A DNA stretch of 49,930 bases from an uncultured Candidatus Actinomarina sp. (lineage in GTDB: Bacteria > Actinomycetota > Acidimicrobiia > Actinomarinales > Actinomarinaceae): NCBI GenBank assembly GCA_902533795.1, contig CACAND010000006.1:1-49930 (forward strand). The letters run 5' to 3'. The translations under genes and the position numbers were made by a program. Under the pieces are notes generated by a model. It ran no database searches. It saw nothing but the letters and a program-made list of their open reading frames with translations, and was not told the DNA's origin. Shown piece by piece: positions 1-49,930 of the stretch (position 1 is its first letter; every line of letters starts with the position of its first letter).

Positions 1-116
1 AGAGTATCGAGATCTACAGTGAGCTTATCAGCAAGGTCTTGTATATTCCAATTGTCCTGATCCTTGATTATATTGATCAAAAATGTAAAATCTTGAAGTT
101 TAAGTTTTTTATTCAT
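1..116 (-). CDS. WYL-family regulator, PafC-like (N-terminal fragment)
   Basis: The ATG at 116-114 opens a frame that runs off the window edge, giving 38 complete codons. It starts MNKKLKLQDFTFLINIIKD and continues with a segment typical of a helix-turn-helix (NIQDLADKLTVDLDTL). This is the start expected of a WYL-type DNA-binding regulator. It overlaps the 3' end of the preceding WYL gene by 8 bases, so translation is probably coupled. Two tandem WYL genes resemble actinobacterial pafB-pafC, whose products act together as a DNA-damage transcription activator. The family call rests mainly on this context because the WYL domain lies outside the window. Confidence 0.6.
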   Translation of the reverse strand, partial: MNKKLKLQDFTFLINIIKDQDNWNIQDLADKLTVDLDT

Positions 117-936
117 TAATTAATTCCAATAACTTATTTTTTTCAGTTTCTGACATCTGAATTATTTCACTTTCAGTCAAAAGTAAGAATTGTGTCAGTC
201 CTTGAAGATCGTATGTTTCTAACTCGATCTTTAATTTGTCTTCAAATATATTTTTATTTTTAACCTTATGGTTAAATTTATTTTTAAAGATGAAATAACT
301 GTCTTCTGACAATTCGATAATTAATAACATAGGAGTCATGCTTTCTTCCCATGAAAAATTAATCTTGACATTATCAATATTATGTAAATTAGGTAAGGAG
401 CCAATTTTTAAATCTTCTATATTGCTTAATTTAAATGTTTTAAATATAGATTGTTCATTTACTCCTACATACCACTGGCCATCATATTGTTTAAGACCAA
501 GCGGGTATACTTTTCTAACAGATCCTTTGTATTTATAAGATATACGTCTTTTTTCATTAATCGCTTGTACAATTTTTGATATGATTATGCTTTGCTCATC
601 GAATTGATAATTTAAATTTAAATATTTTTTTATTATTTGATAAATACTAATAAATCTATTTGTATCAATATTCTTAGATTTTTTAATTTCTTCGATAATT
701 CTTGTTCCTGATATTGAATAACCATCTGAAAGTTTCCATTTGTCATTTTCGAATTCAATTAAATATCCCATTTCTTTTAACAATGATTTGTCTCTTTCAA
801 AAGAACGTTTGAAAGCAGAATCTCTTAATTCACGATAATCTAATATATTATCTTTAATAAAATCAGTGGTTATATTTTCATTATTTGAAGAGAACAAAGT
901 TAATAAATTAAGTCCTCTTTTAAATACATTTTTCAT
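109..936 (-). CDS. WYL-domain transcriptional regulator, PafB-like
   Basis: The product is 275 aa. The N-terminal ~90 residues look like a winged-helix DNA-binding region. The middle (about residues 125-180) carries a WYL-like core (INEKRRISYKYKG, then YPLGLKQYDGQWYVGV), with W-Y-V at the signature position, and a WCX-like C-terminal region follows. WYL proteins sense ligands or single-stranded nucleic acid and control transcription. In Actinobacteria the paired PafB/PafC proteins drive the LexA-independent DNA damage response. The next gene overlaps by 8 bases and is a second WYL protein, supporting a pafBC-like pair. A TAAAAT box lies 9 nt before the ATG. No pafA or proteasome gene lies upstream: the ferredoxin diverges from it instead. 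PafB versus PafC assignment is inferred from order only. Confidence 0.7.
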   Translation of the reverse strand: MKNVFKRGLNLLTLFSSNNENITTDFIKDNILDYRELRDSAFKRSFERDKSLLKEMGYLIEFENDKWKLSDGYSISGTRIIEEIKKSKNIDTNRFISIYQIIKKYLNLNYQFDEQSIIISKIVQAINEKRRISYKYKGSVRKVYPLGLKQYDGQWYVGVNEQSIFKTFKLSNIEDLKIGSLPNLHNIDNVKINFSWEESMTPMLLIIELSEDSYFIFKNKFNHKVKNKNIFEDKLKIELETYDLQGLTQFLLLTESEIIQMSETEKNKLLELINE

Positions 937-945
937 TAATACCTA

Positions 946-951
946 ATTTTA
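946..951 (-). promoter_or_regulatory. Candidate -10 box for the WYL operon
   Basis: TAAAAT on the minus strand, followed by nine bases and the ATG at 936. Transcription would begin about 2-3 nt before the start codon, so the mRNA would be nearly leaderless. An AGG lies in that interval and could instead act as a weak ribosome binding site if the real start site is further upstream. Confidence 0.4.
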
Positions 952-1011
952 TTGTATTTAAATATAATAATTATTTTTTAACTGTTGTATTTGTATAAAG
1001 CAAAACTAATG

Positions 1012-1017
1012 TAATAT
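1012..1017 (+). promoter_or_regulatory. Candidate -10 box for the ferredoxin gene
   Basis: TAATAT ends seven bases before the ATG at 1025, placing the predicted start site at or next to the A of ATG. No Shine-Dalgarno sequence is present. The box sits inside an imperfectly palindromic stretch, CTAATGTAATATTAG (1006-1020), with 5-base arms CTAAT/ATTAG that could also be an operator. A possible -35 (TTGTAT, 991-996) is only 15 bases away, which is short. Confidence 0.4.
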
Positions 1018-1024
1018 TAGATAT

Positions 1025-1273
1025 ATGAAAGTCTGGATAGATCAAGATTTGTGCACAGGTGATGGCCTTTGCGAAGAAATTTGCCCTGATGTTTTTGTTG
1101 GCAAAGATGATGGACTCTTTTATGTAAAAGAAGGCGATAAAATATTTTCTGAAGAAGATGGAAATGTTGGCGGCGCACAAGGTCTAGCAGTAGTTCCGAA
1201 GGGTCAAGAAGAAGCAGTAATTGAATCAGCTGAGGAATGTCCAGGCGAGTGCATAATGATCGAACCTAGCTAA
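1025..1273 (+). CDS. CxxDxxC-type ferredoxin
   Basis: An 82-aa single-cluster ferredoxin. Cluster ligands visible are C10, D13, C16, C20 (followed by P) and C72 (followed by P). The second position of the usual CxxCxxC is aspartate, as in Pyrococcus furiosus ferredoxin, which allows a 3Fe-4S or an Asp-ligated 4Fe-4S cluster. The opening MKVWIDQDLCTGDGLC closely resembles the small ferredoxins found near trmI and the proteasome ATPase gene in Actinobacteria. It is divergent from the WYL regulator and converges on trmI, with an 8-base 3' overlap. A further cysteine at C76 is not an expected ligand. Partner enzymes are unknown. The family call is firm and the electron partner is not inferable here. 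Confidence 0.9.
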   Translation: MKVWIDQDLCTGDGLCEEICPDVFVGKDDGLFYVKEGDKIFSEEDGNVGGAQGLAVVPKGQEEAVIESAEECPGECIMIEPS

Positions 1274-2045
1274 ATAAAAATCTTCCGCTAACAACAAACC
1301 CTGTATGACCAACCATTTCATTTTTAGGCCTCACTATTCTATTATCAACTATCCATTCTCGATTTAATGTTTCGGTTACATTGATATTGATAAATTTATT
1401 ATTTGAAAGTTCTGTAACAATTTTTTGAACTTGTGTAATTGATGGTAAATAAGAAACCCATTGTAAATTTTGCTTCACTGAATTGTTATCAAAAAATTCC
1501 CAAGGCTCAGGAATATCAGTAATAACAGTATCTACTTTGTTACTCACATCATCAAATATAAAATCTGAAAGTTGTAAATTTAAATATTCTATTTCTGAAA
1601 TTTTGGTTCCAGCATGATTTGATGAAATATATCTTTCAATGGTTTTTTTAGCTCTTCTTTGGTTTTTATTACTTTCATCTAAAGTTATAAGATTACTATC
1701 TTTGTCTAAAATTAAGCTTAAATAAAGAGTTAAGGCTCCAGAACCAGTTCCAATTTCTAAAATATTTGAAAATTTACTAATATTTCCAGATATTATTATT
1801 GATCCAATATCTTTTGGATAAATTATTTGAGGACCTCTTTTCATTAATAAAATAAATTCATCAAATGAAGGAATATAAACTTCATATTCTTGGTCTTTGG
1901 AAGTTTTAACTTTAGTAGGTAATGTTTTTATATCATTATGTTTGATAGTTCCGTTTTGTGTAACAAAAGTTTGATCTTCTTGTATTACGGATAAGTGTTT
2001 TGTGTTGTTTGATTTAAAAACAACAACAGTATTGTCAAATTTCAC
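1266..2045 (-). CDS. trmI: tRNA (adenine-58-N1)-methyltransferase TrmI
   Basis: A 259-aa class I SAM-dependent methyltransferase that makes m1A58 in the T-loop of tRNAs. The SAM-binding motif LEIGTGSGALTLYLS lies near residue 95. It is preceded by the family hallmark MKRGPQIIYPKDIGSII near residues 67-83. An N-terminal beta-rich region precedes the Rossmann domain, as in Mycobacterium Rv2118c and Thermus TrmI. The length is slightly below the 270-280 aa usual for actinobacterial members. In Actinobacteria this gene sits beside the proteasome cluster. Here its 3' end overlaps the ferredoxin gene in convergent orientation. Confidence 0.9.
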   Translation of the reverse strand: MKFDNTVVVFKSNNTKHLSVIQEDQTFVTQNGTIKHNDIKTLPTKVKTSKDQEYEVYIPSFDEFILLMKRGPQIIYPKDIGSIIISGNISKFSNILEIGTGSGALTLYLSLILDKDSNLITLDESNKNQRRAKKTIERYISSNHAGTKISEIEYLNLQLSDFIFDDVSNKVDTVITDIPEPWEFFDNNSVKQNLQWVSYLPSITQVQKIVTELSNNKFININVTETLNREWIVDNRIVRPKNEMVGHTGFVVSGRFLFS

Positions 2046-2051
2046 TATTTC

Positions 2052-2141
2052 TTATAGTAACAATAAAAAATATGCAATTGTAGATAAAACTACACCCGCA
2101 GAAATAGCTACAGCAACAAACTTTTGTAATGATTTATTCAT
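2052..2141 (-). CDS. 29-aa single-span membrane microprotein
   Basis: The ATG at 2141 overlaps the stop of the 50-aa frame upstream by the sequence ATGA, indicating translational coupling. The product begins MNKSLQKFVAVAISAGVVLS and ends in a run of four leucines. It is a short basic N-terminus followed by one continuous hydrophobic helix. It closes a chain of coupled small membrane genes after the holin-X-like protein. I recognise no family. Evidence for expression is positional (coupling) and compositional only. Confidence 0.45.
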   Translation of the reverse strand: MNKSLQKFVAVAISAGVVLSTIAYFLLLL

Positions 2142-2290
2142 TTTTTTAAACGTATATTTTTTTTAAATTTTTTGATTTTTTCATAAAGTCTCCCAATGAA
2201 TATTCCATAGATCAAGAAACTTACAATTTTTGAATTTTCACTATTGATATTATTTTTTAAATTAGAAAAATTATCTTTAAATTCAGTCAC
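2138..2290 (-). CDS. 50-aa basic membrane-associated microprotein
   Basis: A GTG start at 2290 overlaps the TGA of the holin-X-like gene (GTGA), and the stop overlaps the next ATG (ATGA). The product has a polar N-terminus (MTEFKDNFSNLKNNINSENS), one short hydrophobic stretch (IVSFLIYGIFIG), and a strongly basic tail rich in lysine. Actinobacterial holin-X genes are often followed by small DUF3618-like proteins, and this could be a reduced version. I cannot confirm that from motifs. Coupling on both sides is the main support. Confidence 0.5.
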   Translation of the reverse strand: MTEFKDNFSNLKNNINSENSKIVSFLIYGIFIGRLYEKIKKFKKNIRLKK

Positions 2291-2580
2291 TTTAATAATC
2301 TCCATATAATCAAACTAAATGACAATATACAAATAAAAGACAACGAGAAGTAAACCATTGCTTGTATGAAAAAATTACCTGTAAACAATTGTGTTAGTAC
2401 ATTTGAAAGACCAAAAATAATGAAAAATGTTGCTATTGCAAAATAATTTCCAGCTTTAAAGTTTTTCTTTAGTGATTTAATTGAATCTTCAACTTCATCA
2501 TATGTTTCTTCCTTGGCATGTTGAAATAGAGAATCAGCTGTTTTTATTGCATTTGTTGATAAATTAATAAAATTATTCAT
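2287..2580 (-). CDS. Holin-X/phage-holin-3_6-like small membrane protein
   Basis: A 97-aa protein with a charged, probably helical N-terminal half (residues 1-45) and two hydrophobic segments (about 46-66 and 72-95) ending at a short basic tail. This layout matches the chromosomal Actinobacterial Holin-X family, which are not prophage lysis proteins and have unknown function. It overlaps the upstream permease gene by 8 bases and the downstream 50-aa frame by 4, making a four-gene coupled membrane operon. The family call is by layout and context, not by a diagnostic motif. Confidence 0.5.
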   Translation of the reverse strand: MNNFINLSTNAIKTADSLFQHAKEETYDEVEDSIKSLKKNFKAGNYFAIATFFIIFGLSNVLTQLFTGNFFIQAMVYFSLSFICILSFSLIIWRLLK

Positions 2581-3607
2581 TTTGTTTATTTTCTAAAATT
2601 ATCTCAATTATACCTTGAATGGTAGCTGCAATTGGTAATGCTAGAACAGCACCTATTACTCCAGCTGTATAAGCACCAAATAAAGTAGCAAACACGGCAA
2701 CAGCTGGATGAATGACCATAGTAACTCTTGTTACACGTGGGCTAATAAAGTAGTTTTCAAGGAATTGATAAGCTGTCAACACAACAAGAGTATATACAAT
2801 ATATGTTGGACCTAAAGATATAGAAGCTAAAACGGGAACTATGCCACCTAGAAATGTACCAACTGCCGGTACTAATTGAGATAATAATCCAGCTGAAATT
2901 CCTAGAGCGAATGGTGAAGGAAGACCTATTATAAGAAAAGCTATGGTAAAAACAATGCTAGCTAAAATACCAAGAATTACTCTTGCAGCAATCCAACCAC
3001 CAGCTTTTGAGACACCTATTGTCCATACTTGATCAATTGCATTTGATATATTATTGGGCAAAGCCTCCTTTAATTTAATTCTCCAGCCATCCCCTTCAGC
3101 TATTAAGTAAAAAGAAAAGAAAAATATAACAAAGAAATGAAAGAAAGCGTTTAAAATACTTCTTCCTGCAAACACAACTGTATTTCCAACAGCACTTCCG
3201 TACTCTCTAAATAAGTTATTGAACTCTTGTTCTAAATTTAAAGATTGACTCGATATGGCAAAGCCTTCACTATTAATATATTTGACAATATTGTCTAAAT
3301 ACTCTGGCATTTGTGATGATAACAAATATAATTCTTGGACCATTATTGGTATTATTGAAAATATTATTCCACCAATTATAAGAATAATTGCTCCAACTGT
3401 AATAATTGCGGAAAGCCTTCTGTTGAATCTTTTTGATAACCTATAAACAATTGGTTCAGCAAGAACAGATAGAACCACAGCAACAAATAAATCAAAAATT
3501 AAAGATCGAACCCTAAGCAAGATTACAGAAGAGATCCCTATTAATATAATATATAGAAAAGCCCGATTTAATAGTGCCTGACGAGTTTCACCGTTAAAAT
3601 TATTCAC
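2573..3607 (-). CDS. AI-2E/PerM-family permease (DUF20)
   Basis: A 344-aa polytopic membrane protein beginning at a GTG (3607). It has early paired membrane helices (residues ~16-45 and 64-90), a soluble loop at about 90-135, and later helices. The family-typical glycine/proline-rich segments are present (SAGLLSQLVPAVGTFLGGI near residue 240 and FGAYTAGVIGAVLALPIAA near 310). Members export small molecules such as AI-2, or ions in some species. The substrate cannot be read from sequence. It starts 5 bases after the acyltransferase-like gene and overlaps the holin-X-like gene, so these are likely cotranscribed. Confidence 0.8.
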   Translation of the reverse strand: MNNFNGETRQALLNRAFLYIILIGISSVILLRVRSLIFDLFVAVVLSVLAEPIVYRLSKRFNRRLSAIITVGAIILIIGGIIFSIIPIMVQELYLLSSQMPEYLDNIVKYINSEGFAISSQSLNLEQEFNNLFREYGSAVGNTVVFAGRSILNAFFHFFVIFFFSFYLIAEGDGWRIKLKEALPNNISNAIDQVWTIGVSKAGGWIAARVILGILASIVFTIAFLIIGLPSPFALGISAGLLSQLVPAVGTFLGGIVPVLASISLGPTYIVYTLVVLTAYQFLENYFISPRVTRVTMVIHPAVAVFATLFGAYTAGVIGAVLALPIAATIQGIIEIILENKQNE

Positions 3608-3612
3608 TATAT

Positions 3613-5172
3613 TTAGACCGAAGTTTTTGTTTTATAGTTACGATTTATGAAAGCAATATATAGAAAAAATATAATCAAACTAACTGAAAAATAAAGTTCG
3701 AATTGTGATATTTCGTTATACAAATTATTTCTAGAAATTAAAATAATAATTTGAAAACTAGCTGAAATAATTAGAAAAATATTTTTTAAATCCACTCTTC
3801 TAATTGTTAAATTTAATAACATCAAGCCAGTTCCGATTTTGACGAGTGCTTCAAATGTATTTCCTGAAAGAAAATATAAATTTCTTAGAGTAAAAAAACC
3901 TGATAGTCCTATTCCACCAAGGGTAACTTGAAAAATACCAATAAGAATTAAAATTGACGAAATCCATGCAAGAGAAAAATTACTATATGACAACTTTGCT
4001 TTCATAGGGCCTGGCCATGGTTGCAAAGGATTTACTCTTCTAATCAAGTTAGATGATAATTTAAAAACTGATCTTTCGTAATCACCAAAAATTAAAGCAA
4101 CAACTAAAATAATTAAAAAATAAAAAACATAATCAATTCCTAGAATGTAAATATAAAACAAAACAAACATGTGCCAGAGAAATAAAGTAAAAATATTTGC
4201 ATGAAAAAAGGAAAATAAAATCCATATAAAATTATTTTCTAGTAGTTTTTCTATAGGTTTTCTAACAAGCAAAAATAAAGATATTAAACCTACTGAAGCA
4301 ATTAAATAATAAATAGTCGGTGGATCTTCATTTGAGGTTTCAATTAACCTGTAGCTTGAAAGTGACATAAAATCAGTTGATGAATTAAATTTATAAAATA
4401 AATATCCGTAAGTAATAACTGATAAGCTCGAAAAAAATGATAATTTATATGAAAATATTTTTCCATCAGCAAAAAAATAGCCAAGCTGATGAATTCCAAG
4501 CCAAAATATTAGGTAATTTATTAGTTTCAAATATGAGAAAGCTATTGAAAAATCAAATGCATCAATAGCTACAGTTGAAAGGACAAACATTGCCAAAGTT
4601 AAATATGGATTTGTCTTATGTAAAAATAGAGTTAATGGTGAAAAAATAACAACTACAAGATATATTGATACAAGCCATAAAGGCCACATTATAAATTCTG
4701 TTAAAGGTACTACCCCGTCATCTTGACTGGTAAAAAAAAGAGGGAGGCTATATTCTCTTGAGTAAACATTAAGGATTATTGCTACAACTGAAATCCATAC
4801 AATTACAGGACCCAACAATGCATTAACTCTATCTGTTAAAAATTTCCATTGACTTCCATCTCTACCAACGTTTGCATACCAAGCTATTTTATTTGTAAAT
4901 CCTACAGAAAAGAAAAATAAGGTCATTCCAGCCGTAAACCATGTATAGGTTGTTGTAAGTGAATCTTCAAAGGATAAATTATATATAAGATATTCTCCGT
5001 AAGAGTCGGTAAATCTAATTAGGTAGAATGTATTAAAAATTATCATAATTAATCCAATTACCTTGAGAAAGTCAATAAATCTTTCTCTAGATACTGAAGT
5101 ATTTTCAATTTCTGTCCATACAACCCTAAAGCTTGCAAAGCTTGGTAAAAATAATTTAATAATTTTTATCAC
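3613..5172 (-). CDS. Acyltransferase-3-like integral membrane protein
   Basis: A 519-aa protein with roughly a dozen hydrophobic segments. After a ~28-residue cytoplasmic start comes RERFIDFLKVIGLIMIIFNT, which matches the first helix of acyltransferase-3 proteins that O-acylate glycans or lipids. The R/K-x10-H catalytic histidine of that family appears replaced: K37 is followed by N47 and T48, with no histidine. Later segments (WPLWLVSIYLVVV) fit the family. It starts at GTG, with TAAAAT six bases upstream. It may be an inactive or divergent acyltransferase, or a membrane protein sharing the fold. The C-terminal ~130 residues contain four more helices beyond the usual ten-helix domain. Confidence 0.6.
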   Translation of the reverse strand: MIKIIKLFLPSFASFRVVWTEIENTSVSRERFIDFLKVIGLIMIIFNTFYLIRFTDSYGEYLIYNLSFEDSLTTTYTWFTAGMTLFFFSVGFTNKIAWYANVGRDGSQWKFLTDRVNALLGPVIVWISVVAIILNVYSREYSLPLFFTSQDDGVVPLTEFIMWPLWLVSIYLVVVIFSPLTLFLHKTNPYLTLAMFVLSTVAIDAFDFSIAFSYLKLINYLIFWLGIHQLGYFFADGKIFSYKLSFFSSLSVITYGYLFYKFNSSTDFMSLSSYRLIETSNEDPPTIYYLIASVGLISLFLLVRKPIEKLLENNFIWILFSFFHANIFTLFLWHMFVLFYIYILGIDYVFYFLIILVVALIFGDYERSVFKLSSNLIRRVNPLQPWPGPMKAKLSYSNFSLAWISSILILIGIFQVTLGGIGLSGFFTLRNLYFLSGNTFEALVKIGTGLMLLNLTIRRVDLKNIFLIISASFQIIILISRNNLYNEISQFELYFSVSLIIFFLYIAFINRNYKTKTSV

Positions 5173-5178
5173 AATAAT

Positions 5179-5184
5179 ATTTTA
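5179..5184 (-). promoter_or_regulatory. -10 box for the acyltransferase-like gene (leaderless)
   Basis: TAAAAT on the minus strand is followed by exactly six bases and then the GTG start at 5172. The predicted +1 is therefore at or one base before the start codon, leaving no room for a ribosome binding site. It is the mirror of the trmL promoter in the same 50-bp divergent spacer. Confidence 0.5.
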
Positions 5185-5210
5185 CTGCTCTAATGGCTGT
5201 TGAATAGGAA

Positions 5211-5216
5211 TATAAT
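5211..5216 (+). promoter_or_regulatory. -10 box for trmL (leaderless)
   Basis: A perfect TATAAT followed by exactly six bases and the GTG start at 5223. Transcription should begin at or just before the GTG. No convincing -35 is seen 16-18 bases upstream. Confidence 0.55.
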
Positions 5217-5222
5217 ATTTAT

Positions 5223-5669
5223 GTGGAAATTGTTTTATATAAACCTGAAATTGCTGGAAATGTTGGATCATGTATAAGGTTGTCAGCAAATACGGGATTG
5301 CCATTAAATCTAATAAAACCTTTCGGATTCAATTTCCAAGAAAATAAAATTAGACGAGCGGGTTTAGATTATCATGATTTAGCCTCTGTAAGTATTTTTG
5401 AAAATTGGAATGTTTTCTACGTGAAAAATAAAAATAATAATATAGCAATGCTATCAACAAAAGGGTCAAAAAATATTTGGGACACGGACTTAAGAAATTA
5501 TGATTATTTTATTTTTGGGCCGGAATCATTAGGCCTGCCTGAAGAAGTACTAAATCTAAATCATGATATGTTAACAATCCCAATGAATGATAATTCAAGA
5601 AGTATAAATTTAGCAAATTCTGTATCAATTGTTAGTTTTGAATTTCTACGACAAAATTATAAGAAGTAA
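5223..5669 (+). CDS. trmL: tRNA (cytidine/uridine-34-2'-O)-methyltransferase TrmL
   Basis: A 148-aa SPOUT methyltransferase that 2'-O-methylates the wobble base of tRNA-Leu isoacceptors in the known enzymes. The start EIVLYKPEIAGNVGSCIRL carries the N-terminal family motif with the conserved N and R. The SAM-binding knot appears as FGPESLGLPEEVL near residue 100 and IPMNDNSRSINLANSVSIV near residues 119-137. The length is normal (E. coli TrmL is 157 aa). GTG is the only sensible in-frame start: an ATG two bases earlier is out of frame. yajQ follows after 14 bases and is probably cotranscribed. Two tRNA-Leu genes lie elsewhere in the window. Confidence 0.9.
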   Translation: MEIVLYKPEIAGNVGSCIRLSANTGLPLNLIKPFGFNFQENKIRRAGLDYHDLASVSIFENWNVFYVKNKNNNIAMLSTKGSKNIWDTDLRNYDYFIFGPESLGLPEEVLNLNHDMLTIPMNDNSRSINLANSVSIVSFEFLRQNYKK

Positions 5670-5683
5670 TTTAAAATTAAATC

Positions 5684-6166
5684 ATGCCAACCTTTGATAT
5701 TACATCAACATTTGATAAGCAAGAGGTAACAAATGCTGTAGATCAAATGAATAGAGAACTTGTGAACAGATATGATTTCAGAGGAACAAATACAACTGCA
5801 TTATTAAGTGAAAATAATATAACTATAAAAAGCAGTACTGAGGAAAGAATGAATGCTGCAGATCAAGTCCTTAAAGAAAAATTTGCAAAAAGGAATGTAT
5901 CAATTAAATTTTTATCAAATTTCGAAGACGAAAAAACACCATCTGAATCAAAAAGAAGCTACTTTTTAGAATCAGGAATTAATAAGGAGATAGCTAAAGA
6001 AATCGTTAAGGAATTAAAAAATAATTTCAAAAAAGTTCAAAGTAGTATTCAAGATGGGTCTGTTAGGGTTTCAGGGAAAAAAAGAGATGAGTTGCAAGAA
6101 GTTATTGCTCACTTGAAATCAAAAGATTTTAATATTCATTTGAACTATGGAAATTTTAGGGACTGA
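5684..6166 (+). CDS. yajQ: YajQ-family nucleotide-binding protein
   Basis: A 160-aa protein starting MPTFDITSTFDKQEVTNAVD, the hallmark YajQ/DUF520 N-terminus, followed by YDFRGTNTT near residue 31. Family members bind nucleotides, tRNA or c-di-GMP, and some act with transcription factors. The cellular role varies, so I only assign the family. The length matches the usual ~163 aa. It is the second gene of a small plus-strand unit with trmL. Its last 11 bases overlap the 3' end of the opposing small membrane gene. Confidence 0.93.
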   Translation: MPTFDITSTFDKQEVTNAVDQMNRELVNRYDFRGTNTTALLSENNITIKSSTEERMNAADQVLKEKFAKRNVSIKFLSNFEDEKTPSESKRSYFLESGINKEIAKEIVKELKNNFKKVQSSIQDGSVRVSGKKRDELQEVIAHLKSKDFNIHLNYGNFRD

Positions 6167-6371
6167 ATTTAGTTTTAAAATATTTGAATCCGATTCTTGA
6201 AATAAAAACAGAAAAGACAAAAATTAAACCTGTTTGAAAATAATTTAAATCGTATTCTTTTGAAAAATAATAAGCAAAAATAACAATAAACAATCCATAG
6301 ATTGCCCTAAATATAGAAAAAAATATAAAACTTCGAAATAAATTATTATCTAAAAATTTTGGTAAGTTCAA
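6156..6371 (-). CDS. 71-aa two-helix membrane protein
   Basis: Two hydrophobic helices (about residues 13-33 and 41-60) separated by a short charged loop (FSKEYDLN), with a basic C-terminus (FKYFKTKFSP). I do not recognise a family. It begins by overlapping the end of the DCC-family gene by 4 bases, so it is translated from the same mRNA as the thiol-redox genes upstream. It could be a partner of the DCC protein, many of which work with membrane proteins. That link is inference from coupling. Confidence 0.6.
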   Translation of the reverse strand: MNLPKFLDNNLFRSFIFFSIFRAIYGLFIVIFAYYFSKEYDLNYFQTGLIFVFSVFISRIGFKYFKTKFSP

Positions 6372-6679
6372 TTTTTTTTAAATATTTTATGCCTATTTGC
6401 AGCTACAAATTTATAAGCAAAATCTCTGAAATATTTTGGAAAAACTTTAAACAAAATTACAGATTTATATATTCCCCCTAAATCACTTGTCGATTGGATA
6501 AATGCTTCTGCTCCGTAAAATTTTTTATTGTTTCTAAAATAAACTATTTCATCTCTTTTTATATCTTCAATACTTAATTCAGATTGATTCATTATTAATA
6601 CATCAGATGATCGATTAGAAAGAAATTTTCCATAATTTGAACACATTATGCATTCTTCATCAATATATGCTTTATTCAT
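6368..6679 (-). CDS. DCC-family thiol-disulfide oxidoreductase (DUF393)
   Basis: A 103-aa protein counted from the ATG at 6679; a GTG six bases earlier is the alternative. It begins with D7-E-E-C10-I-M-C13, the DxxCxxC signature that names the DCC family. The [20 protein letters not shown] region and a basic tail are also typical. These are small thioredoxin-fold-like proteins of uncertain function. It overlaps the end of msrB by 8 bases and is coupled to the 71-aa membrane protein. The neighbourhood (MsrB, glutaredoxin) supports a thiol-redox role. Confidence 0.8.
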
Positions 6680-7043
6680 TTTCACTAAAAGTAAGGCTTA
6701 AAGAATTTACACAGTATCGTTGCCCAGTTGGTCTAGGACCATCAGGAAATATATGTCCAAGATGCGAATCACATTGTTTACAATTAATTTCGATTCTTTT
6801 CATACCGTAAGAATTATCTTCTTTGGTGCTGATAGTATTTTCAAGAGCATCATAAAAACTTGGCCAGCCAGTTCCCGACTCATATTTTTTTTCGGATTCA
6901 AATAAAGCAAAATCACAAACTACACAACTATAAATGCCATCTCTTTTTTCATACAAAAGTTCTCCAGAAAATGGTGGTTCAGTCCCACAATTTTGAGTAA
7001 CTTCAAACTGATCTTGACTTAAATGTTTTTTATTTAATTCCAT
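6672..7043 (-). CDS. msrB: Peptide-methionine (R)-S-oxide reductase MsrB
   Basis: A 123-aa enzyme that reduces methionine-R-sulfoxide in proteins. The zinc site is complete (C40/C43 and C88/C91). The catalytic cysteine is C111 in RYCVNS, and the SGTGWPSF motif is at residues 57-64. The resolving cysteine found in some MsrBs near the middle of the protein is not obvious, so recycling may rely on an external thiol. Glutaredoxin and a DCC protein are encoded in the same run. The length is slightly short for the family because the N-terminal arm is trimmed. Confidence 0.93.
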
Positions 7044-7057
7044 GTCCTAATTCTAAA

Positions 7058-7963
7058 TCAGGCAGGATTAAAGTAAATCTCAGATATTTCTTCAAACTTC
7101 GAGCATACCGCATTTTTTAATTCTAAATTAGTTTCAATAATTTCATTATCCATAGTTGTGTCAATATAATCTAAATTACAGAGTGCTAGGTATTTATTTG
7201 CACCAATTGATATAACTTTTAAAGATTTGATCTCTTTAATCTTCTCATTCCCACTTATAATGTCATAGATCATATCTTGTTTTTTGATACTGATGCTTTC
7301 ACCAGTAATGAGATGCTTCATTTCATAGCCAAGAAATACACCAGAAACCATCAGAAGTATACCGATCATAATTGAACTAACAGCATCAAATACAGGATTA
7401 GATGTTATGTTTGCCAGAATTGTTCCAACAAGAGCAATACCTAAACCTACTGTAGCTGCAAAATCTTCAACAACTATTGCTATCAATGGTCCATCCGTAG
7501 ATTCTTTAAGAAGCTTAAAAACAGATAAATCTTTATTAACTGCTTTACTTCTGAGCTCTTTTACAGCTTTGTATAGTACATAAAGTTCTAAAACGATAGA
7601 CAAAGATAAAACAGCAATTGAAATAAATAGATTTTTTAATTCCTTTGGATGGGATAAAGCCTCAATGCCATGCTCTAGGGAGATAAGACCACCAATAGTA
7701 AAAATAAGAACTGCAACAACTAATGTCCAAAAATATTCCTCTTTTCCCCTTCCAAGTGGGTATAGCAATTTATTTGGTTTTTTTGATTGTTTTATGCCAA
7801 ACCATAGAATAAATTGATTTCCAGAATCTACATATGAATGAACCGCCTCAGAGAACATGGCTGATGAAGATGTAATAACAGCTATTACTGTCTTAATTCC
7901 CGCAATAAAAAAATTTACTGAAAAAGCTAAAAATACAGTTTTGGATGAATCGCTAGATGCCAT
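7058..7963 (-). CDS. Cation diffusion facilitator family transporter (SLC30A9-like)
   Basis: A 301-aa membrane protein with about six membrane helices in the first ~215 residues and a C-terminal cytoplasmic domain. The helix-2 metal site reads SEAVHSYVDSGNQ (HxxxD). In helix 5 the usual HxxxD is replaced by EDFAATVG, a pattern seen in the ZnT9/SLC30A9-like branch. It probably exports Zn2+ or a related divalent metal, or acts on another substrate as suggested for that branch. The ATG lies inside the last codons of the glutaredoxin gene (11-base overlap), so it is coupled to the redox operon. Metal specificity is not readable. Confidence 0.85.
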   Translation of the reverse strand: MASSDSSKTVFLAFSVNFFIAGIKTVIAVITSSSAMFSEAVHSYVDSGNQFILWFGIKQSKKPNKLLYPLGRGKEEYFWTLVVAVLIFTIGGLISLEHGIEALSHPKELKNLFISIAVLSLSIVLELYVLYKAVKELRSKAVNKDLSVFKLLKESTDGPLIAIVVEDFAATVGLGIALVGTILANITSNPVFDAVSSIMIGILLMVSGVFLGYEMKHLITGESISIKKQDMIYDIISGNEKIKEIKSLKVISIGANKYLALCNLDYIDTTMDNEIIETNLELKNAVCSKFEEISEIYFNPA

Positions 7964-8189
7964 TTTCTTCGAACCATGTCACGAGCTGAGGATAACCTCC
8001 AACTCTCGTTTGATCTATAAAAATTTGTGGGACTGTTTTTACACCCTCTCCAATTTTTTTATAGAATTCAATCCTTTCAGTATCATCTGATAAATCAATC
8101 TCATCAAATGGAAGATTTACTGAGTTAAGTAAATTTTTTGCCCTATCACACCAAACACAATTATTTTTTGAGTAAACAACTATATTCAA
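7953..8189 (-). CDS. Glutaredoxin
   Basis: A 78-aa thioredoxin-fold protein with the dithiol motif C11-V-W-C14 after an opening beta strand (MNIVVYSKN). A cis-Pro turn (VKTVPQIFID) and a GG-containing C-terminal segment (RVGGYPQL) follow, all typical of glutaredoxins/NrdH-like redoxins. The start is TTG, overlapping the guaC stop as TTGA. Actinobacteria often use mycothiol, so this could be mycoredoxin-like, but the CVWC motif does not decide the reductant. It may feed electrons to MsrB encoded downstream. Confidence 0.85.
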   Translation of the reverse strand: MNIVVYSKNNCVWCDRAKNLLNSVNLPFDEIDLSDDTERIEFYKKIGEGVKTVPQIFIDQTRVGGYPQLVTWFEENGI

Positions 8190-9232
8190 TTATTTTCACT
8201 TCCAGTATATATTTCATTTGTTGTTTGAGTAACACGAATAAAAGTAGTACTTTTTGGCAGGTCTTTAAGTTTTTTAGCTCCTACATAAGAACAAGCTGAT
8301 CTCATGCCGCCTAAAATTCCCTGCACAGTTCCATCCAAGTCACCTTTATATTTAAGCCTTACTTTTTTTCCTTCTGCTGCACGATGCTCTGCAAGATCGC
8401 CATAATAAGTTTGTTGTGCTTTAGTAGATGACATACCATAAAAATCTTTGTACTGTTCACCATCATCATCTGTTACTAATTCTCCTCCAGACTCTTTATG
8501 GCCAGCAAACATCCCACCTAACATTACATAATCAGCTCCAGCACCAAAAGCTTTTGATACGTCACCAGGATATTTACAACCCCCGTCTGCCATTACATGA
8601 CCACCTAATCCGTGTGCAGCATCTGAACATTCAGATATAGAAGATAATTGAGGATATCCAACACCTGCCACACTTCTAGTGGTACACACAGAACCAGGTC
8701 CGATTCCAATCTTTACGATATCAGCACCAGCTAGGATCAAAGCTTCAGTCATTTCACGAGTTGCTACATTGCCTGCAATAATAATTTTTTCTGGAAAAGT
8801 TGCTCTATAGTTCTTAACTGAATTTACAAAATCTTCTCTATATCCATTTGCCACATCAATACACAAATATTTAATATCATTATTTAACTTAAAAATTTCT
8901 TTACCAAGCTGTAAATCTTCTTGAGATTGACCGACAGTTACTGAAATATATTCTGGATCCAAATTATCTATATTCTTTTTCCACTCTTCTATAGTATAAA
9001 ATTTATGAATTGCAGTGAGCATATTGTGCTTTTGAAGAGTAGCTGCAGTCTCAAATGTTCCAGTAGTGTCCATGTTTGCAGAAAAAATAGGGACACCTGT
9101 CCATGTTGCACTAGTATGTTTAAATTTAAAATCTCTCTCAAGGACCACTTCAGATCTTGAAATTAATGTGCTTCTTTTTGGCCGAATTAGTACATCATCA
9201 AAAGTTAATTTTATATCGTCTTCAATTCTCAT
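8186..9232 (-). CDS. guaC: GMP reductase GuaC
   Basis: A 348-aa TIM-barrel enzyme converting GMP to IMP with NADPH. It matches E. coli-type GuaC from the first residue ([20 protein letters not shown]) and is essentially the same length (E. coli 347 aa). The catalytic cysteine is C183 in GPGSVCTTR. The phosphate-binding segment [20 protein letters not shown] and the flap FYGMSS follow. There is no CBS domain pair, and the length argues against IMP dehydrogenase. It is the first gene of the coupled guaC-glutaredoxin-CDF-msrB group. The close resemblance to proteobacterial GuaC makes an acquired gene possible. Confidence 0.92.
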
Positions 9233-9269
9233 TATTTTTAATTTTCCCTTATCCTAAATAACAGAAATT

Positions 9270-9851
9270 ATGATAGTTGAATTCCCATTTTTTGGTGCAG
9301 GTATTAATTATTTTCCTACAGAAATATCTGCATTAAGAGTATTCGAACCTAGATATTTGCTATTAATTGGTGATTCTATAAATAATGAGAGTACATTTTG
9401 TGTAGGAAAAAATTTAGAAACAATTGGACAAATTGTTTCAGAAGTTAAAATCATTGAACATCAAGATATTTCAAATGCAGAACAACTTGTGGTTGTTGAA
9501 TGTGTTGACATTTATAAAGTTACCGACATAGATCTTACAAAAGAATACCCTATATGCCAATCAGATGAATTAATAAATGTTGGATTGCCTCCTTCTGAAG
9601 AGGAACTTATGGATCTTCAAACAGATATCAAAAAGGCAATAAGTATTTTTATAGAGCAAGGCATAGATATGCAAATCCCAGATTTTGAAATTGATATAGA
9701 AAATAGAATTCTCAGTCTTTGGAATTTATGCACAAAAATGCCTATGTCTTTAGAAATGCGAAATAAAATACTTTCAATTAATTCTATTGATGACAGGTAC
9801 GATGTACTTAACAATTACGTAAAAAGAATTTTAAAAGATCCTTTTATGTAG
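9270..9851 (+). CDS. LON substrate-binding-domain protein
   Basis: A 193-aa protein matching the stand-alone N-terminal domain of Lon protease. FPFFGAGINYFPTEISALRVF and FEPRYLLLIGD (residues ~5-34) correspond to the domain's opening strands and the ALRVFE(P)RY signature. A C-terminal helical part (residues 105-193) follows. There is no AAA or protease domain. Such proteins are common in Actinobacteria, with no fixed function. It is monocistronic, divergent from guaC across 37 bases, and its 3' end overlaps the amidotransferase gene by 8 bases. Confidence 0.82.
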   Translation: MIVEFPFFGAGINYFPTEISALRVFEPRYLLLIGDSINNESTFCVGKNLETIGQIVSEVKIIEHQDISNAEQLVVVECVDIYKVTDIDLTKEYPICQSDELINVGLPPSEEELMDLQTDIKKAISIFIEQGIDMQIPDFEIDIENRILSLWNLCTKMPMSLEMRNKILSINSIDDRYDVLNNYVKRILKDPFM

Positions 9852-10500
9852 ATATCCATTTATCAAATAATTTATTAACCGATTTGGAGATCAAATATTC
9901 GTTTTTTTTTAATTTTTTAAATTCCTTGTCAATATTAAATTCTTCCAACTCTCGCTTTGTCTTTTCACCTTCATACCATTTTAAAAATAAATCTTCTGTA
10001 ATTTCTGGATGATATTGTATGCCTATTGTTTTTTTTATTGTGAATATTTGGGGAAATGATGTTTTAGCTATTAATTTAGCTTTTGAAGGTAATTTAAAAG
10101 TATCCCGATGCCATGTAAATATTTCTATATTTTTGTAATCGTCAAAAATATAAGAGGATGTAAGAAATGAAAGCTTTTTAAAACCAAATTCAATATTTTC
10201 TGCTAGATAAGCTTCTCCATCTAATGAGTCTGCAATTAATTGAGAGCCCAAACATATTCCCAAGATTTTAATGTTTGTATTAACTGCCTCAGCAATCCAT
10301 TTTTTTTCACTCTTTAAATATGGATACTCCTCAGATTGGTAAGCACCCATGTGACCACCTAAAAGGATATAATTTGATTCTGGATTCAAATCATTCCAAT
10401 TAATTTCCCAAGCATTTAAAGTAGTTATGCTTCTTTTTTCAAGATGGCCTAAAGTTACTTCAGGATCATTAATTATTGCAACAGTTTCAGATTTATTCAT
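9844..10500 (-). CDS. Class I glutamine amidotransferase-like protein
   Basis: A 218-aa GATase-1 domain protein with a full catalytic triad: C83 in GICLGSQ (nucleophile elbow), and H164 and E166 in QYHPEIT. Stand-alone proteins of this type resemble the amidotransferase part of GMP synthase and often have unknown substrates. Synthase and PPi-loop domains are absent. The gene starts only 7 bases after the tRNA-Leu(AAG) and is downstream of secG, so it probably lies on the same primary transcript and its 5' end is made by tRNA processing. The substrate is unknown. Confidence 0.8.
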   Translation of the reverse strand: MNKSETVAIINDPEVTLGHLEKRSITTLNAWEINWNDLNPESNYILLGGHMGAYQSEEYPYLKSEKKWIAEAVNTNIKILGICLGSQLIADSLDGEAYLAENIEFGFKKLSFLTSSYIFDDYKNIEIFTWHRDTFKLPSKAKLIAKTSFPQIFTIKKTIGIQYHPEITEDLFLKWYEGEKTKRELEEFNIDKEFKKLKKNEYLISKSVNKLFDKWIST

Positions 10501-10507
10501 AATTATG

Positions 10508-10591
10508 TGCGCGGAAGAGGACTCGAACCTCCACGGGTTTTACCCCACAGGATCCTTAATCCTGCGCGTCTACCAGTTCCGCCACCCGCGC
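10508..10591 (-). tRNA. tRNA-Leu(AAG)
   Basis: An 84-nt cloverleaf with a long variable arm. The acceptor GCGCGGG pairs with TCCGCGC (one G-U), the D-arm is GCGGAACTGGTAGACGC, and the anticodon stem is CAGGA/TCCTG enclosing the loop TTAAGGA. The anticodon is therefore AAG (CUU leucine; CUC and CUA as well if A34 is deaminated to inosine). The T-loop is TTCGAGT. The discriminator is A and CCA is not encoded. It aligns base for base through the anticodon with the tRNA-Leu(CAA) at 25631, which fixes the anticodon position. It sits 5 bases after secG and 7 bases before the amidotransferase gene. Confidence 0.95.
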
Positions 10592-10596
10592 TAATA

Positions 10597-10833
10597 TCAG
10601 TCTAAAAACCAAAATAAAGATAATGTTGTTACAGCAAAAAGAAAAGCAACAAATGCAGTGATTCTACTTAAGTTTCTCTCAGCTAAAGTTTGGCCAATAT
10701 TTCCAGAGGCTCCTGGGCCACCAAGCATATCAGACAAACCTCCGCCTTTTCCGCTATTTAATAAAACCAAAGCAATTAATGCTATTGAAACGACAACATG
10801 TACTGATATTAAAACTGCTGTAATTGTATCCAT
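10597..10833 (-). CDS. secG: Preprotein translocase subunit SecG
   Basis: A 78-aa protein with two membrane helices (about residues 5-25 and 57-77) joined by the conserved cytoplasmic loop LNSGKGGGLSDMLGG. SecG assists SecYEA in protein export. It lies directly downstream of gpmA (2 bases) at the end of the pgk-tpiA-gpmA run, the usual actinobacterial place for secG after tpiA, and upstream of a tRNA-Leu as in E. coli secG-leuU. Confidence 0.95.
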   Translation of the reverse strand: MDTITAVLISVHVVVSIALIALVLLNSGKGGGLSDMLGGPGASGNIGQTLAERNLSRITAFVAFLFAVTTLSLFWFLD

Positions 10834-10835
10834 TT

Positions 10836-11582
10836 TTAACCTTTTTTTATTCTAGATTGTTGTTCAACTTCTTTTTGTAATTTAATAATTTGTTCCTGGT
10901 CACCAAGATATCCAATTTTAGATAGTTTATCATCTTGATAGCTAAAAGCTAATGGTATTCCAGTTGGTATATTTATACCAATGATATCCTTGTCACTTAT
11001 ATCTTCAATAATTTTTAGGATTGCTCTAATACTATTTCCATGAGCGACTACTAAAACATTTTTTGTTTCTGAAAGATTTAATATCATAGAAATCGTTTTC
11101 TTAACTCTTGATACTACATCTTTTAAAGATTCCCCTAATGGAAGATCTTCATTAATATCTTTGTACAACTTATCATTATTTGGATCAAAATCAGAATTTT
11201 CGGTTGCTAAAGGAGGTGGAGTGTCATAACTTCTTCTCCACAGCAGTACTTGTTCTTCTCCATATTTACTAGCTGTCTCCGATTTATCCAAACCTTGTAG
11301 AGATCCGTAATGACGTTCATTTAATGTCCAATCATTCACAATTTCGATATCCTTTTTTATTTCATCTGAATATTGAGATAATAAAAAATTTGCAGTTTCT
11401 TTTGATCTTTTTAAATATGAGGTGAAACAAATATCAGGAACATATTTTTTATTTAATAATGTATTCCCTGCTTTTATAGCTTCTTCTACCCCACCATCAG
11501 AGAGTCCAACATCAACCCAACCAGTAAATCTATTTTCTAGATTCCAAATGCTTTGACCGTGTCTTAAAAAAATCAGATTCAT
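10836..11582 (-). CDS. gpmA: 2,3-bisphosphoglycerate-dependent phosphoglycerate mutase
   Basis: A 248-aa dPGM that interconverts 3- and 2-phosphoglycerate. The phosphohistidine motif LRHGQSIWN includes H8. FTGWVDVGLSDGG, NERHYGSLQG and the C-terminal VAHGNSI complete the active site. The length matches E. coli GpmA (250 aa). The ATG overlaps the tpiA stop by 4 bases (ATGA). Its position between tpiA and secG is unusual, since the actinobacterial gap-pgk-tpiA-secG block normally lacks it. It places three consecutive-pathway enzymes in one operon. Confidence 0.95.
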   Translation of the reverse strand: MNLIFLRHGQSIWNLENRFTGWVDVGLSDGGVEEAIKAGNTLLNKKYVPDICFTSYLKRSKETANFLLSQYSDEIKKDIEIVNDWTLNERHYGSLQGLDKSETASKYGEEQVLLWRRSYDTPPPLATENSDFDPNNDKLYKDINEDLPLGESLKDVVSRVKKTISMILNLSETKNVLVVAHGNSIRAILKIIEDISDKDIIGINIPTGIPLAFSYQDDKLSKIGYLGDQEQIIKLQKEVEQQSRIKKG

Positions 11583-12343
11583 AGATCCACAGATTCAATT
11601 ATTTTTATAAATTTATCTACATCAAGTGAAGCACCTCCGACAAGAGCTCCATCGATAATTTTTGAATTTAATATCTCGTTAGAATTATCAGGAGAAACAG
11701 AGCCACCATATATAAATTTAATTTTTTCTTCATTAAAAAATGATTTTTTTGATATAAATTCTTTTACTTTTGAAATTACTTCCACAATATCTTGAAGAGA
11801 TGCATTCTGACCCGTTCCGATTGCCCATATTGGCTCATAAGCAAATATTATTTCATCTACTTTATCTTTTCTTAACCCTTTTGTTGAATTTTCAATCTGG
11901 TTAATTAAAAAATCCATATAGTTCCCATCAGTCCTTTGGTCATTACTTTCACCAAAACAAATAATGGGAGTAATTTCTTTATTTATTAGATTGTTTACTT
12001 TTACATTTATGATTTCATCTGTTTCATTAAAATGTTGTCTTCTTTCGGAATGACCAACAATACAAAAGGAAATATTTAATTTATCTAATTGATTTGAGGA
12101 GACTTCACCTGTATATGCTCCATCATTAAACATTGATACATCTTGCGATGATAAAAATATATTTAATTTATCAGCATCTATTATCGTTTGAATAGATCTT
12201 AAAGAGGTGTGAGATGGTGCTACAACAATTGAGATTTTTTCGTCTATATCGGTATTTAACGAGTAATTTAATTTTTGAAAAAGTTGGATTGCTTCTAAAT
12301 GATCTAAGTTAAGTTTCCAGTTTCCAATAATTATTTTTTTCAT
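11579..12343 (-). CDS. tpiA: Triosephosphate isomerase
   Basis: A 254-aa (beta-alpha)8 enzyme counted from the ATG at 12343. A TTG two codons earlier overlaps the pgk stop and is the alternative start. GNWKLNL near the N-terminus, H in IVGHSERR (near residue 95), the catalytic E in AYEPIWAIGTG (near 167) and the phosphate loop GGSVSPDNS are all present. It interconverts DHAP and glyceraldehyde-3-phosphate. It is coupled to pgk upstream and gpmA downstream. Confidence 0.96.
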   Translation of the reverse strand: MKKIIIGNWKLNLDHLEAIQLFQKLNYSLNTDIDEKISIVVAPSHTSLRSIQTIIDADKLNIFLSSQDVSMFNDGAYTGEVSSNQLDKLNISFCIVGHSERRQHFNETDEIINVKVNNLINKEITPIICFGESNDQRTDGNYMDFLINQIENSTKGLRKDKVDEIIFAYEPIWAIGTGQNASLQDIVEVISKVKEFISKKSFFNEEKIKFIYGGSVSPDNSNEILNSKIIDGALVGGASLDVDKFIKIIESVDL

Positions 12344-12345
12344 TA

Positions 12346-13518
12346 TCAAATTATAAGTGGTTTATAAATGTTTACTCCAGGTAAATTTTTACCATCTAAG
12401 TATTCTAGAGATGCCCCACCACCAGTTGAAACATGATTAAAGTTATTTAGATTTGAAAATTTGTTTATAGCACTCACCGAATCTCCTCCTCCAACAGAGG
12501 TATATCCATCCGCTTTAGCTAATTCTTGAGTAATAGCCTTTGTTCCATGACTAAATTGATCAAGTTCAAAAATACCCATAGGTCCATTCCAAAATAAATT
12601 TTTAGATGAAGATATAATTGCTGAAAATTTAGTAATTGTATCTGGTCCAATATCAATACCTATCTGATTTTTAGAAAAATTATTACTTTTGATTTCACGT
12701 CTAATATTGCTTTCAATAGATTCAGTAACTCCAAAATCTGTAGGTAAGACAATTTTTTTTCCATATTTTGAATTGATTAAATCTTTTGCTTTTGAAATAA
12801 ATGAATTTTCAACAAGAGATTTTCCAATTTCATAATCCATTGCTTTAAGAAAAGTAAAACACATTCCCCCTCCAATCATTAGATATTCAACTTTTGGTAA
12901 AAGTTTATCGATTATACCCAATTTATCTGATATTTTTGCTCCACCCAACAAAACAGAATAACCTGATTCTTCATTATTTAATAATTTGTCAAGTTCTGAA
13001 ATTTCTTTATTCATTAATGGCCCTTGATAAGAATTAAGAAAATTGCCAAAACTTACTACAGACGCATGTTGACGATGTGAAGCACCAAATGCGTCAAAAA
13101 TGTAAGTATCAAATGGGCTTGTTACTAGTTTTGAAAATTCAATATCATTATTCATTTCACCTTCATCGAATCTTAAGTTTTCTAGAAGAAATATCTTTGA
13201 AGTAAGATTTTTTATAGATTTTTTCACATCATCACCGTAAATACTTTTTATAAAATGTACTTTTTCGTTTTTAAGTTTTTTTGATATATTTTCAGCTATT
13301 GGTCTTAGTGAATTTTCCAAATCATTACCCTTTGGCCTACCTAAATGACTAACAAATGTGATAGAACGAGAAAAATCATAAATCCTATCAATAATTTCAA
13401 GAGATTTAGAAATTCTAAAATCATCACTAATTTCATTATTTACCATCGGTACATTCAAATCTGATCTAACAAGGACATCTCCAAGATATTTTTCTTCACT
13501 TACTGCATTTATTATCAA
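12346..13518 (-). CDS. pgk: Phosphoglycerate kinase
   Basis: A 390-aa two-domain kinase making ATP from 1,3-bisphosphoglycerate. RSDLNVP near the N-terminus, the substrate basic patch SHLGRPKG, LLGGAKISDKL in the hinge region and the nucleotide-site WNGPMGIFE and VGGGDSVSA are present. The start is a TTG at 13518, supported by AAGGA seven bases upstream; no ATG fits the family N-terminus. It heads the pgk-tpiA-gpmA-secG operon. The gap gene that normally precedes it in Actinobacteria is absent, with only 56 bases separating it from rapZ. Confidence 0.96.
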   Translation of the reverse strand: MIINAVSEEKYLGDVLVRSDLNVPMVNNEISDDFRISKSLEIIDRIYDFSRSITFVSHLGRPKGNDLENSLRPIAENISKKLKNEKVHFIKSIYGDDVKKSIKNLTSKIFLLENLRFDEGEMNNDIEFSKLVTSPFDTYIFDAFGASHRQHASVVSFGNFLNSYQGPLMNKEISELDKLLNNEESGYSVLLGGAKISDKLGIIDKLLPKVEYLMIGGGMCFTFLKAMDYEIGKSLVENSFISKAKDLINSKYGKKIVLPTDFGVTESIESNIRREIKSNNFSKNQIGIDIGPDTITKFSAIISSSKNLFWNGPMGIFELDQFSHGTKAITQELAKADGYTSVGGGDSVSAINKFSNLNNFNHVSTGGGASLEYLDGKNLPGVNIYKPLII

Positions 13519-13574
13519 CTTAAAATCCTTTTTTTATAAATTATTTCAAAAAAGTATTATCAAAAATTTAAAGT

Positions 13575-14441
13575 TTAATTTTCTTTCATATCTCTATGGA
13601 TAATGACAGCATCTTTACCATCAGATTTTAACCATTTACCAATTTCTTCAGTCATAACTACACTTCTGTGTTTTCCGCCAGTGCAACCGATTGCAATACC
13701 AACATATGATTTTCCTTCTGAGGTAAACCTTGGCAAAAGAAAATCAATCATATCTTTTGTTTTTTCAAGAAATATCTGTGCATCTTCAAAAGAAAGTACA
13801 TAATTTCTTACCATTGGCGCTTGACCTGTGGAATCTCTTAGTTCATCTCGCCAATGGGGGTTTGGTAAAAACCTGACATCTAGTACCAAATCGGCATCTC
13901 TTGGAGATCCATTTTTAAATCCAAATGAAGTGACAGAAATTTTTAAATCTTGATTGCTTGCTGTCCCCTGAAAACCCTCAATAATTCTTTTTCTTAAATC
14001 ATGAACATTCATGTCTGATGTATCTATTACAAGATCTGCTAATTCTCTTATAGGCTTTAATAATTCTCTTTCATTTTTAACTGACTGATCTAAAGAATCC
14101 TTTCCCATAGGATGTGGCCTTCTATTCTCTTCATACCTTTCTATGAGTGAGTCATTGTCTGCATCTAAAAATATTACTCTAGTTAGAACACCTGATTGAC
14201 TTAGCCTATCAAGACTTTTTGTTAACTCACTTTGAGCGGAAGTTTCTCTACCATCAACTGTAAGTACTAATTGTTTGTTTGTTTCAGCAACATCATTTGA
14301 CTCAACTACTGACTGAATTAAATTAGCTGGTAAATTTTCAATGACATAATATCCAAGATCTTCAAATACATTAGCACTTGCGGAACGACCAGCTCCTGAC
14401 ATTCCTACAAGTAATAATACTTCTGGGCGTTTAGATACCAT
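13575..14441 (-). CDS. rapZ: RapZ/YvcJ-family nucleotide-binding protein
   Basis: A 288-aa protein. The Walker A motif is GMSGAGRS (residues 13-20). The C-terminal domain carries SFGFKNGSPRDADLVLDVRF and the RNA/metabolite-binding segment GCTGGKHRSVV. E. coli RapZ controls glmS through the sRNA GlmZ. Actinobacterial members are less understood and are normally followed by yvcK and whiA. Here pgk follows directly. Gene order after uvrC (70-base gap) is canonical. Function beyond NTP binding is inferred. Confidence 0.92.
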   Translation of the reverse strand: MVSKRPEVLLLVGMSGAGRSASANVFEDLGYYVIENLPANLIQSVVESNDVAETNKQLVLTVDGRETSAQSELTKSLDRLSQSGVLTRVIFLDADNDSLIERYEENRRPHPMGKDSLDQSVKNERELLKPIRELADLVIDTSDMNVHDLRKRIIEGFQGTASNQDLKISVTSFGFKNGSPRDADLVLDVRFLPNPHWRDELRDSTGQAPMVRNYVLSFEDAQIFLEKTKDMIDFLLPRFTSEGKSYVGIAIGCTGGKHRSVVMTEEIGKWLKSDGKDAVIIHRDMKEN

Positions 14442-14511
14442 AGTTAACCTAATGATATTCTAATTGTGATGTATTTACATGGAAAAATTTTCTTATTGTA
14501 TTAAATAAAAC

Positions 14512-16323
14512 TTAAAAATCCCCATTGAAATATGAATAAACTTTTTTAGCTATATTATCAGATACGACTTCATTGAGCTCCTCAAACGTAGCTTTTGAAA
14601 GTCTAGAAACATCCTTAAATTTTTCTAATAATATTTCAGAAGACTTGTTTCCAACTCCTTTAATACTTAATAAGGTTTGATCGTCAAAATTTTTAATTCT
14701 TAATCTTCTATTTTCAGATATTGCAAATCTGTGTGCTTCGTCTCTTATGTTTTGAAGTAAAAACATCGCTTCAGAACTTTTATCAAGAATAAACGGTTCT
14801 TTACGATTAGGTTTAAAAACCTCTTCAAATTTTTTAGCCAAACCAATTATTTCAATGTCTAACTCAAAATGATCAACTACACCTTTTGCCGAAGATAATT
14901 GACCTTTGCCACCATCAATTAAAATAAGGTCAGGTTTCCTCTTGAAGCTTTTATCTTTCTCATCTACTTTTGAAAGTCTTTTGAGTCTTCTAAAAATTAC
15001 TTCTTCCATTGATTTATAATCATCTTGTCCCGAAAAAGATTTTATATGAAATTTTCTATACATTGATGGTTTACAAATACCATCATCCATGACCACCATT
15101 GAACCTGCTCTATACTCAGCTCCAAGATTTGAAATATCAAATGCTTCTATACGATAAGGAATATTTTTAAGATCTAAATTATTTTTTAATTGTTCTAATG
15201 ATTGTGATCGAAATTCTAAATCTGTTCTCCGTCTAAAATTAACCACCCTTCGTATTTCTTTAGCATCTAAAATAGCTGTTTCTAATAGGTCTTTTTTCCA
15301 GCCCTTGACTGGTGTTTTTAATTGAATATCTTTATCCCATTTCTCAGATAGACTTTTTTGAACAGTCTCAACATATGGAAAATTGTGACTTACTAATATT
15401 TCATCTGATGGTTGATTCTCTGAAAAAATTGAAAGGATTATCTGTGGGAGGTATTCTTCATATTGCTCTGTATCAATTGGTTCTAGTGTTTTCTTAACTT
15501 CACCAATTATTCTTCCATTTCTTATGAGCAGACAAGAAATAACTACATCAAAATTACTGATATCGATTCCTACAACATCTACAGATTTTTTATCTGCAAC
15601 CATTAATGTTTGTGTTGTCCTAGCATTTTCAAGATGAGTAATAATGCTTTTTGCTTGTTGAGCTTTTTCATATTCTTGGTTTTGTGAAAATGTCATCATT
15701 TCATTTATTTTTTCATCAATATATTGATCAGACTTTCCAGAATAAAAATTTTCAAGTTTTGAAATTAAATCAACATATTCATCCCTACTAATTGCATCAA
15801 TACAGGGTCCTGCACATTTATCAATATCATATAGAAGACAGGCTTTTCCTAATTTTTGGTGTCTTTCGAAAACATTTTTTGAACAAGTTCTTACTGGAAA
15901 AATATTAATTAAATGATCAAGTGATCTTCGTGCTGATCCTATAAATGGAAAGGGACCAAAGTTTTTATTTTTTTGACTAATTCTTCTGGAAATATAAGCT
16001 CTTGGCCATTCTTCATTTGATAAGGTAACGTATGGATAAGACTTATCATCCTTAAATTGAACATTGTATTTAGGTTTATATTCTTGAATAAAAGAATATT
16101 CAGCTAATAAAGCATCTGCTTCATTTTTTGAAACGACAAAGCTTACGTTCTCAGACTCTGCAACAAGCCTCTTTACTTTCCATGAGGATCTATCTCTAAA
16201 ATAGGAAGGTACACGTTTTCTTAAATTCTTAGCTTTTCCAACATACAATGGTTCCTCGTATTCATCTTTAAAGATATAAATACCGGGACTTGTTGGAATT
16301 TCTTTTATTTCTATTTTTTCCAT
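14512..16323 (-). CDS. uvrC: Excinuclease ABC subunit C
   Basis: A 603-aa nuclease of nucleotide excision repair. The N-terminal GIY-YIG domain (SPGIYIFKDEYEEPLYVGKA, residues 12-31) makes the 3' incision. A UVR motif lies near residues 205-235. The RNase-H-like domain (FDISNLGAEYRAGSMVV near 395, LILIDGGKGQLSSA near 465) makes the 5' incision. A helix-hairpin-helix pair closes the C-terminus (LLSIKGVGNKSSEILLEKF). The cysteine cluster found in some UvrCs (KNVF... KACLLYDIDKCAGPC) is present. The start overlaps the uvrA stop as TAATG. Confidence 0.97.
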   Translation of the reverse strand: MEKIEIKEIPTSPGIYIFKDEYEEPLYVGKAKNLRKRVPSYFRDRSSWKVKRLVAESENVSFVVSKNEADALLAEYSFIQEYKPKYNVQFKDDKSYPYVTLSNEEWPRAYISRRISQKNKNFGPFPFIGSARRSLDHLINIFPVRTCSKNVFERHQKLGKACLLYDIDKCAGPCIDAISRDEYVDLISKLENFYSGKSDQYIDEKINEMMTFSQNQEYEKAQQAKSIITHLENARTTQTLMVADKKSVDVVGIDISNFDVVISCLLIRNGRIIGEVKKTLEPIDTEQYEEYLPQIILSIFSENQPSDEILVSHNFPYVETVQKSLSEKWDKDIQLKTPVKGWKKDLLETAILDAKEIRRVVNFRRRTDLEFRSQSLEQLKNNLDLKNIPYRIEAFDISNLGAEYRAGSMVVMDDGICKPSMYRKFHIKSFSGQDDYKSMEEVIFRRLKRLSKVDEKDKSFKRKPDLILIDGGKGQLSSAKGVVDHFELDIEIIGLAKKFEEVFKPNRKEPFILDKSSEAMFLLQNIRDEAHRFAISENRRLRIKNFDDQTLLSIKGVGNKSSEILLEKFKDVSRLSKATFEELNEVVSDNIAKKVYSYFNGDF

Positions 16324-19133
16324 TACAAGACTGATTTTAAATGATAACCTGTCAAAGAGGTTTTATCTGAAGCTAAACTTTCAGGAGTTCCCTCTGAGAT
16401 AATTTTTCCTCCATTTTCTCCTCCTTCTGGTCCGAGATCTATTACCCAATCTGAATTTTTTATTACATCAAGATTATGTTCGATAACAAGTACAGTATTT
16501 CCTTTGTCAACGAGCATATGTAAAACTTCTAATAACTTTTGAACATCTGCAAAATGTAAACCCGTTGTAGGCTCATCCAGTATATACATTGTTCTACCTG
16601 TTGATCTTTTGCTCAACTCTTTTGCTAGTTTCACCCTTTGAGCTTCTCCTCCTGAAAGAGTCGTGGCTGATTGACCAAGTGTTATATAAGATAATCCAAC
16701 ATCATCTAATGTTTTTATGATTCTTGAAATCTGAGGTTGATTTTCAAATATTTTAAGAGAATTTTCAACTGTAGAATTTAGTATGTCAGAAATTGTATTG
16801 CCTTTCCATCGTATATTTAATGTCTCATTGTTATATCTTGAACCTTTACAATCCTCACACATCACATAAACATCAGGTAAAAAATACATTTCAACTTTTA
16901 TTGTTCCGTCACCTCTGCATACTTCGCATCTTCCTCCAGGTACATTGAAAGAAAATCTTCCTGGCTTGTAACCGCGGATCTTAGCTTCTTCTGTTTGAGA
17001 GTAAAGAGAACGTATCATATCAAAAACACCAGAATAAGTTGCAGGATTTGATCTTGGAGTTCTTCCAATAGGTGATTGATCGATCTCGATTAATTTGTCT
17101 ATATAATTTAATCCACTAACACTTTTATGAACACCTGGTGGGCTCCAATTTTTTCTTGAAAATTCATTTTGTATTGCCTTAGATAATATTTCTGATACCA
17201 ATGTTGACTTTCCACTCCCTGATACTCCAGTAACTGATATAAATTTCCCTAAAGGAAATTCAGCTGTAAGATTCTTTAAATTATTTTCTTTTGCTCCTCT
17301 TACAACAATTTTTTCATTATTTCCTTTTCTTCTGATTTTAGGGTATGGTACTTTTTGTTTTCCAGATAAATATTGTCCAGTAATTGACTTTTTATTCTTT
17401 GATACTGTTTCAAAATCACCAGCAGCAACTATATTTCCACCTTCTTCTCCAGCTCCCCAACCAATGTCAATTATGAAATCAGAACTTCTCATTGTTTCTT
17501 CATCGTGTTCTACAACAAGTACTGTATTTCCTAAATTTTTCAATCTTAATAATGTTTCGATTAGTTTTTTGTTATCAGACTGATGGAGACCAATTGATGG
17601 TTCATCTAAAACGTAGAGTACACCAGTTAATCCAGAACCTATCTGTGTAGCTAATCTAATTCTTTGTGCTTCACCTCCTGATAGAGTTGCAGCACCTCTA
17701 TTTAACTGTAAGTAAGTAAGTCCAACTTCATTCAAAAAAAGTAATCTTTCATTAATTTCCCTTAAAATTGTTTCAGCAATTTCTTTTTCGTTACCAGTTA
17801 GTTTTAAATTTTGAATCACCTTACTAGCTTTGTTAATAGATAATTTATTAAAGTCACCAAGTGTAAGTGATTTTACTTTCACGTTTCTTGATCTTGGATT
17901 TAACCTTTCACCATCACAATCAGTGCATGGCAATTCTCTCATAAATTGCATATAGTATTCTCTTCTGTGATCAGATTCTGTTTCTTCGTAAATTTTCTTA
18001 AATAATGGTATAACTCCAGGAAATTCTCTTTCCCAAGTTCTGGAATTTCCAAATCGATTTGTATATCTGATTGGAGTTTTTATTCCATCTGAACCGAAAA
18101 GTAGAATAAATTTGTCGTTATCAGATAAATCTTTATATGGAATATTTCTTGGTATGTCAAAATATTCACAAACTCCATAAATCTGTGCGCGAAAATATTT
18201 TCTTTTTGACATTTCCGGAAATACATTTTCATCAATGGATTGGATTTCGTCCTTTACTAATAGATTTTCATCAATTTCGTAGTTTATACCTATACCATTA
18301 CATCTTTCACATGCTCCAAATGGAGAATTAAATGAAAAATCTCTTGGTTCTAGTTTGCCATAAGAAGTGCCACATTGTTTACAACCAAGATTTTGACTAA
18401 ATGACTTTATATCCTCGTCAATCTTGATATCAACCAATCCGCTTGTTAAGTTAATTGCTGCCTCGACAGATTGTGGAAGTCTTCTTCCACCGGTTTTTTT
18501 AATTTTTACTCTATCTACAACTACTGAGATATTGTGATTGAAGTATCTATCCAGCCGTTTTGCCTCATCTAATCTGACCAACTCCCCATCAATATAAGCT
18601 CTACTAAAGCCTTGTTTTAACAGATCTTTAAATAAGGTTTCGAACTCCCCTTTTCTTGATTTCACAATTGGTGCAAGAATTTCAACATATATGTCTTCAC
18701 CAATTTCTAATATTTGATTTACTATAAAATCAGTAGATTGTTTTTCTATTTTAGAACCGCAGTTTGGGCAGTAACTGATACCAATTCTTGCCCAAAGTAG
18801 ACGTAAATAATCGTGTATTTCTGTGACAGTGCCTACCGTTGAACGAGGGCTTCTTGATGAGGTTTTTTGGTCAATAGCTATAGCAGGTGAGAGACCCTCA
18901 ATTTGTTCAACATTTGGTTTTTCCATTTGCCCAAGAAATTGACGTGCATAAGCAGATAAGCTTTCAACATATCTTCTTTGTCCTTCAGCATAAATCGTAT
19001 CAAAAGCAAGAGAAGACTTACCAGAACCTGAAAGGCCAGTAATTACTATTAATTGATTTTTTGGTATATCAATACTGATATCTTTTAAGTTATGCTCTTT
19101 AGCGCCTTTAACCTTTAAATAATCATTTACCAT
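16323..19133 (-). CDS. uvrA: Excinuclease ABC subunit A
   Basis: A 936-aa damage-sensing ATPase with two ABC modules. The first Walker A is GLSGSGKS (residues 33-40) and the second is GVSGSGKS in the C-terminal half. Two ABC signatures read ATLSGGEAQR(I/V). Zinc-binding pairs are present in both halves (CPNC; CKQC/CERC and CTDC insertions; CEVC...CEDC). UvrA loads UvrB on lesions. Both ends are joined to neighbours by 1-base TAATG overlaps (uvrB before, uvrC after), so UvrB, UvrA and UvrC come from one message. Length is typical. Confidence 0.97.
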   Translation of the reverse strand: MVNDYLKVKGAKEHNLKDISIDIPKNQLIVITGLSGSGKSSLAFDTIYAEGQRRYVESLSAYARQFLGQMEKPNVEQIEGLSPAIAIDQKTSSRSPRSTVGTVTEIHDYLRLLWARIGISYCPNCGSKIEKQSTDFIVNQILEIGEDIYVEILAPIVKSRKGEFETLFKDLLKQGFSRAYIDGELVRLDEAKRLDRYFNHNISVVVDRVKIKKTGGRRLPQSVEAAINLTSGLVDIKIDEDIKSFSQNLGCKQCGTSYGKLEPRDFSFNSPFGACERCNGIGINYEIDENLLVKDEIQSIDENVFPEMSKRKYFRAQIYGVCEYFDIPRNIPYKDLSDNDKFILLFGSDGIKTPIRYTNRFGNSRTWEREFPGVIPLFKKIYEETESDHRREYYMQFMRELPCTDCDGERLNPRSRNVKVKSLTLGDFNKLSINKASKVIQNLKLTGNEKEIAETILREINERLLFLNEVGLTYLQLNRGAATLSGGEAQRIRLATQIGSGLTGVLYVLDEPSIGLHQSDNKKLIETLLRLKNLGNTVLVVEHDEETMRSSDFIIDIGWGAGEEGGNIVAAGDFETVSKNKKSITGQYLSGKQKVPYPKIRRKGNNEKIVVRGAKENNLKNLTAEFPLGKFISVTGVSGSGKSTLVSEILSKAIQNEFSRKNWSPPGVHKSVSGLNYIDKLIEIDQSPIGRTPRSNPATYSGVFDMIRSLYSQTEEAKIRGYKPGRFSFNVPGGRCEVCRGDGTIKVEMYFLPDVYVMCEDCKGSRYNNETLNIRWKGNTISDILNSTVENSLKIFENQPQISRIIKTLDDVGLSYITLGQSATTLSGGEAQRVKLAKELSKRSTGRTMYILDEPTTGLHFADVQKLLEVLHMLVDKGNTVLVIEHNLDVIKNSDWVIDLGPEGGENGGKIISEGTPESLASDKTSLTGYHLKSVL

Positions 19134-21130
19134 TAGCCAGGAAGCTCCATAATTTCTTTTTTTATCTCTTTAAGCTCGTCCCTTAATCTAGCAGCAACTT
19201 CAAACTCCAATAAATCGGCTGCCACTTTCATTTCTTTTTCAATATCTTTTGATATTTTATACAAATCATCTTTAGAAGCATTTTTCAAATTCAAATTTGA
19301 TCTAAATAAAATATCGTCTTTTGAAGGTCTGTTTCTTTCAACGATTTCAAGAATATCAGTTATTTCCTTCTTGACAGTCTCTGGATTTATATCATATTTT
19401 TTATTATGTTTATCTTGAATCTCTCTTCTTCTTTTTGTTTCTCCAACTGCTTTCGTTATAGAGTCTGTAATTTTATCGGCATACATTATTACATAACCAT
19501 CTTTGTTTCTAGCTGCTCTACCAATTGTTTGAATTAAACTTGTTTCAGATCTTAAAAAACCTTCTTTATCAGCATCCATAATTGCAACTAATTGTACTTC
19601 TGGTAAGTCAAGCCCCTCTCTTAGTAAATTTATACCAACAAGTACATCAAATTCGCCTTTTCTTAGATCTCTTAGAATTTCAATTCTTTCCAGTGTGTCA
19701 ATATCTGAATGAAGATAACGTGTTTTTATTCCCATTTTTAAAAAATAATCACTTAAAGCTTCACTCATCTTTTTTGTTAAAGTTGTAACAAGAACCCTAT
19801 TCCCATTATTTATTACGGATTTAATTTCACCTAATAAATCTTGAATTTGATCCTTAGTAGGTCTGACATCTATATTTGGATCTAATAAACCAGTAGGTCG
19901 AATAACTTGTTCAATAAAAATTTCTGAATTTTCATTTTCCCATTTACCTGGAGTTGCGGATACAAGAATAGTTTTATTTACTTTATTTCTCCATTCATCA
20001 AATTTTAATGGCCGATTGTCAAGGGCAGCTGGCAATCTGAATCCATAGTCCACAAGAGTCGATTTTCTTGACTTATCACCTTCATATTGTCCTCTAATTT
20101 GAGGTATAGCAATATGGCTCTCATCAACAACCATCAGGAAATCTTCTGGAAAAAAATCAATTAATGTATAAGGTGCCTCCCCTGGCTTTCTGCCATCAAA
20201 ATATCTAGAATAGTTTTCTATTCCTGAACAAACACCAAGTTCACTTAACATTTCTAAATCAAACATTGTTCTTTGTTTTATACGTTGTGCTTCAAGTAAT
20301 TTATTGTCTTTTTCAAACTTTGAAATTTGTTTTGCCAAATCATTTTCAATTTCCTTTAATGCATTTTTTCTTTCTTCATCAGAAGTTACATAATGAGATG
20401 CAGGAAATATAGCTAACTCAGTTAATTTTTCTAATATCTCACCTGTAACTGGATCAATTCTAGATATTTTTTCTATTTCATCCCCAAAAAATTCAATTCT
20501 AAAAATAGTTTCTTCATAAACAGGAAATATATCTAATGTGTCACCCTTTAATCTAAACGAACCTCGAGTAACAACTAAATCATTTCTAATGTACTGCTGT
20601 TTTACCAATTGACCAATCAAATCATCTAAATCAAATTCTTTACCTTGAATAATTGGAATGATTTTATTTTTATATTCTTTGGGAGAACCAAGTCCGTATA
20701 TACAAGAAACAGACGAAACTACTATGACATCGTCCCTTAAAAGTAAAGCACTTGTTGCAGAGTGTCTTAATCTGTCGATTTCTTCATTTATATTTGCATC
20801 TTTTTCTATAAAAGTATCTGTTCGTGGAACGTATGCTTCTGGCTGGTAATAATCGTAGTAGGAAACAAAATATTCAACTCTATTTTCAGGAAAAAATTGT
20901 TTGAACTCATTTGCTAATTGAGCTGCAAGAGCTTTATTTGGAGCAAGTACCAAAGTAGGTTTTTGAACTTCCTCAATAAGCCAGGCTATTGTTGCAGATT
21001 TACCTGAACCAGTAATACCCATTAATGTTTGAAAGTCAATATTACTGTCAATCCCATTTTTTAACTTTTTAATTGCTGCAGGTTGATCCCCCTTTGGAGT
21101 AAATTCTGAGATCACTTTAAATTTATTCAT
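19133..21130 (-). CDS. uvrB: Excinuclease ABC subunit B
   Basis: A 665-aa DNA helicase-like protein. Walker A is GITGSGKS (residues 38-45). The beta-hairpin that inserts into DNA is at [12 protein letters not shown] (near residues 92-104). DESH box, motif V/VI ([13 protein letters not shown] and QTIGRAARN) and the C-terminal UVR motif that binds UvrC ([14 protein letters not shown]) are present. The start overlaps the coaE stop (TAATG) and the stop overlaps uvrA. Confidence 0.97.
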
Positions 21131-21684
21131 TACAAAGATTCTATTACTTTTTTAAGTTCACCTTCTAAATCTTCTTTAACGTCATTATTAATTACTGTAC
21201 CTATTGAGTGCCACCATTCATCATCTGGTTGGTTGTTTATCCTATTTGTAATATCTTCTAAATCCATTCCTCTATCAATTAGTCGTTCAATTCTTACCTT
21301 TTCAGGACTCCATAAAACTATTGTTTTAAACATATCTATTACGTTTTTAGGAGCTGATACTTCAATGAATGTTAGTTGGTCACTGTTACCCAAAATATCT
21401 ACCAATTGAGATTGAACTTTAGGATGTAAATACGTTTCTAACATTTGTAATTTTTCTTTGTCTTGAAAAACAATATTTGCTAATTTAGCTCTAACTACTT
21501 TATCATTTTCTAGGCAATCTAAGAAATTTGTCTTTAAAAAGTCGATCGAATCTTCGCTATTTAATATGTTGTTTGAAATAATATCTAGATCAACTGTTTT
21601 GTATCCTAATCTAGAAACTATTGATAAGGCTTCAGATTTTCCTGAACCAATTGGGCCAGTTAATATAATTCCATTTTTATACAT
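21130..21684 (-). CDS. coaE: Dephospho-CoA kinase
   Basis: A 184-aa P-loop kinase for the last step of CoA synthesis. The Walker A is GPIGSGKS (residues 10-17), followed by DLDIISN (substrate-binding Asp) and HPKVQSQ. The closing lid [22 protein letters not shown] is typical. The protein is shorter and more divergent than the usual ~200 aa, lacking the extended C-terminal domain seen in many actinobacterial CoaE fusions. It lies 42 bases after rpsA and is coupled to uvrB, conserving the actinobacterial rpsA-coaE-uvrB order. Confidence 0.88.
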
Positions 21685-21726
21685 ATATATATAAGATTAA
21701 GGAAAAATAGAATTTAACTTGAATTG

Positions 21727-22995
21727 TTAATTACTTCCAATTCCTCTTTCTTTGAGTTCTTGTAAAATATTCTCTAGAGATTCATCCACGCCTTCAACTG
21801 TTTGTCTTTCAGCAGGTTTGTCTTCTGATTGAGTAGAGTGAGTTTTAGGCTTGTTTTTTTCTTCTTCTTTTGCTTCCCAATTTGGATCAGCTTGTTTTAT
21901 AGATAAATTAACCCTTCTCTTAGGCATATCTAGTTCTAATATTTTAATTTTTACATTTTGGCCAATAGCAAGAGTTAGTTCTGGTGAATCAATTTTATCA
22001 ACTGAAATTTCAGATATATGAACAAGTCCCTCAACTCCTTTTCCAATAGTTACAAATGCACCAAAAGGGACAACCTTTGTTACCTCACCATCTACAACAT
22101 CACCTTCATTAAAGTTTAATTCAAAATCTAACCATGGATCCTCTGTGACTTGCTTAATAGATAATGAAATTCTTTCTTTGTCATTATCTATCTCTAAAAC
22201 TTTTATGGTTACAGAGTCGCCGACTTTTACAATTTCATTCGGATTTTCAACATGTCTCCATGAAAGCTCGGAAACATGTACTAATCCATCCATACCTCCA
22301 ATGTCTACAAAAGCACCAAAATTTACAATTGAAGAAATTCTTCCATCTTTAATATCTCCAACTTGTAAATCTCCCAAGAATCCTTGACGTTCTTCAGATA
22401 ATTCTTCCTCGAGATGGGCTTTTCTAGATAAGACAATATTGTTTCTTTGCTTATCCAATTCTAAGATTTTAGCTTCAACTTCTTCACCAACATAAGAGCT
22501 AAGTTCTTTAACTCTCCTAACATCAATTAATGATGCTGGTAAAAAACCCCTCACACCAATATCAACAATAAGACCGCCTTTTACAGATTCAATTACTGTT
22601 CCTTTAACAGACTTATTATTATCTGAAATTGATTGTATATCTCCCCATGCCTTTTCATATAGAGCTCTTTTAACTGAGAGAATAAGTCGCCCTTCGTCAT
22701 CTTCTTTTTCTAAAACTAAGGCTTGAACTTTATCTCCAACTTTAAAAACTTCATTTGGATTTATTGACTTTCTAACTGATAATTCTCTAGACGGTATGAC
22801 TCCCTCAGACTTGTAGCTGACATCGACCATAACTTCATTTCTGTCAATTCTTACAACTGTACCCTCAATTACGTCACCATTTTTGAAAGATACCAGTGTT
22901 TGTTCTAATAACATAGGAAAATCTTCCGGATTAACATTGTCGGGAAGGTTTACGTCATTGATTGGCTTAACCGTCTCATTTAGGTTATCTGACAT
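21727..22995 (-). CDS. rpsA: 30S ribosomal protein S1
   Basis: 422 aa counted from the ATG at 22995; a TTG 18 bases upstream would add six residues. Four S1 RNA-binding repeats are visible, at about residues 30-105, 120-185, 205-275 and 290-360. Each ends in a typical DxxKxRVxLSxK-like strand (for example DNDKERISLSIKQ and DMPKRRVNLSIKQ). S1 helps load structured mRNAs on the ribosome. Four repeats rather than six is normal for Actinobacteria. A TACTAT at 23016-23021 (minus strand) is a possible -10 that would give a leader of about 15 nt before the ATG. Confidence 0.95.
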   Translation of the reverse strand: MSDNLNETVKPINDVNLPDNVNPEDFPMLLEQTLVSFKNGDVIEGTVVRIDRNEVMVDVSYKSEGVIPSRELSVRKSINPNEVFKVGDKVQALVLEKEDDEGRLILSVKRALYEKAWGDIQSISDNNKSVKGTVIESVKGGLIVDIGVRGFLPASLIDVRRVKELSSYVGEEVEAKILELDKQRNNIVLSRKAHLEEELSEERQGFLGDLQVGDIKDGRISSIVNFGAFVDIGGMDGLVHVSELSWRHVENPNEIVKVGDSVTIKVLEIDNDKERISLSIKQVTEDPWLDFELNFNEGDVVDGEVTKVVPFGAFVTIGKGVEGLVHISEISVDKIDSPELTLAIGQNVKIKILELDMPKRRVNLSIKQADPNWEAKEEEKNKPKTHSTQSEDKPAERQTVEGVDESLENILQELKERGIGSN

Positions 22996-23063
22996 ATGTT
23001 TTGTTTTTTCCAATCATAGTATTGCGTTTCTTAGGATAACATATTTATGAAATTTGCAAGTAT

Positions 23064-25562
23064 TTAATTTAAATTTGATAAATTTGTATTTTCTTTGATA
23101 TCCACAAACAATGGTACTTTTAATGATGAAGCATCCTCCATTTCCTTTTGCACTATATTCGAAACTTTATCGGACAAAACTTTTGGAGTTTGAATGATAA
23201 TTTCATCGTGTATTTGTAGAAGAAGGTTTGTAGATTCTAAAGGTGACAATTTTTTGATTAACTTTATCATTGCAATTTTCATAATGTCTGATGCAGTTCC
23301 CTGTATAGGTGCATTCATTGCAATTCTCTTTCCCATAGCTTTTACTTGAAAGTTTGAAGATGCTAACTCTCTGATAAATCTTTTACGGCCATAAAGAGTC
23401 TCCGTATATGTATTTTTTGTTGCATCAACAACTATCTTTTCTAAAAAACCTTTAATTTTTGGAAACTGACCAAAATAAGCTTTTATCAATTCATCAGCTT
23501 CTTTTTTTGAAATATCTAAGCTTTTTGATAATCCAAATGATTCCATTCCGTAAATTAAGCCAAAATTTACTTCTTTTGCTTTTCTTCTCATGTCTTTAGT
23601 TACGGAATCAATACTTGTATTAAATATTTTGGCTGCAGTTTCTGAGTGAATATCTGCGTCTCTATTTTTAAGCATATGTATCATATTTTTGTCATCGCTT
23701 AAGTGTGCAAGAACTCTTAATTCTATTTGAGAATAATCAGCAATTACAAAAGTGTGTTTTGAATCCGCAACAAAAAATTCTCGTATTTTCTGGCCCATTT
23801 CTGTTTTATTAGGAATATTTTGTAGATTAGGTTTTTCTGATGATAAACGACCAGTTGTTGTACCAAACAAATTGTAAGAAGTGTGAACTCTATTATTCAC
23901 AATTACAGTTTTAAGCCCTTCTATATATGTAGATCTTAATTTTTCATATTCTCTATATTTTAGAATTAACTTTGGAAGCTCATGTGATTTCGATAATTCT
24001 TCTAAAACTGAAGCATCGGTTGAAGGAGCTCCTTTCGGAGTCTTTTTAATAATTGGATATTTCATATCTTCATAGAGGATTTCAGATAACTGTTTTGGTG
24101 AATTCAAATTAAAATCTTTTTTAGTTATAGATTTAATATTTTTTTTATAAATATTTAAATCAACATTTATTTCCTCTGAAAGTTTATCAATTTTTTTTAA
24201 TGAGACTTTTACACCTTTCTTGTTCATTGAGCTCAAAATTTGAAGCATTGGAAAGTCTAAATCCTTATATAGTAAAATAAGTTTTTTGTCTTTCTTAAAT
24301 TCTGAGATTTCTTTATTAATAATTGAAGTTTTCTGTTGAAAGAATTGAAGAAAATCTATAATATCTGACTTTTTGGAAAGGCCTGATGATCTGTCTATAT
24401 GCTTTGTTATATTCAAAAGATTGTCTGGCTTAATACTTGGATCTTTTAAAAACAACATGCAATCATATGCATCAAATTTATCAAAATCTAACATATCATC
24501 ACATAGTGAAAGCGTGCTTTGTGATGTAATTAGAACATAATTATTTAGCTTTGATAAATTCCCAGTATATTTTCCAAATTTATTGTTATTAAAAAAATAG
24601 GTTTCACTATTAAAACTCAAGATAAAAATTTCACCCTCTATAGATTCATATTCGTGGATATATTTATCGTCTGGATATTCTTTTTTTTTATCAATTTCAT
24701 TTTTGTTTTTTAAGGTGTATTTGTTTAGTTCAAGATTTTTTACTTTTTCCTGTGCATTTTCTAAAACTTCATCAGAGAAATATGCAGAATCACTCAATTT
24801 CAGTTCAGGTAAATCTAGTTCTAAATCAGTTTTGATAGTGGCCAACTTTTTACTTATAAATAAAATATCTTTATTTGTTTTAAATGTATTTTGTAATTTT
24901 GGTGTGAGCTCATCAATATTTTCAAGAATATTGTTTAAATTTTTATATTTTTTTAAGAGTGTAATTGCTGTTTTTTCTCCTACACCTGGCAATCCAGGAA
25001 TATTATCAGAGGGATCACCTTTTAAAGCTAAATACTCAATGTACTGTGAAGGTGTTATATCATATTTTTCTTTAAATGATTTTTCATCCATAGTGTCTGT
25101 ATCTGAGATTCCTTTTTTTGTATAAAGTATTTTTGTTTTTTTTGAAATTAACTGAAAAATATCTCTGTCTCCAGTGACAATTAATACTTCTTTTTTAATT
25201 TGATTAAATAATTTTGATAATGATCCAAGTACATCATCTGCTTCATGTTCTCTTTTAGAAACTTGTGGAATATTGAAGGAGTCAATTAAATCGTGGAGAA
25301 GGGGTATTTGAATATTGAAATTATCTGGAGCAGGAGTCCTATTGGCTTTATATTCTTCATATATTTCATTCCTAAATGTCTTGCCTGGTAAATCCCAAGT
25401 AATTATTAATTGATCAGGTTCATAATCTTTGATAACTTTATTTATCATCGATAAAAAACCATGGATTACATTTGTTGGGGTACCACTAGAAGTCATTAAT
25501 GTGTCTGGAAGAGCATAAAATGCTCTAAACGCAACACTAAATCCATCAATAAGAACTATCAC
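23064..25562 (-). CDS. polA: DNA polymerase I
   Basis: 832 aa from the GTG at 25562; a TTG one codon earlier is possible. The N-terminal 5'-nuclease domain (LIDGFSVAFRAFYALP; GDRDIFQLI; GDPSDNIPGLPGVGEKTA) spans about 1-290. The central region (~300-430) is where a 3'-5' exonuclease would lie, but no DxE or other catalytic motif is visible. It looks degenerate and short, as in other Actinobacteria. The polymerase domain has TTGRLSSEKPNLQNIPNK, DYSQIELRVLAH, RRKAKEVNFGLIYGM and QIHDEII. It fills gaps in excision repair and Okazaki processing, and lies upstream of rpsA-coaE-uvrBAC. Confidence 0.96.
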   Translation of the reverse strand: MIVLIDGFSVAFRAFYALPDTLMTSSGTPTNVIHGFLSMINKVIKDYEPDQLIITWDLPGKTFRNEIYEEYKANRTPAPDNFNIQIPLLHDLIDSFNIPQVSKREHEADDVLGSLSKLFNQIKKEVLIVTGDRDIFQLISKKTKILYTKKGISDTDTMDEKSFKEKYDITPSQYIEYLALKGDPSDNIPGLPGVGEKTAITLLKKYKNLNNILENIDELTPKLQNTFKTNKDILFISKKLATIKTDLELDLPELKLSDSAYFSDEVLENAQEKVKNLELNKYTLKNKNEIDKKKEYPDDKYIHEYESIEGEIFILSFNSETYFFNNNKFGKYTGNLSKLNNYVLITSQSTLSLCDDMLDFDKFDAYDCMLFLKDPSIKPDNLLNITKHIDRSSGLSKKSDIIDFLQFFQQKTSIINKEISEFKKDKKLILLYKDLDFPMLQILSSMNKKGVKVSLKKIDKLSEEINVDLNIYKKNIKSITKKDFNLNSPKQLSEILYEDMKYPIIKKTPKGAPSTDASVLEELSKSHELPKLILKYREYEKLRSTYIEGLKTVIVNNRVHTSYNLFGTTTGRLSSEKPNLQNIPNKTEMGQKIREFFVADSKHTFVIADYSQIELRVLAHLSDDKNMIHMLKNRDADIHSETAAKIFNTSIDSVTKDMRRKAKEVNFGLIYGMESFGLSKSLDISKKEADELIKAYFGQFPKIKGFLEKIVVDATKNTYTETLYGRKRFIRELASSNFQVKAMGKRIAMNAPIQGTASDIMKIAMIKLIKKLSPLESTNLLLQIHDEIIIQTPKVLSDKVSNIVQKEMEDASSLKVPLFVDIKENTNLSNLN

Positions 25563-25568
25563 CAATCC

Positions 25569-25574
25569 AGTCTA
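25569..25574 (-). promoter_or_regulatory. Candidate -10 box for polA (leaderless)
   Basis: TAGACT on the minus strand is followed by exactly six bases and the GTG at 25562. It fits the TAnnnT form only loosely, so this is weaker than the TAWAAT cases in the window. It supports GTG over the TTG immediately upstream. Confidence 0.3.
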
Positions 25575-25630
25575 AACTTAAAAAATAAATTCACTTATTT
25601 TTGTAGATATCAAATATAATCTTTAAATAG

Positions 25631-25712
25631 GCCCGGATGGCGGAATTGGCAGACGCGCTGGACTCAAAATCCAGTATCTTCGGATGTGGGGGTTCGACTC
25701 CCCCTCCGGGTA
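25631..25712 (+). tRNA. tRNA-Leu(CAA)
   Basis: An 82-nt class II tRNA. The acceptor GCCCGGA pairs with TCCGGGT (first pair G-U), the D-arm is GCGGAATTGGCAGACGC, and the anticodon stem CTGGA/TCCAG encloses the loop CTCAAAA. The anticodon is CAA, decoding UUG. A long variable arm (ATCTTCGGAT) and the T-loop TTCGACT follow. The discriminator is A and no CCA is encoded. It is divergent from polA and followed after 40 bases by a small secreted-type protein gene. Confidence 0.96.
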
Positions 25713-25752
25713 CATTTTAAAAACTAAAATATTCAATGGTTAATAATGTAGT

Positions 25753-26127
25753 GTGAAGAAAATACCAATATTTAGTGTCATAGTTTTTATAATTTTGAGC
25801 ATTTCATATATCGTTTATCAAAATTTATCTAGTGAATCATACGGAAGCGAATTTGTTAAACAAATAAGAATTGCAGATGCAGAAAATACTCTTCAAAATA
25901 TATCAGATAACTCCGTAGTAAATATTGGTAAAAATATATGCCTATCATCTTCTAAATGGAGTAACGTAGACATTTCAGAAAATCTTATAAGGGTAGAGTT
26001 GCTAAATAACCAAATTGAAGTTCGGGAAGACAACAGGATAATTCCAATTCTTAGATTTCAATCTGTATACGAATTATGTCCGGAAAATATTCCATACCTT
26101 GAAAAGATTTTCACAGTAAATGAATAG
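25753..26127 (+). CDS. Hypothetical protein with N-terminal membrane anchor
   Basis: 124 aa from a GTG. A basic MKK and a hydrophobic helix (residues ~5-22) form a signal anchor, followed by an exported domain of about 100 residues with two cysteines (in KNICLSSSKW and YELCPENIPYL). The Cys pair, one early and one in a C-terminal C-P context, loosely recalls actinobacterial DUF732 proteins, but I do not consider that established. TAATAA begins 12 bases before the GTG, so a leaderless start is possible. It overlaps the YczE-like gene by 8 bases. Confidence 0.65.
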   Translation: MKKIPIFSVIVFIILSISYIVYQNLSSESYGSEFVKQIRIADAENTLQNISDNSVVNIGKNICLSSSKWSNVDISENLIRVELLNNQIEVREDNRIIPILRFQSVYELCPENIPYLEKIFTVNE

Positions 26128-26719
26128 AAAAATAATTCAAAGATTACCCCAGTGTTTTTTTGGATTATTCTTATGTGGTTTTGGACTAGCTTTTACAATT
26201 GAAGCAAAACTTGGACTTAATCCTTGGGATGTGTTTCATGATGGCTTCAGCAAACTAATTAATGTACGGATTGGATTTGCAGGGGTCATAACAGGTTTTA
26301 TAGTTTTACTTGGCTGGATCCCACTAAAACAAAAACCTTTTTTAGGAACAATTTTAAATATTCTAACAATTGGTAATGTTCTTGATCTAACTATGTACTT
26401 TATTCCAACCCCTGAATCAATAATCATGAGACACGGATATTTGTACTTTGGAACAGTTCTTTTTGCAATGGGTGTAGGCATATATATTGGGTCAGGTCTA
26501 GGGCCTGGACCTCGAGATGGAATTATGACTGGTATTGCAAAAAGAGGTCCAAGTGTCAGGGTGACTAGGATAGCTATAGACTTTACAGCCTTTGTAAGTG
26601 GAGTATTACTTGGAGGATCGTATGGATATGGAACAATTTTCATGGTTATTATCGTTGGACCAATTGTACAATTTTCGCTTAAAAGATATGATAAAGGAGC
26701 TATTTTTTCTTTAAAGTAA
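26120..26719 (+). CDS. YczE/YitT-like integral membrane protein
   Basis: A 199-aa protein with about five membrane helices. Motifs typical of the YczE family are FGLAFTIEAKLGLNPWDVFHDG (split here as FTIEAKLGLNPWDVF near residues 25-39) and a second copy-like segment, YIGSGLGPGPRDGIMTGIA near residues 121-139. Both pair a small-residue loop with a [PG]-x-D. Members are uncharacterised transporters or regulators of secondary metabolism. It is coupled to the preceding anchored protein, and its 3' end overlaps the opposing zinc-ribbon gene by 20 bases, the longest convergent overlap in the window. Confidence 0.82.
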   Translation: MNRKIIQRLPQCFFGLFLCGFGLAFTIEAKLGLNPWDVFHDGFSKLINVRIGFAGVITGFIVLLGWIPLKQKPFLGTILNILTIGNVLDLTMYFIPTPESIIMRHGYLYFGTVLFAMGVGIYIGSGLGPGPRDGIMTGIAKRGPSVRVTRIAIDFTAFVSGVLLGGSYGYGTIFMVIIVGPIVQFSLKRYDKGAIFSLK

Positions 26720-27005
26720 CTCTTGTCTGTAAATTAACCTCGGCATTATTTTTTTTAATTAAACGATTTTCGAAATATATCATCCTAGATATTGAAGAAA
26801 CTATTTCAAATTTATTTGATTTTTTTGGTGAAACAATATCTTTTACAAAATACCATTCATTATTTATTGAATCTAGAACATACTCATCAACTTTTTTTAT
26901 CTGATTTTTATTTTTAAATTTAATTTTACATTTTTGCGAACACAACAAATAGGTATCTGAACGATTTATATTTAATATTCTTCCACAATATTGACAACGT
27001 AGCAT
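26700..27005 (-). CDS. Hypothetical protein with N-terminal zinc ribbon
   Basis: A 101-aa lysine-rich protein. The N-terminus carries C4-x2-C7 and, after 14 residues, C22-x3-C26 (MLRCQYCGRIL and YLLCSQKCKIKF), which would bind one zinc. The remainder is predicted beta-rich (YVLDSINNEWYFVKDIVSP) and basic, consistent with nucleic-acid binding, but no family is recognised. It is the last gene of the nth-ccdA-ygfZ-like unit, 3 bases after the ygfZ-like stop. Confidence 0.65.
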   Translation of the reverse strand: MLRCQYCGRILNINRSDTYLLCSQKCKIKFKNKNQIKKVDEYVLDSINNEWYFVKDIVSPKKSNKFEIVSSISRMIYFENRLIKKNNAEVNLQTRVTLKKK

Positions 27006-27008
27006 TTA

Positions 27009-27575
27009 TTAAATCTTAGACATTTCTTGTATACCCTTCTCATTAGTAATAAGAACTCTTCTAGGATTACCACGATATTTTATTCTTGATGCTTGTTCTT
27101 GCCCTAAAAAACAACCCTTTTCAAAATCAACAAAATAATCCAACCATTTTGTTTCATTAGGAAGAAGGCCCTCATTTATAATTGTTCTTGATGGTATCTC
27201 ATTGATAATTTCATAATTTTCCCATGAAACTCCATCTTCAGATATTTCATCAACTATTTTAATTTCACCAGTTAAAATATTTGCAATCAATGAGTGATTG
27301 ATTGTTGTTATTAAAAACTCACACTCAACTCGTATTGCATATTTCATTAAACTGTTTAATATTTTTTGAAGTTCGTTACTTTCTTGATAAATCAAGATTT
27401 CTTTATTCATTATGTGAGTAAAAAACCAATGATTTATCTTGCCGTCAGGTCTAAGTAAATATGAGGGCTTCAATTTTTCATTATCTAAGTTGTTAGATAT
27501 TAAAGAATCAACAAATGACAACGCATCATTCCCTTTTATCTTTAAACATTTTTGGATATTCAACATATTTGACAT
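27009..27575 (-). CDS. ygfZ: YgfZ/GcvT-type folate-binding protein (short)
   Basis: 188 aa from the ATG at 27575; a GTG 21 bases earlier, inside ccdA, is possible. The C-terminal KGCFLGQEQASRIKYRG is the YgfZ signature (K-G-C-[YF]-x-G-Q-E), whose cysteine is important in E. coli YgfZ. The N-terminal half has the GcvT-like strand IKGNDALSFVDSLISN and RPDGKINHWFF. YgfZ supports maturation and repair of certain Fe-S enzymes using tetrahydrofolate. The protein is well below the usual 280-340 aa, lacking most of the C-terminal barrel. Confidence 0.85.
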   Translation of the reverse strand: MSNMLNIQKCLKIKGNDALSFVDSLISNNLDNEKLKPSYLLRPDGKINHWFFTHIMNKEILIYQESNELQKILNSLMKYAIRVECEFLITTINHSLIANILTGEIKIVDEISEDGVSWENYEIINEIPSRTIINEGLLPNETKWLDYFVDFEKGCFLGQEQASRIKYRGNPRRVLITNEKGIQEMSKI

Positions 27576-27577
27576 AT

Positions 27578-28285
27578 CTAAATTGTACTCAGCCACTCAA
27601 GATTTAGAAGAACGAACAATTCCTGAAAAAATGATGCTAAAACATACATTCTGTCTGTAAAAATAAGTACCCCAATAGCAATTAATGTGGATCCTGAAAG
27701 CAAAGATGAATACTTTTGGAATAAAGTAAATATCTTTGATTTTAAATTTATCTTGGAAGAAAAAATAGGCATCAATATAAATGGGATTGCTAATCCTATT
27801 GAGTAGAAAACCAACAAGGTTACTCCTTCTCTAATTGTACTTGTACTTGATGAAAGAGTTAGAAGTGCACCGAGTACAGGCCCAATACAAGGAGTAAATC
27901 CAAAACCAAAAGTAAGACCTAATATAAAATTTCTGAAAAGATTAAAATTCCTTACATCAATAAAATTTGAACTATAAAAATACTTTTTATTGAGATTTGG
28001 GAACAATAAAATTAAACCAAACAATACAATAATTATTCCACTAGCCCTAGATAAAGATTCAGAATTTCTACTAAAAAAAGAGCCTATATTTGTTGCAATA
28101 GCAGCCAAGGATATAAATACTATTGAGAACCCTAGACTAAATTGTATTGACCCAAATAATCTTACTTTGATGTCCTTTTCTGATTCAGAAAAAATTGCAA
28201 GATAACCAGGCACTAATGGTAAAACACAGGGTGATATGAAAGATAGAATTCCAAACAAAAAAGCTATAAAGAAATTTACTTCCAT
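27578..28285 (-). CDS. ccdA: CcdA-family cytochrome c biogenesis/thiol transporter
   Basis: A 235-aa protein with six hydrophobic helices. The two redox cysteines lie in FISPCVLPLVPGYL (C20) and FGFTPCIGPVLGALL, the mirrored P-C motifs of CcdA/DsbD-beta. It moves electrons from cytoplasmic thioredoxin across the membrane to extracytoplasmic thiol proteins. The usual actinobacterial partners (ResA, ResB, ResC) are not adjacent, so its recipient is unclear. It starts directly after the nth stop and is followed by the ygfZ-like gene. Confidence 0.93.
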   Translation of the reverse strand: MEVNFFIAFLFGILSFISPCVLPLVPGYLAIFSESEKDIKVRLFGSIQFSLGFSIVFISLAAIATNIGSFFSRNSESLSRASGIIIVLFGLILLFPNLNKKYFYSSNFIDVRNFNLFRNFILGLTFGFGFTPCIGPVLGALLTLSSSTSTIREGVTLLVFYSIGLAIPFILMPIFSSKINLKSKIFTLFQKYSSLLSGSTLIAIGVLIFTDRMYVLASFFQELFVLLNLEWLSTI

Positions 28286-28918
28286 TTATTTCATATCCTT
28301 ACGACCATACTTACTACATATTGGGCACAAATCTCTTATATGTGAAATAGCAGGACAATATTCTCTTCCAAAAAAAATAATTTGAAGGTGTAATTTATTC
28401 CATGATTTTTCAGGAAAAAGTCTTTTTAGGTCTTTTTCTGTTTGCTCAACACTTTTCCTATTAGATAAACCCCATCTCCATGCCAATCGATGAATATGAG
28501 TATCAACTGGAAACGTTTGAACACCAAAAGCTTGACCCATTACGACCGAGGCACTTTTATGACCAATACCAGGTAATGACTCAAGATCTTCAAAATTTTT
28601 TGGAACTTTTGAATTATATTTTTTTACAAGAATCTTTGATAAATTTGATATTGCCTTTGATTTTTGTGGTGATAGACCGCAAGGTTTAACAATTCTTCTA
28701 ATAGTGCGAACATCAATTTTTGACATGTCTTTTGGATTGTCTGCAAGACTGAATAATTCTGGCGTTACTTCATTTACTTTTTTATCAGTGCATCTTGCAG
28801 ATAGTAAAACTGAAACTAATAATGTGTAAGGATCTTTGTGATTTAGAGGTTTTGAGGGATCTGGATAGAGATCATCTAAAATCTTATGAATTTTTTTTAC
28901 CTTATCTTGTTTTTTCAT
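28286..28918 (-). CDS. nth: Endonuclease III
   Basis: A 210-aa DNA glycosylase/AP lyase for oxidised pyrimidines. The helix-hairpin-helix LPGIGHKSASVVMGQAFG carries the catalytic K121, and the second catalytic residue is D139 in FPVDTHIHRLAWR. The C-terminal Fe-S loop is altered: C188-x9-C198-x2-C201 and no fourth cysteine, where E. coli has C-x6-C-x2-C-x5-C. The cluster is either absent or held in a non-standard way. TAAAAT sits six bases before the ATG. It is the first gene of the nth-ccdA-ygfZ-zinc ribbon unit. Confidence 0.95.
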   Translation of the reverse strand: MKKQDKVKKIHKILDDLYPDPSKPLNHKDPYTLLVSVLLSARCTDKKVNEVTPELFSLADNPKDMSKIDVRTIRRIVKPCGLSPQKSKAISNLSKILVKKYNSKVPKNFEDLESLPGIGHKSASVVMGQAFGVQTFPVDTHIHRLAWRWGLSNRKSVEQTEKDLKRLFPEKSWNKLHLQIIFFGREYCPAISHIRDLCPICSKYGRKDMK

Positions 28919-28924
28919 ATCATT

Positions 28925-28930
28925 ATTTTA
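28925..28930 (-). promoter_or_regulatory. -10 box for nth (leaderless)
   Basis: TAAAAT (inside TATAAAAT) on the minus strand is followed by exactly six bases and the ATG at 28918. The predicted transcript has no leader. It lies in the 40-bp spacer shared with the divergent EamA gene. Confidence 0.5.
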
Positions 28931-28958
28931 TACAAGATATTAATGTTCACTTATTCAG

Positions 28959-29786
28959 ATGATTTTAAAAGATAAAAAACGTGCAATTGTTGCTCTTGTT
29001 ACATCAGCTTTACTTTTTGGTTCAACTTTTGCAGTTGTAAAAGATCTAATATCAGATATAACACCAGTAAATATTGTTTTTTTAAGATATCTTTTAGCTG
29101 CACTACTTTTTTTAATTACTGGTGGTATACCTGAAAAAGAATATCTAAAACCTGGTTTGTTGATGGGTTTGTTCTTGTGGGTTGGTTATATCACACAAAC
29201 GATAGGCCTTGAAACAACTTCGACAATAAATTCAGGAGTAGTAACTGGATTTTATATTGTATTAACTCCAATATTTTCCAAGTATATAAACAAAAACTTA
29301 ATCCAAAAAAGGAACATTATAGGATCAATCGCAGGATTTGCTGGCATTTTGTTGATAGCACTGAATGATCTCGATCAATTATTTGGAAATCTATTCACAT
29401 TAATTTGTGCTACTGCATATGCGTTACACATAGTTATGGTCGAAAAATATGTAAAAGATTTAAATATTTCAAAATTAATGTTTGTGCAATCAGCCGTTGG
29501 AAGTATTTTGTGTATTCCTTTTATAAATTATGAGAATTTAAATATAAGTTACAAATTCTTTGTACCAATCTTTTTTCTGGGATTTGTTGTAAATTTTTGT
29601 GCTTTTTACCTACAGCTATATGGTCAAAAATTTATAAATGCTTCAACAGCATCACTCCTGTTCGGTTTAGAGGGAGTATTTGCACTACTGATAGGTGTAT
29701 TTTTTGTTGGAGAAGTATTAAATTTATTAAATTGGGCAGGAGTAGTTTTAATGTTAGTGGCGATATTTTATGTTGTTAAAGAATAG
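28959..29786 (+). CDS. EamA/DMT-superfamily transporter
   Basis: A 275-aa protein with ten hydrophobic helices in two EamA repeats. The first has LLFGSTFAVVKDLI and VFLRYLLAALLF. The second has the matching YALHIVMVEKYVK and FVVNFCAFYLQLYGQKF. These proteins export metabolites such as amino acids or nucleobases, but the substrate cannot be inferred. It is monocistronic, divergent from nth, and overlaps the opposing small membrane gene by 11 bases at the 3' end. An earlier out-of-frame ATG at 28943 ends after ten codons. Confidence 0.9.
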   Translation: MILKDKKRAIVALVTSALLFGSTFAVVKDLISDITPVNIVFLRYLLAALLFLITGGIPEKEYLKPGLLMGLFLWVGYITQTIGLETTSTINSGVVTGFYIVLTPIFSKYINKNLIQKRNIIGSIAGFAGILLIALNDLDQLFGNLFTLICATAYALHIVMVEKYVKDLNISKLMFVQSAVGSILCIPFINYENLNISYKFFVPIFFLGFVVNFCAFYLQLYGQKFINASTASLLFGLEGVFALLIGVFFVGEVLNLLNWAGVVLMLVAIFYVVKE

Positions 29787-30039
29787 TTTCCTCTTTATTA
29801 ATACTGTTTAGATATTTCATAATTATTCTTAAAACAGCTACAAGAAAGAAAAAAGTAATTATTAAAATGATTAAGATTCTGGGTCCCTCTATGAATGGTA
29901 TTTCACATGCAATTAGGTCATTACATAAACCAAATCCGTCTCCACCATTTGATAAATTAAAAATAATCAATAAAGGGTAAGCGAGAATTACAACTAGTGA
30001 AACTAAAATTAAAAAAACTACTAATCTTAATAAAAACAT
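29776..30039 (-). CDS. 87-aa two-helix membrane protein
   Basis: Two hydrophobic helices (about residues 4-26 and 52-74) flank an extracytoplasmic loop containing two cysteines (LCNDLIACEIPFIEGP) that could form a disulfide. The tail is basic. I recognise no family. It is divergent from thyX across 29 bases, with TAAAAT nine bases before its ATG. Confidence 0.6.
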   Translation of the reverse strand: MFLLRLVVFLILVSLVVILAYPLLIIFNLSNGGDGFGLCNDLIACEIPFIEGPRILIILIITFFFLVAVLRIIMKYLNSINKEETIL

Positions 30040-30048
30040 TATGAAATT

Positions 30049-30054
30049 ATTTTA
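30049..30054 (-). promoter_or_regulatory. Candidate -10 box for the 87-aa membrane protein gene
   Basis: TAAAAT on the minus strand, nine bases before the ATG at 30039. It overlaps a TAATAT on the plus strand (30053-30058) that could be the thyX -10, so the two genes may compete for polymerase in a 29-base spacer. Confidence 0.35.
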
Positions 30055-30068
30055 ATATATATCTTGAA

Positions 30069-30731
30069 ATGAAAGTAAAACTTATAAGCTATTCTAAACC
30101 GACTGATTCTATTAGTAATGATGGTATTGATAATGCACAGGAATTAGTTGCATTTTGTGCAAGAGTTTCCAATCCTTCGAACCAATTAAATACTGAAACT
30201 AGTGAAAAATTAATTAACTATCTTATTAAAAATGCTCACTGGTCTCCTCTTGAAATGGTTAGTGCATGTTTAGAAATTGAAACTACAAGAGATATTGCTA
30301 GACAAATTCTTAGACATAGATCTTTTAGTTTTCAAGAATTTAGTCAGCGATACGCAAACCCAGTAGAGGACTTAGAATTTGTCATTCGAGAGGCTAGATT
30401 GCAAGACCCAAAAAATAGACAAAACTCTATTAGTACAGATAATGAAAAAATTATTGAAGAATGGGAACAAATGCAGTCTAAAGTTATAGACAAAGCAACA
30501 GAAGTTTATAATTGGGCTATTGAAAATGGTATAGCTAAAGAACAAGCTAGATCTGTATTACCTGAAGGAAACACTGTTAGTAGAATTTATATGAATGGAA
30601 CTTTAAGAAGTTGGATACATTATATTCAACTTAGGGAAGAAAATGGAACCCAGAAAGAACATATGGAGATAGCAAAAGCATGTGCAGAAGTTATCAACAA
30701 AATTTTTCCTATGGGAAAGAATTTATCTTAA
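30069..30731 (+). CDS. thyX: FAD-dependent thymidylate synthase ThyX
   Basis: A 220-aa flavoenzyme making dTMP from dUMP with methylene-tetrahydrofolate and NADPH. The ThyX signature RHR-x7-S is seen as RHRSFSFQEFSQRY (residues 82-95). NAHWSPLEMV supplies the flavin-binding histidine, and ARSVLPEGNTVSRIYMNGTLRSW contains the substrate-binding arginine region (given in two parts: ARSVLPEGNTV, NGTLRSW). Length is normal. It is a single gene whose stop shares the palindrome TTAA with the opposing 69-aa gene. Confidence 0.95.
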   Translation: MKVKLISYSKPTDSISNDGIDNAQELVAFCARVSNPSNQLNTETSEKLINYLIKNAHWSPLEMVSACLEIETTRDIARQILRHRSFSFQEFSQRYANPVEDLEFVIREARLQDPKNRQNSISTDNEKIIEEWEQMQSKVIDKATEVYNWAIENGIAKEQARSVLPEGNTVSRIYMNGTLRSWIHYIQLREENGTQKEHMEIAKACAEVINKIFPMGKNLS

Positions 30732-30937
30732 TTATCAAGCTTATATTTAAAAATTAAAAATTCATCAGTAACTTCAAACATTGAGTCTGAAATTATCATG
30801 TAATCTTGAAAGTCAAGTTCAGCTTGTTTCATGAACAACATTCTTTCATCACCTCCAACAGGTGGCATTGGTCTGTCTTTCACAGCTTCGGCTCTTTCTT
30901 TAAATCTTTTTTTAAATTCTTCTACATTAAAGGACAT
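30728..30937 (-). CDS. Conserved-looking 69-aa protein downstream of dnaE
   Basis: A small soluble acidic/basic protein. The first half is a charged helix (FKKRFKERAEAVKDR), then comes PMPPVGGDERMLFMKQAELDFQDYMIIS, an AE-rich helix (given here as PMPPVGGDERMLF and KQAELDFQDYMIIS). From memory, short actinobacterial proteins with a similar 'RAEAVK-PPV-G-ER-A-D' pattern exist, but I cannot name a family or function. It follows dnaE after 13 bases and is probably cotranscribed. Its stop codon overlaps that of thyX. Confidence 0.7.
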   Translation of the reverse strand: MSFNVEEFKKRFKERAEAVKDRPMPPVGGDERMLFMKQAELDFQDYMIISDSMFEVTDEFLIFKYKLDN

Positions 30938-30950
30938 AAGTAAATATTAG

Positions 30951-33900
30951 TTAATTTGTAAGTAAAGTATTAATCTCGTTTTTGAGTTGTTGAGTTTTTT
31001 TAATTTTTATTGATTTTAGTTCAAGAAGTTTTACACCCTCTGAAGAATTTACTTCTAGTTCAACTTTTGAATTTCCAGGATATTTTTGCAATAACTCTTT
31101 TAACATTATTAAATTTTGCCTATCTAGAGTCTCCTCCTCGACGGTTATTCTCATTGGAGTTGTATCCATATCGTTTAACATTTTTGACGGTTCTATTGTT
31201 ATAAGGTCTCTAGCTCTAATTATATTCTCAGCTCCTCCAACAAAGCTTCCAGTTACTTTTACATAATTTTCCCCATCAACATCATTATTAAATTTATCTA
31301 CAAGTTTATTAAAAAGTAACACGCCCACTGTTCCAGTTGTATCTTGCACATCAAATTGAATCCACGGATTGCCCTTTCTAGAAACTCTTTTTTGTACATT
31401 AGAAAATAAACCAGATATCACAACACTTATCTCTTCTTCATCTTCTGAACTTACTAATTCGATAATTGAATGTGATGATTCTGACCTCAAAACATCTCCA
31501 TATCCCTCCAAAGGATCTTCGCTTACAAAGAATCCCAACATCTCTCTTTCTCGATTCAAATATTCTTTTTTATCCCACTCAACATCTTGAATAATTGTTT
31601 TATTGATTCCATTATCGTCAAATTCAAATAACGAACCCTGAGCACTATTTTTGCTCGATTTTAATTCTTTAGCATCTTCAATTAGATCTATAATTTTCTC
31701 GTAGATACCTTTTCTTGGAAATCCAAATTTGTCAAAAGCACCACCCTGTACAAGTGCTTCTATTCCTCTTTTATTTAATGATCTTGAGTCCATTCTTGTC
31801 AAGAAATCTTGAATACTTTCATAATCTGAATTTTTTCTTTCTATGATTATTTTTTGCGCAGTTAAATCCCCAACATTGCGAATAGCGGATAAGCCAAACA
31901 AGATTTCACCATTATTTACTGAAAAATCTTCGGAGCTTAAATTTATATCTGGTGTATTGACCTTAACGCCCATTTCTCTTGCCTCAGATAGAAAGATAGC
32001 AGTTCTATCTTTATCTCTTTTTACAGCTGTTAAACATGCAGACAAATATTCAGCTGGATAATTAGATTTCAAAAAAGCAGTTTGATATGCCAACAATGCA
32101 TATGGGACTGAATGACTTTTATTGAACCCATAACCGGCAAAATATGCAATCTGATCAAAAAGTTCAATTGCAAATTGCTCTGAATAACCATTCTTTAATG
32201 CTCCATCAGTAAATTTATTTCTTTGTTGTTCCATAACTTTTGGGATTTTCTTACCCATGGCTTTTCTTAGATCATCTGCTTCATCTAACTCAAATCCAGA
32301 TATTCTTTGAGCTATTTGCATAACTTGTTCTTGATATAAAATTACACCATATGTTTCTTCTAAAATTACTTTCAAGTCATTATGAAGATATTCAATTTCC
32401 TTTCTGCCCGTAGCTCTCTCTGCGAATTCAGTGTGCATACCTGCCCCTAAAGGTCCAGGTCTAATCAAAGCAACTAAAGCAACAAGATCCTCGAATCTTT
32501 TAGGTTTTAAGTTTCTTGAAACTGATTGAGCTACTCGGCTTTCAAGCTGAAAAACGCCTGTCATTTTACCCTCAGCAAATAATTCATAAGTGGCTTTGTC
32601 TTTAAGATCAATCTCATCAATGTTTAAAGAATTGTCATTAATTAGCTCTAAAGCACGATCAATAATTGAAAGATTCCTGAGTCCAAGAAAATCCATTTTC
32701 AACAAACCAAGCTGTTCTACAGTATGCATTTCATATTGTGTAACTAGTTCTGCTCCATCTCCTTTTTGTTGAATAGGTAAAAATTTAGTTAACTTATCAG
32801 GAGATATTACAACTGCAGCTGCGTGAATACCATCTTGCCTCCTTAAGCCCTCCAGCCCACGGGCAATATCAATTATTTTTTTAACTTCTGTGTTTTCTTT
32901 ATATTGTTTTCTTAACTCTGAAGACGCTGAATAAAATTCTTTGCTATAACCACTTTGTGATATATCATCTTTATCAAGACACTCTCCCAAAGTTGCCGAA
33001 ATGCCTAGGATCATTGGTGGCATCAATTTAGCAACCTTGTCACCTGATGAGAATGGAAGTCCCAATACTCTAGCTGAATCTCTTATTGCTTGTTTGGCTT
33101 TTATAGTTGCAAATGTAACAATATGTGCAACTCTATCATTACCATATTTGTCAGAAACATAATCTATAACATCATTCCTATAACGTTCATCAAAATCCAT
33201 ATCTATATCAGGTAACTCTTTTCTTCCCTTGTTAAGAAAACGTTCAAACAGAAGACCATACTTTAATGGTTCAATACCAGTTATACCAAGGCAGTAAGAT
33301 ACTATAGATCCTGCAGCTGAGCCTCTTCCTGCACCTGTCCTTATTCCTTTTGATTTTGCATAATTGATTAAATCTCCAACAATCAAAAAATAAGATGCAA
33401 AACCCATTGTATTTATTACCTCGAGTTCATAATTAATTCTTTTTTCAAGTTCATCATTTAAATCACCATATAAAATTTTTGCTCCCTCAAAAACTTTATC
33501 CTTTAAGAATTCATCTGCATTTTGGGATTTATCTTCAATTGGAAAATCGGGTAAGTAGTATGCATCCTTTTTAAATTCGTAATGGACTCTATCAAGTATT
33601 TTTAATGTGTTGTTACATGCGTCTGGAAAATCGTTATTTGGAAACAATTTTCTCATGTCCTCAGAAGATTTTATAAAATAGCCACTGCCATCAAATTTAA
33701 ATCTACTCTCATCATCTATAGTTGCATTTGTTTGAACACATAGCAAGGCATCGTGAGCAGATGCATCGCTATCGTAGACGTAATGTGAATCATTTGTTGC
33801 AACTAATGGTGCTGATATTGCACGAGATATCTTTAATAAATCAGGAAGGATTTCTTCTTGTTGCTGTATACCATGCTTCATAATTTCAATGTAAAAGTTT

Positions 33901-34445
33901 TCTTTGCCGAATAAATTTTGATAGAAGTCTGCTTTTTCTAAAGCACGATCAAAACTTCTTTCTTGACCTTGGTTACCTTCTTCCCTTGAGGCATCAGGAG
34001 CTAGTAATTGAGCAATCTCTCCACCTAGACAACCTGACAATGCAATGATTCCGTTACTGTGTTCTTTTAAAAGGTCATAGTCAACTCTTGGTTTATAGTA
34101 GTAACCTTGTGTGTAAGCCTTGCTGGCTATTTCAACAAGATTCCAATAACCTTCTGTATTTTCAGCTAGAAGGGTTAAATGAAATCTTTTATTTTTATCT
34201 CTATCGGGTTTTTCAAATCTACTACCTTCAATCACATAAGCTTCGTAACCAATAATGGGTTTAAGTTCTTTTTTTATTGAAGAATTATAGAACTCAAGTG
34301 CTCCATATAAGTTACCATGATCTGTAATAGCTGCCCCAGGTTGACCAAGTTCTACAATGCGATTTAAAAAAGAATCAATTTTTGCAGCACCATCGAGCAT
34401 TGAATATTCTGTATGTGCATGAAGGTGAACAAATGAATTTTCCAT
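30951..34445 (-). CDS. dnaE: DNA polymerase III alpha subunit
   Basis: A 1164-aa replicative polymerase of DnaE1 type. The N-terminal PHP domain begins at residue 4 (FVHLHAHTEYSMLDGAA, AAITDHGNLYG) and retains the metal-binding histidines, so it may proofread as in mycobacterial DnaE1. The polymerase active site has GRGSAAGSIVSYCLGI and PDIDMDFDERYRNDV near residue 400. HhH (LTAQKIIIERK) and a C-terminal OB fold (VVISGLFSNVQKRVSRKGNPW) follow. TAAAAT lies six bases before the ATG. The 69-aa gene follows. Confidence 0.97.
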   Translation of the reverse strand: MENSFVHLHAHTEYSMLDGAAKIDSFLNRIVELGQPGAAITDHGNLYGALEFYNSSIKKELKPIIGYEAYVIEGSRFEKPDRDKNKRFHLTLLAENTEGYWNLVEIASKAYTQGYYYKPRVDYDLLKEHSNGIIALSGCLGGEIAQLLAPDASREEGNQGQERSFDRALEKADFYQNLFGKENFYIEIMKHGIQQQEEILPDLLKISRAISAPLVATNDSHYVYDSDASAHDALLCVQTNATIDDESRFKFDGSGYFIKSSEDMRKLFPNNDFPDACNNTLKILDRVHYEFKKDAYYLPDFPIEDKSQNADEFLKDKVFEGAKILYGDLNDELEKRINYELEVINTMGFASYFLIVGDLINYAKSKGIRTGAGRGSAAGSIVSYCLGITGIEPLKYGLLFERFLNKGRKELPDIDMDFDERYRNDVIDYVSDKYGNDRVAHIVTFATIKAKQAIRDSARVLGLPFSSGDKVAKLMPPMILGISATLGECLDKDDISQSGYSKEFYSASSELRKQYKENTEVKKIIDIARGLEGLRRQDGIHAAAVVISPDKLTKFLPIQQKGDGAELVTQYEMHTVEQLGLLKMDFLGLRNLSIIDRALELINDNSLNIDEIDLKDKATYELFAEGKMTGVFQLESRVAQSVSRNLKPKRFEDLVALVALIRPGPLGAGMHTEFAERATGRKEIEYLHNDLKVILEETYGVILYQEQVMQIAQRISGFELDEADDLRKAMGKKIPKVMEQQRNKFTDGALKNGYSEQFAIELFDQIAYFAGYGFNKSHSVPYALLAYQTAFLKSNYPAEYLSACLTAVKRDKDRTAIFLSEAREMGVKVNTPDINLSSEDFSVNNGEILFGLSAIRNVGDLTAQKIIIERKNSDYESIQDFLTRMDSRSLNKRGIEALVQGGAFDKFGFPRKGIYEKIIDLIEDAKELKSSKNSAQGSLFEFDDNGINKTIIQDVEWDKKEYLNREREMLGFFVSEDPLEGYGDVLRSESSHSIIELVSSEDEEEISVVISGLFSNVQKRVSRKGNPWIQFDVQDTTGTVGVLLFNKLVDKFNNDVDGENYVKVTGSFVGGAENIIRARDLITIEPSKMLNDMDTTPMRITVEEETLDRQNLIMLKELLQKYPGNSKVELEVNSSEGVKLLELKSIKIKKTQQLKNEINTLLTN

Positions 34446-34451
34446 AAATTT

Positions 34452-34457
34452 ATTTTA
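34452..34457 (-). promoter_or_regulatory. -10 box for dnaE (leaderless)
   Basis: TAAAAT on the minus strand followed by AAATTT and the ATG at 34445. The six-base interval puts +1 at the start codon. No Shine-Dalgarno sequence is possible. It lies in the 27-base spacer after the pseudouridine synthase gene, giving dnaE its own promoter within the lspA-rlu-dnaE row. Confidence 0.5.
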
Positions 34458-34472
34458 AATGATTTAGATTAA

Positions 34473-35135
34473 TTAAACATTTATGAGAGCATTAAAAAAA
34501 TCTGGTTCGTTAGCTTCAAACTCATAATCATTACTTTTATGATTAAATTTAAGTTTTTTCGACATTAAGCATATATGATCTTTATTTAGAGATTCAATTT
34601 TTTTTGCACTATATAAAACATCATTTAAGATCGGATTGCCTAAATACTCCATTTGCGATCTAATTTGATGATTTCTTCCAGTTATTAATTGAATCTTTAA
34701 CTTGGTGCAGCTTTCATACTCGTCTATAACCTCAAAGTGAGATGTGGAAATTTTTCCTTCATTGCTAACAGCTCGTTTAATCTTATTTTTTTTTGATTTT
34801 GATAATGGTAGCTGTATAACACCAGATTGTGTTTTTAAATGACCTTCGACTAAACATGAATATTCTTTATAGACTTTTCTTTCTTTGAATAAGGATTGTA
34901 AATAAGTAAATGTTTCAAGGTTTAAAGCAGTAACTATGAGTCCAGAAGTTACTCTATCTAATCTATGAACGATTCCTTCTCTTTTTTCAACCCCCCATTC
35001 AGCTATTGAAGGTTCCATCTCTAATAATTTATCACGTACAGAGATTTCTGAATTTGAATTTACTGGATGAGTTAAAACACCATTTGGTTTGTTAAAAACA
35101 ACAAAATCTTCATTTTTAAAAATAATTTCAATCAC
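34473..35135 (-). CDS. RluA/RluD-family pseudouridine synthase (no S4 domain)
   Basis: A 220-aa enzyme. The catalytic aspartate is in GIVHRLDRVTSGLIV (residues ~53-67) and the substrate-side motif is LITGRNHQIRSQME. FVVFNKPNGVLTHPV near the N-terminus is the usual first catalytic-domain strand, reached after only ~10 residues. The N-terminal S4 RNA-binding domain of RluD, about 80 residues, is therefore missing. The target could be 23S rRNA or tRNA. It keeps its canonical place after lspA, with an 8-base overlap. Confidence 0.88.
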   Translation of the reverse strand: MIEIIFKNEDFVVFNKPNGVLTHPVNSNSEISVRDKLLEMEPSIAEWGVEKREGIVHRLDRVTSGLIVTALNLETFTYLQSLFKERKVYKEYSCLVEGHLKTQSGVIQLPLSKSKKNKIKRAVSNEGKISTSHFEVIDEYESCTKLKIQLITGRNHQIRSQMEYLGNPILNDVLYSAKKIESLNKDHICLMSKKLKFNHKSNDYEFEANEPDFFNALINV

Positions 35136-35592
35136 TAGAGCTAATTAGTTCCGATAAGATCAACAAAAATATTCCGATACTAATAAATGTATCAGCAAGA
35201 TTAAATGATGGAATAAATAATAATTCAATAAAATCTGTAACTTTACCATCATTTCCATTAATAAGATTCACAAATCTTTCACCTAAGTTCCCAAGGGCTC
35301 CCCCTAAAACTAATATAAAGGCATATTCTTCAATTTTTTTATCAAATTCATTTTTAAATTGAAAAATTAACCAAATTAGAACTACCGAAGACACAATAAA
35401 AGTAAATGGAGCTTGATCTTTTAAAAACCCAAAAGCAATCCCAGTGTTGTAATTCAGATCAATTTCTAAAACATTTTCGATAATTACTAAATCTTCAAAA
35501 TTATTTGAGCGAATATATGACTTTAGTAAATTATCTAAGATACCCAGACATAATGAGATAATTAAAGGTTTTCTGTTGAGATTAAGAATCAA
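35128..35592 (-). CDS. lspA: Lipoprotein signal peptidase
   Basis: A 154-aa four-helix membrane aspartyl protease that removes lipoprotein signal peptides. The catalytic aspartates lie in KVTDFIELLF and FNLADTFISIG, and the first helix ends in LGILDNLLKSYI. The open frame extends upstream to 35640 but would then be read out of frame through the DksA-like gene. The TTG at 35592, overlapping the DksA-like stop by 11 bases, gives the normal LspA N-terminus; a GTG at 35604 is the next choice. The segment GNLGERFVNLINGND is longer than the usual GNLIDR(L) loop. Confidence 0.9.
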   Translation of the reverse strand: MILNLNRKPLIISLCLGILDNLLKSYIRSNNFEDLVIIENVLEIDLNYNTGIAFGFLKDQAPFTFIVSSVVLIWLIFQFKNEFDKKIEEYAFILVLGGALGNLGERFVNLINGNDGKVTDFIELLFIPSFNLADTFISIGIFLLILSELISSSD

Positions 35593-35959
35593 GTAATTCA
35601 GCACACTCTTTGCGTAAGGTTGCGTAAGGCAGGGCCTCAAGTCTTGCTACTGGAATAGGTTCGCCACAGTTTTCACAGTTACCATACTTTTTCTTTTTAA
35701 TAAGTACAAGAGCATGTTCAACTTGGTTTAGTAAATGTTTGGTATTTTCATCAAGTGTAAGTTCTTTCTCAAGCTCGAAAGCCATAGATCCACCATCTGC
35801 AGATGTTGGGTCAGGACTTCTTTCAGCAGACGCCTCAGATAGTCTTACTTTTTCTCTTTCCTCTTGATGTTGTTCTAACATAGACAAAAGTTGCTCTCGT
35901 TCAGCTTCAAGTCTTTTTTTAAACTTATTTATCGTATTTTGTGAAAGTTTTCTAGCCAT
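35582..35959 (-). CDS. DksA/TraR-family protein with defective zinc finger
   Basis: A 125-aa protein with a long N-terminal coiled coil (residues ~10-45), a variable acidic middle with SADGGSMAFELEKE, and a C-terminal C4 zinc finger of TraR/DksA type. The finger should be C-x2-C-x17-C-x2-C. Here C95, C98 and C119 are present but position 116 is arginine (ATLRKEC). These proteins bind RNA polymerase through its secondary channel in characterised cases. Gene order (DksA-like, lspA, rlu, dnaE) is actinobacterial. The arginine codon lies in a perfect 10-bp tandem repeat. No ribosome binding site is visible before the ATG. Confidence 0.88.
   Translation of the reverse strand: MARKLSQNTINKFKKRLEAEREQLLSMLEQHQEEREKVRLSEASAERSPDPTSADGGSMAFELEKELTLDENTKHLLNQVEHALVLIKKKKYGNCENCGEPIPVARLEALPYATLRKECAELLDS
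35610..35629 (+). repeat. 10-bp perfect tandem repeat in the DksA-like zinc finger
   Basis: TTGCGTAAGG occurs twice head to tail. On the coding strand it reads CCTTACGCAA twice, and the two copies are translated in different frames. The second copy contains the CGC arginine codon that replaces the third zinc-binding cysteine (TGC in the family). Confidence 0.9.
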
Positions 35960-36056
35960 ATTTTTTTTTATTGTTGAATGTATATTAGTAAAATTTCGAT
36001 TAAAAAAAAGATATTTTAAAAATTTTGAAAAAATAAGTCTTTTATTGAATAATCAT

Positions 36057-36062
36057 TAAAAT
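36057..36062 (+). promoter_or_regulatory. Candidate -10 box for ileS
   Basis: TAAAAT nine bases before the ATG at 36072. An alternative pair is TTGAAA (36025-36030), 17 bases, AATAAT (36048-36053), which would give a leader of about 12 nt. AAGGA abuts the ATG too closely (1 base) for normal Shine-Dalgarno spacing. The 110-bp spacer holds no T-box-like structure. Confidence 0.35.
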
Positions 36063-36071
36063 TCTAAGGAT

Positions 36072-39000
36072 ATGTTCAAAAGAATTGACAATAACATTGA
36101 TTTTGCAGAAAACGAAAACAAAATTTCAGATTATTGGAGTGAAATAAATGCGTTTGAAAAATCTTTAGATATACGAAAAGATTCAAAAATTTTTAGATTT
36201 TACGATGGACCACCGTTTCCAACAGGTAGTCCTCATTATGGAAATTTACTTGCAGGAGTAATCAAAGACATTGTCCCAAGATATTGGACTATGAGAGGGT
36301 TCTTTGTTGAAAGGCGGTTTGGCTGGGATGTCCACGGACTTCCAATTGAAATGGAAGTACAAAAAGAACTTGGTTTGGAAGATCCACAAGATATTGATGA
36401 TTACGGAATTGATAAATTCAATGAAGCCTGTAGATCTCAAGTCCAAACTAATACTGAAAACTGGGAAAAGATTACAAGAAAGATTGGTAGATGGGTTGAT
36501 TTTGAGAATGATTATAAAACAATGGACGTTGGGTTCATGGAAAGTGTTTGGTGGGTATTCAAAGAGCTTTATGATAAAGGTTTAATTTATAAAGATTATA
36601 AAGTCCTTCCTTATTCATGGGCTGCAGCTACACCTCTATCTAATTTTGAAGCAAATATGGACTATAGAGATGTTGAAGATCCTTCAATTTTCTTTCAGTT
36701 AGAAGCAAGAAATGACTTTAACGATATTAAAAAAGGCGACTATTTTCTTGTATGGACGACAACCCCTTGGTGTATACCCGCAAATTTGGCAATTGCAGTT
36801 GGAAGAGATATTAATTATTCAAGAGTGAAAATTGATAGTCGGTATTACTGGATTGCTACTGAAAGATTGCATGAACTAGACAATTATGATTATTCCATCC
36901 AAGGTTCATGTGATGGTGAAAATATGATTGGAGGTGAATACATTCCAGCATATTCTGAATTTGAAAAAGAGAACATAGGGAAAGCTTTTAAATTAATCCA
37001 TAGTGATGATACAAATACTGGATCAGGTTCTGGTTTGGTGTCTCAAGCTCCTTCTTATGGCGAAAGTGATTTTTATTGTTTAAAAAATGCAGGAATTACC
37101 GTAATAGTTGATCCAGTCACATTGGCTGGTAAATTTGATCAATCTGTTGTAGGTCTTGAGGATTTAAATGTAAAAGATGCTGACAATGTAATTATCAAAC
37201 AATTGGATGAAAGGGGCTTACTTTTTAGTTCAAAAAGAGAAATGCATTCCTATCCTTTTTGTTGGAGAACAGGCACCCCATTAATTTATAAAGCTATACC
37301 TACATGGTTTGTAAATGTTGAAAAAATTAGTGATCGAATGGTCGAACTTAATGCTCAAACTCATTGGGTCCCTGGATTTATAGGTGAGAAAAGGTTCTCT
37401 AACTGGTTAGCTGATGCAAGAGACTGGGCTATTAGTAGAAATAGATACTGGGGAAGCTGTATTCCAATTTGGATAAATGATGATGATCCTGATGACATAA
37501 TCTGTATTGGCTCCATAGAACAACTTAAAGAACTTTCAGGAGTAGAGGTAGATGACTTACATAAACATTTTTTAGATGAAATAAAAATTAAAATAGATGG
37601 TAAAACATACACAAGAACCCCTGAAGTGCTTGATTGTTGGTTCGAATCTGGTTCAATGCCCTACGGCCAGCAACATTATCCTTTTGAAAATTCAGAAAAT
37701 TTTATGGAAGGTTTTCCCGCTGACTTTATTGCCGAGGGATTAGATCAAACAAGAGGTTGGTTCTATACATTAACTGTTCTAGCAGTATCACTTTTCGATT
37801 CTGTTGCTTTTAAAAATTGTATTACTACTGGAATGATTCTTGCAGAAGATGGTAGAAAAATGAGTAAAAGTCTTAAGAATTATCCTGATCCGGAAGATTT
37901 GTTAGATAAGTACGGTGGTGATAGCTTAAGAGCTTATTTAATAAATTCGCCAGTCGTTAGAGGGGAACCTCTTAAATTTTCAGAAGAAGGTGTAAAGTTA
38001 GTCACTAGAAATGTAATCTTACCTTTGTGGAATAGCTTTTCTTTTTTCTCAAATTATGCAAATGCAGACAATATAACAATTGAAGAATTAAATAAGGCTG
38101 ATCCAATAGAAAATAGAGCTCTAATGGATCAATGGATAATTTCTAGCCTTCAATCACTGATAAAAACTGTTAATGAGAAAATGGAAAATTATTATCTTTA
38201 TGAAGTAATACCTCCACTTATAGGCTTTATCGATGAACTCACTAATTGGTATGTTCGAACAAACCGAAAACGATTTTGGAAGGAAAAAGATGTTGATGAT
38301 ATTGATAAATTAAATGCTTTTAAAACTTTACATGAAGTTCTTTTTGAATTCTCTAAAACAATGGCACCTGTTCTACCATTTATTTGTGAAGAAATATACC
38401 AAGGACTTACACAAAAACAAAAATCAAGCATTCATCTTGAAGATTATCCTGAAGCAAATGATCAAATAATAAATAAAAAATTGGAAGAACAGATAGTTAT
38501 TGCCAAAAAAATTATCAAAACAGGAAGAAATATAAGATTGAAATTAAATCTTCCTCATAAGCAACCATTAGAAAAAATCTCAATTATAACTAACAATGCT
38601 GAATTAGTTACAGATATTGAAAGTGTAAAAGAAATAATATTGGATGAACTTAATTTAAAAAACATAGACTACCTGAATAAAGTTGATGATTGGTATAGAT
38701 ATGAATGTAAACCAGATTTTTCAAAACTAGGTCCAAAATTAGGTAGTGAAATTACAAATTTTTCTGATTTTTTAAATGAGCTTAAACAAAATGAAATTAA
38801 AGAAATAATTGCAAACAATAGTGTGTCTTATAAACAAAATAAAATTTCTTTTAATGATTTAGACATGAGACTTGTAAAACTTGAGGAGAGCGAAAGCCAT
38901 GAAATAATTGATGAATTTAGTATTAATCTTGATATTAAAATATCAGATGAATTATTTTACGAGAGAATATCCAGAGAGATTGTCTCGATTGTACAAAATC

Positions 39001-39203
39001 AAAGAAAAGATTTGAAGTTTGACATAACTGATCGAATAAAGCTTAATATTTTTACTGATGACGAAAAAGCGAAAGCAAGTTTTAAACTTTTTAATGATTA
39101 TATAGCAAAGGAAACTCTTGCAACTGAGATTAACTTAGTTGAGAAAAAGGCATCAAACGTACTTCTTGATTTTAAATTAGATACAGTTATTGAAAAGATC
39201 TAG
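36072..39203 (+). CDS. ileS: Isoleucyl-tRNA synthetase (type 2, eukaryote-like)
   Basis: A 1043-aa class I synthetase. The HIGH motif is GSPHYGNLL (residues 52-60) and KMSKSLKNY lies near residue 596. The editing domain has LVWTTTPWCIPANLA, with WTTTPWT-like conservation. HYGN and the ~1040-aa size mark the IleS2 branch, which is usual in Actinobacteria and typically insensitive to mupirocin. It is the only plus-strand gene between the dnaE and dcw blocks. In Streptomyces ileS runs with its neighbours, so this gene is inverted here. Its TAG stop shares the palindrome CTAG with yggT. Confidence 0.97.
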   Translation: MFKRIDNNIDFAENENKISDYWSEINAFEKSLDIRKDSKIFRFYDGPPFPTGSPHYGNLLAGVIKDIVPRYWTMRGFFVERRFGWDVHGLPIEMEVQKELGLEDPQDIDDYGIDKFNEACRSQVQTNTENWEKITRKIGRWVDFENDYKTMDVGFMESVWWVFKELYDKGLIYKDYKVLPYSWAAATPLSNFEANMDYRDVEDPSIFFQLEARNDFNDIKKGDYFLVWTTTPWCIPANLAIAVGRDINYSRVKIDSRYYWIATERLHELDNYDYSIQGSCDGENMIGGEYIPAYSEFEKENIGKAFKLIHSDDTNTGSGSGLVSQAPSYGESDFYCLKNAGITVIVDPVTLAGKFDQSVVGLEDLNVKDADNVIIKQLDERGLLFSSKREMHSYPFCWRTGTPLIYKAIPTWFVNVEKISDRMVELNAQTHWVPGFIGEKRFSNWLADARDWAISRNRYWGSCIPIWINDDDPDDIICIGSIEQLKELSGVEVDDLHKHFLDEIKIKIDGKTYTRTPEVLDCWFESGSMPYGQQHYPFENSENFMEGFPADFIAEGLDQTRGWFYTLTVLAVSLFDSVAFKNCITTGMILAEDGRKMSKSLKNYPDPEDLLDKYGGDSLRAYLINSPVVRGEPLKFSEEGVKLVTRNVILPLWNSFSFFSNYANADNITIEELNKADPIENRALMDQWIISSLQSLIKTVNEKMENYYLYEVIPPLIGFIDELTNWYVRTNRKRFWKEKDVDDIDKLNAFKTLHEVLFEFSKTMAPVLPFICEEIYQGLTQKQKSSIHLEDYPEANDQIINKKLEEQIVIAKKIIKTGRNIRLKLNLPHKQPLEKISIITNNAELVTDIESVKEIILDELNLKNIDYLNKVDDWYRYECKPDFSKLGPKLGSEITNFSDFLNELKQNEIKEIIANNSVSYKQNKISFNDLDMRLVKLEESESHEIIDEFSINLDIKISDELFYERISREIVSIVQNQRKDLKFDITDRIKLNIFTDDEKAKASFKLFNDYIAKETLATEINLVEKKASNVLLDFKLDTVIEKI

Positions 39204-39466
39204 CAAACAAATCTAAGAATGATTGGCTGAAGAAAGTTAATTCCCAATATAAGAACAATTGGTGATAAGTCAATACCTGCCATCCCAATTCTAAGCGGGC
39301 CTATCCTGCTTCTGATTGGTTCTAACAATCTTCCGTAAAAACGGTCTAAAATCATTTTTAATTGTCCAATTGGATGATCATCTGAAACTTGTATCCAGCT
39401 TAAGATGATCCATAAAAACAAGGAATAGCTTAAAAGCCTAAATCCTAGTAAAAATAAACTACACAT
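39200..39466 (-). CDS. yggT: YggT-family membrane protein
   Basis: An 88-aa protein with two membrane helices (about residues 3-22 and 63-85) and the conserved amphipathic middle LKMILDRFYGRLLEPIRSRIGPLR followed by GIDLSPIVLIL (given as FYGRLLEPIRSRIGPLR and GIDLSPIVLIL). YggT proteins are linked to division-site or osmotic functions. It starts inside the 3' end of sepF by 8 bases and closes the dcw-derived operon. The divIVA gene that normally follows it in Actinobacteria is missing. Confidence 0.93.
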   Translation of the reverse strand: MCSLFLLGFRLLSYSLFLWIILSWIQVSDDHPIGQLKMILDRFYGRLLEPIRSRIGPLRIGMAGIDLSPIVLILGINFLQPIILRFVC

Positions 39467-39896
39467 TTATTTTATATAGTCCAAGGGTTTGCAATCTCTC
39501 TCGTTCAGTAGATGGAAGTGACATATTTGAGGGAATAACTAAATAGACGCCATCCTTATGAATAATTCTCATTTTTGAGTCACTGATAAAAGCAATTCCT
39601 GTAATAAAATCAACAATTCTTTGTCTAATGCCTTGATCACTAATATCTCTTATATCTACAGCAACAATATATCCTTCTTTTATGGGTGGCCCAATAAGAT
39701 GACTGTCATTAAAAGACCTTAAAACTTTAATTTCAACTTCATCTTTTGGTTGGTGTATTTTTAAATCACCCGTGTAATCTTCATTTTCAAATCTATTTTC
39801 AGATGAAGGACGCACCGTTCGAGTATTTTCCGGTACCGGATCCTCAACATATTCTGGCTGTTTTAAACCTATTGAAATTAAGAATTTTTCTAACAT
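39459..39896 (-). CDS. sepF: Cell division protein SepF
   Basis: A 145-aa protein. The N-terminal MLEKFLISIGL is an amphipathic membrane-targeting helix. A charged linker of about 45 residues follows, then the SepF fold (residues ~58-140) with EIKVLRSFNDSHLIG, AVDIRDISDQGIRQRIVDF and IIHKDGVYLVIPSNM. SepF tethers FtsZ to the membrane, which is essential in Actinobacteria lacking FtsA and ZipA; neither is in this window. The start overlaps the yggS stop as TAATG. Confidence 0.95.
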   Translation of the reverse strand: MLEKFLISIGLKQPEYVEDPVPENTRTVRPSSENRFENEDYTGDLKIHQPKDEVEIKVLRSFNDSHLIGPPIKEGYIVAVDIRDISDQGIRQRIVDFITGIAFISDSKMRIIHKDGVYLVIPSNMSLPSTERERLQTLGLYKINV

Positions 39897-40522
39897 TAAT
39901 TAAAAATTTTACTACCTATCCGTATTATTGTAGCACCATAATCAAGGGCTATTTTATAGTCGCCAGACATACCCATTGATAATTCTCCTTTATAATTATT
40001 AAAATCTTTTTTAAGCTTCTCATTAATTTTCGACATCTTATTGAATGAGCTTTTAGGATCAGCATCAAAACTTGGTATACACATAATTCCAACAGGAAAA
40101 AAATTTAAACCTTCAAATTTATCAAAAAATTCATCGACTTCATTTGTTTGAATACCACTTTTATTGGGATCATCATCTATATTAATTTGGACAAAAATAT
40201 CTTGATTTTTATAGCATTCATTAATTGTTAAAATTTCTTTTGGTCTTTGCAGTGTATGAATAAAGTCACAGCTATTCATTATTTCATGTATTTTTCTTGA
40301 TTGTAGAGGAGCTATAAAATGAAAGCTTGTTTCTGGTAAAAACCTTTTATGATCTGATAATTCATTTAATCTATTTTCACCAAATTCTCTGAGTCCTTCA
40401 TTGTAAATTTTTAGAATATCTTCTTCATCCCTACCTTTAATGACAGGAAGAAGTTTACAATTATAATCTCTCACTAATTCCAGAATCTTATATAAATTAT
40501 TTAAATCCAAACGATACTCCAT
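39896..40522 (-). CDS. yggS: YggS-family PLP homeostasis protein
   Basis: A 208-aa PLP-binding single-domain barrel. K23 or K27 in KLLPVIKGRDEEDIL sits where the PLP lysine (usually xxAVxKx) lies. GENRLNELSDHKRF and WHFIGxLQ-like FHFIAPLQSRK follow, as does the phosphate site (SMGMSGDYKIALDYGATIIRIGS, given as SMGMSGDYKIA and ATIIRIGS). The family lacks known catalytic activity and buffers PLP. It begins 22 bases inside the 3' end of pgeF. Confidence 0.92.
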   Translation of the reverse strand: MEYRLDLNNLYKILELVRDYNCKLLPVIKGRDEEDILKIYNEGLREFGENRLNELSDHKRFLPETSFHFIAPLQSRKIHEIMNSCDFIHTLQRPKEILTINECYKNQDIFVQINIDDDPNKSGIQTNEVDEFFDKFEGLNFFPVGIMCIPSFDADPKSSFNKMSKINEKLKKDFNNYKGELSMGMSGDYKIALDYGATIIRIGSKIFN

Positions 40523-41073
40523 TGTCTTAAATCAGTATTATCACGACGATATGAGTTAAAAGAATCACTGGCTATAGTGCATATTGAAGAATTTTCAAAG
40601 TCGATATTATTTTCAATACAAAATCTCTCAATTTCTCTACTCAAATCAAGATATTTTTTACTTTGTCTCTGAATTGTCGACTCCGGAAATTTCTTAAATA
40701 AGTCATCTTTAATTTCATAACAACATTTTTGTGCGTGTGGTCCAATAGATACTTTTAAATTACTTAGATTAAATTTTTTAATTGTCTTAAAAAAAATTTT
40801 GTTTTCAACCCCTTTCCAACCAATATGTATAACTCCAACTTTCTTTCCATCAGATATGACTACTGGCATACAATCAGCAGTTTTAACAACAAGTTTTAAG
40901 TTTTTAGTTTCAGTTATTAAGGCATCTGCTTCGTATGTGCCTTTTTTATCAATTTCTAAAACTACATCACTGTGTGTTTGATTCATGTCTGCGAATGAAC
41001 CAAGTTTCAAATTTTGTTTTGAATTGTGTTTATTTAGAAATTCTACGTTTTTGATTAAATTTGAATTAATCAT
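40501..41073 (-). CDS. pgeF: PgeF/YfiH-type purine nucleoside phosphorylase-like (laccase domain)
   Basis: A 190-aa copper/zinc laccase-domain protein. The metal site histidines and cysteine appear in [20 protein letters not shown] and [14 protein letters not shown], with [11 protein letters not shown] after. Members of this family hydrolyse or phosphorolyse purine nucleosides or edit UDP-MurNAc-pentapeptide (E. coli YfiH). The location in the dcw cluster favours a cell-wall role. The product is shorter than the usual 230-250 aa at the N-terminus. The ATG overlaps the ftsZ stop (ATGA). Confidence 0.92.
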
Positions 41074-42215
41074 CCCCTGATGAAATCAGGAAGACTTTCT
41101 CCTCCATTTTCATCAAAATCAGAAGATACTCTTCTATTAGGTCTTTGTCCAAATCCAGCAGCAACAACAGTGACTTCAACAGCATCGCCTAAAGAATCAT
41201 CAACTAAGTGGCCAAATATAATTTCAGCATTATCATCAGCTCTTTCTGTAATAACTCTTGCTGCCTCATTTACTTCTTGCAGTTTCAAGTCCTCGGATCC
41301 AGCTATAGTTATCAATACACCTTCAGCTCCATCCATATTAGCTTCTAACAATGGAGATGATATTGCAGCTTGAGCAGCGTTTGGAGCTCTTTGTTCGCCA
41401 GTTGAACGTCCAATTCCTAAAACAGCATTACCTGCATCTTTTAATATCGTTTTAACATCTGCAAAGTCAACGTTTATTATTCCAGGATTAGTAATTAAAC
41501 CTGTAATGCCTCTAACACCGTTTGCTAATATTTCATCAGATTTTAGGTAAGCTTCACTAATTTTTATATCCTTGTCGCTTATCTGCAATAATCTGTCATT
41601 CGGAATAACAATGAGTGTGTCGACTACGTCTCTTAAAGCTTGAATACCTTCTTCTGCCTGCACCGACCTTCTTCTGCCTTCAAAGCCAAAAGGTCTTGTG
41701 ACTACTCCAACAGTTAGTGCACCCATTTCATGGGCAATATTTGCAAGTATAGGTGAAGCACCAGTTCCTGTACCTCCACCTTCACCTGCAGCAATAAAGA
41801 CCATATCAGACCCTTTGAGAGCCTCATTGATTAATTCCTCAGAGTCGACTGCGGCTTGTCTCCCAACTTCTGGATTAGCACCAGCTCCTAAACCTCTAGT
41901 CGATTTTCTTCCAAGATCTAATTTAAGGTCAGCTTTTGAACCAAGTAAACTTTGCGCATCAGTGTTGCATGCTACGAAATCAACACCTTTGATACCCATT
42001 TTTATCATTCTATTTACGGCATTAGTTCCCCCGCCGCCAACACCAATAACTTTTATAACTGCTGCATAATTTCTCGGTCTCATATTTAAATTGACTCCTC
42101 TTTGTTTGTTATTTGTTCTTGAAACTACCTTTTTTGACTTAGACGCTGTTTTTCTTGCCTTTGGCTTAGTAGCCTTAGCTTTAGGTTTTGATTTAGTTTG
42201 TTTTTTATTTGCCAT
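41070..42215 (-). CDS. ftsZ: Cell division protein FtsZ with basic N-terminal extension
   Basis: A 381-aa tubulin homologue. The GTP-binding T-loops are [16 protein letters not shown] (near residue 55), [12 protein letters not shown] and the T7 region [12 protein letters not shown]. The C-terminal linker is nearly absent: only ~15 residues lie between the core's AAGFG and the conserved tail ESLPDFIRG. The first 44 residues are a Lys/Ala/Thr-rich arm ([19 protein letters not shown]) before [11 protein letters not shown]. The annotated ATG has AAGGA six bases upstream. The internal ATG at 42083 (M45) also has AGGAG, 11 bases upstream. It follows ftsQ after 88 bases and ends in an ATGA overlap with pgeF. 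Confidence 0.95.
41076..41090. repeat. Small inverted repeat at the ftsZ-pgeF junction
   Basis: CCTGAT-GAA-ATCAGG (6-bp arms, 3-base loop) lies over the last ftsZ codons, immediately before the pgeF start. It could partly mask the pgeF start region in mRNA. It is not a terminator because no T-tract follows. Confidence 0.4.
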
Positions 42216-42221
42216 AATTTT

Positions 42222-42233
42222 TCCTTATAAGGA
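42222..42233. promoter_or_regulatory. Palindrome over the ftsZ ribosome binding site
   Basis: TCCTTATAAGGA is a perfect 12-bp palindrome whose minus-strand AAGGA is the Shine-Dalgarno sequence for the ftsZ ATG at 42215 (six-base spacing). The RBS itself is well supported. Whether the symmetry has a regulatory meaning is unknown. Confidence 0.5.
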
Positions 42234-42284
42234 GATTATCAAATTTATGGATATATACAAAAAGTTTTTTTAATTTTATCTACA

Positions 42285-42303
42285 TCTAAACTTTAGGTTT
42301 AGA
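42285..42303. repeat. Perfect inverted repeat between ftsQ and ftsZ
   Basis: TCTAAAC-TTTAG-GTTTAGA: perfect 7-bp arms, 5-base loop, starting one base after the ftsQ stop. No U-tract follows on the minus strand, so it is not a typical intrinsic terminator. It could be an operator or mRNA end-stabilising hairpin upstream of ftsZ. Confidence 0.5.
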
Positions 42304-43002
42304 TTAACATTCAAACAAAGTTTCAATATCTTCACCGGAACTTTGAAGGATCGTGACCTTTCCTTTGCAGTCCCCCTTTTCAAGGATGTAACCAACTACG
42401 GTTCCTTTCCTTGAGAGATCCACAGCCTTCCCTGCATCAATGATCGTATCTAAGTAATTTATTGTGAGAACATTTCCATCAAAAGTCAAAGAAACTTCTC
42501 TAAGGTCAACTTCGTATTTTTCTACCGTTAAGATAAATGAAACAATTTCGCTAAAAAAACCATCAACGATTGGACCGTTCGTAATTGCTAAATGCGCCAG
42601 GTCTTTTCCAGAGGTAGCATCAGCAGTGTATAAATTTTTATACAGCACTCTTTGTTCAGGACTAGTATCTCTAAAGTCAGTGTAAACGATAATTTTTTGG
42701 TACAAGTTGATATTTATTTTGATAACATTTGGCAATTGCTTTGAAATTTCTAAGTTTTCAACATTAGGATTATCTAGATAAAATTTTTCAAAATTATCAT
42801 CATCAACAAGCCAAATTGATAAGTTTTCGATCCCTTTAAGCCCTTCATAATTTAGATTTAGTTCATGATCATAATTAATCGTTGAAACTCTGTACTTATA
42901 AGAAAAAATTGTAACTAAAAGAGCAAGAATTATTAATACAACAAAAGTAAAAAAAGTAAAAGTTTTAAAAGATTTACTTTCAACTCCACTCAAGAGGTTC
43001 AT
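42304..43002 (-). CDS. ftsQ: Cell division protein FtsQ
   Basis: A 232-aa protein with a short cytoplasmic N-terminus, one membrane helix (residues ~14-35), and a POTRA domain at about 45-110 (NYEGLKGIENLSIWLVDD then NPNVENLEISKQLPNVIKIN). A FtsQ-type extracytoplasmic domain follows. It scaffolds the divisome with FtsL/FtsB. The ATG overlaps the murB stop (ATGA). Sequence conservation is low, as usual, so the call uses domain layout and position between murB and ftsZ. Confidence 0.88.
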   Translation of the reverse strand: MNLLSGVESKSFKTFTFFTFVVLIILALLVTIFSYKYRVSTINYDHELNLNYEGLKGIENLSIWLVDDDNFEKFYLDNPNVENLEISKQLPNVIKININLYQKIIVYTDFRDTSPEQRVLYKNLYTADATSGKDLAHLAITNGPIVDGFFSEIVSFILTVEKYEVDLREVSLTFDGNVLTINYLDTIIDAGKAVDLSRKGTVVGYILEKGDCKGKVTILQSSGEDIETLFEC

Positions 43003-43859
43003 AAATCAAATTCACCGATAAAAATAATTTCTTCTTCTAATTTAATTCCAAATTTATTATCAATTACTTCTTTTACGTGCTGTACAAGTTTATATAGAGC
43101 GAGTGATTTAGCTTCTTTTTTTGCAATAAAGAAATTTGCATGCTTTTCACTTACACTTACACCATCTATTTCATAACCTTTGAGGCCAGCTTCATCAATC
43201 AACTCCCCTGCTGTATAATCTTTAGTATTTTTAAAAACACTTCCAGCATTATAAATTGCCGGAGGCTGACTTTTTTTTCTTATCTTATTAAAAACTGCAA
43301 GATTACTTTTTATTTTACGTATGTCACCTTTTTCAATTTGGAGAGTTGCACTCAATATAATTTTATTATCAAGGTTTTGAGAAGATCGATATGAAAAATT
43401 AATATCGTCTTTATTCAATTTAATTATGTTTGATGTATTTAAGTCATAACATTCTATATATTGAACAAGATCTGAAAATTCCCAATCATAAGCTCCAGCA
43501 TTCATTTTTACAGCACCCCCTACTGTACCTGGAATGCCTATCAAAAATTCTCCATTTGAAAATTCATTTTCTTTAAAGTACCTTGATAGGTCTGGCAAAA
43601 ATACTGATGCTCCGACTGTAATTTCAGTCTCACTTTTTTCTTCAATTGTTGTAAATTTTGGACAAATGACATTCCCTTGGAATTCTTTATCAGAAAAAGC
43701 TACGTTGGAACCTTTTCCTATAATTACGTTCTCTTTTCCAAGTACTATTTTATCTAGATTATTTAGATCTTCTTTGTTTATCAACTCAATAAAATTTTTA
43801 CAAATACCACCAAACCTATAGGTTGTTATCTTTGATAAATCTACGCTAGTTATTTTCAT
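42999..43859 (-). CDS. murB: UDP-N-acetylenolpyruvoylglucosamine reductase
   Basis: A 286-aa FAD enzyme making UDP-MurNAc. It has TTYRFGGICKNFIEL at the N-terminus, the FAD-binding GKGSNVAFSDKEFQGNV (near 48) and the substrate segment GIPGTVGGAVKMNAGAYDWE (near 107). SFRYSSQ-like FSYRSSQN, PAIYNAGSVFKNTKD with the catalytic Ser, and a C-terminal E in IKLEEEIIFIGEF are also visible. The pattern fits type II (B. subtilis-like) MurB. It overlaps murC by 14 bases and ftsQ by 4. MurB inside this cluster, between murC and ftsQ, differs from Streptomyces. Confidence 0.94.
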   Translation of the reverse strand: MKITSVDLSKITTYRFGGICKNFIELINKEDLNNLDKIVLGKENVIIGKGSNVAFSDKEFQGNVICPKFTTIEEKSETEITVGASVFLPDLSRYFKENEFSNGEFLIGIPGTVGGAVKMNAGAYDWEFSDLVQYIECYDLNTSNIIKLNKDDINFSYRSSQNLDNKIILSATLQIEKGDIRKIKSNLAVFNKIRKKSQPPAIYNAGSVFKNTKDYTAGELIDEAGLKGYEIDGVSVSEKHANFFIAKKEAKSLALYKLVQHVKEVIDNKFGIKLEEEIIFIGEFDL

Positions 43860-45156
43860 TTATATACTTTAGTATTTTAGGTCCTAGTAAAGTTATATCA
43901 CCAGCACCTAAAGTTAAAATTACATCTCCTTCATTTACTTCTTGTGATAGATATTCCGGAACAAACCTTGTTGATTGTAAGTATTTTATATTTTCACCTT
44001 CAAAATTTTTACTTGAAATTCCAGGAATAGGATCTTCACCAGCAGGATAAATATCAGTTACAATTGAAAAATCTGATTGAACAAGAGAATCTTTAAATAA
44101 ATTGAAGTATTCTTTTGTTCTTGAATATCTATGAGGTTGGAAAACTACATACAATTTATTTTTAGTAATCTTTTTTAATGAACTGATTGTTGCATTCATC
44201 TCTGTTGGATGGTGCCCATAATCATCATATATTGAAATTCCTTTTGTTATTCCTATAAGCTCAGTTCTTCTTTTAACTCCTGGAAAAGAGAAAATTGCAT
44301 CTAAAGATTTATTGATGCTAATTCCGTTTTTCATTGCTAATACAATCGCACCAACCATATTTGATCTAAAATGATCTCCTAATATTTGTGAATTAATAAT
44401 ATATTCTTTGTTTTCATATAGAAATTTGTCTGGAGTTAAAAATAAAAAATCAGAATCTTTATTTTTACCATATTTAACTAAATTATTAAAGCCTTCTAGG
44501 TCTTGCAAAACTGAGTCATCATAATTAATGACTAAATGATCTTTAACATTATCCATAACTTTAAGAAATGCATTTTTGTAGTTATTAAAGTTTTCAAAAA
44601 AATCTAGATGATCACTATCAATATTAAGTACCAAAAGATCTGAAATTAAAATTTTTTCAAATGTATTAAATGCTTCATCAGTCTCTAAAATAATTGGCTG
44701 ATCTGAATCCCCATAATGCCCACCAATGCCGTTAAAATTTGTGACTCCTCCATAAATGTATGAGACATTTACATTATTGAAATGAAAAATATGCGAAAGC
44801 AATGCAGTCGTAGATGTTTTTCCATGCGTACCGGTAATCCCAATTATTTTATTTTCATTTGATAAATTTTGTAAAAATTCTGGGCGTGAAATCACATTTT
44901 CTTTATCATGAAATTTTGAAAATTTTTCTGAATCTATAGGTATTGCACTTGAATATATATATAAATTATTTTTATCGTATGGAATATCAAATTCAGAAAA
45001 TACAACATCAATTCCGTCTTGTTTAAGTAAATTTGTAATATATGATTTTCTCTGATCATAACCAATTACATTTAATCCTTTTTGTTTTAAATATTTACCA
45101 ATAGAGCTCATTCCTGAACCCCCAATCCCTAAAATATAAATATTTTTATAATCCAT
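43846..45156 (-). CDS. murC: UDP-N-acetylmuramate-L-alanine ligase
   Basis: A 436-aa Mur ligase adding L-Ala to UDP-MurNAc. The N-terminal domain opens IYILGIGGSGMSSIGKYL, and the P-loop is GITGTHGKTSTTALL near residue 107. The catalytic DEAFNTFEKILISDLLVLN region, NIDSDHLDFF and DDYGHHPTEMNATISS (near 313) are typical of MurC. It starts 11 bases inside the end of murG and overlaps murB, so translation is coupled. Confidence 0.96.
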   Translation of the reverse strand: MDYKNIYILGIGGSGMSSIGKYLKQKGLNVIGYDQRKSYITNLLKQDGIDVVFSEFDIPYDKNNLYIYSSAIPIDSEKFSKFHDKENVISRPEFLQNLSNENKIIGITGTHGKTSTTALLSHIFHFNNVNVSYIYGGVTNFNGIGGHYGDSDQPIILETDEAFNTFEKILISDLLVLNIDSDHLDFFENFNNYKNAFLKVMDNVKDHLVINYDDSVLQDLEGFNNLVKYGKNKDSDFLFLTPDKFLYENKEYIINSQILGDHFRSNMVGAIVLAMKNGISINKSLDAIFSFPGVKRRTELIGITKGISIYDDYGHHPTEMNATISSLKKITKNKLYVVFQPHRYSRTKEYFNLFKDSLVQSDFSIVTDIYPAGEDPIPGISSKNFEGENIKYLQSTRFVPEYLSQEVNEGDVILTLGAGDITLLGPKILKYINENN

Positions 45157-46183
45157 TTTTGATTTCCTGAATAATTTTTTTACTTATTGATATATTTGCG
45201 CTCTCAATTGTGTTGTTAACTTTGTATTTATTTAACCAATCAGTATTTTCATTATCAATAAGTAAAAGTTCTTTTTCAACGTCAGTGTAATTATTGCATA
45301 TTATCGCATATTCATTATCTACAAGAAATTTAGCGTTCATCTGCTGATGTGATGATGTAGTTCCTAATTTATATGGTATAAGTATTAGAGGTATATTTAA
45401 ATATAACGCTTCAAGAATACCTCCTCCAGCTCTTGAAATTTGAATATCAATTTGTTGATAGAAATCATTCATATTATCTACATATTCCAATTGTTCATAA
45501 TTATTAAAATTTTTTGATTTATCAATATTCGATGGACCAACAATATGTAATATTTTTACTTTAATCAATTTATGATTCTCTAAATATTTGTATATGAAAT
45601 TATTTATTTCATTGGAGCCTTGGCTTCCTCCTTGCACTCCAATCACAATATTTTCATTAATATCTTTGTTAGATCTTTTAATATTTTTATCAATTACAGG
45701 GCCAACAAATTCTACATTTTTTTTATTAACATTTTTTGTATCTGGATATGAAGCAAATACTGTGCTTTTAAAATAAGAAGCAATCTTATTTCCTAAACCA
45801 GTATAAATATTCTGTTCTTGAACAAAAAATTTTATTTTCTTTCTCCAGCTAAAGTACGCTGCGATAGGAGCAATGTAGGAGCCAGTAGTAAAAATTATTT
45901 TTGTATTTTTAAAATCTATATTTCTATTGATATTCGAGATTGTCTTAAAAATCTTGGTTAGATTAATTAAATATCCTAATTTTCCAATATCGGATCTATA
46001 TACATCAGTCGTATAGCATTTTACGTCAACTTCTTGTAAAAATTTAAAGCCTCTATTATCTGTAATTATTTCAATTTGATTTTTTGATATTCCACTATTT
46101 AATAATTCATCAATTATATTCTTCACTGGAAGTACGTGCCCACCAGTTCCAACACAAAAGAACATAATTTTATTTTGATTCAT
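45146..46183 (-). CDS. murG: Lipid II synthase MurG (GlcNAc transferase)
   Basis: A 345-aa GT-B glycosyltransferase adding GlcNAc to lipid I at the inner membrane face. FFCVGTGGHVLPVKNII is the N-terminal G loop, slightly changed from the usual GGTGGHxxP. VGVQGGSQGSNEINNF is the second G loop, and the UDP-GlcNAc site is near QISRAGGGILEALYLNIPLILIPY (given as SRAGGGILEALYLNIPLIL). Membrane-facing basic/hydrophobic patches are expected. The start overlaps ftsW (ATGA). Confidence 0.94.
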   Translation of the reverse strand: MNQNKIMFFCVGTGGHVLPVKNIIDELLNSGISKNQIEIITDNRGFKFLQEVDVKCYTTDVYRSDIGKLGYLINLTKIFKTISNINRNIDFKNTKIIFTTGSYIAPIAAYFSWRKKIKFFVQEQNIYTGLGNKIASYFKSTVFASYPDTKNVNKKNVEFVGPVIDKNIKRSNKDINENIVIGVQGGSQGSNEINNFIYKYLENHKLIKVKILHIVGPSNIDKSKNFNNYEQLEYVDNMNDFYQQIDIQISRAGGGILEALYLNIPLILIPYKLGTTSSHQQMNAKFLVDNEYAIICNNYTDVEKELLLIDNENTDWLNKYKVNNTIESANISISKKIIQEIKNGL

Positions 46184-47268
46184 ATTCTTGAATACCCTAT
46201 TGCAATTCCAGTAAATAGTGCAACCATCGCACTGCTACCATAAGATATGAAAGGTAAAACTATTCCGGTTATTGGTAAAAGTCCTACTGCTCCACCCAAA
46301 TTTAAAGCTGTTTGAATAAATACCCAAGAACCTAGTCCTACAAATATTAATTTCTTGAATTCACTTTTGGTTGAAATTGCTAAACCATAAAATGAGATAA
46401 TTAAGAATCCTACTATGATAACGAAAATTAAAAGTCCGACAAAGCCATACTCTTCGCCGATTATAGATGATATAAAATCAGTATGTGAGTTAGGTAGCAT
46501 TCCCCATCTTGCACGAGACGTTCCAGGTCCTAATCCAAACATTCCACCCGAACTAATTGCGATTCTACTCTGATTCAGCTGAAAACAAGCGCCCAGCAAA
46601 TCAATACCTAAATCACAATCTCTATCTAGCCAAGTAGTTATTCTTTGAAACCTATAACTTCCAGAAATAGCTAAAAAATAGAGAGGAACAATAGAAAGGG
46701 ATAATATTCCAACTGGGTATTTAAAATTTATCTTTGAAAATACTATCTGACTTAATAAAATACCGAATATTGTAATTGTTGTTCCATAATCTGGTTGAAG
46801 ATATATAAAGAAACAACAAATTACTGGTAGAAACATTGCTCTTCGAAGATAGAAAAAATTGTTAAATTTTGCATCTATATTAGTTAATTGGTAGGCGACC
46901 CAAAGAATAATTACCGGTTTTGCCAGTTCACTTGGTTGAAAATTAATTATTCCCAGATCTACCCATCTTCTACTACCACCTCTCACAATTCCATAAGTTA
47001 AGACAAAAAATAAAGCAGATGTAACAAATACAATAGAAAAATTTATTAATCGGCTGTAGGAATAAAAATTAATTTTTTTACCAATATTAAAAATTAAAAT
47101 TCCAATTAAGACAGCAGCCATGTGCCTTTTAATAAAATAGAAATTATCATTAAATTGATTTAAACCTTGTACTGATGAAGCGGATATATTTACCAAAATT
47201 CCAAAAGTTACCAAAAACCATATACTAAAAAGATTTATTCTTTGAAAAAATGAATATGTAAGATTCAT
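46180..47268 (-). CDS. ftsW: Lipid II polymerase/division protein FtsW
   Basis: A 362-aa SEDS protein with about ten membrane helices. Conserved extracellular-loop features are present: RRWVDLGIINFQPSELAKP (near residue 105), the catalytic-region GLGPGTSRARWGMLPNSHTD and SSIIGEEYGFVG, and the C-terminal LPITGIVLPFISYGSSAM. It polymerises glycan strands with a class B PBP. The shape is compact: the long actinobacterial C-terminal cytoplasmic tail is missing. Start overlaps murD (ATGA), end overlaps murG. Confidence 0.94.
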   Translation of the reverse strand: MNLTYSFFQRINLFSIWFLVTFGILVNISASSVQGLNQFNDNFYFIKRHMAAVLIGILIFNIGKKINFYSYSRLINFSIVFVTSALFFVLTYGIVRGGSRRWVDLGIINFQPSELAKPVIILWVAYQLTNIDAKFNNFFYLRRAMFLPVICCFFIYLQPDYGTTITIFGILLSQIVFSKINFKYPVGILSLSIVPLYFLAISGSYRFQRITTWLDRDCDLGIDLLGACFQLNQSRIAISSGGMFGLGPGTSRARWGMLPNSHTDFISSIIGEEYGFVGLLIFVIIVGFLIISFYGLAISTKSEFKKLIFVGLGSWVFIQTALNLGGAVGLLPITGIVLPFISYGSSAMVALFTGIAIGYSRI

Positions 47269-48476
47269 TTTGTATTGTCCTTTAAATTATTAACTATTTT
47301 CTTAAAAAATAATCCCCTGTCCTTGTAATCTTTAAAATCAGAAAAACTTGAACCTCCACAAGAAAATAATATTGTCTCAAAGTTTTGATATTCCTCTTCA
47401 AGATAAGTTTCCAGACTTAAGATAGAATCTAACTTAACAATTTCACAGTCAGGTACGTCAATATCAATATTCATATTTTTTGGAATAAGTATCTTTTTTA
47501 TTTCACCAGAAATATTTATTTCATCTTCTGGAATATTTTTTGTTATTCCATGCATGATTAAAAGTGCATTCTTCACTCTGGAAGTAGCTACGGACATGGA
47601 GTGAAAGTTGGTAGACTTCGAATCATTAATAAAATTTGTACCTTTAATTGATTCGACAAATTCAAAGCGATGTTCAGAATAAACTTCTTTTTTCAAATAT
47701 TTGTAACCTTCGTCTAGATTTATATCTAATTTTTCAATTATTTTTATAAAAGCCAGGCACGTATCTATTGGAAAACTCAAATCATCAAAGTCGTAATTTT
47801 TCATTAAAAGCTCGTCTTTACCTTTATCAATAGGAATATTTAAAATGTTTTCAAGAGGTTTCTCTGAAAATGTATTAAAACCAGTTACTAAATTTTTGTT
47901 TGAATTTAAAAAAGTCAATAGTTTTAATTTTGATTTTTTGTATTCTTCCTCATCTTTGTGCCAGTCAAGGTGATCCGAATGAAAGTTAAGAAATATCCCA
48001 AAATCAGCTTTAATATCTGATGCATAATAAAGCTGAAAACTTGATAGTTCTACAATAGCAAAATCTTTATCTTCAAAATTAATGCTCAATGGAGAAACCC
48101 CAACGTTTCCACACGCAACAGCATTAATGCCTTTTGAAATCAGAAAATCAGTCAACAAATTTACAAATGTAGTCTTCCCATTTGTTCCAGTAACACCAAT
48201 AAATTTTCCTTGAAATTCTCTGGAAAATAAATCAATATCTGTAATTATTTTTTTTGTTTCAAAATTCTTAATTAGTTTGTGCTTTGGATTTATACCTGGA
48301 GAGATTACAATTTCATCAATTAAATCAATTTGTGAATCGTTAAAAAGCAGTTCTTTTTTAATATCAAAAATAATATTTTCGTTATCATCATAAATTAAAT
48401 ATTCTTTTGATTTAACTTTTAAAAAGTTTTCAACAGCTTTTCCAGTAATGCCATAGCCAAAAATTAATGTTTTCAC
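47265..48476 (-). CDS. murD: UDP-N-acetylmuramoylalanine-D-glutamate ligase
   Basis: A 403-aa Mur ligase adding D-Glu. The N-terminal Rossmann-like start is FGYGITGKAVENFL, the P-loop is GVTGTNGKTTFVNLL (near 93), FAIVELSSFQL carries the catalytic E, and NFHSDHLDWH follows. The C-terminal domain has INDSKSTNFHS. It is somewhat short relative to the usual 440-480 aa. It follows mraY with no gap and overlaps ftsW by 4 bases. Confidence 0.95.
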   Translation of the reverse strand: MKTLIFGYGITGKAVENFLKVKSKEYLIYDDNENIIFDIKKELLFNDSQIDLIDEIVISPGINPKHKLIKNFETKKIITDIDLFSREFQGKFIGVTGTNGKTTFVNLLTDFLISKGINAVACGNVGVSPLSINFEDKDFAIVELSSFQLYYASDIKADFGIFLNFHSDHLDWHKDEEEYKKSKLKLLTFLNSNKNLVTGFNTFSEKPLENILNIPIDKGKDELLMKNYDFDDLSFPIDTCLAFIKIIEKLDINLDEGYKYLKKEVYSEHRFEFVESIKGTNFINDSKSTNFHSMSVATSRVKNALLIMHGITKNIPEDEINISGEIKKILIPKNMNIDIDVPDCEIVKLDSILSLETYLEEEYQNFETILFSCGGSSFSDFKDYKDRGLFFKKIVNNLKDNTK

Positions 48477-49535
48477 TTAATTTCCAAACAATACCCAGTC
48501 TCCATAAAATAGACCAAGCCCTATTACGATAAATATTCCATTAATAATCCAAAATCTTACAATTATTGTTGTTTCAGCCCATCCACTCATCTCAAAATGA
48601 TGATGAATTGGTGTCATTTTAAAAATTCTTTTTTTATTTAATTTAAATGAAGAAACTTGGATAATTACAGACAAAGCTTCGAGAATATATAAAAAGCAGA
48701 AAAACAAAATTAAGCCATCTGCACCGATTGAAATCAATATAATTGGAAACATTGAACCAATAAAATGAGAACCAACATCTCCCATAATTATTTTTGCAGG
48801 ATTGGTATTCCACCATAAAAAACCCAGTGCTGAACCAGCTAAAGCAGAAATAAGTATAGATAGATCTAGATCAAGTATTTCATTGTTCATAAAACTTGAA
48901 TAATATTCTGGATGTCTAAATATCCAGAATGAAATTATTAGGATTCCTCCAAATGAAACTGAGGACGATCCAGCTACTAGCCCATCAAGTCCATCTGTTA
49001 AATTTACAGAATTAGTAATTCCAACTATTAAAAAAGTAATGATTATCCATTTAAGAAAACCTACTTCAAAACCAAATCCACTAAAAAAATAAAATGTTGA
49101 TGAGTATTCAAGGTAGTAAAAATAAAAACTTGTAATAGATGCGACAAGAATTTGCAAAAATATTTTGTTTCTAGCTCTAAGCCCCAAATTTCTATTCTTT
49201 CGAACTTTTAATAAATCATCAATTAAACCTACACAAGCCATCAGAGTTCCCAATGAAAGTGATATAAAAATCACAGGATTTATATCTATAAATTCAACTT
49301 TAAATCCCGCACCAATCGTCCAAAAATTGATATGTGAAAGGATGTACCCAGAGTAGGTACCAAAAATTATGAACACTCCCCCCATAGTTGGAGTTCCTTT
49401 TTTATGATCATGAAAAATAACTTCTTTTTGAATCGGTTGTCCAATATTTCGAGTTTTAAAATAATTAACTCCAATAAAAGTTGAAAGAATTACACAAATA
49501 AATGAAATTGCTCCTGCGACAATAATTCCAATCAA
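48477..49535 (-). CDS. mraY: Phospho-MurNAc-pentapeptide transferase
   Basis: A 352-aa polytopic enzyme that moves phospho-MurNAc-pentapeptide to undecaprenyl phosphate, making lipid I. KKGTPTMGGVFII near residue 45, the Mg-site GLIDDLLKVRKNRN, the NLTDGLDGLVAG loop (near 177) and the C-terminal HHHFEMSGWAETTIIVRFW motif are all intact. The ATG overlaps the murE stop by 4 bases. The usual murF gene is not found between murE and mraY. Confidence 0.96.
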   Translation of the reverse strand: MIGIIVAGAISFICVILSTFIGVNYFKTRNIGQPIQKEVIFHDHKKGTPTMGGVFIIFGTYSGYILSHINFWTIGAGFKVEFIDINPVIFISLSLGTLMACVGLIDDLLKVRKNRNLGLRARNKIFLQILVASITSFYFYYLEYSSTFYFFSGFGFEVGFLKWIIITFLIVGITNSVNLTDGLDGLVAGSSSVSFGGILIISFWIFRHPEYYSSFMNNEILDLDLSILISALAGSALGFLWWNTNPAKIIMGDVGSHFIGSMFPIILISIGADGLILFFCFLYILEALSVIIQVSSFKLNKKRIFKMTPIHHHFEMSGWAETTIIVRFWIINGIFIVIGLGLFYGDWVLFGN

Positions 49536-49930
49536 TTTACATCTCCTAGAAGGTTCGATATATATTCAAAATCATTAAAATTAATTTTTTTATTTTTTAT
49601 CTCTTGATGCATTTCATGCCCTTTACCTAATACTAATAAAACTGAATTCTCCTTGAGTTGGTTAATGCCATAAGTTATTGCTTCTTTCCTATCAAGGATT
49701 ACAACAGTTTTTTCTTTATCGCATCCTTCGAGAATATCTTTTGCAATCTTTTCAGGATCTTCATCGCGTGGATTGTCATTTGTAATAATTATTTGATCTG
49801 CATTTTTTGTTGCATTGCCCATAAACAAACGCTTTTCTGTGTCTCTATCGCCTCCTGCGCCAAAAACTACAATTACACTTGAGAAATATTGGGTTACAAA
49901 ATCTACTGTTGATTTGATTGCGTCAGGGGT
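49532..49930 (-). CDS. murE: UDP-MurNAc-tripeptide synthetase MurE (C-terminal fragment)
   Basis: The frame is open to the window edge and the last 132 codons are visible. TPDAIKSTVDFV and VFGAGGDRDTEKRLFMG (residues 22-38 of the fragment) are the MurE C-terminal-domain entry. TNDNPRDEDPEKIAKDIL holds the DNPR motif that marks meso-diaminopimelate as the third residue. VLLVLGKGHEMHQ is the final motif. It precedes mraY with an ATGA overlap. MurF is excluded by the DNPR/GKGHE pair. Confidence 0.95.
   Translation of the reverse strand, partial: TPDAIKSTVDFVTQYFSSVIVVFGAGGDRDTEKRLFMGNATKNADQIIITNDNPRDEDPEKIAKDILEGCDKEKTVVILDRKEAITYGINQLKENSVLLVLGKGHEMHQEIKNKKINFNDFEYISNLLGDVN

Follow-up and report, generated by a model that had tools for sequence, protein, structure and literature searches.

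The 50-bp spacer at positions 5173–5222 of the window (the whole stretch of 49,930 nucleotides that was analysed) separates two divergent genes, both beginning with GTG (5172, minus strand; 5223, plus strand), and raises the question of whether the two −10-like hexamers within it, back to back and each exactly six bases before its GTG, are promoters from which transcription would begin on the start codon itself. A sequence-only reading had proposed leaderless translation from such boxes here and at other genes of the window; the positions of both hexamers were confirmed, and the boxes of nth, dnaE and polA (6 nt) and of the ferredoxin gene (7 nt) were likewise found where it had placed them (Table 1). 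The window corresponds to contig 6 in a 13-contig genome (979,545 bases, 90.3% completeness) whose size, GC content (32.2% in the sampled 393 kb), median intergenic spacer (2 bp) and rhodopsin gene all match the reference values for 'Ca. Actinomarinales' (~1 Mb, ~32.5% GC, median intergenic spacer 2 bp, rhodopsin; PMC7771536); the nearest relatives of its DnaE are Acidimicrobiia and other actinobacteria, 'OM1 bin76' among them.

Table 1. Putative −10 boxes and flanking genes in the window; distances are counted from the end of the box to the start codon.
Feature	Coordinates	Strand	Remarks
TAAAAT of WYL-domain gene (Pfam WYL)	946..951	-	9 nt before ATG 936
TAATAT −10 box of ferredoxin gene	1012..1017	+	7 nt before ATG 1025
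acyltransferase-like gene, 519 aa	3613..5172	-	GTG 5172-5170; Pfam PF01757, E 1.9e-11; predicted leaderless
TAAAAT −10 box of acyltransferase-like gene	5179..5184	-	6 nt (5173-5178) to GTG
TATAAT −10 box of trmL	5211..5216	+	6 nt (5217-5222) to GTG
trmL-like SpoU methylase gene, 148 aa	5223..5669	+	GTG; Pfam PF00588, E 6.4e-28; predicted leaderless
weak TAGACT −10 box of polA	25569..25574	-	6 nt before GTG 25562
TAAAAT −10 box of nth	28925..28930	-	6 nt before ATG 28918
TAAAAT of 87-aa gene	30049..30054	-	9 nt before ATG 30039
TAAAAT −10 box of dnaE	34452..34457	-	6 nt before ATG 34445
TAAAAT of ileS	36057..36062	+	9 nt before ATG 36072

The position of the trmL GTG start follows from a TAG in the same frame, five codons before it (open frame 153 aa, against 148 aa from the called start). 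Matches to TTGACA in the 50-bp spacer were poor (best 2/6 and 3/6), in agreement with the weak −35 boxes described earlier, and TANAAT at six bases on both sides arose in 6e-5 of shuffles of the 50 bp, a figure that is post hoc. Across the genus, trmL is preceded by TATAAT at a distance of exactly 6 nt from its GTG or ATG in 18/18 genomes, while the six bases between box and start codon vary among the 18; the orthologs of the acyltransferase-like gene carry TAAAAT or TATTAT 6 or 7 nt before the start (in G014, for which another start was chosen automatically, the box was located by visual inspection, at 7), and the whole spacer measures 49–51 bp.

The positional test was carried out on ~393 kb (~40%) of the same genome and on parts of five genomes of the genus, for which 22 genomes were listed (G006, G007, G011, G012, G014 and G020 among them). 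Genes were called with a purpose-built caller, which chose starts without any upstream signal and included a term for the absence of stops; spacer n denotes the nucleotides between the end of TANNNT and the start codon (spacer 6: box at −12 to −7). In the own genome, TANNNT was found at spacer 6 in 25/152 operon-leading genes vs a background of 8.0 per position, and at spacers 7, 8 and 9 in 11, 16 and 16 of the 152; the peak at spacer 6 recurred in G006 (25/149), G011 (20/115), G020 (21/125), G012 (7/49) and G007 (5/33). Pooling of the six genomes, with one gene per ortholog group, gave 58 of 345 non-redundant leaders at spacer 6 vs 16.4 (p = 8e-17) and 35, 31 and 29 at spacers 7, 8 and 9 vs the same 16.4; these counts are not fully independent, because the genomes are related. 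The sharp enrichment at −12 to −7 that the sequence-only reading had predicted, and its view that such placement is unlikely by chance in AT-rich DNA, were thus both borne out. In-frame ATG/GTG codons within coding sequences showed no peak at spacer 6; at the dnaE loci of actinobacteria, the boxes peaked at spacers 6–8.

The excess over background in the own genome amounts to 17/152 leaders at spacer 6 and to ~36 at spacers 6–9 together. The leaderless class would comprise roughly a third of the leaders and nearly half of the divergent ones, so that its earlier extension to most operon-leading genes was overstated. A pooled EM motif fit returned a clean −10 matrix with a share of 0.36, to be read only as a rough guide because its shifted control was also high (0.53, with diffuse positions); single-genome EM fits (mixing share 0.74–0.94, shifted control windows equally high) were dropped as over-fitted.

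The start codons and the bases before them differ between boxed and unboxed genes. TTG starts were absent at spacer 6 (0/58) vs 32/172 among genes without a box at spacers 5–11 (p = 9e-5) and nearly absent at spacers 7–9 (2/90); GTG starts were enriched at spacers 6–9 (25/148 vs 9/172). A pyrimidine stood at −1 in 50/58 genes (86%) at spacer 6 vs 90/172 (52%) without a box (p = 2e-6). SD (Shine-Dalgarno) sequences were found in 1% of spacer-6 genes vs 21% of genes without a box; this depletion was not taken as proof, because a box at that position fills the SD window and so partly forces the absence. In mycobacteria, leaderless translation starts from ATG and GTG and not from TTG, which works with a leader (PMC4633059), and start sites in M. 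tuberculosis show a −1Y/+1R habit (PMC3898074).

It is proposed, with a probability of roughly 0.9, that the boxes at −12 to −7 are the −10 elements of sigma-70-type promoters from which transcription would begin on the first base of the start codon, yielding leaderless mRNAs; the missing TTG, the pyrimidine at −1 and the genus-wide 6-nt spacing, none of them used in the sequence-only reading, support this. RNA polymerase would bind a housekeeping promoter of the −10-only type, with no recognisable −35 element, and would start on the A or G of ATG/GTG; the resulting mRNA would lack both a leader and an SD site, and its 5'-terminal AUG or GUG would be recognised directly by the ribosome, as in mycobacteria. 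At 5173–5222, two back-to-back promoters would thus give two leaderless mRNAs, for the acyltransferase-like gene and for trmL; the two directions are probably mutually exclusive, a polymerase at one promoter blocking the other, since the 50-bp spacer is shorter than one RNA polymerase footprint. The genome as a whole would be mixed, with the leaderless class beside genes that use weak SD sites, because the 16S anti-SD is intact (the 16S ends ...GGCTGGATCACCTCCTTTCT) and operon-internal genes show a weak SD-like G enrichment.

Another explanation, considered very improbable, takes the boxes for AU-rich ribosome-standby or S1-binding elements within ordinary leaders, the true promoters lying further upstream; such elements have been proposed for SD-poor bacteria, and this genome is AT-rich (32% GC) with many genes lacking an SD sequence. 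The signal, however, consists of one defined hexamer, TAnnnT, held at a constant distance, and not of a diffuse AU richness; it is accompanied by the pyrimidine at −1 and the exclusion of TTG, and it is weaker at operon-internal genes. It is missing, moreover, in AT-rich non-actinobacterial loci, which when pooled and passed through the same pipeline gave a dip and not a peak (3, 2, 4, 3; SD in 40%), and present in high-GC relatives of the class (55–69% GC), which peak at spacers 6–7 (e.g., G025, 13/84 vs 0.4 per position).

Real −10 boxes with a start a few bases further upstream, and hence very short leaders of 1–5 nt, are a very improbable account of the class as a whole: at spacer 6, the 86% of pyrimidine at −1 speaks for initiation directly on the codon, and with initiation any further upstream fewer than 6 nt would separate it from the box. 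Such leaders agree better with spacers 7–9, where TANNNT is enriched with no pyrimidine bias at −1 (46/90), and where G at −1 is commoner at spacer 7 than in unboxed genes (23% vs 9%). Since that bias is missing, some of these genes may carry leaders of 1–3 nt, and short leaders are likely to describe part of the spacer 7–9 class.

Coincidence in AT-rich DNA, although background alone gives ~8 TANNNT per position among 152 leaders and the WYL-domain gene fits it, is refuted for the class by a peak at one position that is repeated in six genomes and by 18/18 conserved trmL loci, and can scarcely be credited except at single genes, some of which may still be chance. Comparison with the distant G020 gave boxes kept at spacer 6 in 5/7 cases (own genome) and 6/8 (G006), numbers that are small; of the boxes lying further away from the start, 10/39 and 9/51 were kept. 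As a separate observation, TANNNT also peaks at spacer 6 among operon-internal genes, to a lesser extent (56 vs ~20 per position), and their spacer-6 boxes are conserved in 97/129 cases vs 390/821 for boxes at 11–33, hinting at internal leaderless promoters within operons.

Among divergent pairs 15–130 bp apart, a box at spacers 6–9 was found on 77/132 sides vs ~31 in shuffles; at 46–70 bp, both sides were boxed in 10/16 pairs vs 0.9 in shuffles, which makes the trmL layout the norm for short divergent pairs. Two conserved pairs are shorter still, the genes being, as we take them to be from their sequences and from general knowledge and not from a family search, ispH/der and a pyridoxamine-oxidase-like gene/dtd. 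The spacer of ispH/der is exactly 26 bp in 10/10 genomes of the genus (G000:C2:13466-13491 and relatives), each ATG being preceded at 6 nt by a −10 box and the two boxes standing back to back, 2 bp apart; that of the dtd pair is a near-invariant 17 bp in 7/7 genomes (G020:C2:55240-55256 and relatives), with opposed −10 boxes that overlap, each 7 nt from its ATG, and looks like a single two-way promoter. That in Actinomarinales an entire spacer of 17–26 bp may serve as one two-way promoter, both mRNAs beginning at their start codons (dtd, ispH/der), and the trmL pair (49–51 bp) being a less compact form, is a tentative proposal, given somewhat less than an even chance; if it is true, the opposed genes of such minimal units would compete with each other for the same RNA polymerase site.

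Bacterial bidirectional promoters (Warman et al. 2021, as described in PMC10268837) are defined by starts 7–25 bp apart, 18 bp being the commonest distance. The opposed −10 boxes are alike here, and the 17-bp dtd spacer, which would give 17–18 bp, is the only one among the present pairs to fit the range; the trmL pair, with separate boxes and predicted starts ~51 bp apart, falls outside the strict form (7–25 bp, overlapping −10 boxes). A difference is that both directions here yield protein-coding and probably leaderless mRNAs.

That Actinobacteria have leaderless genes is well established; what is new is their predicted occurrence in Actinomarinales, the most novel element being the conserved divergent pairs 17 and 26 bp apart with a box on either side. 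Zheng et al. 2011 described TAnnnT ~10 bp upstream of the start, with no SD, at ~20% of genes in 86/89 actinobacterial genomes (PMC3160421); the same box precedes the start here, whereas those genomes are described as high-GC and the present one has 32% GC and a box with a more A-rich middle. In Mycobacterium, about a quarter of genes have leaderless mRNAs, with TANNNT without a −35 and a purine +1 flanked by a pyrimidine (Cortes 2013, PMC3898074; Shell 2015, PMC4633059); TANNNT, the −1 pyrimidine and the use of ATG/GTG but not TTG are common to both, the starts being mapped there and predicted here. M. tuberculosis uses ATG/GTG similarly in both classes, in contrast to the GTG enrichment of the leaderless class here. 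Among the papers searched there was no report of leaderless genes in Actinomarina, and a single one named both Acidimicrobiia and leaderless mRNAs, the Acidimicrobiia only in an anti-SD table; a Red Sea start-site metatranscriptome names Actinomarina only as possibly lost during filtering (PMC5069720).

Leaderless expression would thereby extend to very small, AT-rich marine actinobacteria and would fit genome streamlining, promoter and start being held in ~12 bases. Gene finders that rely on SD sequences may misplace starts in such genomes, and the 5' ends of metatranscriptomes can be checked against an exact expectation: the box ends 6 nt upstream of ATG/GTG, and a pyrimidine directly precedes the codon. 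The short pairs point to natural divergent promoters only 17–26 bp long.

The remaining boxes of the window are conserved to different degrees. That of nth is kept in G006, G011 and G012, where the upstream DNA is identical; that of dnaE sits within a 27-bp same-strand spacer, and its 6 nt are kept in G006 and G011; in place of the weak polA box, G006 and G011 have TAAAAT, likewise 6 nt from the start; and the ferredoxin box remains at 7 nt in G006 and G011 and even in the distant G020. For the three genes with TAAAAT nine bases before the start, the positions were correct, but two are weak as examples: the WYL box is not conserved, relatives show AGG-type sites in its place, and it is probably not a leaderless promoter; ileS keeps its box at 9 nt in relatives, but AAGGA adjoins its ATG, which leaves it an ambiguous case. 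At the 87-aa gene the 9 nt are kept in close relatives only, and a choice between a short leader and none is uncertain. The product of this gene (29776-30039, minus strand) has no NCBIfam or Pfam match and 91–92% identity in relatives; in each of the four genomes compared, 29 bp separate the gene from thyX. A tRNA-Leu with the anticodon AAG (A34, unusual in bacteria) was called at window positions 10507-10591 (minus strand), and likewise in G006 and G020.
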